From NCBI RefSeq assembly GCF_030816915.1, contig NZ_JAUSYN010000002.1:4601501-4665500 (forward strand): a DNA stretch of 64,000 bases. The letters are read 5' to 3'. This document shows, piece after piece, positions 1 to 64,000 of the stretch. The first letter of the stretch is position 1. Each line of letters begins with the position of its first letter. Origin of the DNA: Streptomyces sp. B3I8. Its GTDB lineage: Bacteria; Actinomycetota; Actinomycetes; Streptomycetales; Streptomycetaceae. The notes below the pieces were generated by a model that searched no databases, was not told the origin of the DNA, and saw only the letters and a program-made list of their open reading frames with translations. The translations under genes were made by a program, and so were the position numbers.

Positions 1-462
1 CTCGACCAGGCGGTCGTAGAACGCGCCCGCCGCGTACACCGGGTCCATGATCTGTCTCTTCGTCCCCCAGCCCTGCGAGGGGCGCTGCTGGAACAGGCCG
101 AGCGAATCCCGGTCCCCGTGCCCGATGTTGTGCAGGCCCGACTCCTGCAGTGCCGTCGCCAGCGCGATGGTCACCGCCTGTTCCGGCAGCCCCCGGGAGG
201 TGCCCACGGCGGAGATCGTCGCCGCGTTCGCCGCCTGCTCCGGCGTGAACTCGTACGACGTGCCGGCGTGCCCTGCCGCGACCCGGCAACGGGGCGCGCC
301 TCCACCCCCGATGAGGTACTGCACGGTCAGATAGCCCGCCAGCGCGGTCAGGACGGCGAACGCCGCCCCCCAGCGCGCGAGGCGGCCACGCCGGGAGACG
401 CCGGGGGCCGGGGAGTGGACGGGGGCGGGGGAGCGGGCCGGGAAGTGGGACGGTGTTGACAC
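1..462 (-). CDS. Membrane-anchored lytic-transglycosylase-like protein (partial, C-terminus outside window)
   Basis: Reading leftwards from a GTG at 462 gives 154 codons that run off the window edge. A proline-rich cytoplasmic N-terminus (about 30 residues) is followed by one membrane segment (about 35-55, AFAVLTALAGYL) and then an extracytoplasmic domain. The domain carries a QESGLHNIGHGD...DSLGLFQQRPSQGWGT stretch that resembles lysozyme/SLT-like folds, where the Glu of QESG would be the catalytic acid. The likely role is cleavage of peptidoglycan glycan strands at the outer face of the membrane. The motif is seen directly; the enzymatic role is inferred. It is divergent from dapE, with about 120 bases between the starts. 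Confidence 0.7.
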   Translation of the reverse strand, partial: MSTPSHFPARSPAPVHSPAPGVSRRGRLARWGAAFAVLTALAGYLTVQYLIGGGGAPRCRVAAGHAGTSYEFTPEQAANAATISAVGTSRGLPEQAVTIALATALQESGLHNIGHGDRDSLGLFQQRPSQGWGTKRQIMDPVYAAGAFYDRLVE

Positions 463-580
463 GGCGTACAAGGTACTGGACGGTACGCAACTGCGGGCGA
501 GCCTGTGGACAACTTCCGGAACGAGTGATTCCGTCGGCTGCGGCAACAGCCCGCCCCGCCCGCCGCGTTAGGGTCGGACC

Positions 581-1660
581 ATGGCCGACACCCCGCTTGA
601 CCTCACGCTGGACGCCGCGCGGCTCACCGCGCGACTCGTCGACTTCCGCTCCGAGAGCGGCACCGAGAAGCCGCTCGCCGACGCCGTCGAGGCCGCGCTG
701 CGCGCCCTGCCGCACCTCACCGTCGACCGCCACGGCAACAACGTCGTCGCGCGGACGGAACTGGGCCGCTCCGAGCGTGTCGTCCTCGCGGGCCACATCG
801 ACACCGTACCCATCGCCGACAACGTCCCCTCCCGGCTGGACGAGGACGGCGTGCTGTGGGGCTGCGGCACCTGCGACATGAAGTCGGGCGTGGCGGTCCA
901 GCTCCGCATCGCCGCGACGGTCCCGGCCCCCAACCGCGATCTGACCTTCGTCTTCTACGACAACGAGGAGGTCGCCGCCCACCTCAACGGCCTGCGGCAC
1001 GTGGCCGAGGCGCACCCCGACTGGCTGCGCGGCGACTTCGCCGTCCTCCTGGAGCCCTCCGACGGCGAGGTCGAGGGCGGCTGCCAGGGCACCCTGCGGG
1101 TGCTGCTGAAGACATCCGGCGAGCGCGCGCACTCGGCGCGCGGCTGGATGGGCTCCAACGCCATCCACGCCGCCGCCCCGATCCTGGACAGACTGGCCGC
1201 CTACGAGCCGCGCCACCCGGTGATCGACGGGCTGGAGTACCGCGAGGGCCTCAACGCGGTCGGCATCTCCGGCGGGGTCGCCGGCAACGTCATCCCCGAC
1301 GCGTGCGTGGTCACCGTCAACTTCCGCTACGCGCCCGACCGCAGCGAGGAGGAGGCGCTCGCGCACGTGCGCGAGGTCTTCGCGGACTGCGGGGTCGAGG
1401 AGTTCGTGGTCGACGACCACAGCCCCGGCGCACTGCCCGGCCTCTCCCACCCGGCCGCGGCCGCCTTCATCGAGGCGGTGGGCGGCGTCCCGCGGCCCAA
1501 GTACGGCTGGACGGACGTCTCCCGCTTCAGCGCGCTGGGCGTCCCCGCGGTCAACTACGGCCCGGGCAACCCGCACTTGGCCCACAAGCGCGACGAACGC
1601 GTCGACACGGCGAAGATCCTCGCCGCCGAGGAGCGGCTGCGCGCCTGGCTGACGTCGTGA
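581..1660 (+). CDS. dapE: Succinyl-diaminopimelate desuccinylase
   Basis: This 359-residue M20-family metallohydrolase would hydrolyse N-succinyl-LL-diaminopimelate to succinate and LL-DAP in the lysine/peptidoglycan pathway. The metal ligands are recognisable: the HID motif at 72-74, D99 in the GTCDMKSG stretch, the catalytic EE at 129-130, E158, and a C-terminal PHLAHKRDE histidine near 332-335. The length matches actinobacterial DapE (Rv1202-like). There is no Shine-Dalgarno sequence. A TAGGGT box at 569-574 ends six bases before the ATG, which suggests leaderless transcription. The other M20 enzyme in the window (60403-61806) is a dipeptidase type, so the assignment rests on family resemblance and on synteny with the LOG, folP and tag genes. 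Confidence 0.9.
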   Translation: MADTPLDLTLDAARLTARLVDFRSESGTEKPLADAVEAALRALPHLTVDRHGNNVVARTELGRSERVVLAGHIDTVPIADNVPSRLDEDGVLWGCGTCDMKSGVAVQLRIAATVPAPNRDLTFVFYDNEEVAAHLNGLRHVAEAHPDWLRGDFAVLLEPSDGEVEGGCQGTLRVLLKTSGERAHSARGWMGSNAIHAAAPILDRLAAYEPRHPVIDGLEYREGLNAVGISGGVAGNVIPDACVVTVNFRYAPDRSEEEALAHVREVFADCGVEEFVVDDHSPGALPGLSHPAAAAFIEAVGGVPRPKYGWTDVSRFSALGVPAVNYGPGNPHLAHKRDERVDTAKILAAEERLRAWLTS

Positions 1661-1768
1661 CGCCCCCGACATCCGGGGCGGCATGACCGTACATGCGTGG
1701 GTCCTCCGCGGGTAACCCGGGTGGATCTAGGCTGAAGCGGTACGACCGGTCGAACAGAGGGAGCGCGT

Positions 1769-2527
1769 ATGCCCACAGGCAACCCCGAGGGCAAGAAGAT
1801 GCCACCGGACGAGACGCGTGAGGGACCCGTGCTCCGCAGGCGGGGCCAGGTGCAGGAGAGCACGACGGACCAGCGGCTGCTGGACGAGCGCGCACCCACC
1901 GACTGGGTCCACACCGACCCCTGGCGGGTCCTGCGGATCCAGTCGGAGTTCATCGAGGGCTTCGGCACCCTGGCCGAACTGCCGCCCGCCATCAGCGTGT
2001 TCGGTTCCGCGCGGACCCCGGTGGACTCACCCGAGTACGACGCGGGCGTACGGCTCGGGCGGGGCCTGGTGGAGGCCGGCTTCGCGGTGATCACGGGCGG
2101 CGGGCCCGGGGCGATGGAGGCGGCCAACAAGGGCGCCTGTGAGGCGGGGGGCGTCTCGGTCGGCCTCGGCATCGAGCTGCCCTTCGAGCAGGGCCTCAAC
2201 CAGTACGTCGACGTCGGCCTCAACTTCCGCTACTTCTTCGTGCGCAAGATGATGTTCGTCAAGTACGCCCAGGGCTTCGTGGTCCTCCCCGGTGGCCTCG
2301 GCACCCTCGACGAACTGTTCGAGGCCCTCACCCTCGTCCAGACCAAGAAGGTCACCCGCTTCCCGATCGTCCTGTTCGGCAGCGCGTACTGGGGCGGCCT
2401 CGTCGACTGGCTGCAGAACACCCTGATCGCCCAGGGCAAGGCCGCCCGGTCCGACCTGACCCTCTTCCACGTCACGGACGACGTGGAGGAAGCGGTGGCC
2501 CTGGTCTCGAAGGAGGCGGGGAGGTAG
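1769..2527 (+). CDS. LOG/TIGR00730 family Rossmann-fold protein (nucleoside 5'-monophosphate phosphoribohydrolase-like)
   Basis: This 252-residue protein carries both hallmark motifs of the LOG family: a GGGPGAMEAANKGA stretch at 110-123 and PGGLGTLDE at 174-182. The family hydrolyses cytokinin-type or other nucleoside monophosphates to base plus ribose 5-phosphate. Older annotations call it a lysine decarboxylase, for which there is no support. A GAGGGAG ribosome site lies about 5 bases before ATG 1769. It follows dapE by about 110 bases and converges on folP, the order of Rv1202-Rv1205-Rv1207 in mycobacteria. The 70-residue charged N-terminal extension is typical of actinobacterial members. 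The physiological substrate is not evident. Confidence 0.85.
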   Translation: MPTGNPEGKKMPPDETREGPVLRRRGQVQESTTDQRLLDERAPTDWVHTDPWRVLRIQSEFIEGFGTLAELPPAISVFGSARTPVDSPEYDAGVRLGRGLVEAGFAVITGGGPGAMEAANKGACEAGGVSVGLGIELPFEQGLNQYVDVGLNFRYFFVRKMMFVKYAQGFVVLPGGLGTLDELFEALTLVQTKKVTRFPIVLFGSAYWGGLVDWLQNTLIAQGKAARSDLTLFHVTDDVEEAVALVSKEAGR

Positions 2528-2550
2528 CGGTCGGGGGCGCGGGAAGGACA

Positions 2551-2585
2551 GGGGCGGCGGGGCGAGAAAACACCCCCCGCCCCCG
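2551..2585. terminator. Possible bidirectional terminator between LOG and folP
   Basis: A G-rich arm (2551-2563) and a C-rich arm (about 2573-2584) around an A-rich loop can pair imperfectly. They sit between two convergent stop codons. Pairing is not perfect, so this is tentative. Confidence 0.35.
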
Positions 2586-2595
2586 GCGGCCCCCC

Positions 2596-3456
2596 CTACG
2601 CCAGCCCTCGCCTCGCGACCGCCGGACCCGCCCACCCCCCGATCGCGGACACCATGTCCAGCACCTGCCGCGTCTCTGCCACCTCATGCACCCGATACAC
2701 CCGCGCCCCCAGCCACGCCGACACCGCCGTCGTCGCCAACGTCCCCACCACCCGCTCCTTCACCGGCCGGTCCAACGTCTCGCCCACGAAGTCCTTGTTG
2801 GACAGCGACACCAGCACCGGCCACCCCGTCGCGACCATCTCGCCCAGCCGCCGCGTCGCCTCCAGGCTGTGCCGCGTGTTCTTCCCGAAGTCGTGCCCGG
2901 GATCGATCAGCACCGACTCCCTCGGCACCCCCAGCGACACCGCCCGCTCGGCCAGCCCCAGCGTCACCCGCAGGATGTCCGCCATGACGTCGTCGTACGT
3001 CACCCGGTGCGGCCGCGTGCGCGGCTCCGCGCCGCCCGCGTGCGTGCACACGAGCCCCACCCCGTACCGCGCCGCGACCTCCGCCAGCCCCGGATCGACG
3101 CCGCCCCACGCGTCGTTGAGCAGGTCCGCCCCCGCCTCGCAGGCCGCCTCGCCGACCTCGGCCCGCCAGGTGTCGACGCTGATGATCACGTCGGGGAAGC
3201 GCCGCCGCACCTCCGCCACGAAGCCGACCGTCCGCCGCGCCTCCTCCTCGGCGGTCACCTCCTCGCCCGGCCCGGCCTTGACCCCGCCGATGTCGATGAC
3301 GGCGGCGCCCTCGGACACCGCCTGCTCCACGCGTGCGAGGGCAGGCTCGTCGCGGAACGTCGCTCCCCGGTCGTAGAAGGAGTCCGGGGTCCGGTTCACG
3401 ATCGCCATGATCACCGGCTCGTGCTCGCCGAATTCGCGCCCGCCCAGCCTGAGCAT
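2596..3456 (-). CDS. folP: Dihydropteroate synthase-like protein (FolP/FolP2 type)
   Basis: This 286-residue TIM-barrel protein opens with the pterin-binding signature MAIVNRTPDSFYDRG, then DIGGVKAGPGE, SVDTWRAEV, LLNDAWGG and a LIDPGHDFGKNTRH stretch. DHPS condenses a pterin pyrophosphate with p-aminobenzoate in folate synthesis. The neighbourhood (LOG gene, DivIVA protein, tag, DUF3117) is that of mycobacterial folP2 (Rv1207), not of the folE-folB-folK operon. The M. leprae FolP2 paralogue was reported to lack DHPS activity, so this may be a divergent paralogue. The start at 3456 has an AGGGG site just upstream. Membership of the family is certain; the reaction is not. Confidence 0.85.
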   Translation of the reverse strand: MLRLGGREFGEHEPVIMAIVNRTPDSFYDRGATFRDEPALARVEQAVSEGAAVIDIGGVKAGPGEEVTAEEEARRTVGFVAEVRRRFPDVIISVDTWRAEVGEAACEAGADLLNDAWGGVDPGLAEVAARYGVGLVCTHAGGAEPRTRPHRVTYDDVMADILRVTLGLAERAVSLGVPRESVLIDPGHDFGKNTRHSLEATRRLGEMVATGWPVLVSLSNKDFVGETLDRPVKERVVGTLATTAVSAWLGARVYRVHEVAETRQVLDMVSAIGGWAGPAVARRGLA

Positions 3457-3583
3457 CCCCTGTGACCTCTTCCCCTGCGTCCGCTTTGTTGACCGCCTGC
3501 GACCCTAACTGTCGGACCCGCATGGCACGATCGGAGCCGAGCACTTCCCCGACCCTTCAGAACCGAGAGCGTGGACCCCGGCG

Positions 3584-3952
3584 ATGTTGATGTTTCTGTT
3601 CCTGGTCGTCGCGCTCGCCGTCGTGGTCGCCGCGGTGACCCTGGCCGTGGTGGGCGGCGGCGAGAACGCGCCCCTGCCCGAGGTGGCACCGGAGCGGCTG
3701 AGGGATCCGCTGCCCCCGGACCGCCCGGTGAGCAGGGCGGACGTGGAGGGCCTGCGCTTCCCGCTCGCCGCCCGCGGCTACCGGATGGCCGACGTCGACG
3801 ACGCCCTCGGCCGGCTGGGGGCCGAGCTCGCCGAGCGCGACGCCCGCATCGCCCACCTGGAGTCCGCGCTGGCCGGCGCCCGTGCGCCCGGCCCGGTGCC
3901 GCTGCACAAGCCGGACCAGCGGGGCGAGCCGAACGACGGGGGCGACCAGTGA
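3584..3952 (+). CDS. Small membrane-anchored DivIVA-domain protein
   Basis: This 122-residue protein has an N-terminal membrane helix (about 3-25, FLFLVVALAVVVAAVTLAVV). A DivIVA-type motif follows (about 48-75), in which residues corresponding to F..ARGYR..DVDDAL..L match the family's conserved core. A short coiled coil (AERDARIAHLESALA) comes next, then a hydrophilic tail. DivIVA proteins bind curved membrane and organise polar growth; whether this one does is not known. Its stop overlaps the GTG of tag by four bases (GTGA), so the two are translationally coupled. It corresponds in position to Rv1209. Confidence 0.8.
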   Translation: MLMFLFLVVALAVVVAAVTLAVVGGGENAPLPEVAPERLRDPLPPDRPVSRADVEGLRFPLAARGYRMADVDDALGRLGAELAERDARIAHLESALAGARAPGPVPLHKPDQRGEPNDGGDQ

Positions 3953-4530
3953 CCGCCGGCGTGGCCCTGGCGGGCGCGGACGGCCTGCCGCGCTGCCCGT
4001 GGGCGCTGTCCACCGAGGACTACGTGAAGTACCACGACGAGGAGTGGGGCCGGCCCGTCCACGGCGACGACGCGCTGTACGAGCGGCTCAGTCTGGAGGC
4101 GTTCCAGTCCGGGCTGTCCTGGCTCACGATCCTGCGCCGCCGCGAGGGGTTCCGGACCGCGTTCGCCGACTTCAAGATCGCGGCGGTGGCCGAGTTCACG
4201 GAGACGGACGCGGAGCGGCTGCTGGGGGACGCGGGGATCATCCGCAACCGGCTGAAGATCGAGGCGACGCTCGCCAACGCGCGGGTACTGGCCCAGTGGG
4301 CGCCGGGGGAGCTGGACGGGCTGATCTGGTCCTACGCCCCGGAGGCGGAGGGGCGGCCGGTGCCCCGGACGTCGGCCGATGTGCCGGCGGTGACACCGGA
4401 GTCGACGGCGCTGTCGAAGGCGTTGAAGAAGCGGGGGCTGCGGTTCGTGGGGCCCACGACGGCGTACGCCCTCATGCAGGCGTGCGGCCTGGTCGACGAC
4501 CACCTCGCCGACTGCGTGTCCCGCGGGTGA
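3949..4530 (+). CDS. tag: DNA-3-methyladenine glycosylase I
   Basis: This 193-residue enzyme excises 3-methyladenine (and 3-methylguanine) from alkylated DNA. The structural zinc ligands are all present with the spacing known from E. coli Tag: C16 and H29 near the N-terminus (13 apart), H185 and C189 near the C-terminus (4 apart). The family motifs YHDEEWGRPVHGD, EAFQSGLSW and FVGPTTAYALMQA are intact. I chose the GTG at 3949 because it overlaps the preceding stop and begins just before the conserved RCPW; the longer frame upstream reads through the DivIVA gene. A strong hairpin lies immediately after the stop. Confidence 0.93.
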   Translation: MTAGVALAGADGLPRCPWALSTEDYVKYHDEEWGRPVHGDDALYERLSLEAFQSGLSWLTILRRREGFRTAFADFKIAAVAEFTETDAERLLGDAGIIRNRLKIEATLANARVLAQWAPGELDGLIWSYAPEAEGRPVPRTSADVPAVTPESTALSKALKKRGLRFVGPTTAYALMQACGLVDDHLADCVSRG

Positions 4531-4533
4531 ATT

Positions 4534-4561
4534 CCCCGCGCCCCTGAAAAGGGGCGCGGGG
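4534..4561 (+). terminator. Rho-independent-type hairpin after tag
   Basis: A perfect 11-base inverted repeat (CCCCGCGCCCC / GGGGCGCGGGG) flanks a TGAAAA loop and is followed by TTGTGT. It starts four bases after the tag stop codon. This is the common Streptomyces terminator form. Confidence 0.75.
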
Positions 4562-4712
4562 TTGTGTCGACATGCGGCTCCGCCGCGTGGACGCGATCTT
4601 TTCGGGTCTCCGGTGGCGAAGCCCCCGGAGGCGGGACGGGAAGGGGCGGCGGGGCGGAAAAGCCCGGGTGAACCCGCACTCGCACCCGCATCCCCTCACC
4701 GCCCCGTGAACC

Positions 4713-5516
4713 TCACCGTCCCGTGAACCTCACCGCGCGCTTCTCGACGAACGCCTGGACCGCCGCCGCGTGGTCCTCGGACGCCCCCGCCCGCGTCTGC
4801 AGCTCGTCCTCCTTCTCCAGCGCCTCCCCCAGCGACCGCGACAACCCGTACGCCACCGACTCCTTGAGCGCCGCGTACGCCAGCGTCGGCCCCTCGGCCA
4901 GCCCCCGCGCCACCGCCTCCGCCTCCGCCCGCAACTCCGCCCCCGGTACCACGCGGTCGGCGATCCCCAGCTCCCGCGCCTCCTGCGCCAGTACCTTCCG
5001 CGGGAACATCAGCAGGTCCATCGCCCGTCCCGGCCCGACCACCCGCGGCAGCGTCCACGAGAGCCCGGAGTCCGCGCTCAGCGCGACCCCCGCGAACGAC
5101 GTGTTGAACGACGCCGTGTCCGCCACGATCCGGTAGTCCGCCGCGAGCGCGAACCCGAAGCCCGCGCCCGCCGCGACCCCGTTCACCGCCGCCACCACCG
5201 GCTTCGGCGCCTCCGCCAGCGCCCGCACGATCGGGTTGTAGTGCTCCCGCACGGTGGACATCGTCCGCCCGGAGCCGTCCTCCCGGTCCGCCGCCAGCAG
5301 CCCGACGTGCTCCTTGAGGTCCTGGCCCACGCAGAACGCCCGCTCGCCGGCCGCGGTGAGCAGGATCGCCCGTACGGCCGAGTCCCCGGCGGCCGATCGC
5401 GCCGCGTCCCGCAGAGCCTCCTTGGTGACGACGTTCAGCGCGTTCATCGCCTCCGGACGGTTCAGCACGATCGTCGCGAGCCCGTCGTTCACCTCGTACA
5501 GCACGGTGTCGGCCAT
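4713..5516 (-). CDS. Enoyl-CoA hydratase/isomerase family protein
   Basis: This 267-residue crotonase-fold protein begins MADTVLYEVNDG. The oxyanion-hole segments are visible (AGERAFCVGQDLKE and NGVAAGAGFGFALAADYRI). The second motif lacks the classical GGG(C)E glutamate, so it may be an isomerase or another crotonase-family activity, not a standard hydratase. The start ATG at 5516 has a GAGGGGA ribosome site about 8 bases upstream; a longer frame to 5597 has none. A roughly 16-base direct duplication (CCGTGAACCTCACCG) straddles its stop codon region. It converges on tag and diverges from the DUF3117 gene. Confidence 0.82.
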   Translation of the reverse strand: MADTVLYEVNDGLATIVLNRPEAMNALNVVTKEALRDAARSAAGDSAVRAILLTAAGERAFCVGQDLKEHVGLLAADREDGSGRTMSTVREHYNPIVRALAEAPKPVVAAVNGVAAGAGFGFALAADYRIVADTASFNTSFAGVALSADSGLSWTLPRVVGPGRAMDLLMFPRKVLAQEARELGIADRVVPGAELRAEAEAVARGLAEGPTLAYAALKESVAYGLSRSLGEALEKEDELQTRAGASEDHAAAVQAFVEKRAVRFTGR

Positions 5517-5947
5517 GGGGTCCCCTCGAAGCAGGTCGTAGTGCGCGGTTCGTGGCGCGGTCCGTGGTGCGGTGCTGCCATGACTCGACGTACCCACCGG
5601 TATGTCGAGCCCATGCGTACCGTCCGAAGGACAGCATGGCGGAGTTCCCGGGCGGCCGACCGGCGGGCGCGTGTGACCTGCGTCAAAGAACCGCGGCCCG
5701 GATCCGGCACCGAAATGGCCCGCGGGGCGGCGAAGTATCGCAGCAGCATCCCCGAATTGAGTGGTTTTGCTCGCGCGCGTTGCCCAAGCGATGCCGACTG
5801 ATGTTGGTCATCGGGTCCGGGGATGCGGGATAATGGCAGGGAAGCAATGTGTTCGATGCCGGTGTCGTGTGTCCATCGAGGGACCGCGTGCCCTTTTCGC
5901 GGGGGCCGTCGGCTGACGATGACCTGGTTTCAGGAAGGGGAACGAGC
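5517..5947. promoter_or_regulatory. 431-base divergent control region between the hydratase and DUF3117 genes
   Basis: No convincing gene is seen. A promoter-like pair TTGGTC (5804-5809) and GATAAT (5829-5834), 19 bases apart, points toward the DUF3117 gene. This would leave a leader of about 100 bases ending in the AGGAAGGGG ribosome site at about 5932-5940. Inference only. Confidence 0.4.
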
Positions 5948-6115
5948 ATGGCGGCCATGAAGCCGCGGACGGGTGATGGCCCGCTCGAGGTGACCAAGGA
6001 GGGGCGGGGCATCGTCATGCGCGTTCCGCTCGAAGGCGGGGGCCGACTCGTCGTCGAGCTGACCCCGGACGAGGCCGACGCGCTCGGCGACGCCCTCAAG
6101 AAGGTCGTCGGCTGA
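5948..6115 (+). CDS. DUF3117 small conserved protein
   Basis: A 55-residue protein starting MAAMKPRTGDGPLEV, highly conserved across actinobacteria (Rv1211 type) and of unknown function. The predicted fold is a short beta-rich domain ending in an acidic helix (TPDEADALGDALKKVV). A strong AGGAAGGGG ribosome site lies 8 bases upstream of ATG 5948; the in-frame ATG at 5957 is an alternative. It is followed by a perfect 13-base hairpin shared with the convergent O-methyltransferase gene. The gene between tag and sigE in mycobacteria is its positional homologue. Confidence 0.88.
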   Translation: MAAMKPRTGDGPLEVTKEGRGIVMRVPLEGGGRLVVELTPDEADALGDALKKVVG

Positions 6116-6142
6116 GGCGCAAGCGGCCCTTACCCCCTTCAA

Positions 6143-6176
6143 CGGCCCAGGCATCGCGACGATGATGCCTGGGCCG
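6143..6176. terminator. Bidirectional terminator hairpin
   Basis: A perfect 13-base inverted repeat (6143-6155 with 6164-6176, CGGCCCAGGCATC / GATGCCTGGGCCG) has an 8-base loop. It lies between the convergent DUF3117 and O-methyltransferase genes. Confidence 0.75.
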
Positions 6177-6239
6177 CTCGCTTCTCCACAGCCGTCCCGG
6201 GCTCGGGGCTCGGCCGTCCGACGCCGGGCACCGGACGGC

Positions 6240-6872
6240 TCAGCGCTTGACCGCGCACAGCAGGCCGTCGCCCACCGGCAGCAGCGACGGCACCAGGTCC
6301 TGGCTCTCCCGCACCGCTCGCAGCAGTTCACGCAGCCGCACCACCTCGGCGGGCTGCGGTCCGGAGTCGATGGTGCGTCCGTCGGCGAAGACGCCCTCGA
6401 AGACGACCAGCCCACCCGGCCGCAGAAGACGCAACGATTCAGCGAGATAGTCGAGGCATTCCATGCGGTCGCCGTCGCAGAACATCAGGTCGTAGCCGGC
6501 GTCGGCGAGCCGGGGCAGTACGTCCAGAGCCCGGCCGGGGATGAACCGGGCCCGGTTGCTGGCGAAACCGGCCGCGCGGAAGGCCTGCCGGGCGAACTGC
6601 TGACGTTCCGGCTCGGGGTCGACCGTGGTCAGCACGCCGTCCGGGCGCATGCCGTGCAGCAGGTGGATGCCCGACACGCCGGTGCCGGTGCCGATCTCCG
6701 CCACGGCCTTGGCGTCGACGGTGGCCGCGAGCAACCGCAGGGCCGCACCCGCGCCGGGCGACACCGAGCGCAGCCCTGCCTCCCGGGCCCGCTCCCGGGC
6801 CCAGTGCAGCGCGTCGTCCTCGGCGACAAAGGCGTCGGCGAACGCCCAGCTCGTCTGCCGGTTGGCGGTAAT
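6240..6872 (-). CDS. SAM-dependent O-methyltransferase (class I, Rv1220c-like)
   Basis: A class I methyltransferase with motif I at AVAEIGTGTGVSGIHLL, an acidic motif II in LTTVDPEPE, and a LMFCDGD motif. It would transfer a methyl group from SAM to a catechol-like or unknown oxygen nucleophile. It is divergent from the ECF sigma gene, as in the Rv1220c-sigE arrangement. The start is unusual. The conserved region begins ITANRQTSWAF directly after a GGACAGGAGAGG ribosome site, but no in-frame ATG, GTG or TTG exists there. The only canonical start is ATG 7016, giving an implausible 48-residue extension. I therefore place the start at an ATT codon (6872), giving 210 residues, close to Rv1220c. 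Confidence 0.8.
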   Translation of the reverse strand: MTANRQTSWAFADAFVAEDDALHWARERAREAGLRSVSPGAGAALRLLAATVDAKAVAEIGTGTGVSGIHLLHGMRPDGVLTTVDPEPERQQFARQAFRAAGFASNRARFIPGRALDVLPRLADAGYDLMFCDGDRMECLDYLAESLRLLRPGGLVVFEGVFADGRTIDSGPQPAEVVRLRELLRAVRESQDLVPSLLPVGDGLLCAVKR

Positions 6873-7100
6873 GACCCTCTCCTGTCCCCGTTGTTGCCTC
6901 GGCGTGACTGTATCCGTTGGCGTCGGGAACCCGCAGATGGGACCGGGCGTTAAAAGGGACGACGAAGCCGACGGGGGAGTGAGCGGGGGCGGGAGATGAC
7001 GAAGTGCGTCGAGCAAGTGCTGACGCAGCCGTATGAGCCGGATCAGCGCGTATCAAATTCTCGTAAAACCGCTTATCCGGAGCTAACGGGCGGGGTGGCT

Positions 7101-7877
7101 ATGGTAGGGGCTCCACTGGACACCACCAGAGCCGACAGGGGAGGTGCGGCCGCGCGCGAGGAACGGGGAGGAGTGTTTCGACGACTTCTCGGCTCGGCGG
7201 GCAGGCCTAAATCCGTGACCGACACCGCTGACAGCATCCAGGCTGCCGACTCCGCTCAGACAGCGACCTTCTCCACTGAAGCGGACTCGCAGGCGTGGAC
7301 TCCGCCCACCTGGGAGGAGATCGTCAGCACGCACAGTGGCCGCGTCTACCGCCTCGCCTACCGTCTGACGGGCAACCAGCACGACGCCGAGGACCTCACC
7401 CAGGAGGTCTTCGTCCGCGTCTTCCGCTCCCTGTCGACGTACACGCCCGGCACCTTCGAGGGCTGGCTGCACCGCATCACCACCAACCTGTTCCTCGACA
7501 TGGTCCGCCGCAAGCAGCGCATCCGCTTCGACGCCCTGGGGGACGACGCGGCCGAGCGGCTGCCCAGCCGCGAGCCCACCCCCCAGCAGATCTTCAACGA
7601 CGCGCACTTCGACGCGGACGTGCAGCAGGCGCTCGACACGCTCGCGCCCGAGTTCCGCGCGGCCGTCGTCCTCTGCGACATCGAGGGCCTTTCCTACGAG
7701 GAGATCGCCGCCACCCTCGGCGTCAAGCTCGGCACGGTCCGCTCCCGCATCCACCGGGGCCGCTCCCAGCTCCGCAAGGCACTCGCCCACCGGTCCCCCG
7801 AGGCGCGAGCCGAGAAGCGACGCGGTTTCGCGTTTCCGGGAGTGCCCGCGCTGGGAGGAGGGGGCGCGACCGCGTGA
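7101..7877 (+). CDS. ECF RNA polymerase sigma factor (M. tuberculosis SigE-like)
   Basis: A 258-residue sigma-70 family protein with a variable 70-residue N-terminus. Region 2 is at about 78-145 ([23 protein letters not shown]) and region 4 at about 190-240 ([20 protein letters not shown]...[11 protein letters not shown]). It would redirect RNA polymerase to envelope-stress promoters. The partner anti-sigma factor is encoded immediately downstream with a 4-base overlap (GTGA), and HtrA and TatB follow, exactly the sigE-rseA-htrA-tatB order of mycobacteria. I chose ATG 7101; frames extending to 6996 add non-conserved residues. The S. coelicolor gene named sigE is a different sigma factor, so I give no symbol. 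Confidence 0.92.
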
Positions 7878-8818
7878 CTGGATCACGTCGTCCCACACCG
7901 GCCGAGCAGCACCTGGGAGACCGGCTCTCCGCCCTGGTGGACGGAGAGCTCGGCCACGAGTCGCGTGAGCGCGTCCTGGCACACCTCGCCACCTGCGCGA
8001 AGTGCAAGGCCGAGGCGGACGCCCAGCGGCAGTTGAAGAGTGTCTTCGCCAAGGCCGCGCCGCCGCCGCCGTCCGCGAGCTTCCTGGCCAGGCTGCAGTG
8101 CCTGCCCGCCGGGGGTGACTCCGACGACGACGCCGGCCCGCCGCCGTCCGGGTTCGCGCGCGGCGGCCGTCCGGGGCGGGCGGCCCCGGAATCCGGGCTG
8201 TTCGGTGTCCTGGCCGATCCCTTCCGCTACGTCCCCTCGGGCGCCCACGCGACTGCGCTGTCCCCGTCCGAGGACCACGCGCTCTCCGGCGACCCCGGCG
8301 GCGACCGCGGCTTCCGCATCGCCCACGTGGGCCGTCCCGAGGAGCGCGCGGCCTCGCGCGGGCTGCGGTTCGCGTTCGTCGCGGCCGGAGCCGTGTCGCT
8401 GGCCGCCATCGCGCTCGGCGGGGTGACCGCGGGGAGCCCCGCGGACCCGGCGTCACAGGCGCGGGGCGCGGGGGCCGGCAGCAACGTCGGCCCGGCACAG
8501 GCGGCGGCCACGACGGCGGCGACGACGGAGAACCGCAGGCGCCGTGCCGCCGGCCCCCTGCCGGCGCAGACGCGGCGGATACAGGAGGACGCGGCGGTGT
8601 CCGTGGGCGTCGGCGCACCCCTGCTGCCGGGGACACCGGAGTCGGGAGGAGCGCAGGCGCGGGACATGGCGCAGTCCCTGACGGCACCGGTGGCGGCCGG
8701 GGCGGTCGTCGGATCCCCGCTGATCCGTGCCCTCACGACGGTGAGCCCCCTCCGGCTCGGCGCCTGGCCCGCGCCCCCCGGCCTGACACCCCCGCCCCTC
8801 CCGCCGACGCTGCCGTGA
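7874..8818 (+). CDS. Zinc-binding anti-sigma factor (RseA-like), membrane-anchored
   Basis: A 314-residue protein. The N-terminal ZAS anti-sigma domain (about 10-60) has the H37-x3-C41-x2-C44 zinc motif (AHLATCAKC). A long acidic/proline linker leads to a single membrane segment (about 165-187, [17 protein letters not shown]) and an extracytoplasmic tail rich in Ala/Pro. It should sequester the sigma factor encoded just upstream and release it on oxidation, phosphorylation or proteolysis. GTG 7874 overlaps the sigma stop. Mycobacterial RseA is much shorter and soluble, so the membrane anchor and tail are a Streptomyces elaboration. Release by regulated proteolysis is a possibility but is not shown. 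Confidence 0.88.
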
Positions 8819-8837
8819 CCGCCGCTTCCGGGCAGCT

Positions 8838-8893
8838 CCGCCCGCACTGGCCGTCCCCGAGGACCCGTCCTCGGGGACGGCCAGTGCGGGCGG
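8838..8893. terminator. Perfect 27-base inverted repeat after the anti-sigma gene
   Basis: Bases 8838-8864 and 8867-8893 are exact reverse complements separated by only two bases, so the RNA would fold into a very long hairpin. It lies 20 bases after the anti-sigma stop and 70 bases before htrA. It probably terminates or attenuates the sigma-anti-sigma transcript. No U tract follows. Confidence 0.7.
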
Positions 8894-8962
8894 GGACGCA
8901 GGCGAGGAAAAAGAGGTCCGGACCTGGTTGAATCCGGGGAGGCGCGCTCCCACGGAGGAACC

Positions 8963-9928
8963 ATGACCCAGGACGGCGACATCGAGCCGGGCCTCTCCCA
9001 CCCGCCCGTCACCACCGCCCCCGCCACGCCTCCCTGGCACCGGTACGACCCGTGGTCACCCACCCCCTTCCAGGACGTCCCCGCCCCCGCGCCCCGGCGC
9101 CCCCGCACACCTCGCCGCACCGTCCTCGCCGCCGCCCTCGCGGTCTTCTTCGCCTCCGGCGCCGCGGGCCTCGCCATGGGCGCCTATCTGGAGCACGAGA
9201 ACCTCCGGTCAACGCTCCCCGAGACCGGGCACGACCTCCCGGACCGCCCCGCCCGCAGCGTCCCCGACATCGCCGCCGACGCCCTTCCCGGCGTCGTCAC
9301 CCTCCACGTCCGGGGCGTCGGCCGGCAGGACACCGGCACCGGCTTCGTCTTCGACACCCACGGCCGCATCCTGACCAACAACCACGTCGTCGCCCCCGGC
9401 GACTCCGACGACGGCGAGATATCCGTGACCTTCGCCGACGGCACGACCTCCCGCGCCACCCTCGTCGGCCGGGACGCCCACTCCGACCTGGCCGTCGTCG
9501 AGGCCGCGCACGCCGGGCACCTCACCCCGCTCCCCCTCGGCAACTCCGACGACGTCCGCGTCGGCGACCCGGTCGTGGCGATCGGCGCCCCCTTCGACCT
9601 GCCGGGCACCGTCACCGCCGGCATCGTCAGCGCCACCAGGCGGTCCGTCACCGCGAACGGCGAGAAGGGCGAGGGCGACGACGTGTCGTACACCGACGCG
9701 CTGCAGACCGACGCCCCGATCAACCCCGGCAACTCCGGCGGGCCCCTCCTCGACGGGCGCGCCCGCGTCGTCGGCATCAACTCCGCCATCCGCGCCGCCG
9801 ACGCCGACGCGGACGCGGCGGAGGGCACGGCGGGCTCGATAGGGCTCGGCTTCGCCATCCCCGTCAACCACGCCCGGCGGGTCGCCGACCAGTTGATCGC
9901 CGAGGACCGCGCCGGGGGCACCGGTTGA
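8963..9928 (+). CDS. HtrA/DegP-like trypsin-fold serine protease, membrane-anchored
   Basis: A 321-residue type II membrane protein: proline-rich cytoplasmic N-terminus, membrane helix about 52-75, then a trypsin-like domain. The catalytic triad is visible as H141 (LTNNHVV), D175 (AHSDLAVV) and S258 (NPGNSGGPLL). The protein ends about 60 residues after the serine, so no PDZ domain follows, unlike mycobacterial HtrA. It would degrade misfolded exported proteins. A GGAGGAACC site precedes ATG 8963. Position next to the ECF sigma/anti-sigma pair suggests it is a regulon member or feedback protease. Confidence 0.9.
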   Translation: MTQDGDIEPGLSHPPVTTAPATPPWHRYDPWSPTPFQDVPAPAPRRPRTPRRTVLAAALAVFFASGAAGLAMGAYLEHENLRSTLPETGHDLPDRPARSVPDIAADALPGVVTLHVRGVGRQDTGTGFVFDTHGRILTNNHVVAPGDSDDGEISVTFADGTTSRATLVGRDAHSDLAVVEAAHAGHLTPLPLGNSDDVRVGDPVVAIGAPFDLPGTVTAGIVSATRRSVTANGEKGEGDDVSYTDALQTDAPINPGNSGGPLLDGRARVVGINSAIRAADADADAAEGTAGSIGLGFAIPVNHARRVADQLIAEDRAGGTG

Positions 9929-10121
9929 ACGCCCGAACCGGGGCGAACACCCCCTCCCACGCGGGGCACGGCAGGGAGAACGCGGCGTGTACAGGGGGTA
10001 CGACGGCCCGGACGGTACCGGTCCCCGGGTGTCGGCGGGTACCGTGGACCCGGCCCGCACCACGGAAGACCTGCCCAGAAGAGCGAGGGCCGAGGGCCGC
10101 GGACATCGCGAGGAGCGTCAG

Positions 10122-10556
10122 GTGTTCAACGACATAGGACCGTTCGAGCTGGTGACGATCATCGTCCTTGCCGTGCTCGTCTTCGGCCCGGACAAGCTCC
10201 CGAAGGTCATTCAGGACACCATGCGGACGATCCGCAAGATCCGCGAGTTCTCGGAGAGCGCCAAGCAGGACATCCGCGACGAGCTCGGCCCGGAGTTCAA
10301 GGACTTCGAGTTCGAGGACCTCAACCCCAAGACGTTCATCCGCAAGCAGATGGAGAACGACGAACTGGGGCTGAAGGAGATCCGCAACGGCTTCGACCTG
10401 AAGAAGGAGATGGCCGAGGTCGCGGAGGCGGTCCACAGCGGCGAGGCCGAGACGACGAGGGCCTCCGGCGCTGCCGTCGACATGCGCAAGCAGCCGGAGC
10501 TCACCAAGAAGGAGACGCCGCAGGAGCGCCCGCCCTTCGACGCGGACGCCACCTGA
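10122..10556 (+). CDS. tatB: Sec-independent protein translocase subunit TatB
   Basis: A 144-residue TatA/B-type protein: short periplasmic N-terminus with the TatB-characteristic Glu (E9, FNDIGPFEL), one membrane helix (about 9-21), a G22-P23 hinge, then an amphipathic, highly charged helix. The long charged tail distinguishes TatB from the shorter TatA. It forms the TatBC receptor for twin-arginine signal peptides. GTG 10122 has an AGGAG site 6 bases upstream; the frame continues to 9987 without a better start. It sits after htrA as in mycobacteria (Rv1223-Rv1224). Confidence 0.9.
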   Translation: MFNDIGPFELVTIIVLAVLVFGPDKLPKVIQDTMRTIRKIREFSESAKQDIRDELGPEFKDFEFEDLNPKTFIRKQMENDELGLKEIRNGFDLKKEMAEVAEAVHSGEAETTRASGAAVDMRKQPELTKKETPQERPPFDADAT

Positions 10557-10823
10557 GCTTCCCCCCGGCCTGCGCACGGCCTCCTGCGGCCCGCGCACCC
10601 CCTGCGCCCCGCGTGCCCCCGGCGTGCGCCCCGGACCCGCGTGTCGGACACCCGACCGGCGCTCGTACGACGCGTACGAGGCCGTACGCGCCGGGTGTTT
10701 CCCGGTCACCCGTGACGCGGTGGCTATGCTGCCCAGTTGTTGCGCGGACCAGAAAAGAGCGAGGACGCCCGTGGGGGGCGGGCCGCTCGGGTCCCGCCAG
10801 GAACTGAGGAGGCGTCCGGGTAC

Positions 10824-11480
10824 ATGGAGACGACGAGTCGGGTGGGCGCGCAGGCGCCGGTCGCGGAGGACGGCCAACAGGTCCCCTCCGCCCGGCGCAC
10901 GGCCGACGGCTACCTGCGCGCGCCCTTCCCTTGGTACGGCCTCGACGAGGCGTTCACGGGGCCGCGCTGGCTGATGCAGGTGGGCGCCGCCGCCGACGGT
11001 GCGGTGGAGCACGGTTCGCTCGGGCACGGCGACGAGCCGTCCATCCGTCACGAGACGACGGAGGACGAGAAGGAACGGTTCGCGGTCGTGGTGACGGTCG
11101 CGGCGCATCCGGGCCGGCGCAGCCCGGACGGCACGGGGCAGCTGGAGGCCACCTCGGTGTCCTCCGCGGCCTGGCTGGCGGGTGCGGGGCTGCTGACCTG
11201 CACCTGGCCCGGACAGCTCGACCACACGCTGCGGGACGACTGGCTGGCCCAGCAGACCGAGACGGCGTGGATCCTCGCCGACGACCTGGACGGACCGGAG
11301 TGGTCCTCGCTGTCGCTGCCGGTGGACGGCGTGCCGACGCCGTTCCACTACCGGGAGTCCGAGTTCGGCTGGGTCCTCGCCGGTTCCACCGAGCAAGGGG
11401 TGCACGTGGGGGCGTACGGGCGCGGAATGAGCGCGTACGGTCTTGGCTTCGCCGTCGCGGAGATCGGCGCGTACGCCTAG
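10824..11480 (+). CDS. Conserved hypothetical protein
   Basis: A 218-residue acidic, soluble protein starting METTSRVGAQAP. I do not recognise the family. Conserved-looking elements are a FPWYGLDEAFTGPRWLMQVG segment (about 34-53), LEATSVSSAAWLAGAGLLTCTWP in the centre, and a C-terminal YGRGMSAYGLGFAVAEIGAYA segment that ends the protein abruptly. No signal peptide or membrane segment is evident. A GAGGAGG site lies about 11 bases before ATG 10824; an upstream TATGCT at 10725-10730 could be a -10 box. It converges with mrp across a double hairpin. Confidence 0.75.
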   Translation: METTSRVGAQAPVAEDGQQVPSARRTADGYLRAPFPWYGLDEAFTGPRWLMQVGAAADGAVEHGSLGHGDEPSIRHETTEDEKERFAVVVTVAAHPGRRSPDGTGQLEATSVSSAAWLAGAGLLTCTWPGQLDHTLRDDWLAQQTETAWILADDLDGPEWSSLSLPVDGVPTPFHYRESEFGWVLAGSTEQGVHVGAYGRGMSAYGLGFAVAEIGAYA

Positions 11481-11557
11481 GGCCGGTTGCGGCGCGACCG
11501 CGGGCGGGTCGTGGCTGGTCGCGCCCACGCCGCGGAGCCGCACAATGTCACAGCCCC

Positions 11558-11591
11558 GCGCCCCTCAGGGGGCGCTGCCCCCGGCGGGGGC
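11558..11591. terminator. Paired hairpins between convergent genes
   Basis: A 7-base stem (GCGCCCC 11558-11564 / GGGGCGC 11569-11575) is followed directly by a second hairpin (GCCCCC 11577-11582 / GGGGGC 11586-11591). They lie between the hypothetical gene and mrp and could stop transcription from both sides. Confidence 0.55.
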
Positions 11592-11629
11592 CTTGAAGGG
11601 TTCGCCGGGGGCCCGCACCCTGTGACCCC

Positions 11630-12763
11630 TCAGAACTTGTTCTTCGGGGTGATGCCCAGCGTCATGCCAGCCAGGCCGCGTTGGCGGCCGCCCAGCTTGC
11701 CGGCGATGGCGCGGAGCGCGGAGCCGGCGGGGGAGTCGGGGTCGCTCAGGACGACCGGCTTGCCCTCGTCGCCGCCCTCGCGCAGCCGGACGTCGATCGG
11801 GATGGAGCCGAGGACCGGGACCGTGGCGCCGGTGGTGCGGGTCAGGCCGTCGGCGACCGTCTGGCCGCCGCCCGTGCCGAACACGTCGACCATCTCGCCG
11901 CAGTGCGGGCACGGCAGACCCGCCATGTTCTCGACCACGCCGACGATCTTCTGGTGCGTCTGCACGGCGATGGAACCGGCCCGCTCGGCGACCTCGGCCG
12001 CCGCCTGCTGGGGAGTCGTCACGACGAGGATCTCGGCGTTCGGCACGAGCTGGGCCACGGAGATGGCGATGTCGCCCGTGCCCGGCGGGAGGTCGAGCAG
12101 GAGGACGTCCAGGTCGCCCCAGTACACGTCCGCCAGGAACTGCTGCAGCGCGCGGTGCAGCATCGGGCCGCGCCAGACGACCGGGGCGTTGCCCGGGGTG
12201 AACATGCCGATGGAGATGACCTTCACGCCGTTGGCGGACGGCGGCATGATCATGTTCTCGACCTGGGTGGGACGGCCGTCCGCGCCCAGCATGCGCGGCA
12301 CGCTGTGGCCGTAGATGTCGGCGTCGACGACGCCCACCTTCAACCCGTCGGCCGCCATGGCCGCCGCCAGGTTGACCGTGACGGAGGACTTGCCGACGCC
12401 GCCCTTGCCGGAGGCCACCGCGTAGACGCGGGTGAGCGAGCCGGGCCTGGCGAACGGGATCTCGCGCTCGGCCTGGCCGCCGCGCAGGGCGGACGCCAGT
12501 TCCTTGCGCTGCTCGTCGCTCATCACGTCCAGCGTGACGTCGACCCGGGTGACGCCCTCCACGCGGGAGACCGCCTCGGTCACGCCCTGGGTGATCGTGT
12601 CGCGCATCGGACAGCCGGAGACCGTCAGGTACACGGTCACGGCGACCGCGCCGTCCGCGCCGATCTCCACCGATTTGACCATCCCCAGTTCGGTGATGGG
12701 CCGATGGATCTCCGGGTCGTTCACCGTCGCCAGTGCCTCGCGCACCGCGTCTTCCGTAACCAT
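11630..12763 (-). CDS. mrp: Mrp/NBP35-type P-loop ATPase, iron-sulfur cluster carrier
   Basis: A 377-residue protein with an N-terminal MIP18/DUF59 domain (about 5-80, ending in DVTLDVMSDEQR) and a ParA/MinD-like P-loop domain. The domain has Walker A GKGGVGKS at 119-126, LLLDLPPGTGD at about 221-231 and the cluster-binding C285-x2-C288 (LPCPHCGE). It would assemble and transfer Fe-S clusters to apoproteins. I chose ATG 12763 because MVTEDAVREALATV is the conserved beginning; a GTG at 12826 would add 21 residues and overlap DUF1003. Order with DUF1003 and the MgtE-like gene parallels Rv1229c-Rv1232c. Confidence 0.9.
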   Translation of the reverse strand: MVTEDAVREALATVNDPEIHRPITELGMVKSVEIGADGAVAVTVYLTVSGCPMRDTITQGVTEAVSRVEGVTRVDVTLDVMSDEQRKELASALRGGQAEREIPFARPGSLTRVYAVASGKGGVGKSSVTVNLAAAMAADGLKVGVVDADIYGHSVPRMLGADGRPTQVENMIMPPSANGVKVISIGMFTPGNAPVVWRGPMLHRALQQFLADVYWGDLDVLLLDLPPGTGDIAISVAQLVPNAEILVVTTPQQAAAEVAERAGSIAVQTHQKIVGVVENMAGLPCPHCGEMVDVFGTGGGQTVADGLTRTTGATVPVLGSIPIDVRLREGGDEGKPVVLSDPDSPAGSALRAIAGKLGGRQRGLAGMTLGITPKNKF

Positions 12764-12806
12764 GTCCCCGATGGTACGGCGCCGTACCGGGCCGCAGGGC
12801 AGCCCG

Positions 12807-13508
12807 TCAGCGGTCTTCTGCGTCACGTCCGCGCCCGGACCCGGGCGGGAGCCGACCGGAACCCGGTGGAAGCCGCCCAGGGCCTGGTGGAAGCCGCCCC
12901 GGCCCCGTCGGTCGCCGTCCCGGATCCGGCGGAACGTCCCGGTGTCCGAGCGCGCGGCCCTCGGCGTGGCCGGCCGGGCGGCCGTCGTGGCGGTCCTCCA
13001 GTTCCTTGACGAGGTCCTGGAGTTCGGAGCGGATCCAGTCGCGGGTCGCCACCTCGCCGAGCCCCATGCGCAGCGCGGCGATCTCGCGCGTCAGGAACTC
13101 GGTGTCGGCGATCGACCGCTCGTTCTGCTTGCGGTCCTGTTCGAGGTTGACCCGGTCGCGGTCGTCCTGCCTGTTCTGCGCCAGCAGGATCAGCGGGGCG
13201 GCGTACGAGGCCTGTAGCGACAGCATCAGCGTCAGGAAGATGAACGGGTACTGGTCGAAGCGCAGGTGCTCGGGCGCGGCCACGTTCCACACCACCCACA
13301 GGATGATGACGATCGTCATCCAGACGATGAACCGTCCGGTGCCCAGGAAACGCGCGATGCGTTCGGACAGCCGTCCGAACGCCTCCGGGTCGTACTCCGG
13401 CAGCAGCCGGCGGCGCGGCGCGCGCGGCTGGTCCAGCCGGGCGCGCGTGCGGGAGCTCGCGGTGGCACCCACGGGAGCGCGCTCGCGCGATTCGCGGTCA
13501 GGAGTCAT
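12807..13508 (-). CDS. DUF1003 two-helix membrane protein
   Basis: A 233-residue protein with two adjacent membrane helices (about 60-77, VWMTIVIILWVVWNV, and 88-110, FIFLTLMLSLQASYAAPLILLA) and the DUF1003-typical AQNRQDDRDRVNLEQDRKQN segment, then a cytoplasmic coiled region. The C-terminal 35 residues are a tandem GRLPPGSG-type repeat (four copies) unrelated to the domain. ATG 13508 lies inside the last codons of the upstream MgtE-like gene (11-base overlap), so the pair is cotranslated. The function of DUF1003 is unknown; the neighbours suggest a link to divalent cation sensing. Confidence 0.85.
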   Translation of the reverse strand: MTPDRESRERAPVGATASSRTRARLDQPRAPRRRLLPEYDPEAFGRLSERIARFLGTGRFIVWMTIVIILWVVWNVAAPEHLRFDQYPFIFLTLMLSLQASYAAPLILLAQNRQDDRDRVNLEQDRKQNERSIADTEFLTREIAALRMGLGEVATRDWIRSELQDLVKELEDRHDGRPAGHAEGRALGHRDVPPDPGRRPTGPGRLPPGPGRLPPGSGRLPPGSGRGRDAEDR

Positions 13509-14778
13509 CGGGCGCCCCCTCCCCGAGGTGGAACTCCGTCTCGCGCCAGTCCTCGGGCAGCATGTGGTCCAGTACGTCGTCCACCGTCACCGCGCCCAGC
13601 AGCGAGCCGGACTCGTCGACGACCGGCGCGGCCACCATGTCGTACGCGGCGAAGAACCCGGCGACCACGGGCAGCGCGTCGTCCGGGGCGAGCGACTGCA
13701 GATCGTCGTCGATGATCGAGCTGACCAGCGTGTACGGGGGGTCGCGCAGCAGCCGCTGGAAGTGCACCGTGCCGAGGTACTTGCCGGTCGGCGTGTCGTC
13801 CGGCGGCCGGCACACGTACACCTGGGCGGCGAGAGCGGGGGACAGGTCCCGGTTGCGGACCCGGGCGAGCGCGTCGGCGACGGTGTCGTCGGGCCGCAGG
13901 ATGATCGGCTCGGTCGTCATCAGACCGCCCGCCGTGTCCTCCTCGTACGCCATCAGCCGGCGCATGTCGGCGGCGTCGGCGGGTGCCATCAGACTCAGCA
14001 GCCGCTCCTGGTCGTCCTCGGGCAGCTCGGCGAGCAGGTCGGCGGCGTCGTCGGGGTCCATCGCCTCCAGGACGTCCGCGGCGCGCTCCTCCTTCAGCTT
14101 GCCGAGGACCTCGATCTGGTCGTCCTCGGGCAGCTCCTCCAGGACATCGGCGAGCCGGTCGTCGTCCAGGGCGGCGGCGACCTCGGCGCGGCGCTTGGCG
14201 GAGAGGTGGTGCAGCACGTTGGCGAGGTCGGCGGGGCGCAGCTGCTCGAAGGTGGCGAGCAGGCTCTCGGCCCCCTGGCCGTGCTCCTCCAGGGAGAACC
14301 CGGTGACGGCGTTCCACTCGACGGTGAGGGTCTCGCCGCGGCTGCGCCGGAAGGCCCCGCCCCGGCCGCGCCTGCGGACGAAGACGCGGTCGATCTCCCA
14401 GTCCCGGCGGGCCGGGAGCTGCTGCACCGACAGATCCAGGACGGTGACCTCCTCGCCGCCGTCGACCAGCGTGACCCGGCGGTCCAGCAGCTCGCCGAAG
14501 ACCAGCCGCTCGGTGGGGCGCTGCTCGAACCGGCGCACGTTGAGCACGCCGGTGGAGATGACCTGACCGGACTCGATGCTCGTCACACGGGTCATGGGCA
14601 GGAAGATACGGCGCCGGGTCGACAGCTCGACGACCAGCCCGAGCAGTCGCGGGGGCAGCCGGTCCATCCGGAACATGACGACCAGATCGCGGACGCGGCC
14701 CACCTGGTCACCGGTCGGATCGAAGACGGCTACGCCGGAGAGGTGCGAGACGAAGATCCGGGGGGCGCTTGCCGCCAT
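13498..14778 (-). CDS. PRC-barrel/MgtE-N/CBS-pair protein without channel domain
   Basis: A 426-residue soluble protein with a PRC-barrel-like N-terminus (about 5-90), an MgtE intracellular N domain of alpha repeats (about 175-280, with LPEDDQIEVLGKL and MDPDDAADLLAELPEDDQ), and two CBS motifs (about 285-410). In MgtE these cytoplasmic parts sense Mg2+ and gate the pore. Here the five-helix MgtE pore domain is absent, so it cannot transport by itself. It may sense Mg2+ or nucleotides for DUF1003 or CorA. Start ATG 14778 has a perfect AGGAGG 7 bases upstream. The mycobacterial counterpart is Rv1232c. Confidence 0.85.
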   Translation of the reverse strand: MAASAPRIFVSHLSGVAVFDPTGDQVGRVRDLVVMFRMDRLPPRLLGLVVELSTRRRIFLPMTRVTSIESGQVISTGVLNVRRFEQRPTERLVFGELLDRRVTLVDGGEEVTVLDLSVQQLPARRDWEIDRVFVRRRGRGGAFRRSRGETLTVEWNAVTGFSLEEHGQGAESLLATFEQLRPADLANVLHHLSAKRRAEVAAALDDDRLADVLEELPEDDQIEVLGKLKEERAADVLEAMDPDDAADLLAELPEDDQERLLSLMAPADAADMRRLMAYEEDTAGGLMTTEPIILRPDDTVADALARVRNRDLSPALAAQVYVCRPPDDTPTGKYLGTVHFQRLLRDPPYTLVSSIIDDDLQSLAPDDALPVVAGFFAAYDMVAAPVVDESGSLLGAVTVDDVLDHMLPEDWRETEFHLGEGAPDDS

Positions 14779-15065
14779 CCACGCGCCTCCTGTCGTGTCG
14801 TGGTCCTGATACCGATGCGTCCTGGTGGAACCGGATGCGTCTTCATGTGTCCCGGAACGTCCTGGTGGGTCCTGACGCTCCGTGCGCACTGTGGGTGCGT
14901 GTGCCTGTCCTGTTCCCGACTGCCCCCCAAGACCGGGTTCAGGCTAGCCGGTCCCGGTACGGAACGCCCTGGTGAGGGGTCCGGACGGACTGGCTCCGGA
15001 GGGGGCCCGGCGCACCGGTACGCTGCGGTACGCCGATGGCGGACCACACGAGAGGCACCTCACCT

Positions 15066-15810
15066 GTGACTGCGACTCCCCTTGGCCGAACCCGCAGGAC
15101 CGCACTCGCGGGTGCGCTGTGTGCCGGACTGGTGGTGACGGGGACGGGGCTGACGGGATGCAGCGACGACCCCGACGCGGGCACGAACGGAGTGGGCAAG
15201 CTGCCGGCGGCGCAGATCCAGCGACGGGCGCTCACGGCGGCGAGTGCGGCGGCCACGGTCCGGCTGTCCGGCAGCGTCGTCAGCGGGAAGACGACGTACA
15301 AGCTCGACATAAAGCTGTCGGACGAGGGCGCCTCGGGCGCGGTGACGTCCAAGGACACCACGTTCCAGCTCCTGCGGGTCGGCGAGCGGCTCTACCTCAA
15401 GGCCGGCGCGGCATTCTGGCGGCAGGAGGACGGCAGGAGCGGCGGGATCGGCGGCGGAGAAGCTGGGCGACAAGTACGTGAAGGTCCCGGAGGAGGACCC
15501 GGCGTACAAGCGGTTCAGCGGGTTCACCGACAAGGACACGCTGCTCACGGGACTGCTCACACTGCACGGCACGGTGTCGACCGACGGGCGGCACGAGGTG
15601 GACGGCGTCCGTACGGTGCGGGTCGCCGGGAGTGACGGGTCCGGCGGCGCCCTGGACGTCTCCCTGGAGGGCAAGCCGTACCCGCTGCGGCTCTCGCGCG
15701 CGGGCAACGCGGGCGCGCTCACCCTCACCGACTGGGACAAACCCTTCACCCCGGAGGCGCCCCCCGCGGAGGACACCCTCGACTACGGCAGGAACCTCCC
15801 CACCGGCTGA
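15066..15810 (+). pseudogene. LppX/LprG-like lipoprotein interrupted by a frameshift
   Basis: Two overlapping frames together read as one lipoprotein of about 248 residues. The first has a signal peptide and lipobox (GTGLTGC) and runs through KLPAAQIQRRALTAASAA to LYLKAGAAFWRQED. The second continues SAAEKLGDKYVKVPEEDPAYK to LDYGRNLPTG at 15810. The shift from the first to the second frame falls between about 15430 and 15460, in a G-rich GGC/GGA tract. Without correction the first frame ends in nonsense at 15635. This may be a true loss, a slippage site or a sequencing error. GTG 15066 or ATG 15036 could start it. The family binds lipids or glycolipids in the envelope. Confidence 0.7.
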
Positions 15811-15938
15811 GGCACCGCCGGGGGCGGCCGGGAGCGTAGGTGGGGGAGTGCCGCGCGGAAGCGGAGCCTGCGCCCAAGCCCTCTGCCCGGGCTTTCCGCC
15901 CGGCCGTGCCGCCCGATGCCACCGCTCGGCCGCGCCGC

Positions 15939-16493
15939 CTACCGTCGGCGTCCCTGGCGTCGCCGGCGCCACAGGAGCCGGGGGAGTGCCGCCGGTACCG
16001 GCTCCCGCGTCGTCACGGGCGCCTCCACCGGCGCCGTCGCCAGTGAGGACGAGGGCAGCTCCGCGGACGTGCCCACCGGCTCCAGCCGCAGCACCCGGCA
16101 CTCCCGTTCCCAGCGCCCCGGCATCGCCTCGCCGTCCGCCGCGTTCAGCCGCTTCCCCTTGAGCTCTCCCACCGCGGCCTGCCAGGCGGCCGACCCCGGC
16201 GCGAGCTCCACCACCTTCGCGGGCCAGCTCGCGAGCCGCCCGCCCTTGTCCTTGCTGCGCACCGTCACCACGGCGTCGCCCCCGTCGACCAGCCCCGGCA
16301 GCGGCTGCTCCCCGGGCCCGTCGCCGACGACGCAGGCCGCGCCCTCGTGCCAGACGTGCCACAGCACGCGCGCGGGACCCGGCGCCGCCTCGTCGCCGCC
16401 GTCCGCCGCGAGAGCCCCGGCGCGCACCCAGATCAGCCCGGACTTCTTCGTGGCCTCCTCTACGAGGGCCCGCGCGAGCAGCTCAGTCGTCAT
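15939..16493 (-). CDS. Conserved hypothetical protein
   Basis: A 184-residue protein, 22 bases downstream of corA and probably cotranscribed with it. It starts MTTELLARALVEEATKKSGLIW and has a beta-rich core (RVLWHVWHEGAACVVGDGPGEQPLPG, then DAVVTVRSKDKGGRLASW) reminiscent of small split-barrel domains, ending with an Arg-rich tail (LLWRRRRQGRRR). I do not recognise a named family. The core looks conserved while the last 40 residues are low complexity. It converges with the frameshifted lipoprotein gene. Confidence 0.72.
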   Translation of the reverse strand: MTTELLARALVEEATKKSGLIWVRAGALAADGGDEAAPGPARVLWHVWHEGAACVVGDGPGEQPLPGLVDGGDAVVTVRSKDKGGRLASWPAKVVELAPGSAAWQAAVGELKGKRLNAADGEAMPGRWERECRVLRLEPVGTSAELPSSSLATAPVEAPVTTREPVPAALPRLLWRRRRQGRRR

Positions 16494-16515
16494 GCGCTCA
16501 GGGTATAGCGGCCGT

Positions 16516-17631
16516 TCACAGCCACCCGTTGCGCTTCAGCGTGCGGTGGATGGTCAGACACAGGGCGACCGTGACACACATGACGACGGGATAGCCGTAG
16601 CGCCAGTGCAGTTCCGGCATGTGCTCGAAGTTCATGCCGTACACCCCGCACACCATCGTCGGCACGGCGATGATCGCCGCCCACGAGGTGATCTTGCGCA
16701 TGTCCTCGTTCTGCGCGACGGACGCCTGCGCGAGGTTGGCCTGGAGGATGGAGTTCAGCAACTCGTCGAAGCCGACGACCTGTTCCTGCACTCGGGCGAG
16801 GTGGTCGGCGACGTCGCGGAAGTACTTCTGGATGTCCGGGTCGATCAGCCGCATCGGCCGCTCGCTGAGCAGCTGCATCGGCCGCAGCAGCGGCGAGACC
16901 GCCCGCTTGAACTCCAGCACCTCGCGCTTGAGCTGGTAGATCTGTCCGGCGTCGGTGCCCCGGGGGCTGCCCTTGCGCCCGGGCGAGAACACTTCGGTCT
17001 CCACCTCGTCGATGTCGTCCTGCATGGCGTCGGCGACCGCGATGTAGCCGTCGACGACGTGGTCGGCGATCGAGTGCAGCACCGACGAGGGGCCCTTGGC
17101 GAGCAGCTCGGGGTCGCGCTCGAGCCGGGTGCGCAGCGCGCGCAGCGAGCCCTGCCCGCCGTGCCGGACGGTGATGAAGAAGTCCCGGCCGGTGAAGCAC
17201 ATGACCTCGCCGGTCTCCACGACCTCGCTGGTCGCGGTGAGCCGGTCGTGCTCCACGTAGTGGATGGTCTTGAAGACGGTGAACAGGGTGTCGTCGTACC
17301 GCTCCAGCTTGGGCCGCTGGTGGGCGGTGACCGCGTCCTCCACGGCGAGCGGGTGAAGCCCGAACTCGCCCGCGAGCGCGGCGAATTCGGCGCCGGTCGG
17401 CTCGTGCAGCCCGATCCAGGCGAAGCCGCCGTCGCGTCGCACGAGGCGCATCGCCTCCTGCGGGCTCAGCCGGCCCGACGTCTCGACGCGGGCGCCGTCG
17501 CGGTAGACGGCGCAGTCGACGACGGCGGACGGCGTGGCGGGGTCGCGCGTGGCGTCGTACGTGCCGTTGTCCTTGCGGGTTGCCGGGCGGGACGGGCGGA
17601 CCACGGCACGCAGGTCACGGATCATCGACAT
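16516..17631 (-). CDS. corA: CorA-family magnesium/divalent cation transporter
   Basis: A 371-residue CorA. It has a large cytoplasmic domain of mixed alpha/beta and long helices (about 1-305). Two C-terminal membrane helices surround the diagnostic GMN motif (VYGMNFEHMPEL, GMN at 332-334), and the basic tail ends KRNGWL. It would form a homopentameric channel for Mg2+ (possibly Co2+). Length and motif spacing are normal. The companion downstream is the 184-residue hypothetical protein. Together with the MgtE-like sensor protein 1.7 kb away it makes this a magnesium-associated region, as at Rv1232c-Rv1239c. Confidence 0.92.
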   Translation of the reverse strand: MSMIRDLRAVVRPSRPATRKDNGTYDATRDPATPSAVVDCAVYRDGARVETSGRLSPQEAMRLVRRDGGFAWIGLHEPTGAEFAALAGEFGLHPLAVEDAVTAHQRPKLERYDDTLFTVFKTIHYVEHDRLTATSEVVETGEVMCFTGRDFFITVRHGGQGSLRALRTRLERDPELLAKGPSSVLHSIADHVVDGYIAVADAMQDDIDEVETEVFSPGRKGSPRGTDAGQIYQLKREVLEFKRAVSPLLRPMQLLSERPMRLIDPDIQKYFRDVADHLARVQEQVVGFDELLNSILQANLAQASVAQNEDMRKITSWAAIIAVPTMVCGVYGMNFEHMPELHWRYGYPVVMCVTVALCLTIHRTLKRNGWL

Positions 17632-18310
17632 GGCAGGCTCCTTCGCGGGGAGAGCAACGAAAAGCCGCTACGAGGGGTGGAACTGCCCGGAATGAGGACG
17701 TTCTGACGTGTGGGATTCGGCACGTCCACAAAGCGGGGAGCACCGCGCCGTCGCGGTGGCGGGCTTCGCTGCTGCTACAGGTCGGGCACGATCGGACAGA
17801 TCAATGCGATCGGACGGATCGCTTCGATCGGGCAGATCGCTTCTACCGGGCCGGCCGGACGGATCGGATGATCAGACGGATCGCACGGATCGGGTGGAAC
17901 CGGGTGTGGATCAGGAGCGGGCGATCAGGCGGTCAGGAGGATCAGGCCGGTCGGACGGATCATGCGGATCAGGCAGGGCGAAACACACGAGCTCTTCGCG
18001 GTGCGCGTAGGCGTGAGGCGACGGCCGGTCGGAAAGGATGACCGGGAGGTCCGCGTCAGCGGCGGGAAGAGCGGGTGGTACTGCACGGTCGACTTCGGTC
18101 CATGCCAGCCCCACCTCCTCCGGCCGGTCCCCCGTGAGGGACGATCCACTTCCCTTGTTTAAGGGTGCCCCGTGTAGGGGAGTTTCATGGGCGTCGGGGC
18201 CTGAGCGCCACGCTTCTGCGTGCTGCCCCGAGCGACCGGCTCAGCGTATCAGCCGACCGGCACGTCAAGGCGCTGCTTTGCCCTGTACTGGCGAGTTCTA
18301 TGCTCGCCGC
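17632..18310. repeat. 679-base gene-poor region with degenerate GATCGGACGGATC repeats
   Basis: No convincing gene is seen. From about 17789 to 17980 the sequence is made of degenerate repeats of a GATCGGACGGATC-like unit with abundant GATC sites (GGACAGATC, GGACGGATC, GGGCAGATC and so on), irregularly spaced at about 12-25 bases. The apparent frames through it encode only SDGS/RSG-type low complexity. The rest (18000-18310) is unremarkable. Confidence 0.6.
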
Positions 18311-18895
18311 ATGGCAGATGTTCTTCCTCTGGTCGAGGCCCGGTTGCTCACCGCGCTGGGCGAGCCGGACGCGCGCGCGGCGGTCACCTTCCTCGGTACG
18401 GACCGTTTCGAGGTGCTGCGTTTCACGGACGGGGACGTCGTCCGTTACGCCACGCTCGGCATGTCCGCCCAGCCGATGAGCGACCCGGCCGCGGTCCTCG
18501 CCGATCCGGTCCAGGGCCCGCGTGCCGAGCTGGTCCTCTCCGTGCGCGGCGGGCGTGCCGACACCGACAAGGTGCTCCGTCCGCTCGCCGTGCTGGCCGC
18601 GTCCCCGCAGGTGGAGGGTGTGGTGGTGGCCCCCGGAGCCTCCCTCGACGTGGGCGAGCCGCTGTGGCCGGGCGCGGCCTTCACCTCCGTACTGGTCGCG
18701 GAGCCGGGCGGACTGGTGGAGGACCTGGAGCTCGACGCGCCGATGGACCCCGTGCGGTTCCTGCCGCTGCTGCCGATGACGCCGAACGAGGCCGCGTGGA
18801 AGAGGGTGCACGGCGCGGGCGCCCTCCAGGAGCGCTGGCTGACGCACGGGACGGACCTGCGGGACCCCGCCCGCGGGTCCGTCCCGCTCACGTGA
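18311..18895 (+). CDS. Suppressor-of-fused (SUFU)-domain protein
   Basis: A 194-residue protein beginning MADVLPLVEARLLTALGEP. It fits the bacterial SUFU-like domain: TVRFLGTDRFEVLRFTDG-type N-terminal strands, RAELVLSVRGGR in the middle and a FLPLLPMTPNEAAWKRVHGAGALQERW C-terminal segment. The bacterial function is unknown; such domains are often found with toxin-immunity proteins, but no toxin is adjacent here. A TATGCT box (18299-18304) ends six bases before the ATG, so the mRNA is probably leaderless; there is no ribosome site. It converges on the MFS gene. Confidence 0.8.
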   Translation: MADVLPLVEARLLTALGEPDARAAVTFLGTDRFEVLRFTDGDVVRYATLGMSAQPMSDPAAVLADPVQGPRAELVLSVRGGRADTDKVLRPLAVLAASPQVEGVVVAPGASLDVGEPLWPGAAFTSVLVAEPGGLVEDLELDAPMDPVRFLPLLPMTPNEAAWKRVHGAGALQERWLTHGTDLRDPARGSVPLT

Positions 18896-18928
18896 CCGAT
18901 CTCACCAACCCTCGCGCCGCACGGCTCA

Positions 18929-18967
18929 GTTGGCCGAAACCGCAGTCGGCCGAAACCTCAGTCGGCG
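18929..18967. repeat. Short tandem repeat between SUFU and MFS genes
   Basis: A 16-base unit close to GGCCGAAACCGCAGTC occurs about two and a half times between the two convergent stop codons and overlaps the end of the MFS gene. Confidence 0.5.
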
Positions 18968-20211
18968 AAGACGGCGACCGCGTCCTCGGCGGCGTGCCGC
19001 GGCTGGAGTTCCTCCGTCTCGTGCGTGAGGGCCCGGCGGCGTACGACGACGACCAGCGCGCCCACCACCGCCGTGACGGCGGCGACCACGAACGGGACGT
19101 GGACGTCGGTCCACTCCTCGATCTTCGGCGCGAAGTAGGGCGCGGCCGCCGCCGCGAACCAGCGCACGAAGTTGTAGCCGGCGCTCGCCACCGGGCGCGG
19201 CGCGTCGGAGACGCCCAGCGCGAGCTCGGTGTAGACGGTGTTGTTCACGCCGATGAAGGCGCCGGACAGGATCGTGCATACGACGGCCGTCGTGTGGTCG
19301 CCGTATCCCAGGATCAGGACGTCGGCGGCGAGCAGCACCAGCGAACCGCCGAGCACGGTCAGCGAGCCGAACCGTTTCTGCGTCCGTGGCGCCACGATGA
19401 CCGAGAAGACGGCGAGCAGCACCCCCCAGGCGAAGAAGACCGCACCGGACTTGTACGGCGTCATGTTCAGTACGAACGGCGTGAAGGCGAGCACGGTGAA
19501 GAACGTGTAGTTGTAGAAGAACGCCGAGACGGCCGCGGAGGCCAAACCGCCGTGCCCGAGCGCCTTGAGCGGGTCGAGCAGTGAGATCCTGCGGGCCGGC
19601 TTGGGCTGCTCCTTCAGGAACGCCGTGATGCACAGGAAGCCGATCGCCATCAGGACGGCGGTGCCGAAGAAGGGATAGCGCCAGCTCGCGTCGCCGAGCA
19701 GCGCGCCCAGGAGCGGGCCGCAGGCCATGCCGAGGCCCAGGGCGGACTCGTAGAGCAGGATCGCGGCCGCGCTGCCGCCCGCCGCCGCGCCGACGATGAC
19801 GGCGAGCGCGGTGGACACGAACAGGGCGTTGCCGAGCCCCCATCCGGCCCGGAACCCGACCAGCTCACCGACCGACCCCGAGGTGCCGGCGAGCCCCGCG
19901 AAGACGACCACGAGGGCCAGTCCGGCGAGCAGCGTCCTGCGTCCGCCGATCCGGCTGGAGACGAAGCCGGTCACCAGCATCGCCACCGCGGTGATCAGGA
20001 AGTACGAGGTGAACAGGAGCGAGACCTGGCTCGGGGTGGCGTCCAGTCCCTTGGCGATGGACGGCAGGATCGGATCGACGAGCCCGATGCCCATGAAGGC
20101 GACCACGGACGCCCCGGCGGTCGCCCAGACGGCCTTCGGCTGCCGAAGGAGGCCGCCGGCACCCGTGTCGAACGGGTCCGCCTCGGCGGGACCTCCGGTA
20201 CTGCTGCGCAT
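18958..20211 (-). CDS. Major facilitator superfamily transporter (drug exporter type)
   Basis: A 417-residue protein with about 12 predicted membrane helices. The MFS signature after helix 2-3 is visible (SSRIGGRRTLLAG) and an acidic residue occurs in helix 1 (MGIGLVDPILPSIA). Helix 4-5 segments resemble the DHA1 proton-antiport drug efflux family. It likely exports small lipophilic compounds. Start ATG 20211 has an AAGGAG site about 8 bases upstream. Its upstream region holds a TTAGCTCAGCTAA palindrome typical of MarR-family operators, yet no MarR gene is adjacent. The substrate is unknown. Confidence 0.88.
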   Translation of the reverse strand: MRSSTGGPAEADPFDTGAGGLLRQPKAVWATAGASVVAFMGIGLVDPILPSIAKGLDATPSQVSLLFTSYFLITAVAMLVTGFVSSRIGGRRTLLAGLALVVVFAGLAGTSGSVGELVGFRAGWGLGNALFVSTALAVIVGAAAGGSAAAILLYESALGLGMACGPLLGALLGDASWRYPFFGTAVLMAIGFLCITAFLKEQPKPARRISLLDPLKALGHGGLASAAVSAFFYNYTFFTVLAFTPFVLNMTPYKSGAVFFAWGVLLAVFSVIVAPRTQKRFGSLTVLGGSLVLLAADVLILGYGDHTTAVVCTILSGAFIGVNNTVYTELALGVSDAPRPVASAGYNFVRWFAAAAAPYFAPKIEEWTDVHVPFVVAAVTAVVGALVVVVRRRALTHETEELQPRHAAEDAVAVFAD

Positions 20212-20283
20212 GCGCGCGCTCCTTCCCGACAGGGACGACGCCCGGGGCGGGGACCCCGGTGATGATCGGCCCGGATGGTTGGC

Positions 20284-20330
20284 TTATGCACACAATAAGT
20301 TAGCTCAGCTAATTGATGCAACATGCACCT
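20284..20330. promoter_or_regulatory. Palindromic operator candidate upstream of the MFS gene
   Basis: A perfect TTAGCT-C-AGCTAA palindrome lies at 20300-20312 within an unusually AT-rich stretch, flanked by TTATGCACA and TGCAACATGCAC elements. This is the form of a MarR-type operator and may control the MFS gene, the divergent DUF6758-like gene, or both. Confidence 0.5.
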
Positions 20331-20420
20331 AGTTGCTCTCGCCGACAGCGGGCGTCGGGCACCGCCCGGACGGGTGATCGTCCTTGACGCGGAGCGGTGC
20401 GGGGAGGACCGTTGGTCTTT

Positions 20421-21062
20421 ATGAGGGGCGAACCCAGTTGCCCGAAGTGCGGTGGCCGGGTCAGGGCTCCCGGACTCTTCGCCGACTCCTGGCAGTGCGA
20501 CGTGCACGGGACGGTGCACCCGCTGCAACCCGTGATACCGCCCAGCGTCGAGGCGCTCGGTGTCGTGGTGCACCGGACCCGGGTCCCGGTGTGGATGCCG
20601 TGGCCCCTGCCGGTCGGCTGGCTGTTCACGGGTGCAGCCTGCGCCGGTGACGACCGCAGCGGCGGCCGCGCCACGGCGGTGGCGTGCTCCGGCCCCGGCC
20701 CGCTGGGCGGCGTCGGCGAGATGATCCTGGTCGCCGAGGAACTGGGCGTCGGCCTCGGCGCACGGTACGCGGGCATCGACGGCCCCGACCCCGGTCCGTA
20801 CCTGAACGTGGAGAAACCGCCGCAGGCCAAGGTCCTGGCGGCGGGCCGCCCCACCCCCCTCTGGCACGTCACCGGCACCCCCGACGACCGCGCCGTCTTC
20901 GCGGGCGAGGCGCGGGGCCTGTGGCTCTGGGCGGTCGTCTGGCCCGAACAGACGGGCCTGCTCATGTACGACGAGCTGGTGTTGACGGACCTGCGCGACG
21001 CGGGCGCGGAGGTCGACCTCCTGCCGTGCGGCGCGCTGTCGCCACGACTGCTGGAGCCGTAG
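20421..21062 (+). CDS. DUF6758-like protein with N-terminal zinc-ribbon
   Basis: A 213-residue protein of a family common in Streptomyces. It opens MRGEPSCPKCGGRV with C7-x2-C10 and a further C26-x-x-H (WQCDVHG), a probable zinc knuckle. A WMPWPLPVGWLFTGAACAGD segment follows, then GPLGGVGEMILVAEELG, VWPEQTGLLMYDELVLTDLRD, and the C-terminal PRLLEP. The function is unknown; the ribbon suggests protein or nucleic-acid binding. I chose ATG 20421; GTG 20397 and TTG 20412 are in frame and the TTG lies closer to the GGGGAGG site, so the first residues are uncertain. Confidence 0.75.
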   Translation: MRGEPSCPKCGGRVRAPGLFADSWQCDVHGTVHPLQPVIPPSVEALGVVVHRTRVPVWMPWPLPVGWLFTGAACAGDDRSGGRATAVACSGPGPLGGVGEMILVAEELGVGLGARYAGIDGPDPGPYLNVEKPPQAKVLAAGRPTPLWHVTGTPDDRAVFAGEARGLWLWAVVWPEQTGLLMYDELVLTDLRDAGAEVDLLPCGALSPRLLEP

Positions 21063-21221
21063 GCGCAAGGGGCGATGGTTTTTTTGGGGGGGCGATGGGG
21101 TTCGCGGGTGGCGCGGTGTCCTCCGCCTACAGGTCGTGATCCGCCTGCGGCGGAGTCGGGTGCGGCGTCCCCGTTATCCTTGAGCGTCCCCGTCCGTCCC
21201 GTCCGTCCGGAGCGTCACGTC

Positions 21222-22079
21222 GTGCGCATCGACCTGCACACCCACTCCACCGCCTCCGACGGCACGGACACCCCCGCCGCACTCGTCCGCAACGCGGCCG
21301 CCGCCGGACTGGACGTCGTCGCCCTCACCGACCACGACACCACTCGCGGCCACGCCGAGGCGCTTGCCGCGCTGCCGGGCGGCCTGACCCTCGTGACCGG
21401 CGCCGAGCTCTCCTGCCGCCTCGACGGCGTCAGCATGCACATGCTGGCCTACCTCTTCGACCCCGAGGAGCCCGCGCTCCTCGCCGAACGCGAACTGGTG
21501 CGCGACGACCGTGTCCCCCGCGCCAGGGCCATGGTCGCCAAGCTCAACGACCTCGGCGTCCCCGTCACCTGGGACCAGGTCGCCCGTATCGCCGGTGACG
21601 GTTCCGTCGGCCGCCCCCATGTCGCCTCCGCACTCGTGGAGCTCGGCGTCGTCCCGACCGTCGACGAGGCGTTCACGCCGAAGTGGCTGGCCGACGGGGG
21701 CCGTGCGCACGTGGAGAAGCACGAGACCGACCCCTTCGAGGCGATCCGCCTGGTGAAGGCGGCCGGCGGTGTCACCGTCTTCGCACACCCCGCCGCGAGC
21801 AAGCGTGGCCGCACCGTCCCGGAGTCCGCGATCGCGGACATGGCCGCGGCGGGACTGGACGGCATCGAGGTCGACCACATGGACCACGACTCCGACACCA
21901 GGGCCCGGCTGCGCGGACTGGCCAAGGAGCTGGGCCTCCTGACCACCGGGTCCAGCGACTACCACGGCACCCGCAAGACCGTCGCCCTCGGCGAGTACGC
22001 GACGGATCCCGAGGTCTACGGCGAGATCACCCGCCGCGCCACAGGAGCGTTCCCGGTCCCGGGCGCGGGCGGAGCCTGA
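21222..22079 (+). CDS. PHP-domain phosphoesterase (YciV/RNase AM-like)
   Basis: A 285-residue polymerase-and-histidinol-phosphatase fold protein. The metal-binding motifs are clear: H6-x-H8 (DLHTHSTASDGT), ALTDHDTT, ELSC, a FAHPAASK histidine in the second half and SSDYHGTRK near the C-terminus. Relatives hydrolyse nucleoside 3',5'-bisphosphate or trim RNA 5' ends. The longer frame from 21075 adds a non-conserved stretch; GTG 21222 immediately precedes the RIDLHTHS core. No clear ribosome site is visible. Substrate specificity is inferred only from family. Confidence 0.88.
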   Translation: MRIDLHTHSTASDGTDTPAALVRNAAAAGLDVVALTDHDTTRGHAEALAALPGGLTLVTGAELSCRLDGVSMHMLAYLFDPEEPALLAERELVRDDRVPRARAMVAKLNDLGVPVTWDQVARIAGDGSVGRPHVASALVELGVVPTVDEAFTPKWLADGGRAHVEKHETDPFEAIRLVKAAGGVTVFAHPAASKRGRTVPESAIADMAAAGLDGIEVDHMDHDSDTRARLRGLAKELGLLTTGSSDYHGTRKTVALGEYATDPEVYGEITRRATGAFPVPGAGGA

Positions 22080-22512
22080 CCGCTGGGGCCTGTCCGACCG
22101 GACCCGGGGCTCCGTGCCACGACGGGCCGGGCGGGCTCTACGCGCGCACCGCGACCTGCTTGACCGGCGGGAACAGTGACCTGCTTGTCAGCGGGTGCCG
22201 GGTGCCGGGTGCCGGGTGCCGGGTGCCGGGTGCCGGGTGCCGGGTGCTTGCTGTCGGGCGCCGAGCGCTGGGTGTCGGGCGCGGGGCCGCGCACAGTACC
22301 GGCCCCGGTTCGGTCGGTCGGCGTTCCACCGTGATCGTTCGCCCGCCGCCGCCCGAGCCCACTGCACTCCACTCACTCACCCCTGCGCGAGGGCCGGCCC
22401 CGGCCTTCGCCCCCAGGTCACTCCGGCAGGCCCGGAGTGACCCACTGCTCCTCCACTCGACTGCACACACACGTGCCGCCTCGGCGGCACCCTGTCACAA
22501 GGCCGCCTCCAC
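22080..22512. repeat. Gene-free 433-base region with a GGGTGCC tandem array
   Basis: Between the PHP and marC genes. Eight consecutive 7-base GGGTGCC units run from 22193 to 22248 (the last is GGGTGCT), followed by a decayed GTCGGGCGC segment to about 22290. No gene is evident; translated frames are only GAGCRVP-type repeats. No clear promoter was recognised for marC. Confidence 0.75.
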
Positions 22513-23118
22513 ATGTTCGACCTCGCCGTCTTCGGCTCCCTCTTCCTGACCCTCTTCGTCATCATGGATCCCCCGGGGATCACCCCGATCTTCCTCGCCC
22601 TGACCGCGGGCCGCCCCGCCAAGGTGCAGCGCCGGATGGCGTTGCAGGCCGTGTGCGTGGCCGGTGGTGTCATCGCCGTGTTCGGCGTGCTGGGCAACCA
22701 CATCCTCGACTACCTGCACGTCACGATCCCCGCCCTCATGATCTCCGGGGGGCTGCTGCTCCTCCTCATCGCGCTCGACCTCCTCACCGGCAAGAACGAC
22801 GAGCCGAAACAGACCAAGGACGTCAACGTCGCCCTCGTCCCGCTCGGAATGCCGCTGCTCGCCGGACCCGGCGCGATCGTGTCCGTGATCCTCGCCGTGC
22901 AGCGGGCCGACGGCGTGAGCGCACAGGTCTCGGTGTGGGCGGCGATCCTCGCGATCCATGTCGTGCTGTGGTTCGTGATGCGCCACTCGCTGCTGATCAT
23001 CCGGCTGATCAAGGACGGTGGCGTCGTCCTGGTGACACGGCTGGCCGGGATGATGCTCTCCGCGATCGCCGTCCAGCAGATCATCAACGGCGTCACACAG
23101 GTGATCCGGGGCGCCTGA
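22513..23118 (+). CDS. MarC/UPF0056 family integral membrane protein
   Basis: A 201-residue protein with six predicted membrane helices. Family motifs are FVIMDPPGITPIFLALTAG (helix 1 and loop), the LMISGGLLLLLIALDLL helix and the LVPLGMPLLAGPGAIVSVI helix. MarC proteins were once linked to multiple antibiotic resistance in E. coli but this was not upheld, and their transport role is unknown. The length is normal. It converges with the small 50-residue gene across a hairpin. Confidence 0.88.
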   Translation: MFDLAVFGSLFLTLFVIMDPPGITPIFLALTAGRPAKVQRRMALQAVCVAGGVIAVFGVLGNHILDYLHVTIPALMISGGLLLLLIALDLLTGKNDEPKQTKDVNVALVPLGMPLLAGPGAIVSVILAVQRADGVSAQVSVWAAILAIHVVLWFVMRHSLLIIRLIKDGGVVLVTRLAGMMLSAIAVQQIINGVTQVIRGA

Positions 23119-23222
23119 TCCCGCGGTCATCCCGGGCGCCTGATCCCGGGGTGATCCGGGACGGCCCGATCCGAGGTGACCCAGGGGGCCGAAGCCGATC
23201 TCCCCGCGCGGGCGCACGACAA

Positions 23223-23255
23223 AGCCCCTGTACGGCACGGTGCCGGACAGGGGCT
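23223..23255. terminator. Hairpin between convergent marC and small ORF
   Basis: A 16-base inverted repeat with one mismatch: AGCCCCTGTACGGCAC at 23223-23238 and GTGCCGGACAGGGGCT at 23240-23255. It lies between the two stop codons. AAA precedes it on the + strand, which would be a U run for the minus-strand transcript. Confidence 0.7.
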
Positions 23256-23296
23256 GCATGTGTTGCGTCAGTACATCGTCACGCGTCGGTACGTCG

Positions 23297-23449
23297 TCAT
23301 GAGGCGGGTGTGTCTGCCGGGCGGATCCACAGGCGCTGCCCTATGGCGGCGGCCTGTTGCACGATCTGATTGACGGAGGCGGCGTCCACGACGGTGGTGT
23401 CCACGGGCGTGCCGTCGACGTCGTCGAGGCGCATGATTTCGAAGCGCAA
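23297..23449 (-). CDS. Conserved 50-residue small protein
   Basis: Reading leftwards from a TTG at 23449, a 50-residue frame gives RFEIMRLDDVDGTPVDTTVV followed by DAASVNQIVQQAAAIGQRLW and ends IRPADTPAS. The composition is that of a normal folded protein, unlike the random frames around it, and I recall very similar small proteins at this position in other Streptomyces. A GGGAG site lies 7 bases before the TTG; an internal ATG at 23434 is an alternative. Function unknown. It is divergent from the NYN gene. Confidence 0.7.
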   Translation of the reverse strand: MRFEIMRLDDVDGTPVDTTVVDAASVNQIVQQAAAIGQRLWIRPADTPAS

Positions 23450-23715
23450 GGGGCTTCTCCCTTCGTCTGGTCATCCTCCTGTGGAGAACTACTGGTCGAG
23501 AGTGAGAGTGGGAGGCGGGGCGACTGTGCGTCCCCGTCCACGTACAGATGTAACGGCATGCTTCCAGCAAACATTCCCTACGCTAAAGAAATTTTTCAGC
23601 CGTCTAACTACTGACGGGGGAAAGCGTGGGAGCTGCCCCTGGGTGCGTATCTTCCGATCATTTCTCCGGACGACTCCTCGGGACCGGTTGTGTTCGCTGT
23701 GTGACGGCCGGGACA
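23450..23715. promoter_or_regulatory. AT-rich divergent control region
   Basis: The 266 bases between the small ORF and the NYN gene contain an unusually AT-rich stretch (about 23540-23615, including CTAAAGAAATTTTTC) in an otherwise GC-rich window. It is a likely promoter or regulator-binding segment. No gene is seen. Confidence 0.4.
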
Positions 23716-24624
23716 ATGGACGCGATGAACGACGACGACCTCACGGCGCTCGGCGCCCGCATCGACCAGACGAACGAGCTGCTGCAGCGCATGCTCGCCG
23801 AGGTGGCGAAGACGCCCTCGACCCACGCGATCTTCGTCGACGCCGGCTACCTCTACGCGGCCGCGGGGCGGCTGGTGGCCGGCACCGAGGACCGGCGGGC
23901 GTTCGACGTCGACGCCGAGGGACTGCTCGAGGCGCTCATCGACAAGGCTCGCACGATCTTCGCCGACAGCCGGCTGCTGCGGGTCTACTGGTACGACGGC
24001 GCCCGGCGCCGCATCCACACAGCCGAGCAGCAGTCCATCGCCGAACTGCCCGACGTGAAGGTGCGACTGGGCAACCTCAACGCCAACAACCAGCAGAAGG
24101 GCGTCGACTCCCTCATCAGGTCCGACCTGGAGTCCCTCGCCCGGCACCGCGCCATCAGCGACGCGGCCCTGCTCGGCGGTGACGAGGACCTGGTCTCGGC
24201 GGTCGAGGCCGCACAGGGATACGGCGCCCGGGTCCATCTGTGGGGCATCGAGGCACCGGAGGGCCGCAACCAGGCCGAGCCCCTGCTCTGGGAGGTCGAC
24301 AGCCAGCGCACCCTCGACCTGGACTTCTTCAAGCCGTACGTGTCCCGGCGGACCGCGGCGACGTACGAGGCGTCGGCGGCGGTCCGGCCCACGCGGGAGG
24401 ACGTGCGGTTCGTGGGGGCGCAGATCGCGGCGAAGTGGCTGGCGGCGCGAGGCCGTGACTCACTGCGGGAGCTGCTCCCGGGGCACCCCTACCTGCCCGG
24501 ATCGGTCGACCAGGACCTGCTGGTGGAGGCGGAAGGGCTGCTCCAGTACTCGCTGCGCGGCCAGGCGGATCTGCGCCGGTCCCTGCGGGACGGCTTCTGG
24601 GAGCACTTGCAGACGCAGTACTGA
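23716..24624 (+). CDS. NYN-domain (PIN-like) putative ribonuclease with C-terminal LabA/OST-HTH-like region
   Basis: A 302-residue protein. The NYN domain (about 35-185) shows conserved acidic residues in IFVDAGYLYAA (D42), YWYDGARRRIH, QKGVDSLI (D130) and LLGGDEDLVSAVEAA (D155, D157), the pattern of metal-dependent PIN-like nucleases. A C-terminal region (about 215-300) resembles the helical domain often found with NYN proteins. It probably cleaves structured RNA in the cytoplasm. Start ATG 23716 or 23725; neither has a clear ribosome site. It converges on the hydrolase gene. Confidence 0.85.
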   Translation: MDAMNDDDLTALGARIDQTNELLQRMLAEVAKTPSTHAIFVDAGYLYAAAGRLVAGTEDRRAFDVDAEGLLEALIDKARTIFADSRLLRVYWYDGARRRIHTAEQQSIAELPDVKVRLGNLNANNQQKGVDSLIRSDLESLARHRAISDAALLGGDEDLVSAVEAAQGYGARVHLWGIEAPEGRNQAEPLLWEVDSQRTLDLDFFKPYVSRRTAATYEASAAVRPTREDVRFVGAQIAAKWLAARGRDSLRELLPGHPYLPGSVDQDLLVEAEGLLQYSLRGQADLRRSLRDGFWEHLQTQY

Positions 24625-24644
24625 CCGGCGCCGAACCCCGTTCC

Positions 24645-25586
24645 TCAACGGGTCACGCCGCCGGCGTCGTCCACGCCGTTCCTGCCGTTCCTGCCGTTCC
24701 TGCCGTTCTCGCCGTCAACGGAGTGCACGCTGTTCCAGAAGGCGACGAGGGCGCGGGCGGTCTCAAGCGGGCGGTCGGTGTTGGGGGAGTGGTCGGCGCC
24801 GGCGACGATCGTGCGACGGGCGTCGAGCCGGATGGCCATCTCGTCCAGCAACGGGACGGGCCAGGCGTCGTCGTGGTCGCCGGAGACGACGTGTTTGGGC
24901 AGCGGCACGGCGGCGAGTTCGGCGACCCGGTCCGGCTCGGTGCACAGTTGCCGCCCGGTGGCGAGAAGCTGGGCGGGACTGCCCGCGAGCCAGCGGCGGC
25001 GGAGGTCGTCGCGGTCGCCGGGACCGGCGTCGAGGGCGCCGGTCTCCGTGTCCTCGGGGGTCTCCATCAGCTGGATGGCGTTCCACACCTGGGTCATGTC
25101 CATCACCGCGAGTGCGTCGCGCAGCAGTCTGACCCGCTGCTGCTGGGACTTCGAGATCTGCGCGGGGCCGGAGGACATGAGGGTGAGCGAGCGGAACGGG
25201 GCGGGGTCGAGCAGCACGGTGGCGCGGGCGATCTGGCCGCCGAGGGAATGGCCGAGGAGGTGGACGGGACCGTCGGCGTCCAGAGCGGCGACCTGAGCCA
25301 GCACGTCGCGGGCCAACTCGGTCTGTGCGTAAGGGGCTTCGTCGTCCTGGGGGCCGGGAGTGCCGTACTGGCCCCGGCCGTCGACGGCGACGGCGCGGTA
25401 GCCGGCGGCGCCGAGGTGGGGGAGGAGGTCGATGAAGTCCTCCTTGCTGCCGGTGAAACCCGGGAGGAGGAGGGCCGTGCCGTGGGTGGCGGTGCCGGCG
25501 TCGAGGGCGGCGAAGGGACCGCGGGGGGTGGCGAGGGTGCGGGAGCGGGTGCCGGGGGGCGGGGAGAAGGTCGACGGACGGCTCAT
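24645..25586 (-). CDS. Alpha/beta-fold hydrolase
   Basis: A 313-residue esterase/lipase-like enzyme. It shows the oxyanion segment LLLPGFTGSKEDF, the nucleophile elbow GHSLGG (serine at about 116), an acid candidate in VVSGDHDDAWPVPLLD and the histidine in VAGADHSPNTDRP. The substrate is unknown. The last 20 residues contain a tandem NGRNGRNGRNG repeat outside the fold. It lies downstream of the RNA helicase on the same strand, separated by a strong hairpin, so probably has its own promoter. Confidence 0.85.
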   Translation of the reverse strand: MSRPSTFSPPPGTRSRTLATPRGPFAALDAGTATHGTALLLPGFTGSKEDFIDLLPHLGAAGYRAVAVDGRGQYGTPGPQDDEAPYAQTELARDVLAQVAALDADGPVHLLGHSLGGQIARATVLLDPAPFRSLTLMSSGPAQISKSQQQRVRLLRDALAVMDMTQVWNAIQLMETPEDTETGALDAGPGDRDDLRRRWLAGSPAQLLATGRQLCTEPDRVAELAAVPLPKHVVSGDHDDAWPVPLLDEMAIRLDARRTIVAGADHSPNTDRPLETARALVAFWNSVHSVDGENGRNGRNGRNGVDDAGGVTR

Positions 25587-25678
25587 GCCGCCGAGGCTAC
25601 CGGCCGTGCCCCTCCCATCCTCCCGAGGGACCGTGACCCCGGTGTGCTCCGCCGGCCCGGACCGTCCACGTCGGCAAC

Positions 25679-25724
25679 ACGAAGCCGGCCCGGTCCACGT
25701 GGTCGTGGGCCGGGCCGGCTTCGT
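25679..25724 (-). terminator. Terminator hairpin after the RNA helicase gene
   Basis: A perfect 15-base inverted repeat (25679-25693 with 25710-25724, core GAAGCCGGCCCGG / CCGGGCCGGCTTC) has a 16-base loop. It lies about 25-70 bases beyond the helicase stop on the minus strand. Confidence 0.7.
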
Positions 25725-25748
25725 TCCTGCTGCGTGTGCCGAGGGGGC

Positions 25749-28160
25749 TCAGCCCTCCGACGGCTCCGTCGCGGCGGCCGCCTTCTTCCGCGTGCGGCGC
25801 GGCTTCGCCGGTTCGTCGGACGCCTGGGCCGGGATCTCCGGTGCGGCGGCGGCCTTGCGCGTCGTACGCCTCCGCGGCTTGGGCTCTCCGGCCTCGGGCT
25901 CGGCCGCGGCCTCGGCGGACGCCGCGACGGCCTTCTTACGGGTTCGGCGGGGCTTGACCTCACCGGCCTCCGCACCGTCGTCGTCCAGGACTGTCGCAGT
26001 CGAGGCCGCCGTCGCCGTCGCCTTGCGCGTACGCCGCGCCTTCGGCGCCTCGACGGTCTCCGACGGCTCCGTCGCGGCGGCCGCCTTCTTCCGCGTGCGG
26101 CGCGGCTTCTGCGCCGGCTGCGAATCCGACTCGGGCTCCTCCGACGACTGCGCGGGGATCACGGCGGCATCGGCGGTCTCGACCGCCGTCTGCGCCTTCG
26201 CCGCGGACTTCCGCGTCGTCCGCCGGCGCGGCTCGGTCTCGACGGCTTCGGCCGTGTCGACCGCCGTCTCCGCGGCCTCCGCCTTCTTGCGCGGCGTCGT
26301 CCGCCGGCGCGGCTTTGCCTCGATGGTCTCCGCCGTGTCGACGGCCGCCTCGGCCGTCTCCGCGGACTCGGCCGCTTCGGCCGCGGCCACGTCAGCCGTC
26401 CTCCGCGTCCGCCGACGCCGCGGCGTCGTGGCAGCCTCCGCCTCGACCGCCCCGGACGGCGCGAGCGCCTCGGAAACGGCGGGTGCCTCGGCCACGGCGG
26501 CCGTCTCGGTCACCGTCTCCGCGGACACCGTCTCCCGAGTCGCCGCCTCCGCCTGGGCGCCGGACCGGGTGCGCCGACGCCGGCGCGGAGCACGACCGGC
26601 ACCGCCGGACTCCGTGCCCGCCGTGCCGTCCGCGCTCCCCGCGCCGTCCACGGGCGGGGCCGCCACCCGCTCCGACGCCGTCACCGAAGCCTCCGCGTCG
26701 AGCGGCGCTCCACCGCGCGTACGCCGGCGCCGACGGGGCGTCCGCGCCGAACGCTCGCGGTCCCGCTCCACCGTGTCGCTTCCACCGCGTTCATTGCGTC
26801 CACCGCGATCGCCGCGTCCACCGCGATCGTCGCGCTCACCGCGACCGCCCCGGGCGCTGCGCGCCCCGCGGCCACCGGTCTCGCCGAGGTCCTCGATCTC
26901 CTCGGCACCCAGCCCGGCACGCGTGCGCTCCGAGCGGGGCAGCACACCCTTCGTGCCCGCCGGGATGGAGAGGTCCTCGAAGAAGTGCGGCGACGTGGAG
27001 TACGTCTCCACCGGCTCGTGGTAGTCCAGTCCCAGCGCCTTGTTGATGAGCTGCCAGCGCGGGATGTCGTCCCAGTCGACGAATGTGATCGCCGTACCGG
27101 ACGCGCCCGCGCGGCCCGTACGGCCGGTGCGGTGCAGGTAGGTCTTCTCGTCCTCGGGGGACTGGTAGTTGATGACGTGCGTGACGCCCTCGACGTCGAT
27201 GCCGCGCGCGGCGACGTCCGTGCAGACCAGCACGTCCACCTTGCCGTTGCGGAACGCGCGCAGCGCCTGCTCGCGCGCGCCCTGGCCGAGGTCGCCGTGG
27301 ACCGCGCCGGAGGCGAACCCGCGCGTCTGGAGCTGCTCGGCGATGTCGGCGGCCGTCCGCTTGGTGCGGCAGAAGATCATCGCGAGTCCGCGGCCGTCGG
27401 ACTGCAGTATCCGCGCGATCATCTCCGGCTTGTCCATGGAGTGCGCGCGGTAGACGAACTGCTTGATGTTGGCCAGCGTCACGCCCTCGCCCTCCGGCGA
27501 CGTGGCGCGGATGTGCGTGGGCTGCGACATGTAGCGGCGGGCCAGTCCGATGACCGCACCGGGCATGGTCGCGGAGAAGAGCATGGTCTGCCGGCGCTCC
27601 GGAAGCATGCCGATGATCTTCTCGACGTCGGGGAGGAAGCCGAGGTCGAGCATCTCGTCGGCCTCGTCGAGGACGAGGCACCGCACGTGCGAAAGGTCCA
27701 GCTTCTTCTGCCCGGCCAGGTCGAGCAGCCGGCCGGGGGTGCCGACGACCACGTCGACGCCCTTCTTGAGGGCCTCTACCTGCGGCTCGTAGGCACGTCC
27801 GCCGTAGATGGCGGTGACGCGCACGTTGCGCACCTTGCCGGCGGTCAGCAGGTCGTTGGTGACCTGGACGCACAGCTCGCGGGTGGGCACCACGACGAGG
27901 GCCTGCGGGGTGTTGGTGACGTCCTCGGGGCGGGCCCGGCCCGCCTCCACGTCGGCGGGGACGCTGACGCGCTCGAGGAGCGGAAGGCCGAAGCCCAGCG
28001 TCTTGCCGGTGCCGGTCTTGGCCTGGCCGATGACGTCGCTGCCGGAGAGGGCGACGGGGAGCGTCATCTCCTGGATGGGGAAGGGGTTGAGGATGCCGAC
28101 GGCCTCAAGGGCCTCGGCCGTCTCGGGAAGGATTCCGAGCTCTCGGAAAGTCGTAGTCAG
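25749..28160 (-). CDS. DEAD-box RNA helicase with long basic repeat tail
   Basis: A helicase of about 803 residues. The core (first 430) has the Q motif (FPIQEMTLP), Walker A AKTGTGKT, DEAD (LVLDEADEMLDLG), SAT (LFSATMPG) and the HRTGRTGRAG motif VI. It would unwind RNA in ribosome assembly or mRNA decay, notably in the cold. The remaining 370 residues are an RG/DR-rich patch followed by many copies of a (K/P)RRRTTRKxAA or PRRTRKKAAAATEPSE unit, a likely RNA-binding tail. The start is unclear. The conserved TTTFRELG follows a CTG at 28160 that has a GAAGAGG site 7 bases upstream; ATG 28199 and GTG 28277 lack ribosome sites. It matches Rv3211 in position. Confidence 0.9.
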   Translation of the reverse strand: MTTTFRELGILPETAEALEAVGILNPFPIQEMTLPVALSGSDVIGQAKTGTGKTLGFGLPLLERVSVPADVEAGRARPEDVTNTPQALVVVPTRELCVQVTNDLLTAGKVRNVRVTAIYGGRAYEPQVEALKKGVDVVVGTPGRLLDLAGQKKLDLSHVRCLVLDEADEMLDLGFLPDVEKIIGMLPERRQTMLFSATMPGAVIGLARRYMSQPTHIRATSPEGEGVTLANIKQFVYRAHSMDKPEMIARILQSDGRGLAMIFCRTKRTAADIAEQLQTRGFASGAVHGDLGQGAREQALRAFRNGKVDVLVCTDVAARGIDVEGVTHVINYQSPEDEKTYLHRTGRTGRAGASGTAITFVDWDDIPRWQLINKALGLDYHEPVETYSTSPHFFEDLSIPAGTKGVLPRSERTRAGLGAEEIEDLGETGGRGARSARGGRGERDDRGGRGDRGGRNERGGSDTVERDRERSARTPRRRRRTRGGAPLDAEASVTASERVAAPPVDGAGSADGTAGTESGGAGRAPRRRRRTRSGAQAEAATRETVSAETVTETAAVAEAPAVSEALAPSGAVEAEAATTPRRRRTRRTADVAAAEAAESAETAEAAVDTAETIEAKPRRRTTPRKKAEAAETAVDTAEAVETEPRRRTTRKSAAKAQTAVETADAAVIPAQSSEEPESDSQPAQKPRRTRKKAAAATEPSETVEAPKARRTRKATATAASTATVLDDDGAEAGEVKPRRTRKKAVAASAEAAAEPEAGEPKPRRRTTRKAAAAPEIPAQASDEPAKPRRTRKKAAAATEPSEG

Positions 28161-28564
28161 GGTGCTGCCTCTTCTGTGTGCGCGGCGCGAGGCGAGCATG
28201 GGGGTCGTGTCGTCCGACCGTGCCGGGGACGACGGCCGACCTCGGGGGCCGGGCCGGGTGGCACGGGACGGGACCACAGCCGACGCTCTCGGGTCTGTCC
28301 GGCAGACCCAGCGCTCGTTCCGCTGAGGGACCCTCCCGGTATGCCGTACACACAGTGCCGTACGGCTGAGAAGGGCTGTCTGGTCGGAGCCGATCGGGCC
28401 ACCGACCGGGCATCCTCATTCAAGCGGCCCGTCGCATACTTGGCGGGCCTTTACCACCATACCCCGGATTCCCGCACGCGCCAGGGCCGGTTCGCTCACG
28501 TAGTCGTCGTCACACTGACTGACCAGGGCCTCCCCGAGGCGGTGAGCGGACTATTCTGCGCTCC
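28161..28564. promoter_or_regulatory. 404-base divergent region between helicase and ferritin-like gene
   Basis: No gene is seen. It would include a long 5' leader for the helicase, with a GCCGTAC (28343-28349)/GTACGGC (28360-28366) stem. A TATTCT box at 28552-28557 ends seven bases before the ferritin-like ATG, suggesting a leaderless start for that gene. Confidence 0.4.
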
Positions 28565-29323
28565 ATGACGACCTCTGACAACGCCTCCGACACCGCAGGA
28601 CCCGCCGCCGAAGGCACCCCCGGCCCCACCGGCATCGCCGCCCGGGACTGGGCCGGGGCCTCCGCGGACCCCCAGTACCGGGCCGCGGTGGCGGACCTGC
28701 TGGGAGCGCTGGCGTACGGGGAGCTGGCGGCGTTCGAGCGGCTGGCGGAGGACGCGAAGCTGGCGCCCACCCTCGCCGACAAGGCGGCGCTGGCCAAGAT
28801 GGCGTCGGCGGAGTTCCACCACTTCGAGCAGTTGCGGGACCGGCTCGGCGAGATCGGCGTGGAGCCGACGGAGGCGATGGAACCGTTCGTCGCCGCGCTC
28901 GACGGCTTCCACCGGCAGACGGCACCCTCGGACTGGCTGGAGGGGCTGGTCAAGGCGTACGTCGGCGACTCGATCGCCAGCGACTTCTACCGGGAGGTCG
29001 CGGCACGGCTCGACAAGGACACCCGTGAGCTGGTGCTGACCGTCCTCGACGACACGGGACACGCCGACTTCGCGGTGGAGAAGGTACGCGCCGCGATCGA
29101 CGCCGAGCCGCGCGTGGGCGGACGGCTCGCGCTGTGGGCGCGGCGGCTGATGGGGGAGGCGCTGTCGCAGTCGCAGCGGGTGGTCGCGGACCGGGACGCG
29201 CTGTCGACGATGCTGGTGGGCGGCGTCGCGGACGGGTTCGACCTCGCCGAGGTGGGGCGGATGTTCTCCCGGATCACGGAGGCGCACACCAAGCGGATGG
29301 CCGCGCTGGGCCTCGCCGCCTGA
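28565..29323 (+). CDS. Ferritin-like fold protein (possible diiron)
   Basis: A 252-residue, mostly helical protein of the ferritin-like domain found next to the RNA helicase in actinobacteria (Rv3210c position). Candidate metal ligands are Glu in YGELAAFERLAEDA, the AEFHHFEQLRD motif (E-x-x-H) and TGHADFAVEKV. A flexible, Thr/Gly/Pro-rich N-terminus of about 30 residues precedes the fold. The function is unknown; tRNA hydroxylase-like or storage roles have been suggested for relatives. There is no ribosome site, and a likely -10 box lies 7 bases before the ATG. Confidence 0.82.
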   Translation: MTTSDNASDTAGPAAEGTPGPTGIAARDWAGASADPQYRAAVADLLGALAYGELAAFERLAEDAKLAPTLADKAALAKMASAEFHHFEQLRDRLGEIGVEPTEAMEPFVAALDGFHRQTAPSDWLEGLVKAYVGDSIASDFYREVAARLDKDTRELVLTVLDDTGHADFAVEKVRAAIDAEPRVGGRLALWARRLMGEALSQSQRVVADRDALSTMLVGGVADGFDLAEVGRMFSRITEAHTKRMAALGLAA

Positions 29324-29328
29324 CGGCC

Positions 29329-29368
29329 GCGGCCCGCGGGAGGGGGCTCCCCCCTTCCCGCGGGCCGC
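29329..29368. terminator. Strong bidirectional terminator hairpin
   Basis: A 13-base perfect stem (29329-29341 with 29356-29368, GCGGCCCGCGGGA / TCCCGCGGGCCGC) has an internal G5/C5 extension. It lies between the convergent ferritin-like and small membrane protein genes. Confidence 0.75.
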
Positions 29369-29396
29369 GCACGTGCGAACCCGGGGCCGAGGGCGG

Positions 29397-29669
29397 TCAG
29401 ACCGTGGCCGAGTGGCGGCGGCGGAATCGCTTCTCCGGGCGGAGCAGCAGGGACACGGACGCCGCGGCGACGGCCGCCGCGCCGAGCAGGCTCACCACCA
29501 CGTGCCCCGTCCCCACCGCACTCTGTGCGAGGAAGGCGCCGAAAAGCCCTCCGACCGCCCCCGTCGACAGCACGAGACGGCGCCCCGGGAGCCGGTGCGG
29601 CAGACGGTACGCGGCGGCCCAGGCGAGGGCGAAACCGAGCAACGCGGAGCCGAGCGCTTCCAAGAACAT
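29397..29669 (-). CDS. Small membrane protein (90 residues)
   Basis: Starting at ATG 29669 with a GGGAGGAA site 7 bases upstream, the frame encodes three hydrophobic segments (about 3-20, FLEALGSALLGFALAW; 32-50, LSTGAVGGLFGAFLAQSAV; 54-78, HVVVSLLGAAAVAAASVSLLL). It ends in a basic tail RPEKRFRRRHSATV. I do not recognise a named family. The frame extending to 29798 is not preceded by a ribosome site. Function unknown; integral membrane location is clear. Confidence 0.72.
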   Translation of the reverse strand: MFLEALGSALLGFALAWAAAYRLPHRLPGRRLVLSTGAVGGLFGAFLAQSAVGTGHVVVSLLGAAAVAAASVSLLLRPEKRFRRRHSATV

Positions 29670-29868
29670 GATCGGGTTCCTCCCGCACGGCCGGGTGCAA
29701 ATCGGTCGTAGCCGGTCTACCCCCGAGCCGCGGAACGCAACCCTCCCCCGTGAGGAAGATGTGCCCTCCCTGTGAGGTCGGGCCGCACCCTCCCGCACCC
29801 TCCCGCACGGTTCACGCGCAGTTCACGCGCGGTTTCCTAAGCGGTGCGCCAAACGGCGCGCATGCGGA

Positions 29869-29901
29869 AGGGGCCCGGAACGGCGTGCGTTCCGGGCCCC
29901 T
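29869..29901 (-). terminator. Terminator hairpin after the DUF3107 gene
   Basis: A perfect 14-base inverted repeat AGGGGCCCGGAACG / CGTTCCGGGCCCCT (29869-29882, 29888-29901) has a 5-base loop. It starts about 22 bases downstream of the DUF3107 stop on the minus strand. Confidence 0.75.
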
Positions 29902-29923
29902 CCCACGCGTCCTGCGGCACGCC

Positions 29924-30151
29924 CTACAGCGCGCTGAACCCCACCCGGCGGGCGGTCGGCTCGCCGATCTCCACGTACGCGAGGCGGTCGGCCGGGATGA
30001 GGACCTTGCGGCCGTGCTCGTCCACGAGGCTCAGCAGTTGCGACTTCCCGGCCAGTGCTTCGGCCACGGCGCGCTCGACCTCCTCGGCACTCTGACCGCT
30101 CTCCAGAACGATCTCGCGGGGCGCGTGCTGCACGCCGATCTTGACCTCCAC
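29924..30151 (-). CDS. DUF3107 small conserved protein
   Basis: A 75-residue protein starting at GTG 30151 (VEVKIGVQHAPREIVLESGQ) with a GGAGGG site 8 bases upstream. It is the actinobacterial DUF3107 family (Rv3208A, TB9.4, which is known as a small antigen). The predicted fold is beta-alpha-beta with the conserved LIPADRLAYVEIGEP segment. Function unknown. It sits downstream of the TetR regulator on the same strand, 150 bases away, in the same order as in mycobacteria. Confidence 0.86.
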   Translation of the reverse strand: MEVKIGVQHAPREIVLESGQSAEEVERAVAEALAGKSQLLSLVDEHGRKVLIPADRLAYVEIGEPTARRVGFSAL

Positions 30152-30301
30152 GGCTTCAACCCTCCGACGGTCAGTGAAGTGCGCGATCTCCCGCGCCGTA
30201 CCCCGCACACATTAGCCCGGTGAGGGGACGGACACGCTCCGCCGGGCAACGCCAGGAGCGAACAGCGGACGGGAACAAACGCCCGGTCGCCGCCGTACCG
30301 C

Positions 30302-30970
30302 TCAGTGGGACTGCTCGTGCCCGTGTTCGTGTCCCGGCTCGGTCCCGTGCAGGGGGAAGCCGGCGATGCCGCGCCAGGCCAGCGAGGCCAGGAGCTGCAC
30401 CGCCTGGTCGCGCGGCACGCTGCGGTCGCTGTGGAGCCAGGAGCGGGCCACCACCTGGGCGAGCCCGCCCAGGCCCGAGGCGAGCAGCATCGACTCGGCC
30501 CGGGAGAGCCCGGTGTCCTCGGCGATGACGTCGCAGATCGCCTCCGCGCACTCGTTGGTGACCTTGTCGACGCGCTCGCGCACGGCGGGCTCGTTCGTCA
30601 GGTCCGACTCGAAGACCAGCCGGAAGGCGCCGCCGTCGTCCTCGACGTACGCGAAGTACGCGTCCATCGTCGCCCTGACGCGCTGCTTGTTGTCCGTCGT
30701 CGAGGCTAGCGCGTGGCGCACGGACTGGATGAGGGACTCGCAGTGCTGGTCCAGCAGTGCGAGGTACAGGTCCAGCTTGCCCGGGAAGTGCTGGTAGAGG
30801 ACAGGCTTGCTGACGCCGGCGCGCTCGGCGATGTCGTCCATCGCGGCCGAGTGGTAGCCCTGCGCCACGAAGACTTCCTGGGCGGCACCCAGCAGCTGGT
30901 TCCGTCGGGCACGGCGCGGCAGCCGCGTACCCCGCGGGCGTGCCGCCTCTGTCTGCTCGGTGGCTGTCAC
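30302..30970 (-). CDS. TetR/AcrR family transcriptional regulator
   Basis: A 222-residue protein. The N-terminal helix-turn-helix is clear (AAQEVFVAQGYHSAAMDDIA...AGVSKPVLYQHFPGKLDLY, about 25-70), followed by the all-helical ligand/dimer domain. A C-terminal HGTEPGHEHGHEQSH tail is rich in His and could bind metal. GTG 30970 has a GGGAGG site; an extension to 31084 is unlikely. It occupies the position of Rv3208, next to DUF3107. A GCGGTG-TG-CACCGC inverted repeat upstream is a candidate autoregulatory operator. The ligand is unknown. Confidence 0.88.
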   Translation of the reverse strand: MTATEQTEAARPRGTRLPRRARRNQLLGAAQEVFVAQGYHSAAMDDIAERAGVSKPVLYQHFPGKLDLYLALLDQHCESLIQSVRHALASTTDNKQRVRATMDAYFAYVEDDGGAFRLVFESDLTNEPAVRERVDKVTNECAEAICDVIAEDTGLSRAESMLLASGLGGLAQVVARSWLHSDRSVPRDQAVQLLASLAWRGIAGFPLHGTEPGHEHGHEQSH

Positions 30971-30994
30971 GCCGCCTCCCACTTTCGTCCACGT

Positions 30995-31008
30995 GCGGTG
31001 TGCACCGC
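30995..31008. promoter_or_regulatory. Inverted repeat upstream of the TetR gene
   Basis: GCGGTG and CACCGC arms separated by two bases lie 25 bases before the GTG start. The position fits an autoregulatory operator. This is pattern evidence only. Confidence 0.35.
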
Positions 31009-31258
31009 GCCGCCATCGTACTTTTGGGTAACCGTCGTGTGCGCGGTGCGAGCGCAGAATTTCACGGACCGGACGGCGCGGCACTGGCGCGGATCCGCCC
31101 GGTGCGGGGCGTACGGGGGCGAACCGGCGCCCGTCGCGGTGCCGGTCCGCCCCCTTCGCGCACCGGCGGACGCGGGCCCCCCCGGCGGGTGTCCGGCCCC
31201 CTTCCCGGAGACGGCGGGAAGGGCTCGCGGGAAGGGGAGTGGTCTACCGGGAGTGGGG

Positions 31259-31360
31259 CGGCCCACCAGCAGGAAGCGGCCCACCGGCAGGAAGCGGCCC
31301 ACCGGCATGAAGCGGCCCACCGGCATGAAGCGGTCTGTCGGCGCGAAGCGGTCTACCGGT
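31259..31360. repeat. 18-base tandem repeat array
   Basis: About five and a half copies of CGGCCCACCGGCATGAAG-like units (the first four nearly identical, the last two decayed) lie downstream of, and run into, the stop codon of the 78-residue gene. They fill part of the roughly 380-base gap before the TetR gene; nothing else is seen there. Confidence 0.8.
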
Positions 31361-31589
31361 AGTCGTCCTCGTCGAGTTCCACGACGCGGGCCTGTTCCGC
31401 GAGGTCGCCCTCGCTGGCTCGGTCCGTGTCCTCCCCGCTCGGCCGGTCGTCCCGTCGCGGGGCGATGTCCGCGAGCTGCTCGGCGGTGTCGCCCTCCGGC
31501 GCCTCCACGGCGATCTCGGCGGCGCGCGCGGAATCGGTGTCGTTGTTCTCGCTCTCGAAGGTGTCGGGATCGGTGGGGTCGACGGTCAT
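31353..31589 (-). CDS. Small acidic hypothetical protein
   Basis: A 78-residue, strongly acidic and probably disordered protein (MTVDPTDPDTFESENN... to VVELDEDDYR). An AAGGGAG site lies about 6 bases before ATG 31589, which supports translation. No domain is recognised. Its last codons fall in the 18-base repeat array, so the C-terminal VELDEDDYR end may have been altered by repeat expansion. It is divergent from the following hydrolase gene. Confidence 0.65.
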   Translation of the reverse strand: MTVDPTDPDTFESENNDTDSARAAEIAVEAPEGDTAEQLADIAPRRDDRPSGEDTDRASEGDLAEQARVVELDEDDYR

Positions 31590-31728
31590 GACGGGCTCCC
31601 TTTCAGAGCGACGGGACGTGGCGCGTCAGGGCGACGGAACGTGGCGCGGTCCGTGTCCGTCGCCAGGTACCCGTACCTATGAGGGCGAACACATGAGCCC
31701 GCACGTGATCGTCTCGTAACATTGCCGC

Positions 31729-32799
31729 ATGTCTTCGACCGAGCTGCCGGCCGCCGCACCGGCCACGACCACCGTCCTGCCCAAGGTAACGCCCGTCAGG
31801 GCCGCGGAGGGCGAGGAGCTCAGGTCGGTTTCACTGCCCGGGATCACCCTGACGGTGCGGTCGAGAAAGTCCGCCCGCGAAGGGCTGCCGCCCGCCCTCT
31901 ACGTGCACGGGCTGGGCGGCTCCTCGCAGAACTGGTCGGCACTGATGCCGCTGCTCGACGACGTCGTCGACAGCGAGGCGGTCGACCTGCCGGGCTTCGG
32001 GGACTCCCCGCCGCCGGACGACGGCAACTACTCGATCACCGCGCACGCCCGCGCGGTCATCCGGTACCTCGACGCCTCCGGGCGCGGGCCCGTGCACCTG
32101 TTCGGCAACTCGATGGGCGGCGCGATCGCCACCCGCGTGGCCGCCGCCCGACCCGACCTGGTCCGTACCCTCACGCTCGTCTCGCCCGCGCTGCCCGAAC
32201 TGCGGGTGCAGCGCAGCGCGGTCCCTACCGGGCTGCTCGCGGTGCCCGGCGTCGCGGCCCTGTTCACCCGCTACACCCGGCAATGGACGGCCGAGCAGCG
32301 GGTCCGCGGCATCATGGCCCTGTGCTACGGCGACCCCGGCCGGGTCACGGAGGAGGGGTTCCGACACGCGGTCGAGGAAATGGAACGGCGGATACGGCTG
32401 CCGTACATGTGGGACGCGATGGCCCGCTCGACACGTGGTCTGGTGAACGCCTACACGCTGGGGGGACAGCACGGACTGTGGCGGCAGGCCGAACGGGTGC
32501 TCGCGCCGACACTCCTCGTCTACGGCGGCCGGGACCAGTTGGTCGGCTTCCGCATGGCCTCGCGTGCGGCACGTGCCTTCCGCGACTCCCGTATGTTGAC
32601 CCTGCCGGAGGCGGGACACGTGGCGATGATGGAGTACCCCGAGCGGGTGGCGGACACGTTCCGTGATCTGTTGAGGGACGTGAAGGCGCAGACGCAGGCG
32701 CCCGCGTCCGCATCCGTTTCCGCTTCCGCTTCCGAGTCCGTGTATGCGGACGTGGACGCGGTGCCCGGTGTGACTGATACGACCGATGCGGGGAGCTGA
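31729..32799 (+). CDS. Alpha/beta-fold hydrolase
   Basis: A 356-residue enzyme. Features are the oxyanion HGLGGSSQNW (60-69), the nucleophile GNSMGG (S128), a likely acid D in YGGRDQLVGF and the catalytic His in AGHVAMMEYPE. A low-complexity tail (SASVSASASESVYAD) follows. The fold is close to epoxide hydrolases/esterases; the substrate is unknown. A TAACAT box (31717-31722) ends six bases before the ATG, so translation is probably leaderless. The following DUF3152 gene starts 8 bases after its stop and is likely cotranscribed, an arrangement also seen in other actinobacteria. Confidence 0.87.
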   Translation: MSSTELPAAAPATTTVLPKVTPVRAAEGEELRSVSLPGITLTVRSRKSAREGLPPALYVHGLGGSSQNWSALMPLLDDVVDSEAVDLPGFGDSPPPDDGNYSITAHARAVIRYLDASGRGPVHLFGNSMGGAIATRVAAARPDLVRTLTLVSPALPELRVQRSAVPTGLLAVPGVAALFTRYTRQWTAEQRVRGIMALCYGDPGRVTEEGFRHAVEEMERRIRLPYMWDAMARSTRGLVNAYTLGGQHGLWRQAERVLAPTLLVYGGRDQLVGFRMASRAARAFRDSRMLTLPEAGHVAMMEYPERVADTFRDLLRDVKAQTQAPASASVSASASESVYADVDAVPGVTDTTDAGS

Positions 32800-32807
32800 G
32801 GCGCGGC

Positions 32808-34439
32808 GTGGGACGACACAGCCGCAGGCGAGGGAGCGACAGAAGCGTCCGTAAGGGCGACGGGAAGGACGCCGGCGAGGCGGTCGGCCCGGCAGCGGCG
32901 GCCGGACCGTCCGGGCCGGGAGGACAGTCGGGGCCGGGTGGACAACCGGGGCGGGGAGGGCCTTCGGAGCCGGTGGTGCCGTCGGCCGGGCTGCCGCGCC
33001 GGCCTCCCGCAGGCGAGGGCGCCGGAGTGTCCGGACCGGCCCGCGCGCCGGGCGGTCCGACCCGGGTGCCGGGAGGGCCGGGCGGTCCGGGAGTCCCCGG
33101 AGGAGCGGGCGGGGCGCCCCGGTACGGGGACGGCACGCCCGCGCAGGGCTTTCCGAGGCTGCCCGACGGCACCCCCGCCGGTGGGGTGCCCCGGTTCGCG
33201 GACGGGACACCCGCGCACGGTGTCCCGCGTGTTCCGGGCGGCATGCCCGCCCACGGTGTTCCGCGTGGCCCGGGCGGCGCCCCGCCGCAGGGCGGTCCGC
33301 GGTTCCCCGACGGCACCCCTGCGCACGGTGTGCCCCAGGTGCGCGGCGGGCATCCCGAGCAGCGGGAGGCCGGAGGCGGCTGGGGGCGGGTCGGTGCGGT
33401 GTCCGCCCGGGGCGGGGCCCCGGCGGCCGGGAACGCGGCCGACGCCGCCCCGGCCCCGGCGGCGCGGCGCTCGCGGGGTCCGCGGCAGGAGTACCTGGAC
33501 GCCTTCGGCGAGAACGGCGAGGGTCGCCAGAACGGCGAGGGCCGCCGCGCCCCCGACGACAACGCTCCCATCCGCTCCCGTTCGTCCGCCGCGCCCGGTG
33601 CTCCCGAAGACGTACGCGGGTCCGGACGCCGGCCCGGTGGCAAGGGCCGCACGTTCGCCGGTGCCGCGGCCGCCGCGGTCACCACCGTGCTGGCCGTCGT
33701 CGTCGCGGGCCAGGTCGGCGACGGGCACGGTGGCGCTTCCGCGCGTGCCGGGTCCGCCACCGACCGGGCCCGGGACATCCGGGGCGCCGCCGGCGTGGGG
33801 GCCGCGTCGCCCTCCGCCGCCCCGAGCGCGAAACCGCTGACGTACGCGCAGAAGATGGCCAAGATCTATCCGCTCTCGGCCGACGCCACGGGCTCCGGTG
33901 CGTTCGCCGCCGTCCCCGGCACCGACAAGGCGCCCGGTCACGGGCGGACGTACACCTACCGGGTGGACGTGGAGAAGGGCCTCGGCCTGGAGGCCGCCCT
34001 GTTCGCCGAGGCCGCGCAGAAGACGCTCAACGACGACCGCAGTTGGGCCCACGGCGGGAACATCGCCTTCGAGCGCGTCTCCTCCGGCAAACCCGACTTC
34101 GTGCTCACGCTGGCCAGTTCGGGCACCACGGCCAAGTGGTGCGCCAAGTCGGGCCTCGACACCACCGAGGACAACGTCTCCTGCGATTCGGCCGCCACCG
34201 AACGCGTGATGATCAACGCCTACCGGTGGGCCCAGGGCTCGAAGACGTACGGCGACGACCAGATCTATGCCTACCGGCAGATGCTGCTCAACCACGAGGT
34301 CGGTCACCGGCTCGGCCGCGGACACGTCAACTGCCAGAAAGACGGCGACCTCGCGCCGGTCATGCAGCAGCAGACCAAGTTCCTCGATCACGACGGCATC
34401 CACTGCCTGGCCAACCCCTGGCCCTATCCGAAGGGTTGA
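32808..34439 (+). CDS. DUF3152 membrane-anchored zincin-like protein with collagen-like N-terminus
   Basis: A 543-residue protein. The first 270 residues are Gly/Pro-rich and include about six copies of a 12-residue unit of the type PRFADGTPAHGV. One membrane helix follows (about 283-303, GAAAAAVTTVLAVVVAGQV), then an extracytoplasmic DUF3152 domain (about 380-543). The domain has an HEVGH-x5-H signature (H496, E497, H500, H506) as in metzincin peptidases and conserved cysteines (WCAKSG, VSCDSA, GIHCL). A metallopeptidase activity is plausible but not shown for DUF3152. GTG 32808 follows the hydrolase stop by 8 bases. The mycobacterial counterpart is Rv3207c. Confidence 0.85.
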   Translation: MGRHSRRRGSDRSVRKGDGKDAGEAVGPAAAAGPSGPGGQSGPGGQPGRGGPSEPVVPSAGLPRRPPAGEGAGVSGPARAPGGPTRVPGGPGGPGVPGGAGGAPRYGDGTPAQGFPRLPDGTPAGGVPRFADGTPAHGVPRVPGGMPAHGVPRGPGGAPPQGGPRFPDGTPAHGVPQVRGGHPEQREAGGGWGRVGAVSARGGAPAAGNAADAAPAPAARRSRGPRQEYLDAFGENGEGRQNGEGRRAPDDNAPIRSRSSAAPGAPEDVRGSGRRPGGKGRTFAGAAAAAVTTVLAVVVAGQVGDGHGGASARAGSATDRARDIRGAAGVGAASPSAAPSAKPLTYAQKMAKIYPLSADATGSGAFAAVPGTDKAPGHGRTYTYRVDVEKGLGLEAALFAEAAQKTLNDDRSWAHGGNIAFERVSSGKPDFVLTLASSGTTAKWCAKSGLDTTEDNVSCDSAATERVMINAYRWAQGSKTYGDDQIYAYRQMLLNHEVGHRLGRGHVNCQKDGDLAPVMQQQTKFLDHDGIHCLANPWPYPKG

Positions 34440-34517
34440 GCCGGCCCACGGGGCGAGTACGGCGCGGTGAGCGGGGGCGGGTGCGGCGCGGTGAGCGGGT
34501 GACCGGCTGATGTCAGA

Positions 34518-34547
34518 TTGACATGAGCTGGTCGCCCGTTCTAATTT
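34518..34547 (+). promoter_or_regulatory. Strong housekeeping-type promoter for the leader peptide/ABC operon
   Basis: TTGACA (34518-34523), an 18-base spacer, and TAATTT (34542-34547). This is close to the housekeeping sigma consensus and striking in GC-rich DNA. The expected start point coincides with the ATG at 34554. Confidence 0.7.
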
Positions 34548-34553
34548 CGGCGC

Positions 34554-34646
34554 ATGTCGTCCCGCCGTCCCGCCTCCCGCGTCGCCATCGAACTGGCGCT
34601 CATCGGTGTGACCGCACTGTGCGTGGCCGACATTCACTGTCGCTGA
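34554..34646 (+). CDS. 30-residue leader peptide ending in Cys-Arg
   Basis: A short frame reads MSSRRPASRVAIELALIGVT and ends ALCVADIHCR before a TGA. The ATG lies six bases after a near-consensus -10 box, so the transcript would begin at or next to the start codon (leaderless). It precedes the ABC importer by about 230 bases of non-coding sequence with hairpins. Short peptides with Cys near the end are used as attenuation leaders in actinobacteria. Translation and regulatory role are inferred; the hydrophobic middle (IELALIGVTALCV) could also make it a small membrane peptide. Confidence 0.55.
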   Translation: MSSRRPASRVAIELALIGVTALCVADIHCR

Positions 34647-34878
34647 CACCCGCCCCGGCGCGCGTCGGCACTCCCTTCCGCCGTCTCCGTCCGTTTCCGC
34701 CGCCGTGACCCGTCCCGTTCCGGTCACGCCCGTCGGCACGGTCTTCTCGACGGCCTCTCCGTGACGTGCGACGACTCTCCGCCGGGCAGACGTCTGCTCC
34801 TTTTCGTCTCACTCCTCGTGCGACCGTCTCGCGATCCGGGACGGCGCACGGGAACTCCCCTGAGAGGTCGTCATTCCG
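34647..34878 (+). promoter_or_regulatory. Leader region with hairpins between leader peptide and binding-protein gene
   Basis: Contains a CGTGACC (34704-34710) / GGTCACG (34722-34728) stem and a perfect 12-base palindrome GCAGACGTCTGC (34786-34797). These could form an attenuator or a protein-binding site. No terminator with a U run is obvious. Confidence 0.4.
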
Positions 34879-36609
34879 ATGCGTCAACCGTCCCGCACCC
34901 GCACTCCACGCCGCCTGGCAGTGGCGTCCCTCGGCCTGGTCGTGGCAGCGGGTGTCGCCGCCTGCGGTCCGGAGGACAACGATGCCAAGAGCGCCGGAGG
35001 CGACTCCACGCCCCACAAGGGCGGCACCCTGACCGTCCTCAACAGCCAGCCGCAGACCGACTTCGACCCGGCCCGGCTCTACACCTCCGGCGGCGGCAAC
35101 GTGCCGTCCCTGGTCTTCCGCACCCTCACCACCCGCAACCGCGAGGACGGCGCCGCCGGAGCGAAGGTCGTCCCCGACCTCGCCACCGACACCGGCCGCC
35201 CCAACAAGGACGCGACCGTGTGGACATACACCCTGAAGAAGGGCCTCGAGTACGAGGACGGCACGGCCATCACCGCCGCCGACGTCAAGTACGGCATCGA
35301 ACGCTCCTTCGCCCCCGAGCTCTCCGGCGGCGCCCCCTACCTGCGGGACTGGCTGGTCGGTGCGGCCGACTACCAGGGGCCGTACAAGGACAAGGGCAAG
35401 GGCGGCCTCGACGCGATCGAGACGCCGGACGAGCGGACCCTCGTCTTCCACCTGAACAAGCCCGAGGGCGAGTTCCCCTACCTCGCCACACAGACCCAGT
35501 TCGCGCCCGTCCCGAAGGCCGAGGACACCGGGACCAAGTACGAGGCGCACCCGGTCTCGTCCGGCCCGTACCGGGTCGTGAAGAACGAGAACGACGGCGA
35601 GACGCTGGTCCTGGAGCGCAATACGCACTGGTCCGCCGCCACCGACGCCGAGCGCAAGGCGTATCCGGACCGGATCGACGTACGGTCCGGGCTCGACTCC
35701 TCCGTGATCAACCAGCGGCTGTCGGCGTCCCAAGGGGCGGACGCGGCGGCCGTGACGACGGACACCAACCTCGGCCCGGCCGAGCTCGCCAAGGTCAGCG
35801 GCGACAAGAAGCTCGCCGCACGGGTCGGCACCGGGCACTTCGGTTACACCGACTACCTGGCGTTCAACCCGAAGGTGAAGCCGTTCGACGACCCCAAGGT
35901 GCGCCAGGCCGTCGCGTACGCCGTCGACCGCTCGTCGGTCGTCAACGCGGCCGGCGGCTCCGCGCTCGCCGAGCCCGCCACCACCTTCCTGCCCGACCAG
36001 AAGTCCTTCGGCCACACGTCGTACGACCTCTTCCCGGCGGGGAGGTCGGGCAACGCGGCCAAGGCGAAGGAACTGCTGAAGGAGGCGGGCCACCCGAACG
36101 GGCTGACGATCACGCTCACCCACTCCAACGCCAAGGACTTCGAGACCAGCCCGGAGATCGCCACCGCGATCCAGGACGCTTTGAAGAAGGCCGGGTTCAC
36201 CGTCCGGCTGCAGGGCCTGGAGGACAACGACTACAAGGACCGGACCCGCGACACCAGGACCGAGCCCGGCCTCTTCCTCTCCCACTGGGGCGCCGACTGG
36301 CCCTCCGGCGGCCCCTTCCTCGCCCCGATCTTCGACGGACGGCAGATCGTGAAGGACGGCGCCAACTTCAACTCCGGCTTCCTGGACGACACCGCCGTCA
36401 ACACCGAGATCGACGCCATCAACAAGCTCACCGACCTCGACGCGGCCGCGAAGCGATGGGGCGCGCTGGACGAGAAGATCGCCGAGCGGGCGGTCGTCGT
36501 GCCGCTGTTCCACCCCGTCTACAAGCGGCTCTACGGCGAGGACATCAAGAACGTCGTGATCAGTGACTGGACCGGAGTCCTGGACATCTCCCAGGTCGCG
36601 GTGAAGTGA
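34879..36609 (+). CDS. ABC transporter substrate-binding lipoprotein (peptide/nickel family, SBP_bac_5)
   Basis: A 576-residue exported lipoprotein with signal peptide and lipobox GVAAC (C29). The mature domain has the family 5 binding-protein signatures: GGTLTVLNSQPQTDFDPARLY, the TYTLKKGLEYEDGTAITAADVKYGIERSF segment, and DPKVRQAVAYAVDRSSVV. It would bind an oligopeptide, siderophore or similar ligand outside the membrane and deliver it to the permeases encoded next. The stop is 4 bases before the permease start. The ligand cannot be told from sequence. Confidence 0.9.
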   Translation: MRQPSRTRTPRRLAVASLGLVVAAGVAACGPEDNDAKSAGGDSTPHKGGTLTVLNSQPQTDFDPARLYTSGGGNVPSLVFRTLTTRNREDGAAGAKVVPDLATDTGRPNKDATVWTYTLKKGLEYEDGTAITAADVKYGIERSFAPELSGGAPYLRDWLVGAADYQGPYKDKGKGGLDAIETPDERTLVFHLNKPEGEFPYLATQTQFAPVPKAEDTGTKYEAHPVSSGPYRVVKNENDGETLVLERNTHWSAATDAERKAYPDRIDVRSGLDSSVINQRLSASQGADAAAVTTDTNLGPAELAKVSGDKKLAARVGTGHFGYTDYLAFNPKVKPFDDPKVRQAVAYAVDRSSVVNAAGGSALAEPATTFLPDQKSFGHTSYDLFPAGRSGNAAKAKELLKEAGHPNGLTITLTHSNAKDFETSPEIATAIQDALKKAGFTVRLQGLEDNDYKDRTRDTRTEPGLFLSHWGADWPSGGPFLAPIFDGRQIVKDGANFNSGFLDDTAVNTEIDAINKLTDLDAAAKRWGALDEKIAERAVVVPLFHPVYKRLYGEDIKNVVISDWTGVLDISQVAVK

Positions 36610-36613
36610 CGTC

Positions 36614-37783
36614 GTGAACGAGGCACCACTTGTCTCCGAGGCCGCCGAGGCTGCCGGCGCCGCCGGAATCGTCGGGACCGCCGGCGCTTCCGGGATCGCC
36701 GGGACCGCCGGGACCGGGTCGGCGCGGCACGCGCCCGTCCTCCCGGCGGCCTCGGGGGCCCGCCAGTTCTGGCGGCGGCTGCGCACGCAGCGCGCCACCC
36801 TCGTCGCGGGCGGCGTCGTCGCCCTGCTCGTCCTGGTCGCGCTCGCCGCCCCCCTGCTCACCGCGCTGGAGGGCCAGGACCCGACCACCTACCACCCCTC
36901 GCTGGTGGACTCCGCGCGCGGCGGTGTCCCCCTCGGGCCGCTCGGCGGCATCAGCGGCGACCACTGGCTCGGCGTCGAACCGCAGACCGGGCGGGACCTG
37001 TTCGCCCGGCTCGTCCACGGCGCCCGGGTCTCCCTCGGCGTCGCCCTGGCCGCGACCGTCGTACAGGTCTCCCTCGGCGTGCTGATCGGCGTCGCCGCGG
37101 GGCTCGGCAACCGGTGGCTCGACCAGGTGCTGAGCCGGGCCACCGACATCATCATCGCCATGCCGTTGATGATCATGGCCCTGGCGCTGCTGGCGGTCGT
37201 GCCCGACGGCTTCCCGCGTCCCGTGCTGGTCGCGCTGGTCATCGGGTTCGTGGCCTGGGGCAGCATCGCCAAGATCGCCCGTGTCCAGACACTCACCCTG
37301 AAACAGCTCGACCATGTCGCGGCGGCCCGGCTGAGCGGCTGGGGCACCTGGCGCGTCGCCCGCCGCGAACTGCTGCCGGGGCTGGCCGCGCCCGTCCTCA
37401 CCTACGCCGCGCTCATGGTGCCGAACAACATCACCATCGAGGCCGCGCTGTCCTTCCTCGGCGTCGGCGTACGGCCGCCGACGCCTTCCTGGGGCGAGAT
37501 GCTGACCTCGGCCGACGTCTGGTACGCGGCGGCACCGCAGTACCTGCTGCTCCCCGCGGGCGTGCTGTTCGTGACGGTGCTGGCGCTCACTGTTTTCGGC
37601 GACGGCGTCCGCACGGCCCTCGACCCGCGCGCGGCGTCCCGCCTGCGGGTGGGGACGGGGCGCCGGCGGGAGAAGCGGGCGGCCAGGGAGTCCCGGGCAG
37701 GGGGCGCCGCCGGAGCGGCCGGGGAAGCCGGCGGAGCGGCTGGGACCGTCAGCGACTCCCGGAAGAAGGAGGACGCCACGTGA
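36614..37783 (+). CDS. ABC transporter permease (DppC/OppC type)
   Basis: A 389-residue inner-membrane permease. After an Ala/Gly-rich cytoplasmic N-terminus (about 45 residues) come six helices, with the OppC N-terminal segment (LGVEPQTGRDLFARLVHGARVSL) and the EAA-type coupling loop AARLSGWGTWRVARRELLP. The last 40 residues are Ala/Gly low complexity. It begins at GTG 36614, four bases after the binding-protein stop, and its stop overlaps the next GTG by four bases. The gene order (C-type before B-type permease) is the reverse of the common B-C order. Confidence 0.9.
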   Translation: MNEAPLVSEAAEAAGAAGIVGTAGASGIAGTAGTGSARHAPVLPAASGARQFWRRLRTQRATLVAGGVVALLVLVALAAPLLTALEGQDPTTYHPSLVDSARGGVPLGPLGGISGDHWLGVEPQTGRDLFARLVHGARVSLGVALAATVVQVSLGVLIGVAAGLGNRWLDQVLSRATDIIIAMPLMIMALALLAVVPDGFPRPVLVALVIGFVAWGSIAKIARVQTLTLKQLDHVAAARLSGWGTWRVARRELLPGLAAPVLTYAALMVPNNITIEAALSFLGVGVRPPTPSWGEMLTSADVWYAAAPQYLLLPAGVLFVTVLALTVFGDGVRTALDPRAASRLRVGTGRRREKRAARESRAGGAAGAAGEAGGAAGTVSDSRKKEDAT

Positions 37784-38841
37784 GCGGGTTCACCGGCTCC
37801 AGTGGGTTCACGGGCTTCTCCGTGTTCTCCGTGTTCTCCGTGTTCTCCGGGTTCACCGGGTTCGCGTTGCGGCGCGTCACCGGGGCCCTTGTCACGCTGA
37901 TCGCCATCTCGGCGCTCGTCTACGTCATCTTCTACGCCACCCCCGGCGACGTCGCCCAGATCACCTGCGGCCCGCGCTGCTCGCCCGCGCAGGTGCACCA
38001 GGTCGCCGAGCAACTCCGCCTCGACGACCCGCTCCTCCTGCGTTACTGGCACTTCCTTCAGGGCATCGTCGTGGGCCAGGACTACTCCACCGGCACCTCC
38101 GTCGAGCACTGCTCGGCGCCGTGCCTCGGACTGTCGTACCGCAGTGACCAGCAGGTCACGCAGATCATCCTGGCAAAGCTGCCCGTCAGCCTCTCGCTGG
38201 TGGCCGGGGCCATGGTGCTCTGGCTGCTGCTCGGGGTCGGCACCGGCGTGCTCTCCGCGTGGCGGCGCGGCCGGGTCACCGAGCGCGTGCTGACCGGCGT
38301 CACCCTGGCCGGGATGGCCACGCCCGTCTTCGTCATCGGCCTCGTGCTGATGATCGTCATCTGCGGGCAGTGGGAGCTGCTGCCGTTCCCGCAGTACGTC
38401 GCCTTCGCCGACGATCCCGAGCAGTGGGCGTGGAACCTGCTGCTGCCCTGGCTGACCCTCGCCCTCGGCGAGGCGGCCTTCTTCGCCCGGATGACCCGGT
38501 CGGCCGTGCTGGAGACCCTCGCGGAGGATCACATCCGCACGTTCCGCGCCTACGGCGTCGGCGAGCGGGCGATCGTCGCGCGGCACGCGCTGCGCGGGGC
38601 GCTCGCGCCCGTGATCGCGCTCAACGCCAATGACTTCGGCTCGGCCGTCGGCGGCGCCGTACTGGTCGAAACCCTGTTCGGGCTGCCCGGCATCGGACAG
38701 GAACTGGTGCACGCCGTGGACGTCGTCGACCTGCCGGTCGTGGTCGGCATGGTGCTGGTCATCGGCTTCTTCGTGGTGCTGGCCAACGCCGTCGCGGACG
38801 TGCTGTACGCGGTGGCCGACCGACGGGTGGTGCTGTCATGA
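37780..38841 (+). CDS. ABC transporter permease (DppB/OppB type)
   Basis: A 353-residue permease with six helices. It shows the B-type signature ALVYVIFYATPGDVAQITCG, a long periplasmic loop with C-rich segments (CGPRCSP; EHCSAPCLG) and the EAA loop RAYGVGERAIVARHALRGALAPV. It would form the translocation pore with the C-type permease. The first 30 residues are a repeat of FTGF/SVFSVFSVFSGF, encoded by tandem TTCTCCGTG units, before the conserved LRRVTGALVTL start of helix 1. GTG 37780 overlaps the previous stop (GTGA); the stop overlaps the following ATG. Confidence 0.9.
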   Translation: MSGFTGSSGFTGFSVFSVFSVFSGFTGFALRRVTGALVTLIAISALVYVIFYATPGDVAQITCGPRCSPAQVHQVAEQLRLDDPLLLRYWHFLQGIVVGQDYSTGTSVEHCSAPCLGLSYRSDQQVTQIILAKLPVSLSLVAGAMVLWLLLGVGTGVLSAWRRGRVTERVLTGVTLAGMATPVFVIGLVLMIVICGQWELLPFPQYVAFADDPEQWAWNLLLPWLTLALGEAAFFARMTRSAVLETLAEDHIRTFRAYGVGERAIVARHALRGALAPVIALNANDFGSAVGGAVLVETLFGLPGIGQELVHAVDVVDLPVVVGMVLVIGFFVVLANAVADVLYAVADRRVVLS

Positions 38842-40769
38842 GTCCGGTGGACGTGAGTCCGGGCGCGGGGCCGGTGGACGAGGGTCCGGTGGGCACGGGT
38901 TCGGTGGACGAGGGTCCGGTGGACGAGGGTCCGGTGGACGAGGGTCCGGTGGAACTTGTGGTCGTGGACGGGCTGACCGTCGACTTCGGCGGGCTGCGGG
39001 CCGTCGACGGGCTCTCCTTCTCACTGGCCCAGGGCGCCGCCCTCGGCCTGGTCGGCGAATCCGGTTCCGGCAAGTCCACGGTCGCCTCCGCGCTGCTGGG
39101 ACTGCACCGGGGCACCGGCGCCGTCGTCGGCGGTTCGGTGCGCGTGGCCGGCGTCGAGCCCGCTCTGGCTCCCGAGGAGGAACTGCGACGGCTGAGGGGC
39201 GGGACGGCGGCCATGGTCTTCCAGGACCCGCTGTCCTCCCTCGACCCGTACTACGCGATCGGCGACCAGATCGCCGAGGTCTACCGGGTCCACACCCGCG
39301 CCTCCCGGCGTGCGGCACGCGCGCGTGCCGTCGAGGTGCTGGACCGGGTCGGTATCCCCGACGCCGTACGGCGCTCCCGGGCCCGGCCGCACGAGTTCAG
39401 CGGCGGCATGCGGCAACGGGCGCTGATCGCGATGGCGCTGGCCTGCGAGCCGCGACTGCTGATCGCCGACGAGCCGACGACCGCGCTCGACGTCACCGTC
39501 CAGGCCCAGATCCTCGACCTGCTGCACGTGCTGCGGCAGGAGACGGGGATGGGGCTGCTGCTTGTCACGCATGACGTGGGGGTCGCCGCCGAGAGCGTCG
39601 ACGACGTGCTGGTGATGCGGCACGGGCGGGCGGTCGAGCACGGGCCGGCCGCCGAGGTGCTGGCGGAGCCCACGGAGGCGTACACCCGGGAACTGCTGGC
39701 GGCGGTGCCGCGGGTGGATGCGCTGAGGGTGGATGCGTCGAAGGTGGACGTGTCGAGGGTGAGAGGCGTTGACGGGGCCGGTGGTGGTGATGACATCACT
39801 GGTGTCGGCGAGGACACCGGTGCTGATGGTGCCGAAGGTGTCGAAGTTGTCGAAGGTGCCGGCGTCGGTGAGGTCGTGCTGGAGGCGGTCGCGCTGCGGC
39901 GGGAGTTCGGGCGCGGCAAGCGCGCGGTCGTCGCCGTGGACGACGTGTCGCTGACGGTGCGCCGGGGCGAGACCCTCGGCGTGGTGGGGGAGAGCGGCAG
40001 CGGAAAGACGACGCTCGGCAGGATGCTGGTCGGACTGCTGGAGCCGACGGCCGGCGAGGTGCGCTACCGGGGCCGACCGCACACGGGCGTGCGGCCCGCC
40101 GTACAGATGGTGTTCCAGGACCCCGTGTCCTCCCTCAACCCCCGTCGCAGCGTGGGCGAATCGATCGCGGACCCGCTCCGGGCGCACGCGGCCCGCGGCC
40201 GGAGTGCGCGGGAGACCCGTGACGAGCGGGAGGCGCGCATTCAGGGGCGCGTGCGCGCACTGCTGGAGCGCGTGGGGCTCGACCCGGCACACTACGACCG
40301 CTATCCGCACGAGTTCAGCGGCGGACAGCGGCAACGCGTCGGCATCGCCCGTGCGTTGGCCGCCGACCCCCGGGTCATCGTCTGCGACGAGCCGGTCTCC
40401 GCACTGGACGTCACCACACAGGCCCAGGTGATCGCCCTGCTCGGCGAGCTGCAGCGCGAGCTGGGGCTCGCACTCGTCTTCGTCGCGCACGACCTGGCCG
40501 TCGTACGGCAGGTCAGCGACCGGGTGGCGGTGATGCGCCGCGGCCGGCTCGTCGAGTACGGCGCGGCGGACCAGGTGTACGACACCCCCGAGCATCCCTA
40601 CACCAGGCAGCTGCTGGCCGCCGTCCCCGCGCTCGACCCGGCGGTCGCGGCACGCCGGCGGGCGGAACGTCGGGGTTCCAAACGTCGGGATTCGGAGGCG
40701 ATCGACGCGGCGGCCGGGCCCGGTGGAACGGGCGAACCCAGCGACCCGGCGGCATCGGCGGTCGTATGA
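38838..40769 (+). CDS. Fused double ABC ATPase (DppD-DppF/OppD-OppF)
   Basis: A 643-residue protein with two complete nucleotide-binding domains. Domain 1 has Walker A GESGSGKST (73-81) and signature EFSGGMRQR; domain 2 has Walker A GESGSGKTT (about 385) and signature EFSGGQRQR with an IVCDEPVSALD Walker B. It would energise the importer alone, replacing the usual D and F pair. A 15-base tandem repeat (GGTGGACGAGGGTCC) gives a VDEGPVDEGPVDEG leader at 13-38. The interdomain linker (about 290-350) is also repetitive (RVDA/KVDV, then VGEDTGADGAEGVEVVEG). ATG 38838 overlaps the permease stop. Confidence 0.92.
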   Translation: MSPVDVSPGAGPVDEGPVGTGSVDEGPVDEGPVDEGPVELVVVDGLTVDFGGLRAVDGLSFSLAQGAALGLVGESGSGKSTVASALLGLHRGTGAVVGGSVRVAGVEPALAPEEELRRLRGGTAAMVFQDPLSSLDPYYAIGDQIAEVYRVHTRASRRAARARAVEVLDRVGIPDAVRRSRARPHEFSGGMRQRALIAMALACEPRLLIADEPTTALDVTVQAQILDLLHVLRQETGMGLLLVTHDVGVAAESVDDVLVMRHGRAVEHGPAAEVLAEPTEAYTRELLAAVPRVDALRVDASKVDVSRVRGVDGAGGGDDITGVGEDTGADGAEGVEVVEGAGVGEVVLEAVALRREFGRGKRAVVAVDDVSLTVRRGETLGVVGESGSGKTTLGRMLVGLLEPTAGEVRYRGRPHTGVRPAVQMVFQDPVSSLNPRRSVGESIADPLRAHAARGRSARETRDEREARIQGRVRALLERVGLDPAHYDRYPHEFSGGQRQRVGIARALAADPRVIVCDEPVSALDVTTQAQVIALLGELQRELGLALVFVAHDLAVVRQVSDRVAVMRRGRLVEYGAADQVYDTPEHPYTRQLLAAVPALDPAVAARRRAERRGSKRRDSEAIDAAAGPGGTGEPSDPAASAVV

Positions 40770-40793
40770 CGAACCCCAGGGTGCCGTGATCCC

Positions 40794-40881
40794 TTAGCGC
40801 GGCTAAACGCGGACCGTCCGGGAAAGTTACGACGGTTCACCCCTTTTGGTGGCGTGATGGACAACCGTCCGTCGCGCCACC
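40794..40881. promoter_or_regulatory. Inverted repeats upstream of the glycosyltransferase gene
   Basis: TTAGC-GCG-GCTAA at 40794-40806 and a GGTGGCG (40848-40854) / CGCCACC (40875-40881) pair lie in the 190-base gap between the ABC operon and the glycosyltransferase. They may be a terminator and an operator. Weak evidence. Confidence 0.35.
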
Positions 40882-40960
40882 GGCATGTCCGCATACGTTC
40901 TTCCCGCTGTGGGCCGCCGGACAACGGCGGCTCCCCATACGGGAGATCGGGGATGCACTC

Positions 40961-42919
40961 GTGCGCATCGGACTGCTGACGGAGGGTGGCTATCCGTACG
41001 TGAGCGGTGACGCCAGGCTCTGGTGCGACCGGCTCGTGCGTGGGCTCGCACGGCACGAGTTCCACGTCTACGCGCTCAGCCGCAGCCGGCGGCAGGAGGA
41101 CGAGGGGTTGGTGCCGCTGCCGCCCCAGGTGACCCGCGTGCGCACCGCCCCACTGTGGACCGCCGTCGACGACGGCACCACACACGGCCGTGACCTGCAC
41201 GGGCGCCGGGCTCGACGGCGCTTCCTCGAGGCGTACGCGGAACTCGCCCGCGCGGTCTGCGAAGGCGGTCGCACGGACGACCACGCGGGCCGCCTCCCGA
41301 GCGACGGCACGGGCGGTTGCATGGACGGCTGCGCGGAGGGTTGTGCGAACGGCTGCATGGGTGGCTGTGTGGACGGTTGCCTGGGCGACTACGGGGACAA
41401 CCGGCAGGCGGACCGTTTCGGCAGCGCGCTGTACGCCCTCGCCGACCTCGCCCGTGAAGAGGGCGGACTGGGGAGCGCTCTGCGTTCGGAGGGCGCGCTG
41501 CGCGTCTGGGAGCGCGCCTGCCGGGCGCCCGGAGCCGTGCGCACGGCGCACGGGGCGCGGGTCGCCGAACTCCTCACCGCGGCCCGCCACGTCGAGCGCG
41601 CCCTCCGTCCCCTCTCCCTGGACTGGTACGAGGACGCCGGGCTCGGTGCTGTCGACCTGTGTCACGCCACGGCGGGCGGCGCCGCCGCCCTCCCCGCACT
41701 GCTCGCCCGGCACTTCTCCGGGGTGCCCCTGCTGGTCACCGAGTACGGCGTCCCCCTCCGGGCGCACTACCTCACCACCGCCGACGCGCCCCCCGCCGTG
41801 CGCGCGCTGCTCGCCTCCTTCCACCGCCGACTCGCCGCCGAGGTGTACCGGCGGGCCGCCCGCATCACCCCCGGCAACGCCCATGTCCGCCGCTGGCAGG
41901 AACACTGCGGCGCCGACCGGGCCAAGCTGCGCACGGTCTACCCCGGCATGGAGGCGTCCCGCTTCGCCGAGGTGGCCGAGGCGCCGACGGCCGACAAGCA
42001 CGGGGGCGCCGAGAACAACGCCGGTCGGCGCGGCGCCGGTCAGGGCGGCGGGGACGGCAGCGGCGGGGACGGCGGTGGCGGGGACGGTAGCGGCGAGGAC
42101 GGCGGTGGTGAGGCGGACACGCTCGTCTGGGTGGGGCGTGTCGAGCCCGCCAAGGACCTCGTCTCCCTTCTCCACGCCTTCGCCGAGGTCCGCACGCACG
42201 TGCCGACGGCCCGCCTGCGTATCGTCGGCGCCGCGGGCGTCGAGGGCCGGGCCTACCTCGACCACTGCGAGGCCCTGGCCGCCCGGCTCTTCCCGGACGA
42301 CGGCCCCGACGACGGCCCCGAAGGCGCCGCCCGCACGTCCGGTGACCGTCCGGTGTCCTTCGAGGACGCGGGCGCACCCGAGGCGCCCGACCTCGCGGCG
42401 GTGTACGCCGCGGGAGCGGTCGTCGTCCTCTCCAGCGTCGTCGAGGGCTTCCCCGTCAGCCTGGTCGAAGCCATGTTCTGCGGACGGGCCACGGTCTCCA
42501 CCGACGTGGGCGCCGTGGTGGAGGCCATCGGCGGCACGGGTCTGGTCGTACCGCCCCGTGAACCGGCGGCGCTCGCACGGGCGTGTGTGGCGTTGCTGCG
42601 CGACCCCGAACGGCGCCGACGCCTGGGCGAGGCCGCCCGCGCACGCGCCGTCGAACTGTTCACCGTGGAGCAGAACGTCATGGCATTTGACAGCATGTAC
42701 CTCGACGTCGTCTCCCACTCCCCGCGCCGCCGGGTGCTCCTCGACGACAGGGGAGCGCCGCTGCCCTTCGGTACCCCTGCAGAGGCCCACCTCCCCGGCA
42801 ACTGGACCGGCCCCCGCCGCCCGCTCCGACGCGACCCCCTCTGGGCCCCGGACACCACCGCCCCGCCCGCAGCCTTCGGACAGCAGCCGGAACCGGTGGG
42901 AGAGGGCGCCGCCCGATGA
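40961..42919 (+). CDS. GT4 glycosyltransferase with DUF3492 (PelF-like) N-domain
   Basis: A 652-residue cytoplasmic glycosyltransferase. The N-terminus MRIGLLTEGGYPYVSGD and the following WCDRLVRGLA match DUF3492/PelF proteins. HATAGGAAALPALLARHFSGVPLLVTEYG forms the rest of the acceptor domain. The GT4 donor domain has LVWVGRVEPAKDL, LRIVGAAG, and the retaining-transferase motif SSVVEGFPVSLVEAMFCGR. PelF uses UDP-GlcNAc/GalNAc to polymerise Pel. Two odd insertions occur: six CxxG repeats (C120, C124, C128, C132, C136, C140) and a GGDGSG-rich tract at about 365-385. The start is GTG 40961 with a weak ribosome site. Confidence 0.88.
   Translation: MRIGLLTEGGYPYVSGDARLWCDRLVRGLARHEFHVYALSRSRRQEDEGLVPLPPQVTRVRTAPLWTAVDDGTTHGRDLHGRRARRRFLEAYAELARAVCEGGRTDDHAGRLPSDGTGGCMDGCAEGCANGCMGGCVDGCLGDYGDNRQADRFGSALYALADLAREEGGLGSALRSEGALRVWERACRAPGAVRTAHGARVAELLTAARHVERALRPLSLDWYEDAGLGAVDLCHATAGGAAALPALLARHFSGVPLLVTEYGVPLRAHYLTTADAPPAVRALLASFHRRLAAEVYRRAARITPGNAHVRRWQEHCGADRAKLRTVYPGMEASRFAEVAEAPTADKHGGAENNAGRRGAGQGGGDGSGGDGGGGDGSGEDGGGEADTLVWVGRVEPAKDLVSLLHAFAEVRTHVPTARLRIVGAAGVEGRAYLDHCEALAARLFPDDGPDDGPEGAARTSGDRPVSFEDAGAPEAPDLAAVYAAGAVVVLSSVVEGFPVSLVEAMFCGRATVSTDVGAVVEAIGGTGLVVPPREPAALARACVALLRDPERRRRLGEAARARAVELFTVEQNVMAFDSMYLDVVSHSPRRRVLLDDRGAPLPFGTPAEAHLPGNWTGPRRPLRRDPLWAPDTTAPPAAFGQQPEPVGEGAAR
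41315..41386 (+). repeat. Six 12-base repeats encoding CxxG in the glycosyltransferase
   Basis: A degenerate 12-base unit (GGNTGCNTGGAC-like) is repeated six times and encodes Cys every fourth residue (120-140). It lies between the DUF3492 halves and is absent from the expected family core. Confidence 0.75.
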
Positions 42920-44340
42920 CCGACCCACGCACCGACTCCGAGGCGACCGGAACCGACTCCGAGGCGGCCGGGACCGACTCCGAGGCGGCCGGGACCGACT
43001 CCGAGGCGGCCGGGACCGACTCCGAGGCGGCCGGGACCGACTCCGAGGCGGCCGGGACCGACTCCGAGGCGGCCGGGACCGACTCCGAGGCGGCCGGGAC
43101 CGACTCCAGGGCGGCCGGGACCGACTCCAGGGCGGCCGGGACCGACTCCGGAGCGGCCGGGACCGACTCCGGAGCGACCGGGACCGTGCGCCAGGCGACC
43201 GGAACGAAGCACGAAGCCCCCGCGAGCACGTCCGAGACCCTCGGCACCGACACCAGCCCGGGCCCCGACACCAACCCCGGCACCGCGGACCCGGTCAAGA
43301 CCCTGATGAACCGGCACCGCGACCTCTGCGCCCGGGCCGTCGACCACCTCGAGATCGCCGCCGGTCTCGAGGCGTACGGCGTGACCGACCGGACCGCCGC
43401 CCGCTTCCGTCACCGTGACGTCTTCTCGCTCGCCGAGGAGATGTACGCCCGCTTCCCCCGAGACCCCGACGCCACGCCCCCTCGCCCCACCACGGGTTCC
43501 CGCCCCGCCGCCGCGCGTCCCGCCCCGGCTCTGCTCGCCACCCTGCCGGGCCTGCTGTGCGCGGCGACCGTCGTGGGGACGCGCTTCACCGACGGCCGGC
43601 CCCACCTCGCCGTCCCCCTCGTGGGTGTCCTGCTGGTGGCACTGGCACTGCGCACCCTTCTGCGCCGGGGTCCCCTGGCCGGCCCGTACCGCGCCCCCTC
43701 TGGCACGCGCGGTTGGACCGTCTGGCTGCTGGCGTACGCCTTCCTCGGCGACGGGCTCCTCGGCGAGGGCCTGACCGGCGGCCCCGACGGCCCCTGGTCC
43801 CCGACCACGGCCCCCCTCCTCGCCCTCACCCTCGCCTGCGCCCCGGCAGTGTGGTGCGCCGGTCTGTTCACCACGCTGGCCGGACGCCGCCTCGCCACCA
43901 GCCGTGCCCTGGACGACTTCGCCGCCTCCGTCCGCCCTCTCCTCCTCGGCGTCCTCGCCCTCTTCCTGGGCGCCCTCCTCGGTCTCCTCGCACTGTGCGG
44001 CGCGCTCCTCGACGAACAGCCCGCCTTCGCCGACGCGGGCGCCCTCGGCGTGCTCCTCCTGCTCGCCCGGCTGCTCATCGCGCACGGTTTCCCGCACGCC
44101 CCGGCGGTCGCACTCGCCACCGCCGGTGTCGCCGAGGGCCTGTCCCTGGCCACCGTCTTCACCGCGCGCCTTCCCGGCTGCTCCCTCCTCTCCGTTCCGG
44201 TCCAGACCCTCACCGACGCCTGGGGACCGGGCAGCATCCCCGCCCTCGCCTGCGGCACCACCGCCACCGCCCTGCTGGTGCATGCCACGCGCACGCTGAC
44301 CCGGGCCTCGGCCCACGCCGTGCCGGATGAACCCCGCTGA
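42916..44340 (+). CDS. Integral membrane protein with TDSEAAG tandem-repeat N-terminus
   Basis: A 474-residue protein that overlaps the glycosyltransferase stop (ATGA). The first 90 residues are twelve 7-residue TDS(E/R/G)A(A/T)G repeats. A helical cytoplasmic segment follows (MNRHRDLCARAVDHLEIAAGLEAYGV), and then about eight to nine membrane helices from about 200 to 465. No named transporter family is recognised. By position it could be the membrane partner that exports or assembles the glycan made by the adjacent transferase, as PelG does for PelF, but I see no sequence proof of PelG homology. Confidence 0.75.
   Translation: MTDPRTDSEATGTDSEAAGTDSEAAGTDSEAAGTDSEAAGTDSEAAGTDSEAAGTDSEAAGTDSRAAGTDSRAAGTDSGAAGTDSGATGTVRQATGTKHEAPASTSETLGTDTSPGPDTNPGTADPVKTLMNRHRDLCARAVDHLEIAAGLEAYGVTDRTAARFRHRDVFSLAEEMYARFPRDPDATPPRPTTGSRPAAARPAPALLATLPGLLCAATVVGTRFTDGRPHLAVPLVGVLLVALALRTLLRRGPLAGPYRAPSGTRGWTVWLLAYAFLGDGLLGEGLTGGPDGPWSPTTAPLLALTLACAPAVWCAGLFTTLAGRRLATSRALDDFAASVRPLLLGVLALFLGALLGLLALCGALLDEQPAFADAGALGVLLLLARLLIAHGFPHAPAVALATAGVAEGLSLATVFTARLPGCSLLSVPVQTLTDAWGPGSIPALACGTTATALLVHATRTLTRASAHAVPDEPR
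42931..43182 (+). repeat. Twelve 21-base in-frame tandem repeats
   Basis: The unit GGGACCGACTCCGAGGCGGCC occurs twelve times. Seven copies encode identical TDSEAAG; the outer ones vary to TDSEATG, TDSRAAG, TDSGAAG and TDSGATG. The near-identity of the central copies at DNA level indicates recent expansion. Confidence 0.9.
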
Positions 44341-44428
44341 CGTCACCCCCCACCCCACCCGCGGCCGGACCGGCGTACCGCGCCGGCACCCCTCGCACCC
44401 GCACAACCCCCTTGAAGGAGAGACCCAG

Positions 44429-44485
44429 ATGATCACCTCCCGATCCGGAACACCCGGTGAGTCCGTCACGGGAGGCGCCCGATGA
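44429..44485 (+). CDS. 18-residue mini-ORF coupled to the epimerase gene
   Basis: MITSRSGTPGESVTGGAR, preceded by a near-perfect ribosome site (AAGGAGAGA) 5 bases upstream of the ATG. Its TGA overlaps the ATG of the epimerase (ATGA). It may be a remnant of a deleted gene, or a translational coupler that recruits ribosomes to the epimerase start. The epimerase start has only the GGGAGG of the mini-ORF's own end upstream. No domain is present. Confidence 0.5.
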   Translation: MITSRSGTPGESVTGGAR

Positions 44486-45441
44486 GGGTCCTGCTGATCG
44501 GAGCCAACGGATACCTCGGCCGCTTCGTCGCCGACCGTCTGCTCGCCGACCCCGCCGTGCAGCTCACCGCGCTCGGCCGCGGCGACGACGCCGACGTACG
44601 GTTCGACCTCGCCACCGGCAGCCCCGGCGCACTCACCCGGTTCCTGGATGCCGTCCACCCCGGAGTCGTCATCAACTGCGCCGGCGCCACCCGCGGCGGC
44701 GCCCGGGACCTCACCCGCCACAACACCGTCGCCGTCGCCACCGTCTGCGAGGCCCTGCGCCGCAGCGGCTGCGGCGCCCGGCTCGTACAGATCGGCTGCG
44801 GTGCCGAGTACGGTCCGAGCCAGCCCGGCTCCTCCACCGCCGAGGACTCGGTGCCCCGTCCCGGTGGCCCGTACGGCGTCAGCAAACTCGCCGCCACCGA
44901 ACTCGTGCTCGGCTCCGGGCTCGACGCCGTCGTTCTGCGCGTCTTCTCCCCGGCCGGACCGGGCACCCCCGCCGGGTCACCGCTCGGCCGGCTCGCCGAG
45001 GCCATGCGCCGCGCCATGCAGTCCGGCGACGGCGAACTCAAACTCGCCGGGCTCGGCATCCAACGCGACTTCATCGACATCCGCGACGTGGCCCGCGCCG
45101 TCCACGCGGCCTCCCTCTCTGCCGCCCAGGGAGTGATCAACATCGGTTCCGGCCGTGCCGTCCGGCTGCGTGACGCTGCCGCCGTCCTCGCCCGCGTGGC
45201 CGGCTTCGGCGGCACACTGCACGAGATCGACACCGCACCCGGCCCCGTTCGTGCCTTCATCGGCCACCCCCGCGGCGAGTCGGACCACGCCGCCCCGGCA
45301 ACCCTGCCGTACCCGGACGGCTGCGGCAGTTGGCAGCAGGCCGATGTGCGCACCGCCCGCGACCGGCTCGGCTGGCGCCCCCGCATCAACCTCGAGGAGT
45401 CCCTCGCCGACATCTGGATGGAGGCGGCGTGCCGTATCTGA
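44482..45441 (+). CDS. NAD-dependent sugar-nucleotide epimerase/dehydratase (extended SDR)
   Basis: A 319-residue extended short-chain dehydrogenase/reductase. It shows GANGYLG NAD-binding at 8-14, an INCAGATRGG segment, an acidic-Tyr motif around GCGAEYGPSQ, and the catalytic YGVSK (Y at about 132). RDFIDIRDVARAVHAA and LGWRPRINLEESL are typical of GDP/UDP-sugar epimerases. It could supply a UDP-hexosamine or other donor for the adjacent transferase. The donor is not determined by the sequence. It overlaps the mini-ORF at the start and the next gene at the end. Confidence 0.88.
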   Translation: MRVLLIGANGYLGRFVADRLLADPAVQLTALGRGDDADVRFDLATGSPGALTRFLDAVHPGVVINCAGATRGGARDLTRHNTVAVATVCEALRRSGCGARLVQIGCGAEYGPSQPGSSTAEDSVPRPGGPYGVSKLAATELVLGSGLDAVVLRVFSPAGPGTPAGSPLGRLAEAMRRAMQSGDGELKLAGLGIQRDFIDIRDVARAVHAASLSAAQGVINIGSGRAVRLRDAAAVLARVAGFGGTLHEIDTAPGPVRAFIGHPRGESDHAAPATLPYPDGCGSWQQADVRTARDRLGWRPRINLEESLADIWMEAACRI

Positions 45442-46178
45442 CCTCCACCACCACCGACACCAGACGCACCCACGCGGGCCCCGGCGTCGGTGTTCCGGGC
45501 TACGCGCACCCGCTCCTCGCCCCCGACCAGTGGAACGCCCTCGCCCGCCCCGGCACGCCCGTCCACTGGGCCGTCCTCAACGTGCACGACGGTCCCGGGA
45601 GCTGCCCCGATCCACGCTGCCTGGAAGCGGTCGGTCAGCTCCGCAACGCGGGCGTCCGCGTCCTCGGCCGGCTCGACGCCGCGTATGGCAGACGCCCCTC
45701 CGCCGAGCTGATGTCCGACGCCGGGCACTACCTCGACTGGTACCGCGTCGACGGCTTCCTGCTGCGTCGCTGCCCCACACACCGCGAGGCGCTCCCCGCG
45801 GTCCGGCGCACCACCGCCGCGCTCCGTGCCCTCCGTGACGAGAGCCATCTCGTCCTGGGCCACGGCACCCACCCGTACCCCGGCTACGCCGACCTCGCGG
45901 ACCAACTGGTCACCTTCAGCGGCCCCTGGAACGACTACCGCTGGTCGCAGGTGGCCGAGTGGACCGCCGAGCATCCGCCGGAGCGCTTCTGCCACTTCGT
46001 CCACGGACTGCCCCGCGGCCACCTCGACGAAGCTCTGCGCATCGCCCGCTGGCACGGCGCGGCCACGGTCTACCTCACCGACCGCACGGACCGCGGCGGC
46101 AGAGTGGACCCCTGGGAGGCGATGCCCGGCTACTGGGACGAGATCGTCTCGCGCCTCGGAACGGGTGTCTCGGAATGA
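45429..46178 (+). CDS. Spherulation-specific family 4 (GH135-like) protein
   Basis: A 249-residue protein with no signal peptide. Family features are GVPGYAHPLLAPDQWNAL at the N-terminus, HWAVLNVHDGPGSCPDP, VRVLGRLDAAYGRRP, and YLDWYRVDGFLLRRCPT. Fungal relatives (Sph3, GH135) cleave alpha-1,4-N-acetylgalactosamine during galactosaminogalactan synthesis. In them the segment corresponding to VDGFLLRR is, from memory, DGIFxDE with catalytic acids. Here LLRR replaces the acids, so this copy may be inactive or altered. GTG 45429 lies 13 bases inside the epimerase gene's end. Confidence 0.8.
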   Translation: MPYLTSTTTDTRRTHAGPGVGVPGYAHPLLAPDQWNALARPGTPVHWAVLNVHDGPGSCPDPRCLEAVGQLRNAGVRVLGRLDAAYGRRPSAELMSDAGHYLDWYRVDGFLLRRCPTHREALPAVRRTTAALRALRDESHLVLGHGTHPYPGYADLADQLVTFSGPWNDYRWSQVAEWTAEHPPERFCHFVHGLPRGHLDEALRIARWHGAATVYLTDRTDRGGRVDPWEAMPGYWDEIVSRLGTGVSE

Positions 46179-46241
46179 AGAAGGGCGTGGCAGTGTTGCA
46201 TGGAGAACAACCGTAGTGATTGACCGACCAACGGAGTCCCC

Positions 46242-47420
46242 GTGTCGCTGCCACCCCTGGTCGAGCCGGCCGACGAGCTCACCGTAGACGAGGTTCGCAG
46301 GTACTCCCGCCACCTGATCATCCCGGACGTCGGGATGGACGGGCAGAAGCGGTTGAAGAACGCCAAGGTGCTCTTTGTGGGCGCCGGTGGCCTGGGTTCG
46401 CCGGGACTGATGTACCTGGCGGCCGCGGGCGTGGGCACGCTCGGCATCGTGGAGTTCGACGAGGTCGACGAGTCGAACCTGCAGCGTCAGGTCATCCACA
46501 GCCAGGCCGACATCGGCCGCCCCAAGGCCGAGTCCGCCCGGGACAGCATCAAGGGCATCAACCCGTTCGTGAACGTGGTCCTGCATCAGGAGCGGCTCGA
46601 GGCCGACAACGTGATGGACCTGTTCAGCCAGTACGACCTGATCGTCGACGGCACGGACAACTTCGCGACCCGCTACCTGGTCAACGACGCCTGTGTGCTG
46701 CTGAACAAGCCGTACGTGTGGGGCTCGATCTACCGGTTCGACGGGCAGGCCTCGGTCTTCTGGTCCGAGCACGGCCCCTGCTACCGCTGCCTCTACCCGG
46801 AGCCGCCGCCCCCCGGCATGGTCCCTTCCTGCGCCGAGGGCGGCGTCCTGGGCGTGCTCTGCGCGTCCATCGGCTCCATCCAGGCCAACGAGGCCATCAA
46901 GCTCCTCGCGGGCATCGGTGAGCCGCTGGTCGGGCGTCTGATGATCTACGACGCCCTGGAGATGCAGTACCGCCAGGTCAAGGTCCGCAAGGACCCCGAC
47001 TGCGCGGTCTGCGGCGACAACCCCACCGTCACCGAGCTCATCGACTACGAGGCCTTCTGCGGCGTCGTGTCCGAGGAGGCCCAGGCGGCGGCCGCCGACT
47101 CCACGATCACTCCGAAGCAGCTCAAGGAGTGGATCGACGACGGCGAGAATCTCGAACTCATCGACGTGCGCGAGCCGAACGAGTTCGAGATCGTCTCCAT
47201 CCCGGGCGCCCGGCTGATCCCCAAGAACGAGTTCATCATGGGCAACGCCCTGGAGAACCTGCCGCAGGACAAGAAGATCGTCTTGAACTGCAAGACGGGT
47301 GTCCGCAGTGCGGAAGTCCTCGCGATCCTGAAGTCGGCCGGCTTCTCCGACGCCGTGCATGTCGGCGGCGGGGTCGTGGGCTGGGTCAACCAGATCGAGC
47401 CCGACAAGCCGATCTACTAG
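46242..47420 (+). CDS. moeZ: MoeZ-type adenylyltransferase/sulfurtransferase
   Basis: A 392-residue E1-like enzyme. A ThiF/MoeB domain (GAGGLG at 47-52, RQVIHSQADIGRPKA, zinc cysteines CYRC and CAVCG) is fused to a C-terminal rhodanese domain with active-site C350 (LNCKTGVRSAEVL). It adenylates and thiolates C-terminal glycines of small sulfur carriers (MoaD, ThiS, CysO) for molybdopterin, thiamine, cysteine and siderophore pathways. The GTG/ATG-type start at 46242 reads MSLPPLVEPADELTVDEVRRYSRHLI. In mycobacteria moeZ (Rv3206c) is next to the DUF3152 gene; here 12 kb separates them. Confidence 0.93.
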   Translation: MSLPPLVEPADELTVDEVRRYSRHLIIPDVGMDGQKRLKNAKVLFVGAGGLGSPGLMYLAAAGVGTLGIVEFDEVDESNLQRQVIHSQADIGRPKAESARDSIKGINPFVNVVLHQERLEADNVMDLFSQYDLIVDGTDNFATRYLVNDACVLLNKPYVWGSIYRFDGQASVFWSEHGPCYRCLYPEPPPPGMVPSCAEGGVLGVLCASIGSIQANEAIKLLAGIGEPLVGRLMIYDALEMQYRQVKVRKDPDCAVCGDNPTVTELIDYEAFCGVVSEEAQAAAADSTITPKQLKEWIDDGENLELIDVREPNEFEIVSIPGARLIPKNEFIMGNALENLPQDKKIVLNCKTGVRSAEVLAILKSAGFSDAVHVGGGVVGWVNQIEPDKPIY

Positions 47421-47473
47421 ACCGCGACGACACGATCTCCTGCCACGGTCCGCTCGGGCCGTGTGACCTTCCG

Positions 47474-47520
47474 GGCGGCGGGGGTGCCGGACACCACTGG
47501 TGTGCGGCACCCCCGCCGCC
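47474..47520. terminator. Terminator hairpin between moeZ and TAP gene
   Basis: A 22-base inverted repeat with one mismatch (47474-47495 with 47499-47520, GGCGGCGGGGGTGCCGG.../...CCCCCGCCGCC) has a 3-base loop. It lies between convergent genes. Confidence 0.75.
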
Positions 47521-47521
47521 G

Positions 47522-49060
47522 TCAGGAACAGACCTTGCCGTCCTTCGGCACCGTCCCGCTCAGCAGGTAGGAGTCCACCGTCGCGTCCACGCAGTCGCTG
47601 CCGCTGCCGTAGGCCCCATGGCCCTCGCCCTTCCAGGTGAGCTCCACCCCGACGCCCTTGCCCAGCTCGTCCGCCATCCGCCGGGCGCCCTCGTAGGGAG
47701 TGGCAGGGTCCCCGGTATTGCCCACCAGCAGGATCGGGTCGGCTCCCGGCGCGCTGACCTCCGGGGTGTCGAACTGGCCGGCCACCGGCCAGTCGTGGCA
47801 CCAGCCGGCCGCGTCCCACCCCAGGTAGTCGCCGAACACGGGTGAGATCTTCTCGAACCGGGCGAGCCGCTTCCTCGTCTCGGCGAGCGTGGGCCGCTGC
47901 CTGTCGTCCAGACACGATATGGCCCGTTGTGCGTGGCTCGACGTGCCGTAGTGCCCCGAGGCGTCCCGCTCGTTGTAGCCGTCGGCCAGGGCCAGAAGCG
48001 CCGACCCGTCGCCGCCCTCGGCGGACTCCAGGGCGGAGGTGAGCCCCGGCCAACTGTCCTTGCTGTACAGAGGGAGCACGATGCCGGTCAGTGCGAGCGT
48101 CTCGGTCAGTTCACGGCCGGACGAGGTGGACAGAGGCTTCGAGTCGAGCCGGTCCAGCAGGTCGGCGATCTTCCGCGTCCCCTTCCGCGGGTCCTGCCCG
48201 GTCGACTTCAGGTAGTCGTCCAACGCGCGCTGGAAGCCCTGTGCCTGGTTGAGCGCGTGTCCGAAGGTGTCCGCGGTCGGGTCCACGACCGCGTCCAGCA
48301 CCACGCGTCCCACGTTCTTGGCGAAGAGGTGTGCGTACACCCCGCCCAGCTCGGTGCCGTACGAGATGCCGAAGTAGTGCATCGAGTCGTCGCCGAGCAC
48401 CTGGCGCATCAGGTCCATGTCGCGCGCGGTGTCGGTGGTGGACACGTGGGACAGCAGAGAACCGGTGGACTTCTCGCAATCCTTGCCGAAGTCGGTCGCG
48501 TCCGCGAGGAACGCCTTCTCCTCGGCCGCGTCGTCCGGGGTGGCGTCGACCTTCTCGGCCGCCTGGATGTCCTTGTCGTCGCGGCAGCGGACGCCCTCGC
48601 TGGCGCCCGTGCCGCGTGGATCCCAACTGACCAGGTCATAGCGTTCGTGGAGCTGGTCGACCCTGCTTGCGTACCACGGCAGCGTGGACACCCCGGAGCC
48701 GCCGGGCCCGCCGAAGTTGAACAGCAGTGAGCCGAGGTGCTTGCCCTTGTCGCCGGTGGCCCGCGAGCGGATCAGCGCGAGGTTCACCGTCCCGCCGTCC
48801 GGTTTCGCGTAGTCCAGTGGCGCCTTGATCGTCGCGCACTGCCATTCGTCGCCCGGTGCGGGGGAGTCGGAGGTTGCCTTGCAGCGGCCCCAGTCCGGCT
48901 TCTGCCCGGTCAACGAGGCGGGTAGCCCTGAGGACGACGAGTCGCCGGACCGCGTGTCCCCCGGATCTTCCTGGCCGGCGCCCGACGAATCCGCGCTGCA
49001 GCCCCCCACCAGCAGTGCGGCGGCGGTCCCCAGAGCCGCCCACCGTGCGTAACGCGCCAT
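47522..49060 (-). CDS. Exported TAP-family alpha/beta hydrolase (tripeptidyl aminopeptidase-like)
   Basis: A 512-residue lipoprotein-type exported enzyme with signal peptide and lipobox LVGGC (C21). It shows the oxyanion loop NFGGPGGSG (about 115-123), the nucleophile GISYGTELGG (S233), a C-terminal TAP-like domain with D in LLVGNTGDPATPYEGARR, and H in WKGEGHGAYGSGSDC. It releases N-terminal tripeptides in the family of Streptomyces Tap; the actual substrate is unknown. Paired cysteines suggest disulfides. The stop is just inside the hairpin shared with moeZ. Confidence 0.9.
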   Translation of the reverse strand: MARYARWAALGTAAALLVGGCSADSSGAGQEDPGDTRSGDSSSSGLPASLTGQKPDWGRCKATSDSPAPGDEWQCATIKAPLDYAKPDGGTVNLALIRSRATGDKGKHLGSLLFNFGGPGGSGVSTLPWYASRVDQLHERYDLVSWDPRGTGASEGVRCRDDKDIQAAEKVDATPDDAAEEKAFLADATDFGKDCEKSTGSLLSHVSTTDTARDMDLMRQVLGDDSMHYFGISYGTELGGVYAHLFAKNVGRVVLDAVVDPTADTFGHALNQAQGFQRALDDYLKSTGQDPRKGTRKIADLLDRLDSKPLSTSSGRELTETLALTGIVLPLYSKDSWPGLTSALESAEGGDGSALLALADGYNERDASGHYGTSSHAQRAISCLDDRQRPTLAETRKRLARFEKISPVFGDYLGWDAAGWCHDWPVAGQFDTPEVSAPGADPILLVGNTGDPATPYEGARRMADELGKGVGVELTWKGEGHGAYGSGSDCVDATVDSYLLSGTVPKDGKVCS

Positions 49061-49253
49061 GTGCCTTCCCCCTCATGAGCCGTCCGCATCGGTTGCACGG
49101 ACCGCGGTCAGGCCATAGTAGGCGGACCACGCCGACGCCGTCCGAGCCTGTGGATAACTCTCTGACCTGCGGATTTGAGTCTGTCGTGCGGGTGTGGGTG
49201 CGGGTGCGAGCTGTGGGGACCGGGCCGCTGGGACCGGGAGGGGGCGCTGCTCC

Positions 49254-52067
49254 TTACAACGCTCCCCGGCGGGTGAGGTGGTTGAAGAACAGCCAGCCCG
49301 GCAGCACCGGCAGCCACAGCGTCAGCAGCCGATAGAGCAGCACCGCGGGGGCCGCGACCTCCTTCGGCAGTCCGACGGCGATCAGGCCGACCGTCAAGGT
49401 CGCCTCCACGGCGCCCACCCCGCCCGGGGTCGGCGCGGCGGAGCCCAGCGCGTTGCCGGCGAGGAAGACGACCGCGACGCTGGCGATGCTGAGCGAGGTC
49501 GAACCGTCGCCGAACGCGCGGATCGACGCGTCCAGGCACATCACGAAGCAGGCCGTCAGCAGCAGCATGCCCCCGATGCCGGTCATCAGCTTCTGCGGCC
49601 GCTGGAGCACGTCCAGCATGCGTGGCACCACGCCCGCGAACAGCGACCGCACCCGGGTTGCCACGAACTTCCGCAGGAACGGCACCGACGTGACCACCAG
49701 CACCAGTACCGCGACCGTCAGCAGGCCCGCGATGACGGTCCGGGAGGGCGAGAGGGACGGCGTCTTCTCGGTGCCGGTGAGGTATCCGAACGACAGCAGC
49801 ATCAGGATGTGGCAACCCAGCCCGAAAAGCTGTGAGGCGCCCACACTGGCCACCGCCAGCCCCGGCCGTACGCCGGCCCGCTGCAGGAACCGCGTGTTCA
49901 GGGCGACCCCGCCGACCGCGGCCGGGGCGACGATCTTGACGAAGGAGCCCGCCACCTGCGCGGCCACGGTCCGCGGGAAGGGCACCCGCTCCGGCACGAA
50001 GCCCAGCAGACTCATGGCCGCGGCGACGTAGCTGAGCGCCGAGAAGCCCACCGCCGCGGCGACCCAGCCCCACTGCGCGTTCTCGAACAGCGTGTCGAAC
50101 TCGATGTGGGTGAGCTGGGTGAGCAGGAAGTACGCGCCTATGGCGCCGGCGATGAAGCTGATGAGCGTGCGGGGGCGTACCCGTTCGAGGCGGACCGGCT
50201 CCACCGGGGCCTGCGGACGGATCAGCAGCACCTGGTGGCGGATCTGGCTGAGCAGGTCCTCCTCGCGTGCCTCCTCCAGCGCGTCGTCGATCGCCCGCTT
50301 CTGCGCCCGTTGCTCGGCCCGCACGACCTTCTTGCCGGACCGGTCGGCCTTGTCCAGTCCTACGGCCGTGCTCCCGGACCGGTCGGCCTTGTCCATCCTC
50401 ACGGTGGTGCTGCCGGCGCGGTCGGCCGTGTCCTCTCCCGGCTGCGCCTCGGGCTCCTCGTCCCGGGCGGGTCTGGACTGCCGGTACGCCTCCAGGACCG
50501 CCTCGCGCTCACGTTCCGCCCGTTCCCGGCCGAGTCTGCGCAGCGTCGCGCGCGTGACGCGGGTCAGCGCGATCGGCTGGAGCATCGGCAGACAGTCGGC
50601 GACCACGTCGGGCCCGAGGACCCCCACGGCCGCGGCGACCGCGCGCTCGGCGCCCACCCGCAGTCCGAACGTGGTCAGCAGCTGGGCGATGTCCATCCGC
50701 AGCACCAGGTCCCCTGCGGCGATCTCGCCACCACGCAGGTCGGTCAGGATGACCGTGCCCGAACGGTCGACCAGGACGGCGTCGCCGGCCAGCCTGCGGT
50801 GCGCGATGCGGCGTGACTGCAGGAAGCGCACCTGCTGCCAGGCGTCGTGCATCAGTTCGTCGGTGATCTGCGCGTCGTCCAGCGAGTCCAGGGTGCGACC
50901 GCCGGTGTGCTCGTACACCAGCATCACCGCGTCGGGGCCCAGCTCGGAGGTGGCGATCAGCTTGGGCGCGTTGGCTCCGGCCGCGATCGCCGCATAGGCC
51001 AGCAGGGCTTCCTGCTCCAGTGCCTGGCGCAGCGACTGCAGACTGCTCCGGGTGGTGATGCCGCGCAGCGTCAGTCGCCGCCAGGCCCGGTAGAAGAACC
51101 CCTGCGCCTGCTGCTCCCGGTCCACCACCGTCACGTCCAGCGGTGGGCCGTCCTCCAGGGTGACGAAGTAGCGCCGGCCCCGGTCGCTGTTCTCCGGGCT
51201 GTCCGGGAACTCCTCGCGAGCCGCCGTCAGCGGGCGGAAGCCGACCGTGCGCAGTCCCGCCATCAGCGTCCGGCCGGTAGGACGTACGTTGGGGGAGCCG
51301 ACCGCGTAAAGGGTGCCGTAGGCGACACTCCAGCCGATCAGCACCGTCAGGATGATCGAGAAGGGTGTCGTGTAGCCCGTGACGAGCATCGAGAACGCGT
51401 CCAGCAGCAGCACCACCCACAGCACGGCCCGCCACCGGGGCCTGCGGGACATGCCGACCGCCGTCATATAGGCGATGACCGGGGCGAGATAGCCGTGCAC
51501 CGGGTCGGTCAGGGCGTGCGTGTCACCGGGGGAGGGCTGGGTGAGCGCCTCCCGGACGGAGTGCGGGGCGGCCTGGGCGACCCACAGGTCGGTGGCGAGC
51601 GTCACTCCGTGCGCGAGGACGGCCGCCAGTACGCCGTCGGCGATACGCAGTCCGTCGCGTTTGATCAGCCGTTCGATCGCGAAGGCCACCGGGACCAGCA
51701 GGATCGCGATGCTCGATGCCAGTCCGGCGAGCTTGATCAGCAGATCGGGGGCCTGTCCGGTGCCCTTGTTGATGTCCTGTTCGAGCCCCGAGGTGGTGCC
51801 GTGCGCGAAGGCCGCGACCATCAGCAGCACGACGACCGCGAGAAGCCCCACCCCCAGCCGCATCAGGTCCGAGGGACGGTGCACGCGCGCGGGGAGGAGC
51901 GGTTCGTCGCCCTCCACCTCGTCGTTGTAGATCTCCTCGGCCGGGTCCTGGCCACCGCCGGACGCCTCCGCGGCGTCCTCGCCCTCGTCCGGCGCGGCGG
52001 TGTCCGGGCGCGACGACGCCTCAGAGGTGCCCTCCGCGTTCTCGGGATGCACACCCTGATGTCTCAT
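49254..52067 (-). CDS. MprF/UPF0104-type membrane protein with N-terminal membrane block and degenerate kinase-like domain
   Basis: A protein of about 937 residues. An acidic, disordered N-terminus (to about 65) leads to seven or so membrane helices (about 70-275) and a soluble domain (about 280-520). A charged linker with ADRSGSTAVGLDKADRSG repeats follows, and finally a C-terminal UPF0104/lysylphosphatidylglycerol-synthase-type membrane block (about 650-937, ending with PTPGGVGAVEATLTVGL). The soluble domain resembles protein kinases: VYEHTGGRTL, then AHRRLAGDAVLVDRSG and ILTDLRGGE in place of the HxD loop and DFG. The catalytic Asp is replaced by Arg. Start ATG 52067 or GTG 52091. A flippase role is inferred. 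Confidence 0.82.
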   Translation of the reverse strand: MRHQGVHPENAEGTSEASSRPDTAAPDEGEDAAEASGGGQDPAEEIYNDEVEGDEPLLPARVHRPSDLMRLGVGLLAVVVLLMVAAFAHGTTSGLEQDINKGTGQAPDLLIKLAGLASSIAILLVPVAFAIERLIKRDGLRIADGVLAAVLAHGVTLATDLWVAQAAPHSVREALTQPSPGDTHALTDPVHGYLAPVIAYMTAVGMSRRPRWRAVLWVVLLLDAFSMLVTGYTTPFSIILTVLIGWSVAYGTLYAVGSPNVRPTGRTLMAGLRTVGFRPLTAAREEFPDSPENSDRGRRYFVTLEDGPPLDVTVVDREQQAQGFFYRAWRRLTLRGITTRSSLQSLRQALEQEALLAYAAIAAGANAPKLIATSELGPDAVMLVYEHTGGRTLDSLDDAQITDELMHDAWQQVRFLQSRRIAHRRLAGDAVLVDRSGTVILTDLRGGEIAAGDLVLRMDIAQLLTTFGLRVGAERAVAAAVGVLGPDVVADCLPMLQPIALTRVTRATLRRLGRERAEREREAVLEAYRQSRPARDEEPEAQPGEDTADRAGSTTVRMDKADRSGSTAVGLDKADRSGKKVVRAEQRAQKRAIDDALEEAREEDLLSQIRHQVLLIRPQAPVEPVRLERVRPRTLISFIAGAIGAYFLLTQLTHIEFDTLFENAQWGWVAAAVGFSALSYVAAAMSLLGFVPERVPFPRTVAAQVAGSFVKIVAPAAVGGVALNTRFLQRAGVRPGLAVASVGASQLFGLGCHILMLLSFGYLTGTEKTPSLSPSRTVIAGLLTVAVLVLVVTSVPFLRKFVATRVRSLFAGVVPRMLDVLQRPQKLMTGIGGMLLLTACFVMCLDASIRAFGDGSTSLSIASVAVVFLAGNALGSAAPTPGGVGAVEATLTVGLIAVGLPKEVAAPAVLLYRLLTLWLPVLPGWLFFNHLTRRGAL

Positions 52068-52262
52068 CGTCTCTTCTTGGTCTCGTATCACCTGTCACCG
52101 CCCGCACGATGGTGGCATGCCCGTCCGACATACGGGGTCATCAGGGTGCACTCGCGGGACCGCACAGTCTGCCCGACGCTTCCCTCGGGTGCGAGGGACG
52201 ACCCCGGCCGCCCTCGCCGCCCTCGCCTCCCATTGTCGGTGGCATCGTGCAGGATGGGGCGG

Positions 52263-52637
52263 ATGAGCGAGGAGAGCCGTCCGGCGGATGCGGTGCCGGA
52301 ACACCCGGAGTACGCGGAGCGGGTCCTCGGGGTCGCCGAGCTGATCCCGCCGGGTCGCGTGATGACGTACGGGGACGTCGCCGAGTGGCTCGAGGAGGGC
52401 GGGCCGCGGCAGGTGGGCCGGGTGATGGCCCTGTACGGGGGCGCGGTCCCGTGGTGGCGGGTGGTGCGCGCGGACGGCGTGCTGCTGCCGGGGCACGAGT
52501 CGAGAGCCCTCGGCCACTACCGGGAGGAGGGCACGCCCCTCAAGGAGGCGGGCCGCTCCGCGGCGGGGCACATACCCCGCCTCGACATGGCACGCGCGCG
52601 CTGGGACGGCGCCGAACAAGCCCCGAGGCGGGACTGA
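52263..52637 (+). CDS. Alkyltransferase-like (ATL) DNA-repair protein
   Basis: A 124-residue Ada/MGMT-fold protein with VAELIPPGRVMTYGDVAEWL (DNA-binding helix-turn-helix) and GGPRQVGRVMALY (arginine finger). The active-site motif is PWWRV (63-67), where alkyltransferases have PCHRV. The nucleophilic Cys is therefore replaced by Trp, the mark of ATL proteins, which bind O6-alkylguanine and recruit nucleotide excision repair instead of removing the alkyl group. AGGATGGGG precedes ATG 52263; an ATG nine bases upstream is possible. Equivalent of Rv3204 in position. It is adjacent to the adnA gene. Confidence 0.88.
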   Translation: MSEESRPADAVPEHPEYAERVLGVAELIPPGRVMTYGDVAEWLEEGGPRQVGRVMALYGGAVPWWRVVRADGVLLPGHESRALGHYREEGTPLKEAGRSAAGHIPRLDMARARWDGAEQAPRRD

Positions 52638-52943
52638 TGGCCATCGGCCCGGCGCCTTCCGGCCGGATGCCGCCCGGCCAGACGTCCCCCGGCGGGCGTC
52701 CGGCGTCCCGTGTGCCCCGTTCGGGGGACAGAGGGCGTTTCCAGGACATGCCGTACGTTCGTGCGGTGAGGAACGCATATGCCCCCTGTGCCCGCGGGGG
52801 TGGTCGGCAGCACCCGGAAGGCATTCTTCCGACGGCACCACCGGCGTAGCGTCCACGGCACGCGTCGCCCTCACCCCACGGCCCCCGTCCGCCTCGCGCG
52901 GCGCCCCGCCCCACCCGTACCAGCACCAGGACCGGCGAACCAC
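52638..52943. other. 306-base gap before adnA
   Basis: No convincing gene. Short frames on both strands have no ribosome site and GC-shadow composition. The adnA frame remains open upstream to 52779 but that part is non-conserved and Arg/Pro/His-rich. Confidence 0.5.
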
Positions 52944-55900
52944 GTGAGCTCCTCTTCCACCACCAGGCGTCTGCCGCACCCTCCGGTGCGGCAGGGGAAC
53001 CGTGGCGCTTACCGACTGGTACGTACCCCGCCGGCCCGCCCGGTCCCCCCTCGCCTGGACGCGGGCCAGCGTGCGGTGGTTGACCACGGCACCGGCCCCC
53101 TCCTCGTCCTCGCGGGCCCCGGCACCGGCAAGACGACCACTCTGGTCGAGTCCGTGGCCGCCAGGATCGCCCGCGGCGCGGACCCGGAACGCATCCTGGT
53201 GCTGACGTTCAGCCGCAAGGCGGCCGTCGAGCTGCGTGACCGCATGGCGCTGCGGATCGGGGCGGAGCGGGCACCCCGGGCCACCACCTTCCACTCCTTC
53301 GGTTACGCGCTGGTACGGGCCCACCAGGACAGCAGCCTGTTCGTGGAGCCGCTGCGGCTGCTGTCCGGCCCCGAGCAGGACGTGACCGTGCGTGAGCTGC
53401 TGGCCGGCCAGCCCGGGCTGGAGCGCCTGGGTCTCGCCCATGTGCGCTGGCCCGACGACCTGCGCGCCTGCCTGACCACCCGGGGCTTCGCCGACGAAGT
53501 CCGCGCGGTCCTGGCCCGCAGTCGCGAGCTCGGCCTCGGCCCCGCCGCCCTGGAGGCGTTCGCCCGCCGCATCGGCCGCCCCGACTGGCTGGCCGCCTCC
53601 GCCTTCCTCGCCGAGTACCTGGACGTCCTCGACCTCCAGGGCGTCGTCGACTACGCCGAACTCGTCCACCGCGCGGTGCTCCTCGCCCACCGCCCCGAGG
53701 TCGCCGCGCGGCTCGCCGCCCAGTACGACGCCGTCTACGTGGACGAGTACCAGGACACCGACCCGGCCCAGGCACGGCTGCTGCACGCGCTCGCCGGCGG
53801 TGGCCGCACCTTGGTGGCGTTCGGCGACCCGGACCAGTCGATCTACGCCTTCCGGGGCGCCGACGTCGGCGGCATCCTGGAGTTCCCCGACGCCTTCGCG
53901 CGCGCGGACGGCAGCCCGGCCCCGGTCCGGGTCCTGACGACGTCCCGCCGCTCCGGTGCCGCCCTGCTCGCCGCCACCCGCCTGCTCACCCGGCGGATGC
54001 CGCTGACCCGCCTCCCGGCCGAGAAGGTGCGCGCCCACCGGGAGCTGACGGCGGCGCGCGAGGGCGGCCGCGTCGAGGTCCGCACCTACCCCACGGCCGG
54101 CACGGAACTGGACAACATCGCCGACATCCTGCGCCGCGCCCACCTGGAGGACGGCGTTCCGTGGGGCGAGATGGCCGTCCTGGTCCGGGCCGGCGCCCGC
54201 AGTGTCCCGGGCGTCCGCCGCGCCCTCACCGCGGCCGGGGTCCCTTTGGACATCGACGGCGACGACCTCCCCCTGCGCCACGAACCCGCGGTGGCCCCTC
54301 TGCTGACGGCCCTCAGAGCGGTCGCCCGCGCGGAGGCGGCGGACGGCGAGGGCGACGCGGCCGACAGGCGCGCCGACGCCGCAGAGGAGCCGGACGGCGG
54401 AGACATCCCGGCGGGCACGGACACGGACACCGGCACCGGCACCGGCACGGACACGGACACGGGCACCGGCACGGACACGGACACGGGCACCGGCACGGAC
54501 ACGGACACGGGCACCGGCGCGGACTCGGACGCGGACTCGGACGCCGATACGGACACGGGCGCCGACGCCACACAGGAGCCCGCGGCCGGCTGCTGGCTCG
54601 ACACCGAGACCGCGCTCGCGCTGCTCGCCTCCCCTCTGGCCGGCATGGACGCCGCCGACCTGCGCCGCCTCGGCCGCGCGCTGCGCGAGGAGGAGCGCGC
54701 CGCCGGCCGCCCCGTGCCGCCGCCGTCCGACGAGCTGCTCACGCGGGCGCTGGCCGAGCCGGAACGCCTGGTGGCGCACGACCCGGCGTACGCGCGCGGC
54801 GCGCAGCGCCTGGGCGCACTGCTCCGGCGGACCCGGGAGTGCCTCGCGGGCGGCGGAACCGCCGAGGAGGCCCTCTGGGAGCTGTGGAACGGCACTCCAT
54901 GGCCGGCGCGGCTGGAACGGTCCTCGCGGCGCGGCGGCGCCGCCGGCCGCAACGCCGACCGTGACCTGGACGCCGTCTGTGCCCTGTTCGCGACCGCCGC
55001 GCGCGCGGAAGAGCGCGTCGGCGGACGTGGTGCCCTGAACTTCCTGGAGGAGATCGAGGCCCAGGACATCGCCGCCGACACGCTCACCCGCAGGGCCGTC
55101 CGCGCCGATGCCGTCCGCTTGATGACCGCGCACCGCTCCAAGGGCCTGGAATGGCGTCTCGTGGTCGTCGCCGGCGTCCAGGAGGGGCTGTGGCCCGACC
55201 TGCGTCGCCGCGGCTCCCTGCTGGAGGCCGACCGCATCGGCCGCGACGGACTCGCCGAACCGCTCAGCCAGGGCGCGCTCCTCGCCGAGGAACGACGGCT
55301 GTTCTACGTGGCCGCCACGCGCGCCAAGGAGCGCCTGGTCATCACCGCCGTCAAGGCGCCCGCCGACGACGGCGACCAGCCCTCCCGCTTCCTCACCGAG
55401 CTCGGCGTCGAACCCAAGGACGTCACCGGCCGTCCCCGCCGCCCGCTGTCGGTCTCCGCGCTCGTCGCCGAACTGCGGGCCACCACCGTCGACCCCGAGG
55501 CCTCCCCGCCGCTGCGGGAGGCCGCCGCACAGCGCCTGGCCCGCCTCGCCGCGCTCGCCGACGACGACGGCCGCCCCCTGGCCCCCTCCGCGCACCCCTA
55601 CCGCTGGTGGGGCATGTTCGAGCCGACCGAGAGCAAGGTGCCGCTGCGCGACCGCGACAAGCCCGTCGCGCTCTCCGGAAGCGCCCTGGACCAGCTCGCC
55701 CGCACCTGCGCCCTGCAGTGGTTCCTGGGCCGTGAGGTGAAGGCCGACGCGCCCGCCACCACCGCCCAGGGCTTCGGCAACGTGGTGCACGTCCTCGCCG
55801 ACGAGGTCGCCTCCGGCCGCACCCCCGCCGACCTGGAGGTGCTCATGGAGCGGCTGGACTCGGTGTGGAACGCGCTCGCCTTCGACGCCCCCTGGAAATC

Positions 55901-56474
55901 GGCGCAGGAGAAGGCCCACGCGCGCGTGGCGCTCGAACGCTTCCTCAAGTGGCACGTCGACACGGGCGGACAACGAGCCGGCCGGACGCCGGTCGCCAGC
56001 GAGCAGGACTTCGACGTCACCCTGGAGGCCGGTGACTACGAGGTGCGCATCCGCGGCAGCATGGACCGCGTCGAGAGGGACGGCGAGGGCCGCGCCTATG
56101 TCGTCGACTTCAAGACGGGCAAGCAGGCGCCCAGCGCCGCCGACGTCGCCCGCCACCCGCAGCTCGCCGTCTACCAGCTCGCCGTCCGCGAGGGCGCGGT
56201 CGACGACGTGTTCGACGGCACCCGCCCCGAGCCCGGCGGCGCCGAACTCGTCCACCTGCGACAGGGCGCCGCCAGGAAGGACGGCGGCGAGGAACTGCCC
56301 AAGGTGCAGTCCCAGGAGCCCCTGGAGGGACAGTGGGTCGGCGAGCTCCTGGCCACCGCCGCGGGCAAGGTCCTCGATGAACGGTTCTCGCCGACGGCGG
56401 GTCAGCACTGCGCGCACTGCGCGTTCCGGGCCTCGTGCAGCGCCCGCCCGGAGGGACGGCACGTGGTGGAGTAG
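52944..56474 (+). CDS. adnA: UvrD/RecB-type helicase-nuclease subunit (AdnA-like)
   Basis: A 1176-residue protein. The SF1 helicase domain has Walker A AGPGTGKTT (57-65), Walker B DEYQDTD (267-273), motif IV-VI elements and TAHRSKGLEWRLVVV. The C-terminal RecB-family nuclease domain has VVDFKTGK and QLAVYQLAV. Cysteines that would hold an Fe-S cluster (ARTCALQWFLG and C1156, C1159, C1165 in HCAHCAFRASC) are present. Together with the downstream gene it would resect double-strand breaks like mycobacterial AdnAB. A GTDTDTGTG-type acidic repeat is inserted at about 490-545. GTG 52944 is the first start with conserved sequence after it. Confidence 0.88.
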   Translation: MSSSSTTRRLPHPPVRQGNRGAYRLVRTPPARPVPPRLDAGQRAVVDHGTGPLLVLAGPGTGKTTTLVESVAARIARGADPERILVLTFSRKAAVELRDRMALRIGAERAPRATTFHSFGYALVRAHQDSSLFVEPLRLLSGPEQDVTVRELLAGQPGLERLGLAHVRWPDDLRACLTTRGFADEVRAVLARSRELGLGPAALEAFARRIGRPDWLAASAFLAEYLDVLDLQGVVDYAELVHRAVLLAHRPEVAARLAAQYDAVYVDEYQDTDPAQARLLHALAGGGRTLVAFGDPDQSIYAFRGADVGGILEFPDAFARADGSPAPVRVLTTSRRSGAALLAATRLLTRRMPLTRLPAEKVRAHRELTAAREGGRVEVRTYPTAGTELDNIADILRRAHLEDGVPWGEMAVLVRAGARSVPGVRRALTAAGVPLDIDGDDLPLRHEPAVAPLLTALRAVARAEAADGEGDAADRRADAAEEPDGGDIPAGTDTDTGTGTGTDTDTGTGTDTDTGTGTDTDTGTGADSDADSDADTDTGADATQEPAAGCWLDTETALALLASPLAGMDAADLRRLGRALREEERAAGRPVPPPSDELLTRALAEPERLVAHDPAYARGAQRLGALLRRTRECLAGGGTAEEALWELWNGTPWPARLERSSRRGGAAGRNADRDLDAVCALFATAARAEERVGGRGALNFLEEIEAQDIAADTLTRRAVRADAVRLMTAHRSKGLEWRLVVVAGVQEGLWPDLRRRGSLLEADRIGRDGLAEPLSQGALLAEERRLFYVAATRAKERLVITAVKAPADDGDQPSRFLTELGVEPKDVTGRPRRPLSVSALVAELRATTVDPEASPPLREAAAQRLARLAALADDDGRPLAPSAHPYRWWGMFEPTESKVPLRDRDKPVALSGSALDQLARTCALQWFLGREVKADAPATTAQGFGNVVHVLADEVASGRTPADLEVLMERLDSVWNALAFDAPWKSAQEKAHARVALERFLKWHVDTGGQRAGRTPVASEQDFDVTLEAGDYEVRIRGSMDRVERDGEGRAYVVDFKTGKQAPSAADVARHPQLAVYQLAVREGAVDDVFDGTRPEPGGAELVHLRQGAARKDGGEELPKVQSQEPLEGQWVGELLATAAGKVLDERFSPTAGQHCAHCAFRASCSARPEGRHVVE
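54414..54570 (+). repeat. Acidic GTDTDTGTG repeat inside adnA
   Basis: Tandem ACGGACACGGGCACCGGC-type hexamer/18-mer repeats encode an uninterrupted Gly-Thr-Asp tract, ending in DSDADSDADTD. The surrounding helicase frame is preserved. Confidence 0.85.
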
Positions 56475-56597
56475 GGATCGCACGTGGCGGGCACAGGCCC
56501 GCGTGACATACGGCACCACCCGTGCCGACCTGCGCTTCTTCCGTTGCATGGGCCGACTGGGGCCCGCATTGTCAGTGGCCGCCGTTAGCCTCTCTCC

Positions 56598-59500
56598 ATG
56601 CCCGCCCGTATCACCGATCCCGAGCAGCTCAAGGAGCTCCTCGGCATCCCGTTCACCCCGGAGCAGACGGCCTGCATCATCGCGCCGCCCGCCCCGCAGG
56701 TGATCGTGGCCGGAGCCGGTTCGGGCAAGACCACGGTGATGGCCGCGCGTGTGGTGTGGCTGGTCGGCACCGGCCAGGTCGCCCCCGAACAGGTGCTCGG
56801 GCTGACCTTCACCAACAAGGCCGCCGGCGAACTCACCGAGCGCGTCCGCAAGGCCCTGGTCAGGGCCGGCGTCACCGACCCCGACGCGATCGACCCCGAC
56901 AACCCGCCCGGCGAACCGCTGATCTCCACGTACCACGCCTTCGCCGGCCGCCTGCTCGCCGACCACGGGCTGCGCATCGGCCTGGAACCCACCTCCCGCC
57001 TGCTCGCCGACGCCACCCGCTACCAGCTCGCCGCCCGCGTGCTCCGTGAGGCACCCGGCCCCTATCCCGCGCTCACCCGATCCTTCCCCGACCTGGTCAG
57101 CGACCTCCTGGCGCTGGACTCCGAACTCGCCGAGCACCTGATCCGGCCCGAGGACGTACAGGCGTACGACACCGAGCTGCTGGACACCCTGGACGGCGTC
57201 CGGCTCGGCAACGCCGACCTGCGCAAGGTCCCCGAGGCGGCCGCCGCCCGCCGCTCCCTGGCCGGGCTGGTGGGCCGCTACCGCGCCGCCAAACGCGAAC
57301 GGGACCTGCTCGACTTCGGCGACCAGATCGCCCTCTCCGCCGCCCTGGCCGGCCTGCCCGAGGTCGGCCGCATCCTGCGGGACGAGTTCCGCGTGGTCCT
57401 CCTCGACGAGTACCAGGACACCTCGGTCGCCCAGCGCGTGCTGCTCTCCGGCCTCTTCGGGGGCGGCAGCGGGCACCCCGTCACCGCGGTGGGCGACCCC
57501 TGCCAGGCCATCTACGGCTGGCGCGGTGCCTCCGTCGCCAACCTGGACGACTTCCCCGAACACTTCCCGCGTGCCGACGGCCGCCCCGCCACCCGCCAGG
57601 CGCTCAGCGAGAACCGGCGCAGCGGCGGCCGCCTCCTCGACCTCGCCAACGGCCTCGCCGCGCCCCTGCGCGCGATGCACGCGGGGGTGGAGGCGCTGCG
57701 CCCGGCCCCGGGCGCCGAACGCGACGGGCAGGTGCGCTGCGCCCTGCTGCGCACCCACACCGAGGAGATCGACTGGATCGCCGACGCCATCGCCCACCTG
57801 GTGCGCACCGGCAAGGAACCCGGCGAGATCGCGGTCCTGTGCCGCACCGCCGGTGACTTCGCCGAGATCCAGGGCGCCCTCGTCGCCCGTGACGTGCCCG
57901 TGGAGGTCGTCGGCCTGTCCGGGTTGCTGCACCTGCCCGAGGTCGCCGACCTCGTCGCCGTCTGCGAGGTGCTCCAGGACCCCGGCGCCAATGCCTCCCT
58001 GGTCCGCCTGCTCACCGGCCCGCGCTGGCGCATCGGCCCGCGCGACCTGGCCCTGCTGGGACGCCGCGCACGGCTGCTCGTGTCGCACACCCGCGTGGAC
58101 GACGACGACCTCGACGTGCGCCTCGCCGCGGCCGTCGAGGGCGTCGATCCGACGGAGGTCGTCTCCCTCGCCGACGCCCTCGACACGTTCCTCGAACTGC
58201 CCCTGGAGGCGGAGCGCGCGGACGACGGACTGCCCTTCTCCTCCGACGCGCGCGTCCGGTTCGCGCGGCTCGCCGCCGAACTGCGCGACCTGCGCCGCTC
58301 GCTCGCCGACCCGCTGATGGACGTACTGCACCGCGTGCTCGCCGTCACCGGCCTGGAGGTCGAGCTGTCCGCCTCCCCGCACGCCCTGGCCGCCCGCCGC
58401 CGCGAGACCCTGGCCAACTTCCTGGACGTCGCCGCCTCCTTCGCGGCCAACGAGCCCGAGGCGAGCCTGCTGGCCTTCCTGGGGTTCCTGCGCACCGCCG
58501 CCCAGTACGAGAAGGGCCTGGACAACGCGCTGCCCGGTGGTGAGAACACGGTCAAGGTGCTCACCGCGCACAAGTCCAAGGGTTTGGAGTGGGACGTCGT
58601 CGCCGTGCCCGGACTGGTCACCGGCACCTTTCCGAGCACCCAGGGCCGCGAGAAGTGGACCGCCCAGGGCAAGGTGCTGCCGCATCCGCTGCGCGGCGAC
58701 GCCGACACGCTCCCCGAGGTGGAATCGTGGGACTCACGGGGGCTGCGCGCCTTTCACGAGGCGATGAAGGAACATCAGCTCACCGAGGAACTGCGCCTCG
58801 GCTACGTCACCTTCACCCGCCCCCGGTCGCTGCTGCTCGGCTCCGGCCACTGGTGGGGACCGTCACAGAAGAAGCCCCGCGGCCCCTCCGGCTTCCTCAC
58901 GGCCCTGTACGAGCACTGCGCGGCCGGGCACGGCGAGATCGAGGCCTGGGCGGAGCCGCCGGCCGAGGACGAGGAGAACCCCGCCCTGCTGGCGGCGGCC
59001 GCCGACCGGGCCTGGCCGCTCCCGCTGGACGAGGCCGCGCTGGCCCGCCGCAGGGCCGCCGCCGAGACCGTCCTGGCACACCTGGAGCGCACCGCCTCGC
59101 TCACGCCCCCGGCTCTGGTCGCCGCGCGCCCGGGGACCGCGCCCGACCCGTCCGCCCACGACCCGTCCGCCCACGAGGACCCGGACTGGCCGCCACCGGA
59201 CGACGAGCCGCCCCACGACTCGTCGGACGAGGAACCGCCTTCTGAGTTCCCTGACGAGGAGCCTTCCCTCGGGCCCCCGAACGACGAGCCCCCCTACGAC
59301 GAGCCAGCCTTCGAGCCCCCTTACGACGAGCCGTTCCCTGACGAGGACCCCTACGCCGAGGGTCCCGACGCCGGGGCCTCCGACGCCGGGGCCCCCGACT
59401 GGGACTCCTGGTCCGCCGACCGCCCCGTCGTGCCGCACCAGGCGTCGCCTCCCGAAGTGCCGGCCGGCCCGGAGCGGGTGCCGCGGTCCCGCCGTGCGGA

Positions 59501-60392
59501 CGTGCCGGGCGGCGCTCGGCTCACCCCGGAGGAGGCCCGCACGCTCGCCTCCTGGGACCGCGACCTCGACGCGCTCACCGGGGAGCTGCTGCGGGCCCGC
59601 GCGAGCGTCACCGAGGTCGTCCTCCCGGCCTCGCTGACCGCGTCGCAGCTGATGAGGCTGGCCGCGGACCCGGACGGGCTGGCGCAGGAGCTGGCCCGCC
59701 CGATGCCCCGTCCCCCGCAGCCCGCCGCCCGGCGGGGCACCCGGTTCCACGCCTGGGTCGAAACCCGGTTCGAGGCCCTGCGGCTGCCGATGCTCGAACC
59801 CGACGAGCTGCCGGGCACCGAGGCGGAGATCGCCGACGAACGCGACCTGGAGACCCTCAAGGAGGCCTTCGCACGCACGCCGTACGCCCACCGGGCCCCG
59901 TACCGCGTGGAGGCTCCCTTCCAACTCGGCATCGCCGGACGTGTCGTGCGCGGCCGCATCGACGCGGTCTACCGCGACGGCGAGGGAGACGCGGCGACGT
60001 ACGAGATCGTCGACTGGAAGACCAACCGGGCGCACACCGCCGATCCGCTGCAGCTGGCCGTGTACCGGCTGGCCTGGGCCGAGCAGCAGGGCGTGCCCCT
60101 GGAGCGGGTCACGGCCGCGTTCGTGTACGTGCGCGGCGGCGAGGTCGTACGGCCGCCGGACCTGCCCGGCCGCGCCGAACTGGAACGGCTGCTCGGCGCC
60201 GGCGAGAACCCCGTGCCGGCCGCCGAGGAGAACCCGGCGCCGGCCACCGGGACATCCACGTCGCCGGACCGCGGCGACGGGCCGTACGGCGGCGGCACCG
60301 AAACGATCACCGGCGAACCCGAAACGCTCACCGACGGTGTGCAGCCGCCCACCGGTGAACCGCCGGGAGGGGATGTCGGCCCAGGCCGTTAG
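56598..60392 (+). CDS. adnB: UvrD/RecB-type helicase-nuclease subunit (AdnB-like)
   Basis: A 1264-residue protein. It shows Walker A AGAGSGKTT (38-46), the FTNKAAGELTERVR motif Ia, LLDEYQDTS Walker B, HKSKGLEWDVVAVPGL and VTFTRPRS motif V-VI. After a 90-residue acidic Pro/Asp/Glu linker (about 850-940, repeats of DEPPYDEP) comes a RecB-family nuclease (GTRFHAWVETRFE, RGRIDAVYR, YEIVDWKTNRA, DPLQLAVYRLAW). It pairs with the upstream gene as the AdnAB break-resection machine; in mycobacteria AdnB is the lead motor. TAGCCT (56586-56591) lies six bases before ATG 56598, suggesting a leaderless start, separate from adnA. Confidence 0.88.
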   Translation: MPARITDPEQLKELLGIPFTPEQTACIIAPPAPQVIVAGAGSGKTTVMAARVVWLVGTGQVAPEQVLGLTFTNKAAGELTERVRKALVRAGVTDPDAIDPDNPPGEPLISTYHAFAGRLLADHGLRIGLEPTSRLLADATRYQLAARVLREAPGPYPALTRSFPDLVSDLLALDSELAEHLIRPEDVQAYDTELLDTLDGVRLGNADLRKVPEAAAARRSLAGLVGRYRAAKRERDLLDFGDQIALSAALAGLPEVGRILRDEFRVVLLDEYQDTSVAQRVLLSGLFGGGSGHPVTAVGDPCQAIYGWRGASVANLDDFPEHFPRADGRPATRQALSENRRSGGRLLDLANGLAAPLRAMHAGVEALRPAPGAERDGQVRCALLRTHTEEIDWIADAIAHLVRTGKEPGEIAVLCRTAGDFAEIQGALVARDVPVEVVGLSGLLHLPEVADLVAVCEVLQDPGANASLVRLLTGPRWRIGPRDLALLGRRARLLVSHTRVDDDDLDVRLAAAVEGVDPTEVVSLADALDTFLELPLEAERADDGLPFSSDARVRFARLAAELRDLRRSLADPLMDVLHRVLAVTGLEVELSASPHALAARRRETLANFLDVAASFAANEPEASLLAFLGFLRTAAQYEKGLDNALPGGENTVKVLTAHKSKGLEWDVVAVPGLVTGTFPSTQGREKWTAQGKVLPHPLRGDADTLPEVESWDSRGLRAFHEAMKEHQLTEELRLGYVTFTRPRSLLLGSGHWWGPSQKKPRGPSGFLTALYEHCAAGHGEIEAWAEPPAEDEENPALLAAAADRAWPLPLDEAALARRRAAAETVLAHLERTASLTPPALVAARPGTAPDPSAHDPSAHEDPDWPPPDDEPPHDSSDEEPPSEFPDEEPSLGPPNDEPPYDEPAFEPPYDEPFPDEDPYAEGPDAGASDAGAPDWDSWSADRPVVPHQASPPEVPAGPERVPRSRRADVPGGARLTPEEARTLASWDRDLDALTGELLRARASVTEVVLPASLTASQLMRLAADPDGLAQELARPMPRPPQPAARRGTRFHAWVETRFEALRLPMLEPDELPGTEAEIADERDLETLKEAFARTPYAHRAPYRVEAPFQLGIAGRVVRGRIDAVYRDGEGDAATYEIVDWKTNRAHTADPLQLAVYRLAWAEQQGVPLERVTAAFVYVRGGEVVRPPDLPGRAELERLLGAGENPVPAAEENPAPATGTSTSPDRGDGPYGGGTETITGEPETLTDGVQPPTGEPPGGDVGPGR

Positions 60393-60402
60393 GCTCGTGG
60401 GT

Positions 60403-61806
60403 ATGAGCACGACCCCGGACAGCGCCGTCCGCACGTACGTCGACCGTCACCGCGCCGCCTTCCTCGACGACCTCATGGAGTGGCTGCGCATCCCGTCGGT
60501 GTCCGCGCAGCCCGAGCACGTCCCGGACGTACGGCGCAGCGCCGAGTGGCTCGCCGCCCGGCTGGCCGGGACCGGCTTCCCGACCGTCGAGGTGTGGCCC
60601 ACCCCGGGCGCCCCCGCCGTCTTCGCCGAGTGGCCCTGCGACGACCCGGAGGCGCCCACCGTGCTGGTCTACGGCCACCACGACGTGCAGCCCGCCGCAC
60701 GCGAGGACGGCTGGGACGGTGACCCCTTCGAACCGGAGATCCGTGACGGCCGCCTGTACGCGCGCGGGGCCGCCGACGACAAGGGGCAGGTGTTCTTCCA
60801 CACGCTGGGCGTGCGCGCGCACCTCGCGGCGACCGGACGTGATGCCCCCGCTGTCCATCTGAAGCTGCTGATCGAGGGCGAGGAGGAGTCGGGCTCCCCG
60901 CACTTCCGCGCCCTCGTCGAGGAGAACGCCGGCCGGCTCGCCGCCGACGCCGTGATCGTCTCCGACACCGGCATGTGGTCCGAGGACACCCCCACCGTGT
61001 GCACGGGCATGCGCGGGCTGGCCGAGTGCGAGATCGTCATGCACGGCCCGGAGCAGGACATCCACTCCGGCTCGTTCGGCGGCGCGGTGCCCAATCCGGC
61101 CACCGCCGTCGCCCGGCTGGTGGCCGCGCTGCACGACGAGCACGCGCGAGTGGCGGTACCCGGCTTCTACGACGGCGTGGCCGAACTCACCGACCGTGAA
61201 CGCGCCCTCTTCGCCGAACTGCCCTTCGACGAGGAGCGCTGGCTGCGCGACGCGCGGTCCACGGCCACCCACGGCGAAGCCGGATACACCACCCTGGAGC
61301 GCGTCTGGGCCCGCCCCACCGCCGAGGTCAACGGCATCGGCGGGGGTTATCAGGGCCCCGGCAGCAAGACCGTCGTCCCGTCCTCGGCGCGCGTCAAGCT
61401 GTCCTTCCGGCTCGTCGACGGACAGGAACCCGAGCACATCGAGAAGGCGGTGCGCGCCTGGGCCGCCGAGCAGGTGCCCGCCGGCATCCGGTGCGAGATC
61501 ACCTTCGGCCCCGCAACCCGCCCGTGCCTGACCCCGCTGGACCATCCGGCGCTGCGCTCGCTCGTGCGGGCGATGGGCCGGGCCTTCGGGCAGCCGATCC
61601 GGTTCACCCGGGAGGGTGGCTCCGGTCCCGCCGCCGACCTTCAGGAGGTGCTGGGCGCCCCGGTACTGTTCCTGGGCATCTCCGTGCCCTCCGACGGCTG
61701 GCACGCGCCGAACGAGAAGGTCGACCTGGACCTGCTGCTCAAGGGCGCCGAGACCGGCGCACACCTGTGGAGCGATCTCGGGGAGAACTGGCGCCATGAG
61801 CGGTGA
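60403..61806 (+). CDS. M20/M25/M40 family metallopeptidase (dipeptidase)
   Basis: A 467-residue di-zinc enzyme: H92-x-D94 (YGHHDVQP), D125/D126 (RGAADDKGQ), catalytic E160-E161 (IEGEEESGS), a dimerisation domain with NGIGGGYQGPGSKTV, and a C-terminal histidine in DGWHAPNEK. It resembles carnosinase/CNDP-type dipeptidases (longer than DapE by about 100 residues), so a cytosolic dipeptidase is more likely than desuccinylase. TAGGCT (60390-60395) ends seven bases before the ATG, consistent with leaderless translation. The physiological substrate is unknown. Confidence 0.9.
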   Translation: MSTTPDSAVRTYVDRHRAAFLDDLMEWLRIPSVSAQPEHVPDVRRSAEWLAARLAGTGFPTVEVWPTPGAPAVFAEWPCDDPEAPTVLVYGHHDVQPAAREDGWDGDPFEPEIRDGRLYARGAADDKGQVFFHTLGVRAHLAATGRDAPAVHLKLLIEGEEESGSPHFRALVEENAGRLAADAVIVSDTGMWSEDTPTVCTGMRGLAECEIVMHGPEQDIHSGSFGGAVPNPATAVARLVAALHDEHARVAVPGFYDGVAELTDRERALFAELPFDEERWLRDARSTATHGEAGYTTLERVWARPTAEVNGIGGGYQGPGSKTVVPSSARVKLSFRLVDGQEPEHIEKAVRAWAAEQVPAGIRCEITFGPATRPCLTPLDHPALRSLVRAMGRAFGQPIRFTREGGSGPAADLQEVLGAPVLFLGISVPSDGWHAPNEKVDLDLLLKGAETGAHLWSDLGENWRHER

Positions 61807-61969
61807 CCGTCCCGCGGGACGGACCGGCCGCCGCGCCCCGCTCCGGGCACGGCACACTGGAGAAGCCGCTCCGGACGCCCGCATTCCGCCGGACCCGCTC
61901 GCCTCCCGCCGTACGTCCCGCTGAACCACCCACCGATCCACCGCCGCACTGGGGGAGTTGGAAGCACCT

Positions 61970-62917
61970 GTGACCACCTGGACCGACCACACCGCCGACC
62001 GCGACCGGCCCGTCTCGCTCACCGCCCCGAGCGGGGTCGACCGGGCCGCCCACCACCGGCTCGACGAGGCATGGCTCGCGGCGGCCTGGAGCCACCCCTC
62101 GACGCGCTGCTTCGTGGTCTCCGGCGGCCAGGTCCTCATCGACGAGACGGAGGACGGCCGCACCGAACTGGTCATGACGCCGTCCTTCGAGGCCCCGCTG
62201 ACCGAGGCGCACCGCTACTTCCTCGGTACGGACGACGACGGGGTGAGCTACTTCGCCCTCCAGAAGGACGCGCTGCCGGGCCGCATCGACCAGTCCGCAC
62301 GCCCTGCCGGGCTGCGCGAAGCGGGGTTGCTGCTGTCGCCGCGGGACGCGGGCCTGATGGTGCACGCGGTCGCCCTGGAGAACTGGCAGCGCCTGCACCG
62401 CTACTGCTCCCGCTGCGGCGAACGCACGGTGATCGCGGCGGCCGGCCACATCCGCCGCTGCCCCGCCTGCGGCGCCGAGCACTACCCACGCACCGACCCC
62501 GCCGTCATCATGGCCGTCACCGACGACCAGGACCGCATCCTGCTCGGCCGCCAGGTGCACTGGCCCGAGGGCCGCTTCTCCACACTCGCGGGCTTCGTCG
62601 AACCGGGGGAGTCCATCGAGCAGTCCGTGCGCCGGGAGGTCTTCGAGGAGGCCGGCATCACCGTCGGCGACGTCCAGTACGTCGCCAGCCAGCCCTGGCC
62701 CTTCCCCTCCAGCCTCATGCTCGGCTTCATGGCCCAGGCCACCGACACCGACATCGACGTCGACGGTGACGAGATCCACGAGGCGCGCTGGTTCTCCCGC
62801 GAGGACCTGCGGGCCGGCTTCGAGTCCGGCGAGGTCCTCCCGCCCTACGGCATCTCCATCGCGGCCCGTCTGATCGAACTGTGGTACGGCAAGCCGCTCC
62901 CGACCAGGGCGGTCTGA
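61970..62917 (+). CDS. nudC: NAD(H) pyrophosphatase / NAD-decapping Nudix hydrolase NudC
   Basis: A 315-residue NudC: N-terminal domain, a four-cysteine zinc ribbon (YCSRCGERT...RRCPACGAEHYPR), the Nudix box GFVEPGESIEQSVRREVFEEAGI-type segment with the REVFEEAG core, and the NADH-specific SQPWPFPSSLM motif. It hydrolyses NADH/NAD+ to NMN(H) and AMP and can remove NAD caps from RNA. GTG 61970 has GGAAG 5 bases upstream; a TTG at 61958 is possible. Order with adnAB, mrx1 and uvrD2 follows the Rv3198c-Rv3202c region. Confidence 0.92.
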   Translation: MTTWTDHTADRDRPVSLTAPSGVDRAAHHRLDEAWLAAAWSHPSTRCFVVSGGQVLIDETEDGRTELVMTPSFEAPLTEAHRYFLGTDDDGVSYFALQKDALPGRIDQSARPAGLREAGLLLSPRDAGLMVHAVALENWQRLHRYCSRCGERTVIAAAGHIRRCPACGAEHYPRTDPAVIMAVTDDQDRILLGRQVHWPEGRFSTLAGFVEPGESIEQSVRREVFEEAGITVGDVQYVASQPWPFPSSLMLGFMAQATDTDIDVDGDEIHEARWFSREDLRAGFESGEVLPPYGISIAARLIELWYGKPLPTRAV

Positions 62918-62943
62918 GACCGTACGCATGACGACGTGCGAAA

Positions 62944-62963
62944 GCCCCCGCTGCTGCGGGGGC
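62944..62963. terminator. Terminator hairpin between nudC and mycoredoxin
   Basis: A perfect 8-base stem GCCCCCGC / GCGGGGGC with a TGCT loop, preceded by AAA (a U run for minus-strand transcripts). It lies between the convergent genes. Confidence 0.7.
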
Positions 62964-62990
62964 CTCCGCAGGGAACCACGGGACCGGCCG

Positions 62991-63245
62991 TCAGGCGGCC
63001 AGCGCCTGCTTGACCTGGGCAAGGGACGGGTTGGTCATCACCGTCTCGGAGCCGGAGGGCGAGACGACCAGAACGGTCGGAACCGTCTGATTGCCCTCGT
63101 TCACCTTCTCCACGAACGCCGCGGACTGCGGGTCCTGCTCGATGTTGATCTCGTTGTAGGAGATGCCCTCACGGTCCATCTGGCTCTTCAACCGACGGCA
63201 GTAGCCGCACCACGTGGTGCTGTACATCGTCACAGTGCCCGACAT
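62991..63245 (-). CDS. Mycoredoxin (Mrx1-type glutaredoxin-like protein)
   Basis: An 84-residue thioredoxin-fold protein. The active site is TTWCGYCRRLK (C13, C16), the CGYC form of mycoredoxin-1, followed by the cis-proline motif NQTVPTVLV. It reduces S-mycothiolated proteins and peroxiredoxins at the expense of mycothiol in actinobacteria. The ATG at 63245 is preceded by a GGGAAGGGG site at some distance; longer frames have unlikely extensions. It is divergent from uvrD2, as at Rv3198A-Rv3198c. Confidence 0.92.
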   Translation of the reverse strand: MSGTVTMYSTTWCGYCRRLKSQMDREGISYNEINIEQDPQSAAFVEKVNEGNQTVPTVLVVSPSGSETVMTNPSLAQVKQALAA

Positions 63246-63442
63246 GTCGGTCCGTACCCCTTCCCTCGCCAATGAGCGGGATGCGTCATTGCTGACGTCC
63301 TGAACGCATGCGCGCGCCCCGGCATTCCCGGGCGGGGCGCTCGCACGGCCGGCACGACAGCGGTCAGTGTTAATACGACTACAGGCGCCTCCCTGTGGAC
63401 AACCCGCCGCATCCGTCCCGCTCGACCTGGCAGCATGGCGGG

Positions 63443-64000
63443 GTGACAGCAGCAACGCATTCCACCCTCTTCCCACGGGTACCGGACTCCGCGGACGCCG
63501 TGCTCGACGGGCTCGACCCCGAACAGCGCGCCGTGGCCACGGCCCTGCACGGACCGGTGTGCGTACTGGCCGGAGCCGGGACGGGCAAGACCCGGGCGAT
63601 CACCCACCGCATCGCCTACGGGGTGCGCGCGGGCATCCTCCAGCCGTCCAGCGTGCTCGCCGTCACCTTCACCAACCGCGCCGCGGGCGAGATGCGCGGC
63701 CGGCTCAGGCAGCTCGGCGCCGTCGGCGTCCAGGCCCGCACATTCCACTCGGCGGCGCTGCGCCAGCTCCAGTACTTCTGGCCGAAGGCGGTCGGCGGCT
63801 CCCTGCCCCGCATCGTCGAGCGCAAGGTCCAACTCGTCGCCGACGCGGCCGCCGCCTCCCGTGTCCGCCTCGACCGCAACGAACTGCGGGACGTCACCGC
63901 CGAGATCGAATGGGCCAAGGTCACCCAGACCGTTCCCGGCGACTACGCCGCGGCGGCAGCCAGGGCCGCCCGCGACACCCCCCGCGACCCCGCCGAGATC
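63443..64000 (+). CDS. uvrD2: UvrD2-like ATP-dependent DNA helicase (partial, 3' end outside window)
   Basis: From GTG 63443 an open frame of 186 codons runs off the window. It shows the Q motif and Walker A of SF1 helicases (LDGLDPEQRAVATA, VLAGAGTGKTRAITHRIA), motif Ia AVTFTNRAAGEMRGRL and motif Ib VQARTFHSAAL. The leading STLFPRVPDSADAVLDGLD is typical of UvrD2 as found next to mycoredoxin. UvrD2 is a 3'-5' helicase with a C-terminal HRDC domain in mycobacteria, not visible here. The start is the first in-frame one after a TGA; a ribosome site is not obvious. Confidence 0.85.
   Translation, partial: MTAATHSTLFPRVPDSADAVLDGLDPEQRAVATALHGPVCVLAGAGTGKTRAITHRIAYGVRAGILQPSSVLAVTFTNRAAGEMRGRLRQLGAVGVQARTFHSAALRQLQYFWPKAVGGSLPRIVERKVQLVADAAAASRVRLDRNELRDVTAEIEWAKVTQTVPGDYAAAAARAARDTPRDPAEI

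Follow-up and report, generated by a model that had tools for sequence, protein, structure and literature searches.

The window, that is, the whole 64,000-nucleotide stretch of DNA that was analysed, contains four genes on one strand (+), which ORF calls place at 40961-42919, 42916-44340, 44482-45441 and, for the last, ending at 46178. The four genes proposed in an earlier note on this DNA were thus confirmed as same-strand ORFs. They encode a PelF-like glycosyltransferase (GT), a polytopic membrane protein, an SDR and a Spherulin-4 (Sph4) protein, and moeZ follows them. The features of the region are listed here, each with the evidence behind it.

40961..42919, +, PelF-like GT4 glycosyltransferase (DUF3492 and Glycos_transf_1), 652 aa, GTG start (Pfam/NCBIfam)
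42916..44340, +, polytopic membrane protein, 474 aa (ORF, hydropathy, model)
42931..43186, +, 21-bp coding tandem repeat, 12.2 copies, 97% matches (repeat scan)
43279..43467, +, helical domain of about 60 residues, common to Agd3-type membrane proteins (hhalign)
44429..44485, +, leader ORF of 18 codons (MITSRSGTPGESVTGGAR), with an AAGGAG Shine-Dalgarno and an ATGA overlap with the SDR start (inspection, 81-locus comparison)
44482..45441, +, extended SDR, 319 aa (Pfam Epimerase)
45429..46178, +, Spherulin-4 (GH135-like) protein, 249 aa, GTG start within the end of the SDR gene (Pfam, start conservation)
46242..47420, +, moeZ (ThiF-rhodanese), the conserved downstream neighbour (family match)

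The stop of the GT gene overlaps the start of the membrane-protein gene (ATGA), and the Sph4 gene starts within the end of the SDR gene, so that the overlapping or coupled starts described earlier stand at these two junctions. The membrane-protein and SDR genes, however, do not overlap; a 141-base gap separates them, and it is bridged by the 18-codon ORF. The spacing from Sph4 to moeZ is 63 bases. Other neighbours scanned include an ABC transporter, a TAP-like hydrolase and an LPG-synthase-type membrane protein, with no sulfur carrier among them, and moeZ probably lies outside the glycan system proposed below. Searches of the 64-kb window for RNA families at gathering thresholds and for tRNAs found none, and a promoter and terminator scan gave nothing exceeding chance. 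We also considered a role in anti-phage defence and rejected it, PADLOC having given no matches for the four proteins.

Conservation of the locus and its fuller relatives

An Sph4 scan of named genomes confirmed 505 relatives, of which the best 80 were kept (79 loci titled Streptomyces and one titled 'Actinobacteria bacterium'). SDR, Sph4 and moeZ were present in all 80 of these loci; 78 had the membrane-protein gene and 71 the GT, and each of the nine loci without a GT sits on a contig that starts under 3 kb upstream of Sph4. Within the genus, 116 of 121 genomes gave an Sph4 match and five gave none. An Sph4 orthologue (at least 55% identity, in some cases over part of the length) was counted in 113 of the 121, and three others match more weakly. 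A strong GT match was found in at least 96 of the 121 genomes. Among those listed, 92 also have an Sph4 orthologue, and the two genes lie on one contig in 87 of the 92, always at most 6 kb apart, and on different contigs in five. The genes are conserved together, as the reading of the earlier note required. Among the matches listed, a strong GT occurs with no Sph4 orthologue in four of the 121 genomes (G415, a fragmented assembly, G431, G450 and G471), and Sph4 may be dispensable for this reason. Of 296 genomes in a class sample, 28 had the SDR at E 1e-60 or better, and these are all 28 genomes of the window's genus, the one genus of the family that the sample held. Three loci of other genera within the family (L156-L158) repeat the gene order beside moeZ. 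We regard the locus as core to Streptomyces and some related genera. No published account of a moeZ-linked locus of the window type was found in the literature searched, although individual genes of the SCO5174-SCO5178 set, the likely S. coelicolor counterparts, come up in four papers.

The Pfam Spherulin4 search also returned copies with higher scores from further genomes of the family, many of them beside an SDR about 40% identical to that of the window. Twenty regions were taken around Spherulin4 copies (L139-L158). Twelve of them (L139-L149 and L155, here called Agd3-type) contain a protein of 660-778 aa, a DUF3492 GT, a membrane protein and Sph4, and L154, from another family, has a similar set. 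L150-L152 have Sph4 and no GT, L156-L158 are the moeZ-type loci mentioned above, and L153 gave no gene calls. Three further genes precede Sph4 in seven of the 12 Agd3-type loci; in L139, the one locus scanned for them, they encode a 4,6-dehydratase-like protein, a nucleotidyltransferase and an SDR. The gene after Sph4 is a GH114 in L148 and L154, the two loci checked. The GTs of L139 and L154 score 178 and 149 bits, respectively, against PelF (cutoff 100). The large protein of these two loci matched the Agd3 and heparan N-deacetylase families of Pfam below threshold, and no PDB match was returned for one such protein or for a 13-sequence profile. Therefore, we call it only 'Agd3-like', leaning on the operon content given in PMC7229062. 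That paper reports agd3 operons of such content, and the fuller loci therefore belong to a known class.

We also built trees of the GT (25 rows), Sph4 (31 rows) and the SDR (21 rows), in which the rows are a chosen subset and the root is not fixed. In all three, the moeZ-linked genes form one group with 100% bootstrap and long stems. The SDR tree contains two groups only; L154 sits on a long branch. Support for a single Agd3-type clade is weak in the other two trees (15% of bootstrap trees for the GT; support 60/21 for Sph4), so the moeZ-linked group could be derived from within the Agd3-type one.

Leader ORF, protein features and active-site residues

The leader ORF upstream of the SDR is not listed in the earlier note. 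The ATGA at the SDR start occurs in all 79 usable loci (the window and the 80 others, minus two), and the in-frame ATG with its Shine-Dalgarno in 78 of the 79. Under dinucleotide shuffling of the 78 upstream regions (60 rounds), such an ORF appeared in 1.3 of them on average and in at most five, the loci behind these counts being related rather than independent. The leader ORF ranges from 13 to 51 codons across the loci, and a similar one was seen by eye in two of the three moeZ-type loci of other genera. Its entropies by codon position are equal (0.54, 0.61 and 0.53 for 56 equal-length copies), which argues against a functional peptide, and we rejected that role. The equal entropy and the variable length favour translational coupling, and it seems to be translation through the leader ORF, rather than its peptide, that matters.

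The window GT matches Pfam DUF3492 at 104 bits, together with GT4 domains. It scores 85.3 bits against the NCBIfam PelF model (NF038011), whose cutoff of 100 is reached by six of ten tested GT orthologues; the earlier PelF-like (DUF3492) call is upheld, with the window copy itself below the PelF cutoff. The EX7E motif reads EGFPVSLVE at residue 495 and is present in at least 59 of 60 usable moeZ-linked GT copies. Among its PDB matches, which cover the catalytic half that these enzymes share, are GT4 enzymes of the MshA and undecaprenyl-diphosphate-sugar types. The protein has low-complexity inserts, and variable, repeat-rich stretches occur in both the GT and the membrane protein. Its own genome holds one DUF3492 gene.

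The membrane protein consists of a low-complexity N-terminus, the helical domain and then six (by hydropathy) to nine (in a low-confidence model) membrane helices. The coding array at its N-terminus is the top-scoring tandem repeat of the window. In hhalign, window-type and Agd3-type membrane proteins align with a probability of 99.0 over 75 columns only. Pfam and NCBIfam searches, PelG models included, assigned the membrane protein to no family. Its structure model, from a 22-sequence alignment, had a pLDDT of 49.5 and was dropped for fold searching. A single-sequence PDB search with the helical domain gave two MtrB matches at E 0.0046, which we judged to be chance because a nine-segment profile gave other weak matches (best E 0.034).

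The window SDR matches Pfam Epimerase at 122.6 bits, and its GxxGxxG and YxxxK motifs are intact. Cys106 (44797-44799) occupies the position of the catalytic Ser. This Cys was found in 79 of 79 window-type copies and in the three moeZ-type copies of other genera, while all seven Agd3-type copies retain Ser; none of these 89 copies has lost Tyr or Lys. The Ser-to-Cys change may still permit activity. The best solved relative is the GDP-6-deoxy-D-lyxo-4-hexulose reductase 2pk3 (E 4.7e-20), and the C4-epimerases follow with PelX 6wjb in fourth place (E 1.7e-12) and the GalE-type 4zrm (E 1e-11). Judged by these matches, the window SDR is nearer to GDP-4-keto-6-deoxymannose reductases than to C4-epimerases. 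For the SDR of L139, the one Agd3-type SDR tested, the best solved relative was 6wjb (E 6.4e-19), which PMC9165828 gives as PelX, a UDP-GlcNAc C4-epimerase required for Pel (PMC9135694).

Sph4 scored 82.5 bits against Pfam Spherulin4 (cutoff 30.2), so that its original assignment survived the profile search, and it is the one Spherulin4 gene of its genome. Its start, which had been placed at TTG 45330, was replaced by the conserved GTG 45429, and it lies at -13 from the SDR stop in all 81 loci (the window and the 80 others). By inspection, no signal peptide is visible ahead of the domain. Because the conserved start leaves no space for one, Sph4 is predicted to be cytoplasmic, which speaks against a secreted protein; the Agd3-type Sph4 copies also start without an evident signal peptide. 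In the alignment with Sph3 (5c5g), Asp166 corresponds to Arg113 (45765-45767) and Glu222 to Ser164 (45918-45920) of the window Sph4. We take Asp166 to be the number of the Sph3 nucleophile, with which the alignment, the spacing and the conservation agree. It is printed as Asp196 in PMC12054363; the active-site argument here is built on Glu222, whose numbering is unambiguous. At the Glu222 position, the 81 moeZ-linked loci have S in 64, A in 10, R in four, and Q, C and T in one each, and at the Asp position D in 69. No Glu occurs at the Glu222 position among the best 120 of 1252 database proteins, a set that overlaps the loci, and the equivalent residue is also missing in the three moeZ-type loci of other genera. 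All 12 Agd3-type copies keep both catalytic residues, as do L154 and three copies that carry long N-terminal extensions. At the level of sequence, then, a hydrolytic GH135 at the window locus is contradicted by the missing Glu222 equivalent in 81 of 81 loci. A Foldseek search with the Sph4 model placed assorted barrels in its top rows, and no TM score among these top matches listed exceeded about 0.4. The median dN/dS (36 pairs, nine loci) was 0.31 for Sph4 and 0.08 for the SDR, so that Sph4 is under constraint, though less than the SDR.

Possible role of the locus

We propose, with moderate confidence, that this is a reduced and altered Pel/GAG-like locus, homologous to Agd3/GAG-like and Pel-like operons, which serves an envelope glycan during differentiation. 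The cytoplasmic PelF-like GT4 would use a nucleotide sugar to build or elongate the glycan. The membrane protein might dock the GT via its helical domain and be, or aid, the exporter; docking and export are guesses, because the model is poor and only about 75 columns align. The SDR, coupled to upstream translation via the leader ORF, would supply or sense the nucleotide sugar. The cytoplasmic Sph4 barrel would perform no hydrolysis and would instead bind the nascent chain or the GT, and the glycan would be left unprocessed by locus-encoded enzymes because the locus encodes neither a deacetylase nor a GH114. Expression of the locus would climb as the mycelium differentiates. Gene order and annotation alone point to SCO5174-SCO5178 as the counterparts in S. 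coelicolor. In the available part of PMC3610822, SCO5174, SCO5175 and SCO5177 figure among the conserved genes without a known function; their log2 values for second versus first mycelium at 24, 48 and 72 h are 2.2, 3.5 and 3.5 (SCO5174), 2.4, 3.8 and 3.5 (SCO5175), and 2.6, 3.3 and 3.0 (SCO5177). Reduced actinorhodin in SCO5174 mutants is reported in PMC6585502, and SCO5178 (moeB) is an NdgR target by ChIP-seq (PMC4340878).

The earlier note had the kinship right and over-read the enzymes. On its reading, a C4-epimerase and an active GH135 in a reduced Pel/GAG system would produce and trim a surface polymer rich in hexosamine. The kinship is supported by the fuller homologous loci, which unite PelF, an Agd3-like protein and an Sph4 whose catalytic residues are intact, and which have GH114 in both of the loci examined for it; together with the PelF-like GT, the Spherulin4 profile match and the nearness of the L139 SDR to PelX, these loci also favour an active system. 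However, the Glu222 equivalent is gone in all 81 loci, no signal peptide was seen, the window SDR has Cys for the catalytic Ser and is nearer to 4-keto reductases, and PelG was not found in the genome, so that this version as a whole is distinctly improbable. A GT that glycosylates a lipid, a wall polymer or a protein and makes no polysaccharide, with the membrane protein as an anchor only, is a somewhat better candidate, if still an unlikely one. It would fit the lack of a recognised exporter, the absence of processing enzymes from the locus and the PDB matches to MshA-type and undecaprenyl-diphosphate-sugar enzymes, but the DUF3492/PelF architecture and the homology to PelF of the fuller loci argue against it.

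Two further explanations have little probability. The altered catalytic residues in Sph4 and the SDR, and the variable stretches in the GT and the membrane protein, could be signs of a decaying remnant of an Agd3-type locus retained by chance. This is very improbable given that the SDR is present in 28 of 28 sampled genomes of the genus with a dN/dS of 0.08, EX7E is kept, the leader ORF is found in 78 of 79 loci, and induction in the second mycelium has been published (PMC3610822). Slightly less probable still is that the locus and MoeZ jointly transfer sulfur to a sugar, with a functional basis for their neighbourhood: moeZ stands 63 bases after Sph4 and is kept in all 80 loci and the three of other genera, but its constant position may reflect plain synteny, the scanned neighbours include no sulfur carrier, and SCO5178 is the NdgR target already mentioned (PMC4340878). 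A more tentative version of our own proposal, which we regard as doubtful, is that the SDR is an NAD(H)/sugar-nucleotide sensor and Sph4 an intracellular glycan-binding gate, both non-catalytic and controlling the GT in hyphal differentiation. If this is true, the sensor and the gate would stand in for the c-di-GMP switch of Pel, and the non-catalytic SDR would parallel the probably inactive epimerase domain of Gram-positive PelD (PMC7112168).

Under the reduced Pel/GAG-like reading, which we prefer, the parallel alteration of catalytic residues in two enzymes under purifying selection would be a possible case of pseudoenzyme recruitment in polysaccharide synthesis. The locus is near-universal in the Streptomyces genomes sampled and is induced in differentiating mycelium according to published arrays, and no assigned function was found for it in the literature searched. 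Its kinship with GAG and Pel leads to a testable hypothesis, namely, an unrecognised developmental surface glycan.

Comparison with known systems

The bacterial agd3 operons described in PMC7229062 have a cytoplasmic GT, a multi-spanning membrane protein and GH114; some of those in Actinobacteria also have spherulin-4. The Agd3-type loci retrieved in this analysis share a homologous GT, Sph4 and, in seven of 12, SDR with the window locus. In contrast to them, the window locus is without the Agd3-like, GH114, dehydratase-like and nucleotidyltransferase genes, the active sites of its Sph4 and SDR are altered, and its position beside moeZ is fixed. The Agd3-like protein of L139 had no match in the window's own genome, in a search run without a positive control, and the two GH114 genes of this genome are both far from the locus.

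Like Gram-positive pelDEADAFG, the window locus has a PelF-like GT4 and an SDR-type part. In pelDEADAFG the latter is the N-terminal domain of PelD, which is probably inactive in streptococci, clostridia and actinobacteria (PMC7112168). PelD, PelE and PelA-like genes are absent among the window's four. PelG (PF16933), which the earlier note had not seen either, gave no match in the genome in a search whose control was positive in Thermotoga maritima.

The fungal GAG cluster consists of Uge3, Gtb3, Sph3, Ega3 and Agd3. Its Sph3 is an active membrane-bound glycosidase that works outside (PMC12054363), whereas the window Sph4 is predicted to be cytoplasmic and is without the Glu222 equivalent, and the locus has neither Ega3 nor Agd3. 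What the two share is their arrangement: in the fungal cluster, as at the window locus, a Spherulin-4 protein adjoins an SDR and a glycosyltransferase.

Repeats and length variation in and upstream of the locus

Near-perfect repetition of a 21-bp coding unit was found in the membrane protein gene, and short in-frame repeats occur in three genes upstream of it:

36653-36711, short in-frame repeat, permease gene
38842-38953, short in-frame repeat, ATPase gene
42026-42108, short in-frame repeat, glycosyltransferase (GT) gene
42931-43186, plus strand, 12.2 copies of the 21-bp repeat, membrane protein gene

Further repeat arrays are present elsewhere in the 64-kb window. The length of the GT differs between orthologues. 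We also observed that the GT of Streptomyces sp. B3I8 contains an internal Cys/Gly-rich stretch, CMDGCAEGCANGCMGGCVDGC (window 41318-41380).

Downstream neighbours

Adjacency of the gene for the Spherulin-4 (GH135-like) protein, Sph4, to the ThiF-rhodanese gene moeZ (46242-47420) was kept in 80 of 80 loci, representing the best 80 of 505 relatives confirmed in a scan with Sph4, and in three loci of other genera. Another downstream gene encodes a protein whose long N-terminal part has no Pfam match:

49254-52067, minus strand, about 937 aa, lysylphosphatidylglycerol-synthase-type membrane region at the C-terminus

Glycoside hydrolases

Two matches to GH114, the endo-galactosaminidase family, were identified in the genome that contains the window, both distant from the putative glycan locus and one of them on the other contig:

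G000:C2:7172849-7173484, GH114 match (L159)
G000:C1:372116-372778, GH114 match (L160)

In the fuller homologous loci that encode an Agd3-like protein (L139-L149 and L155), the Sph4 proteins retain the catalytic Asp/Glu, and no signal peptide is evident in them. A cytoplasmic, apparently active GH135 would be odd in itself.
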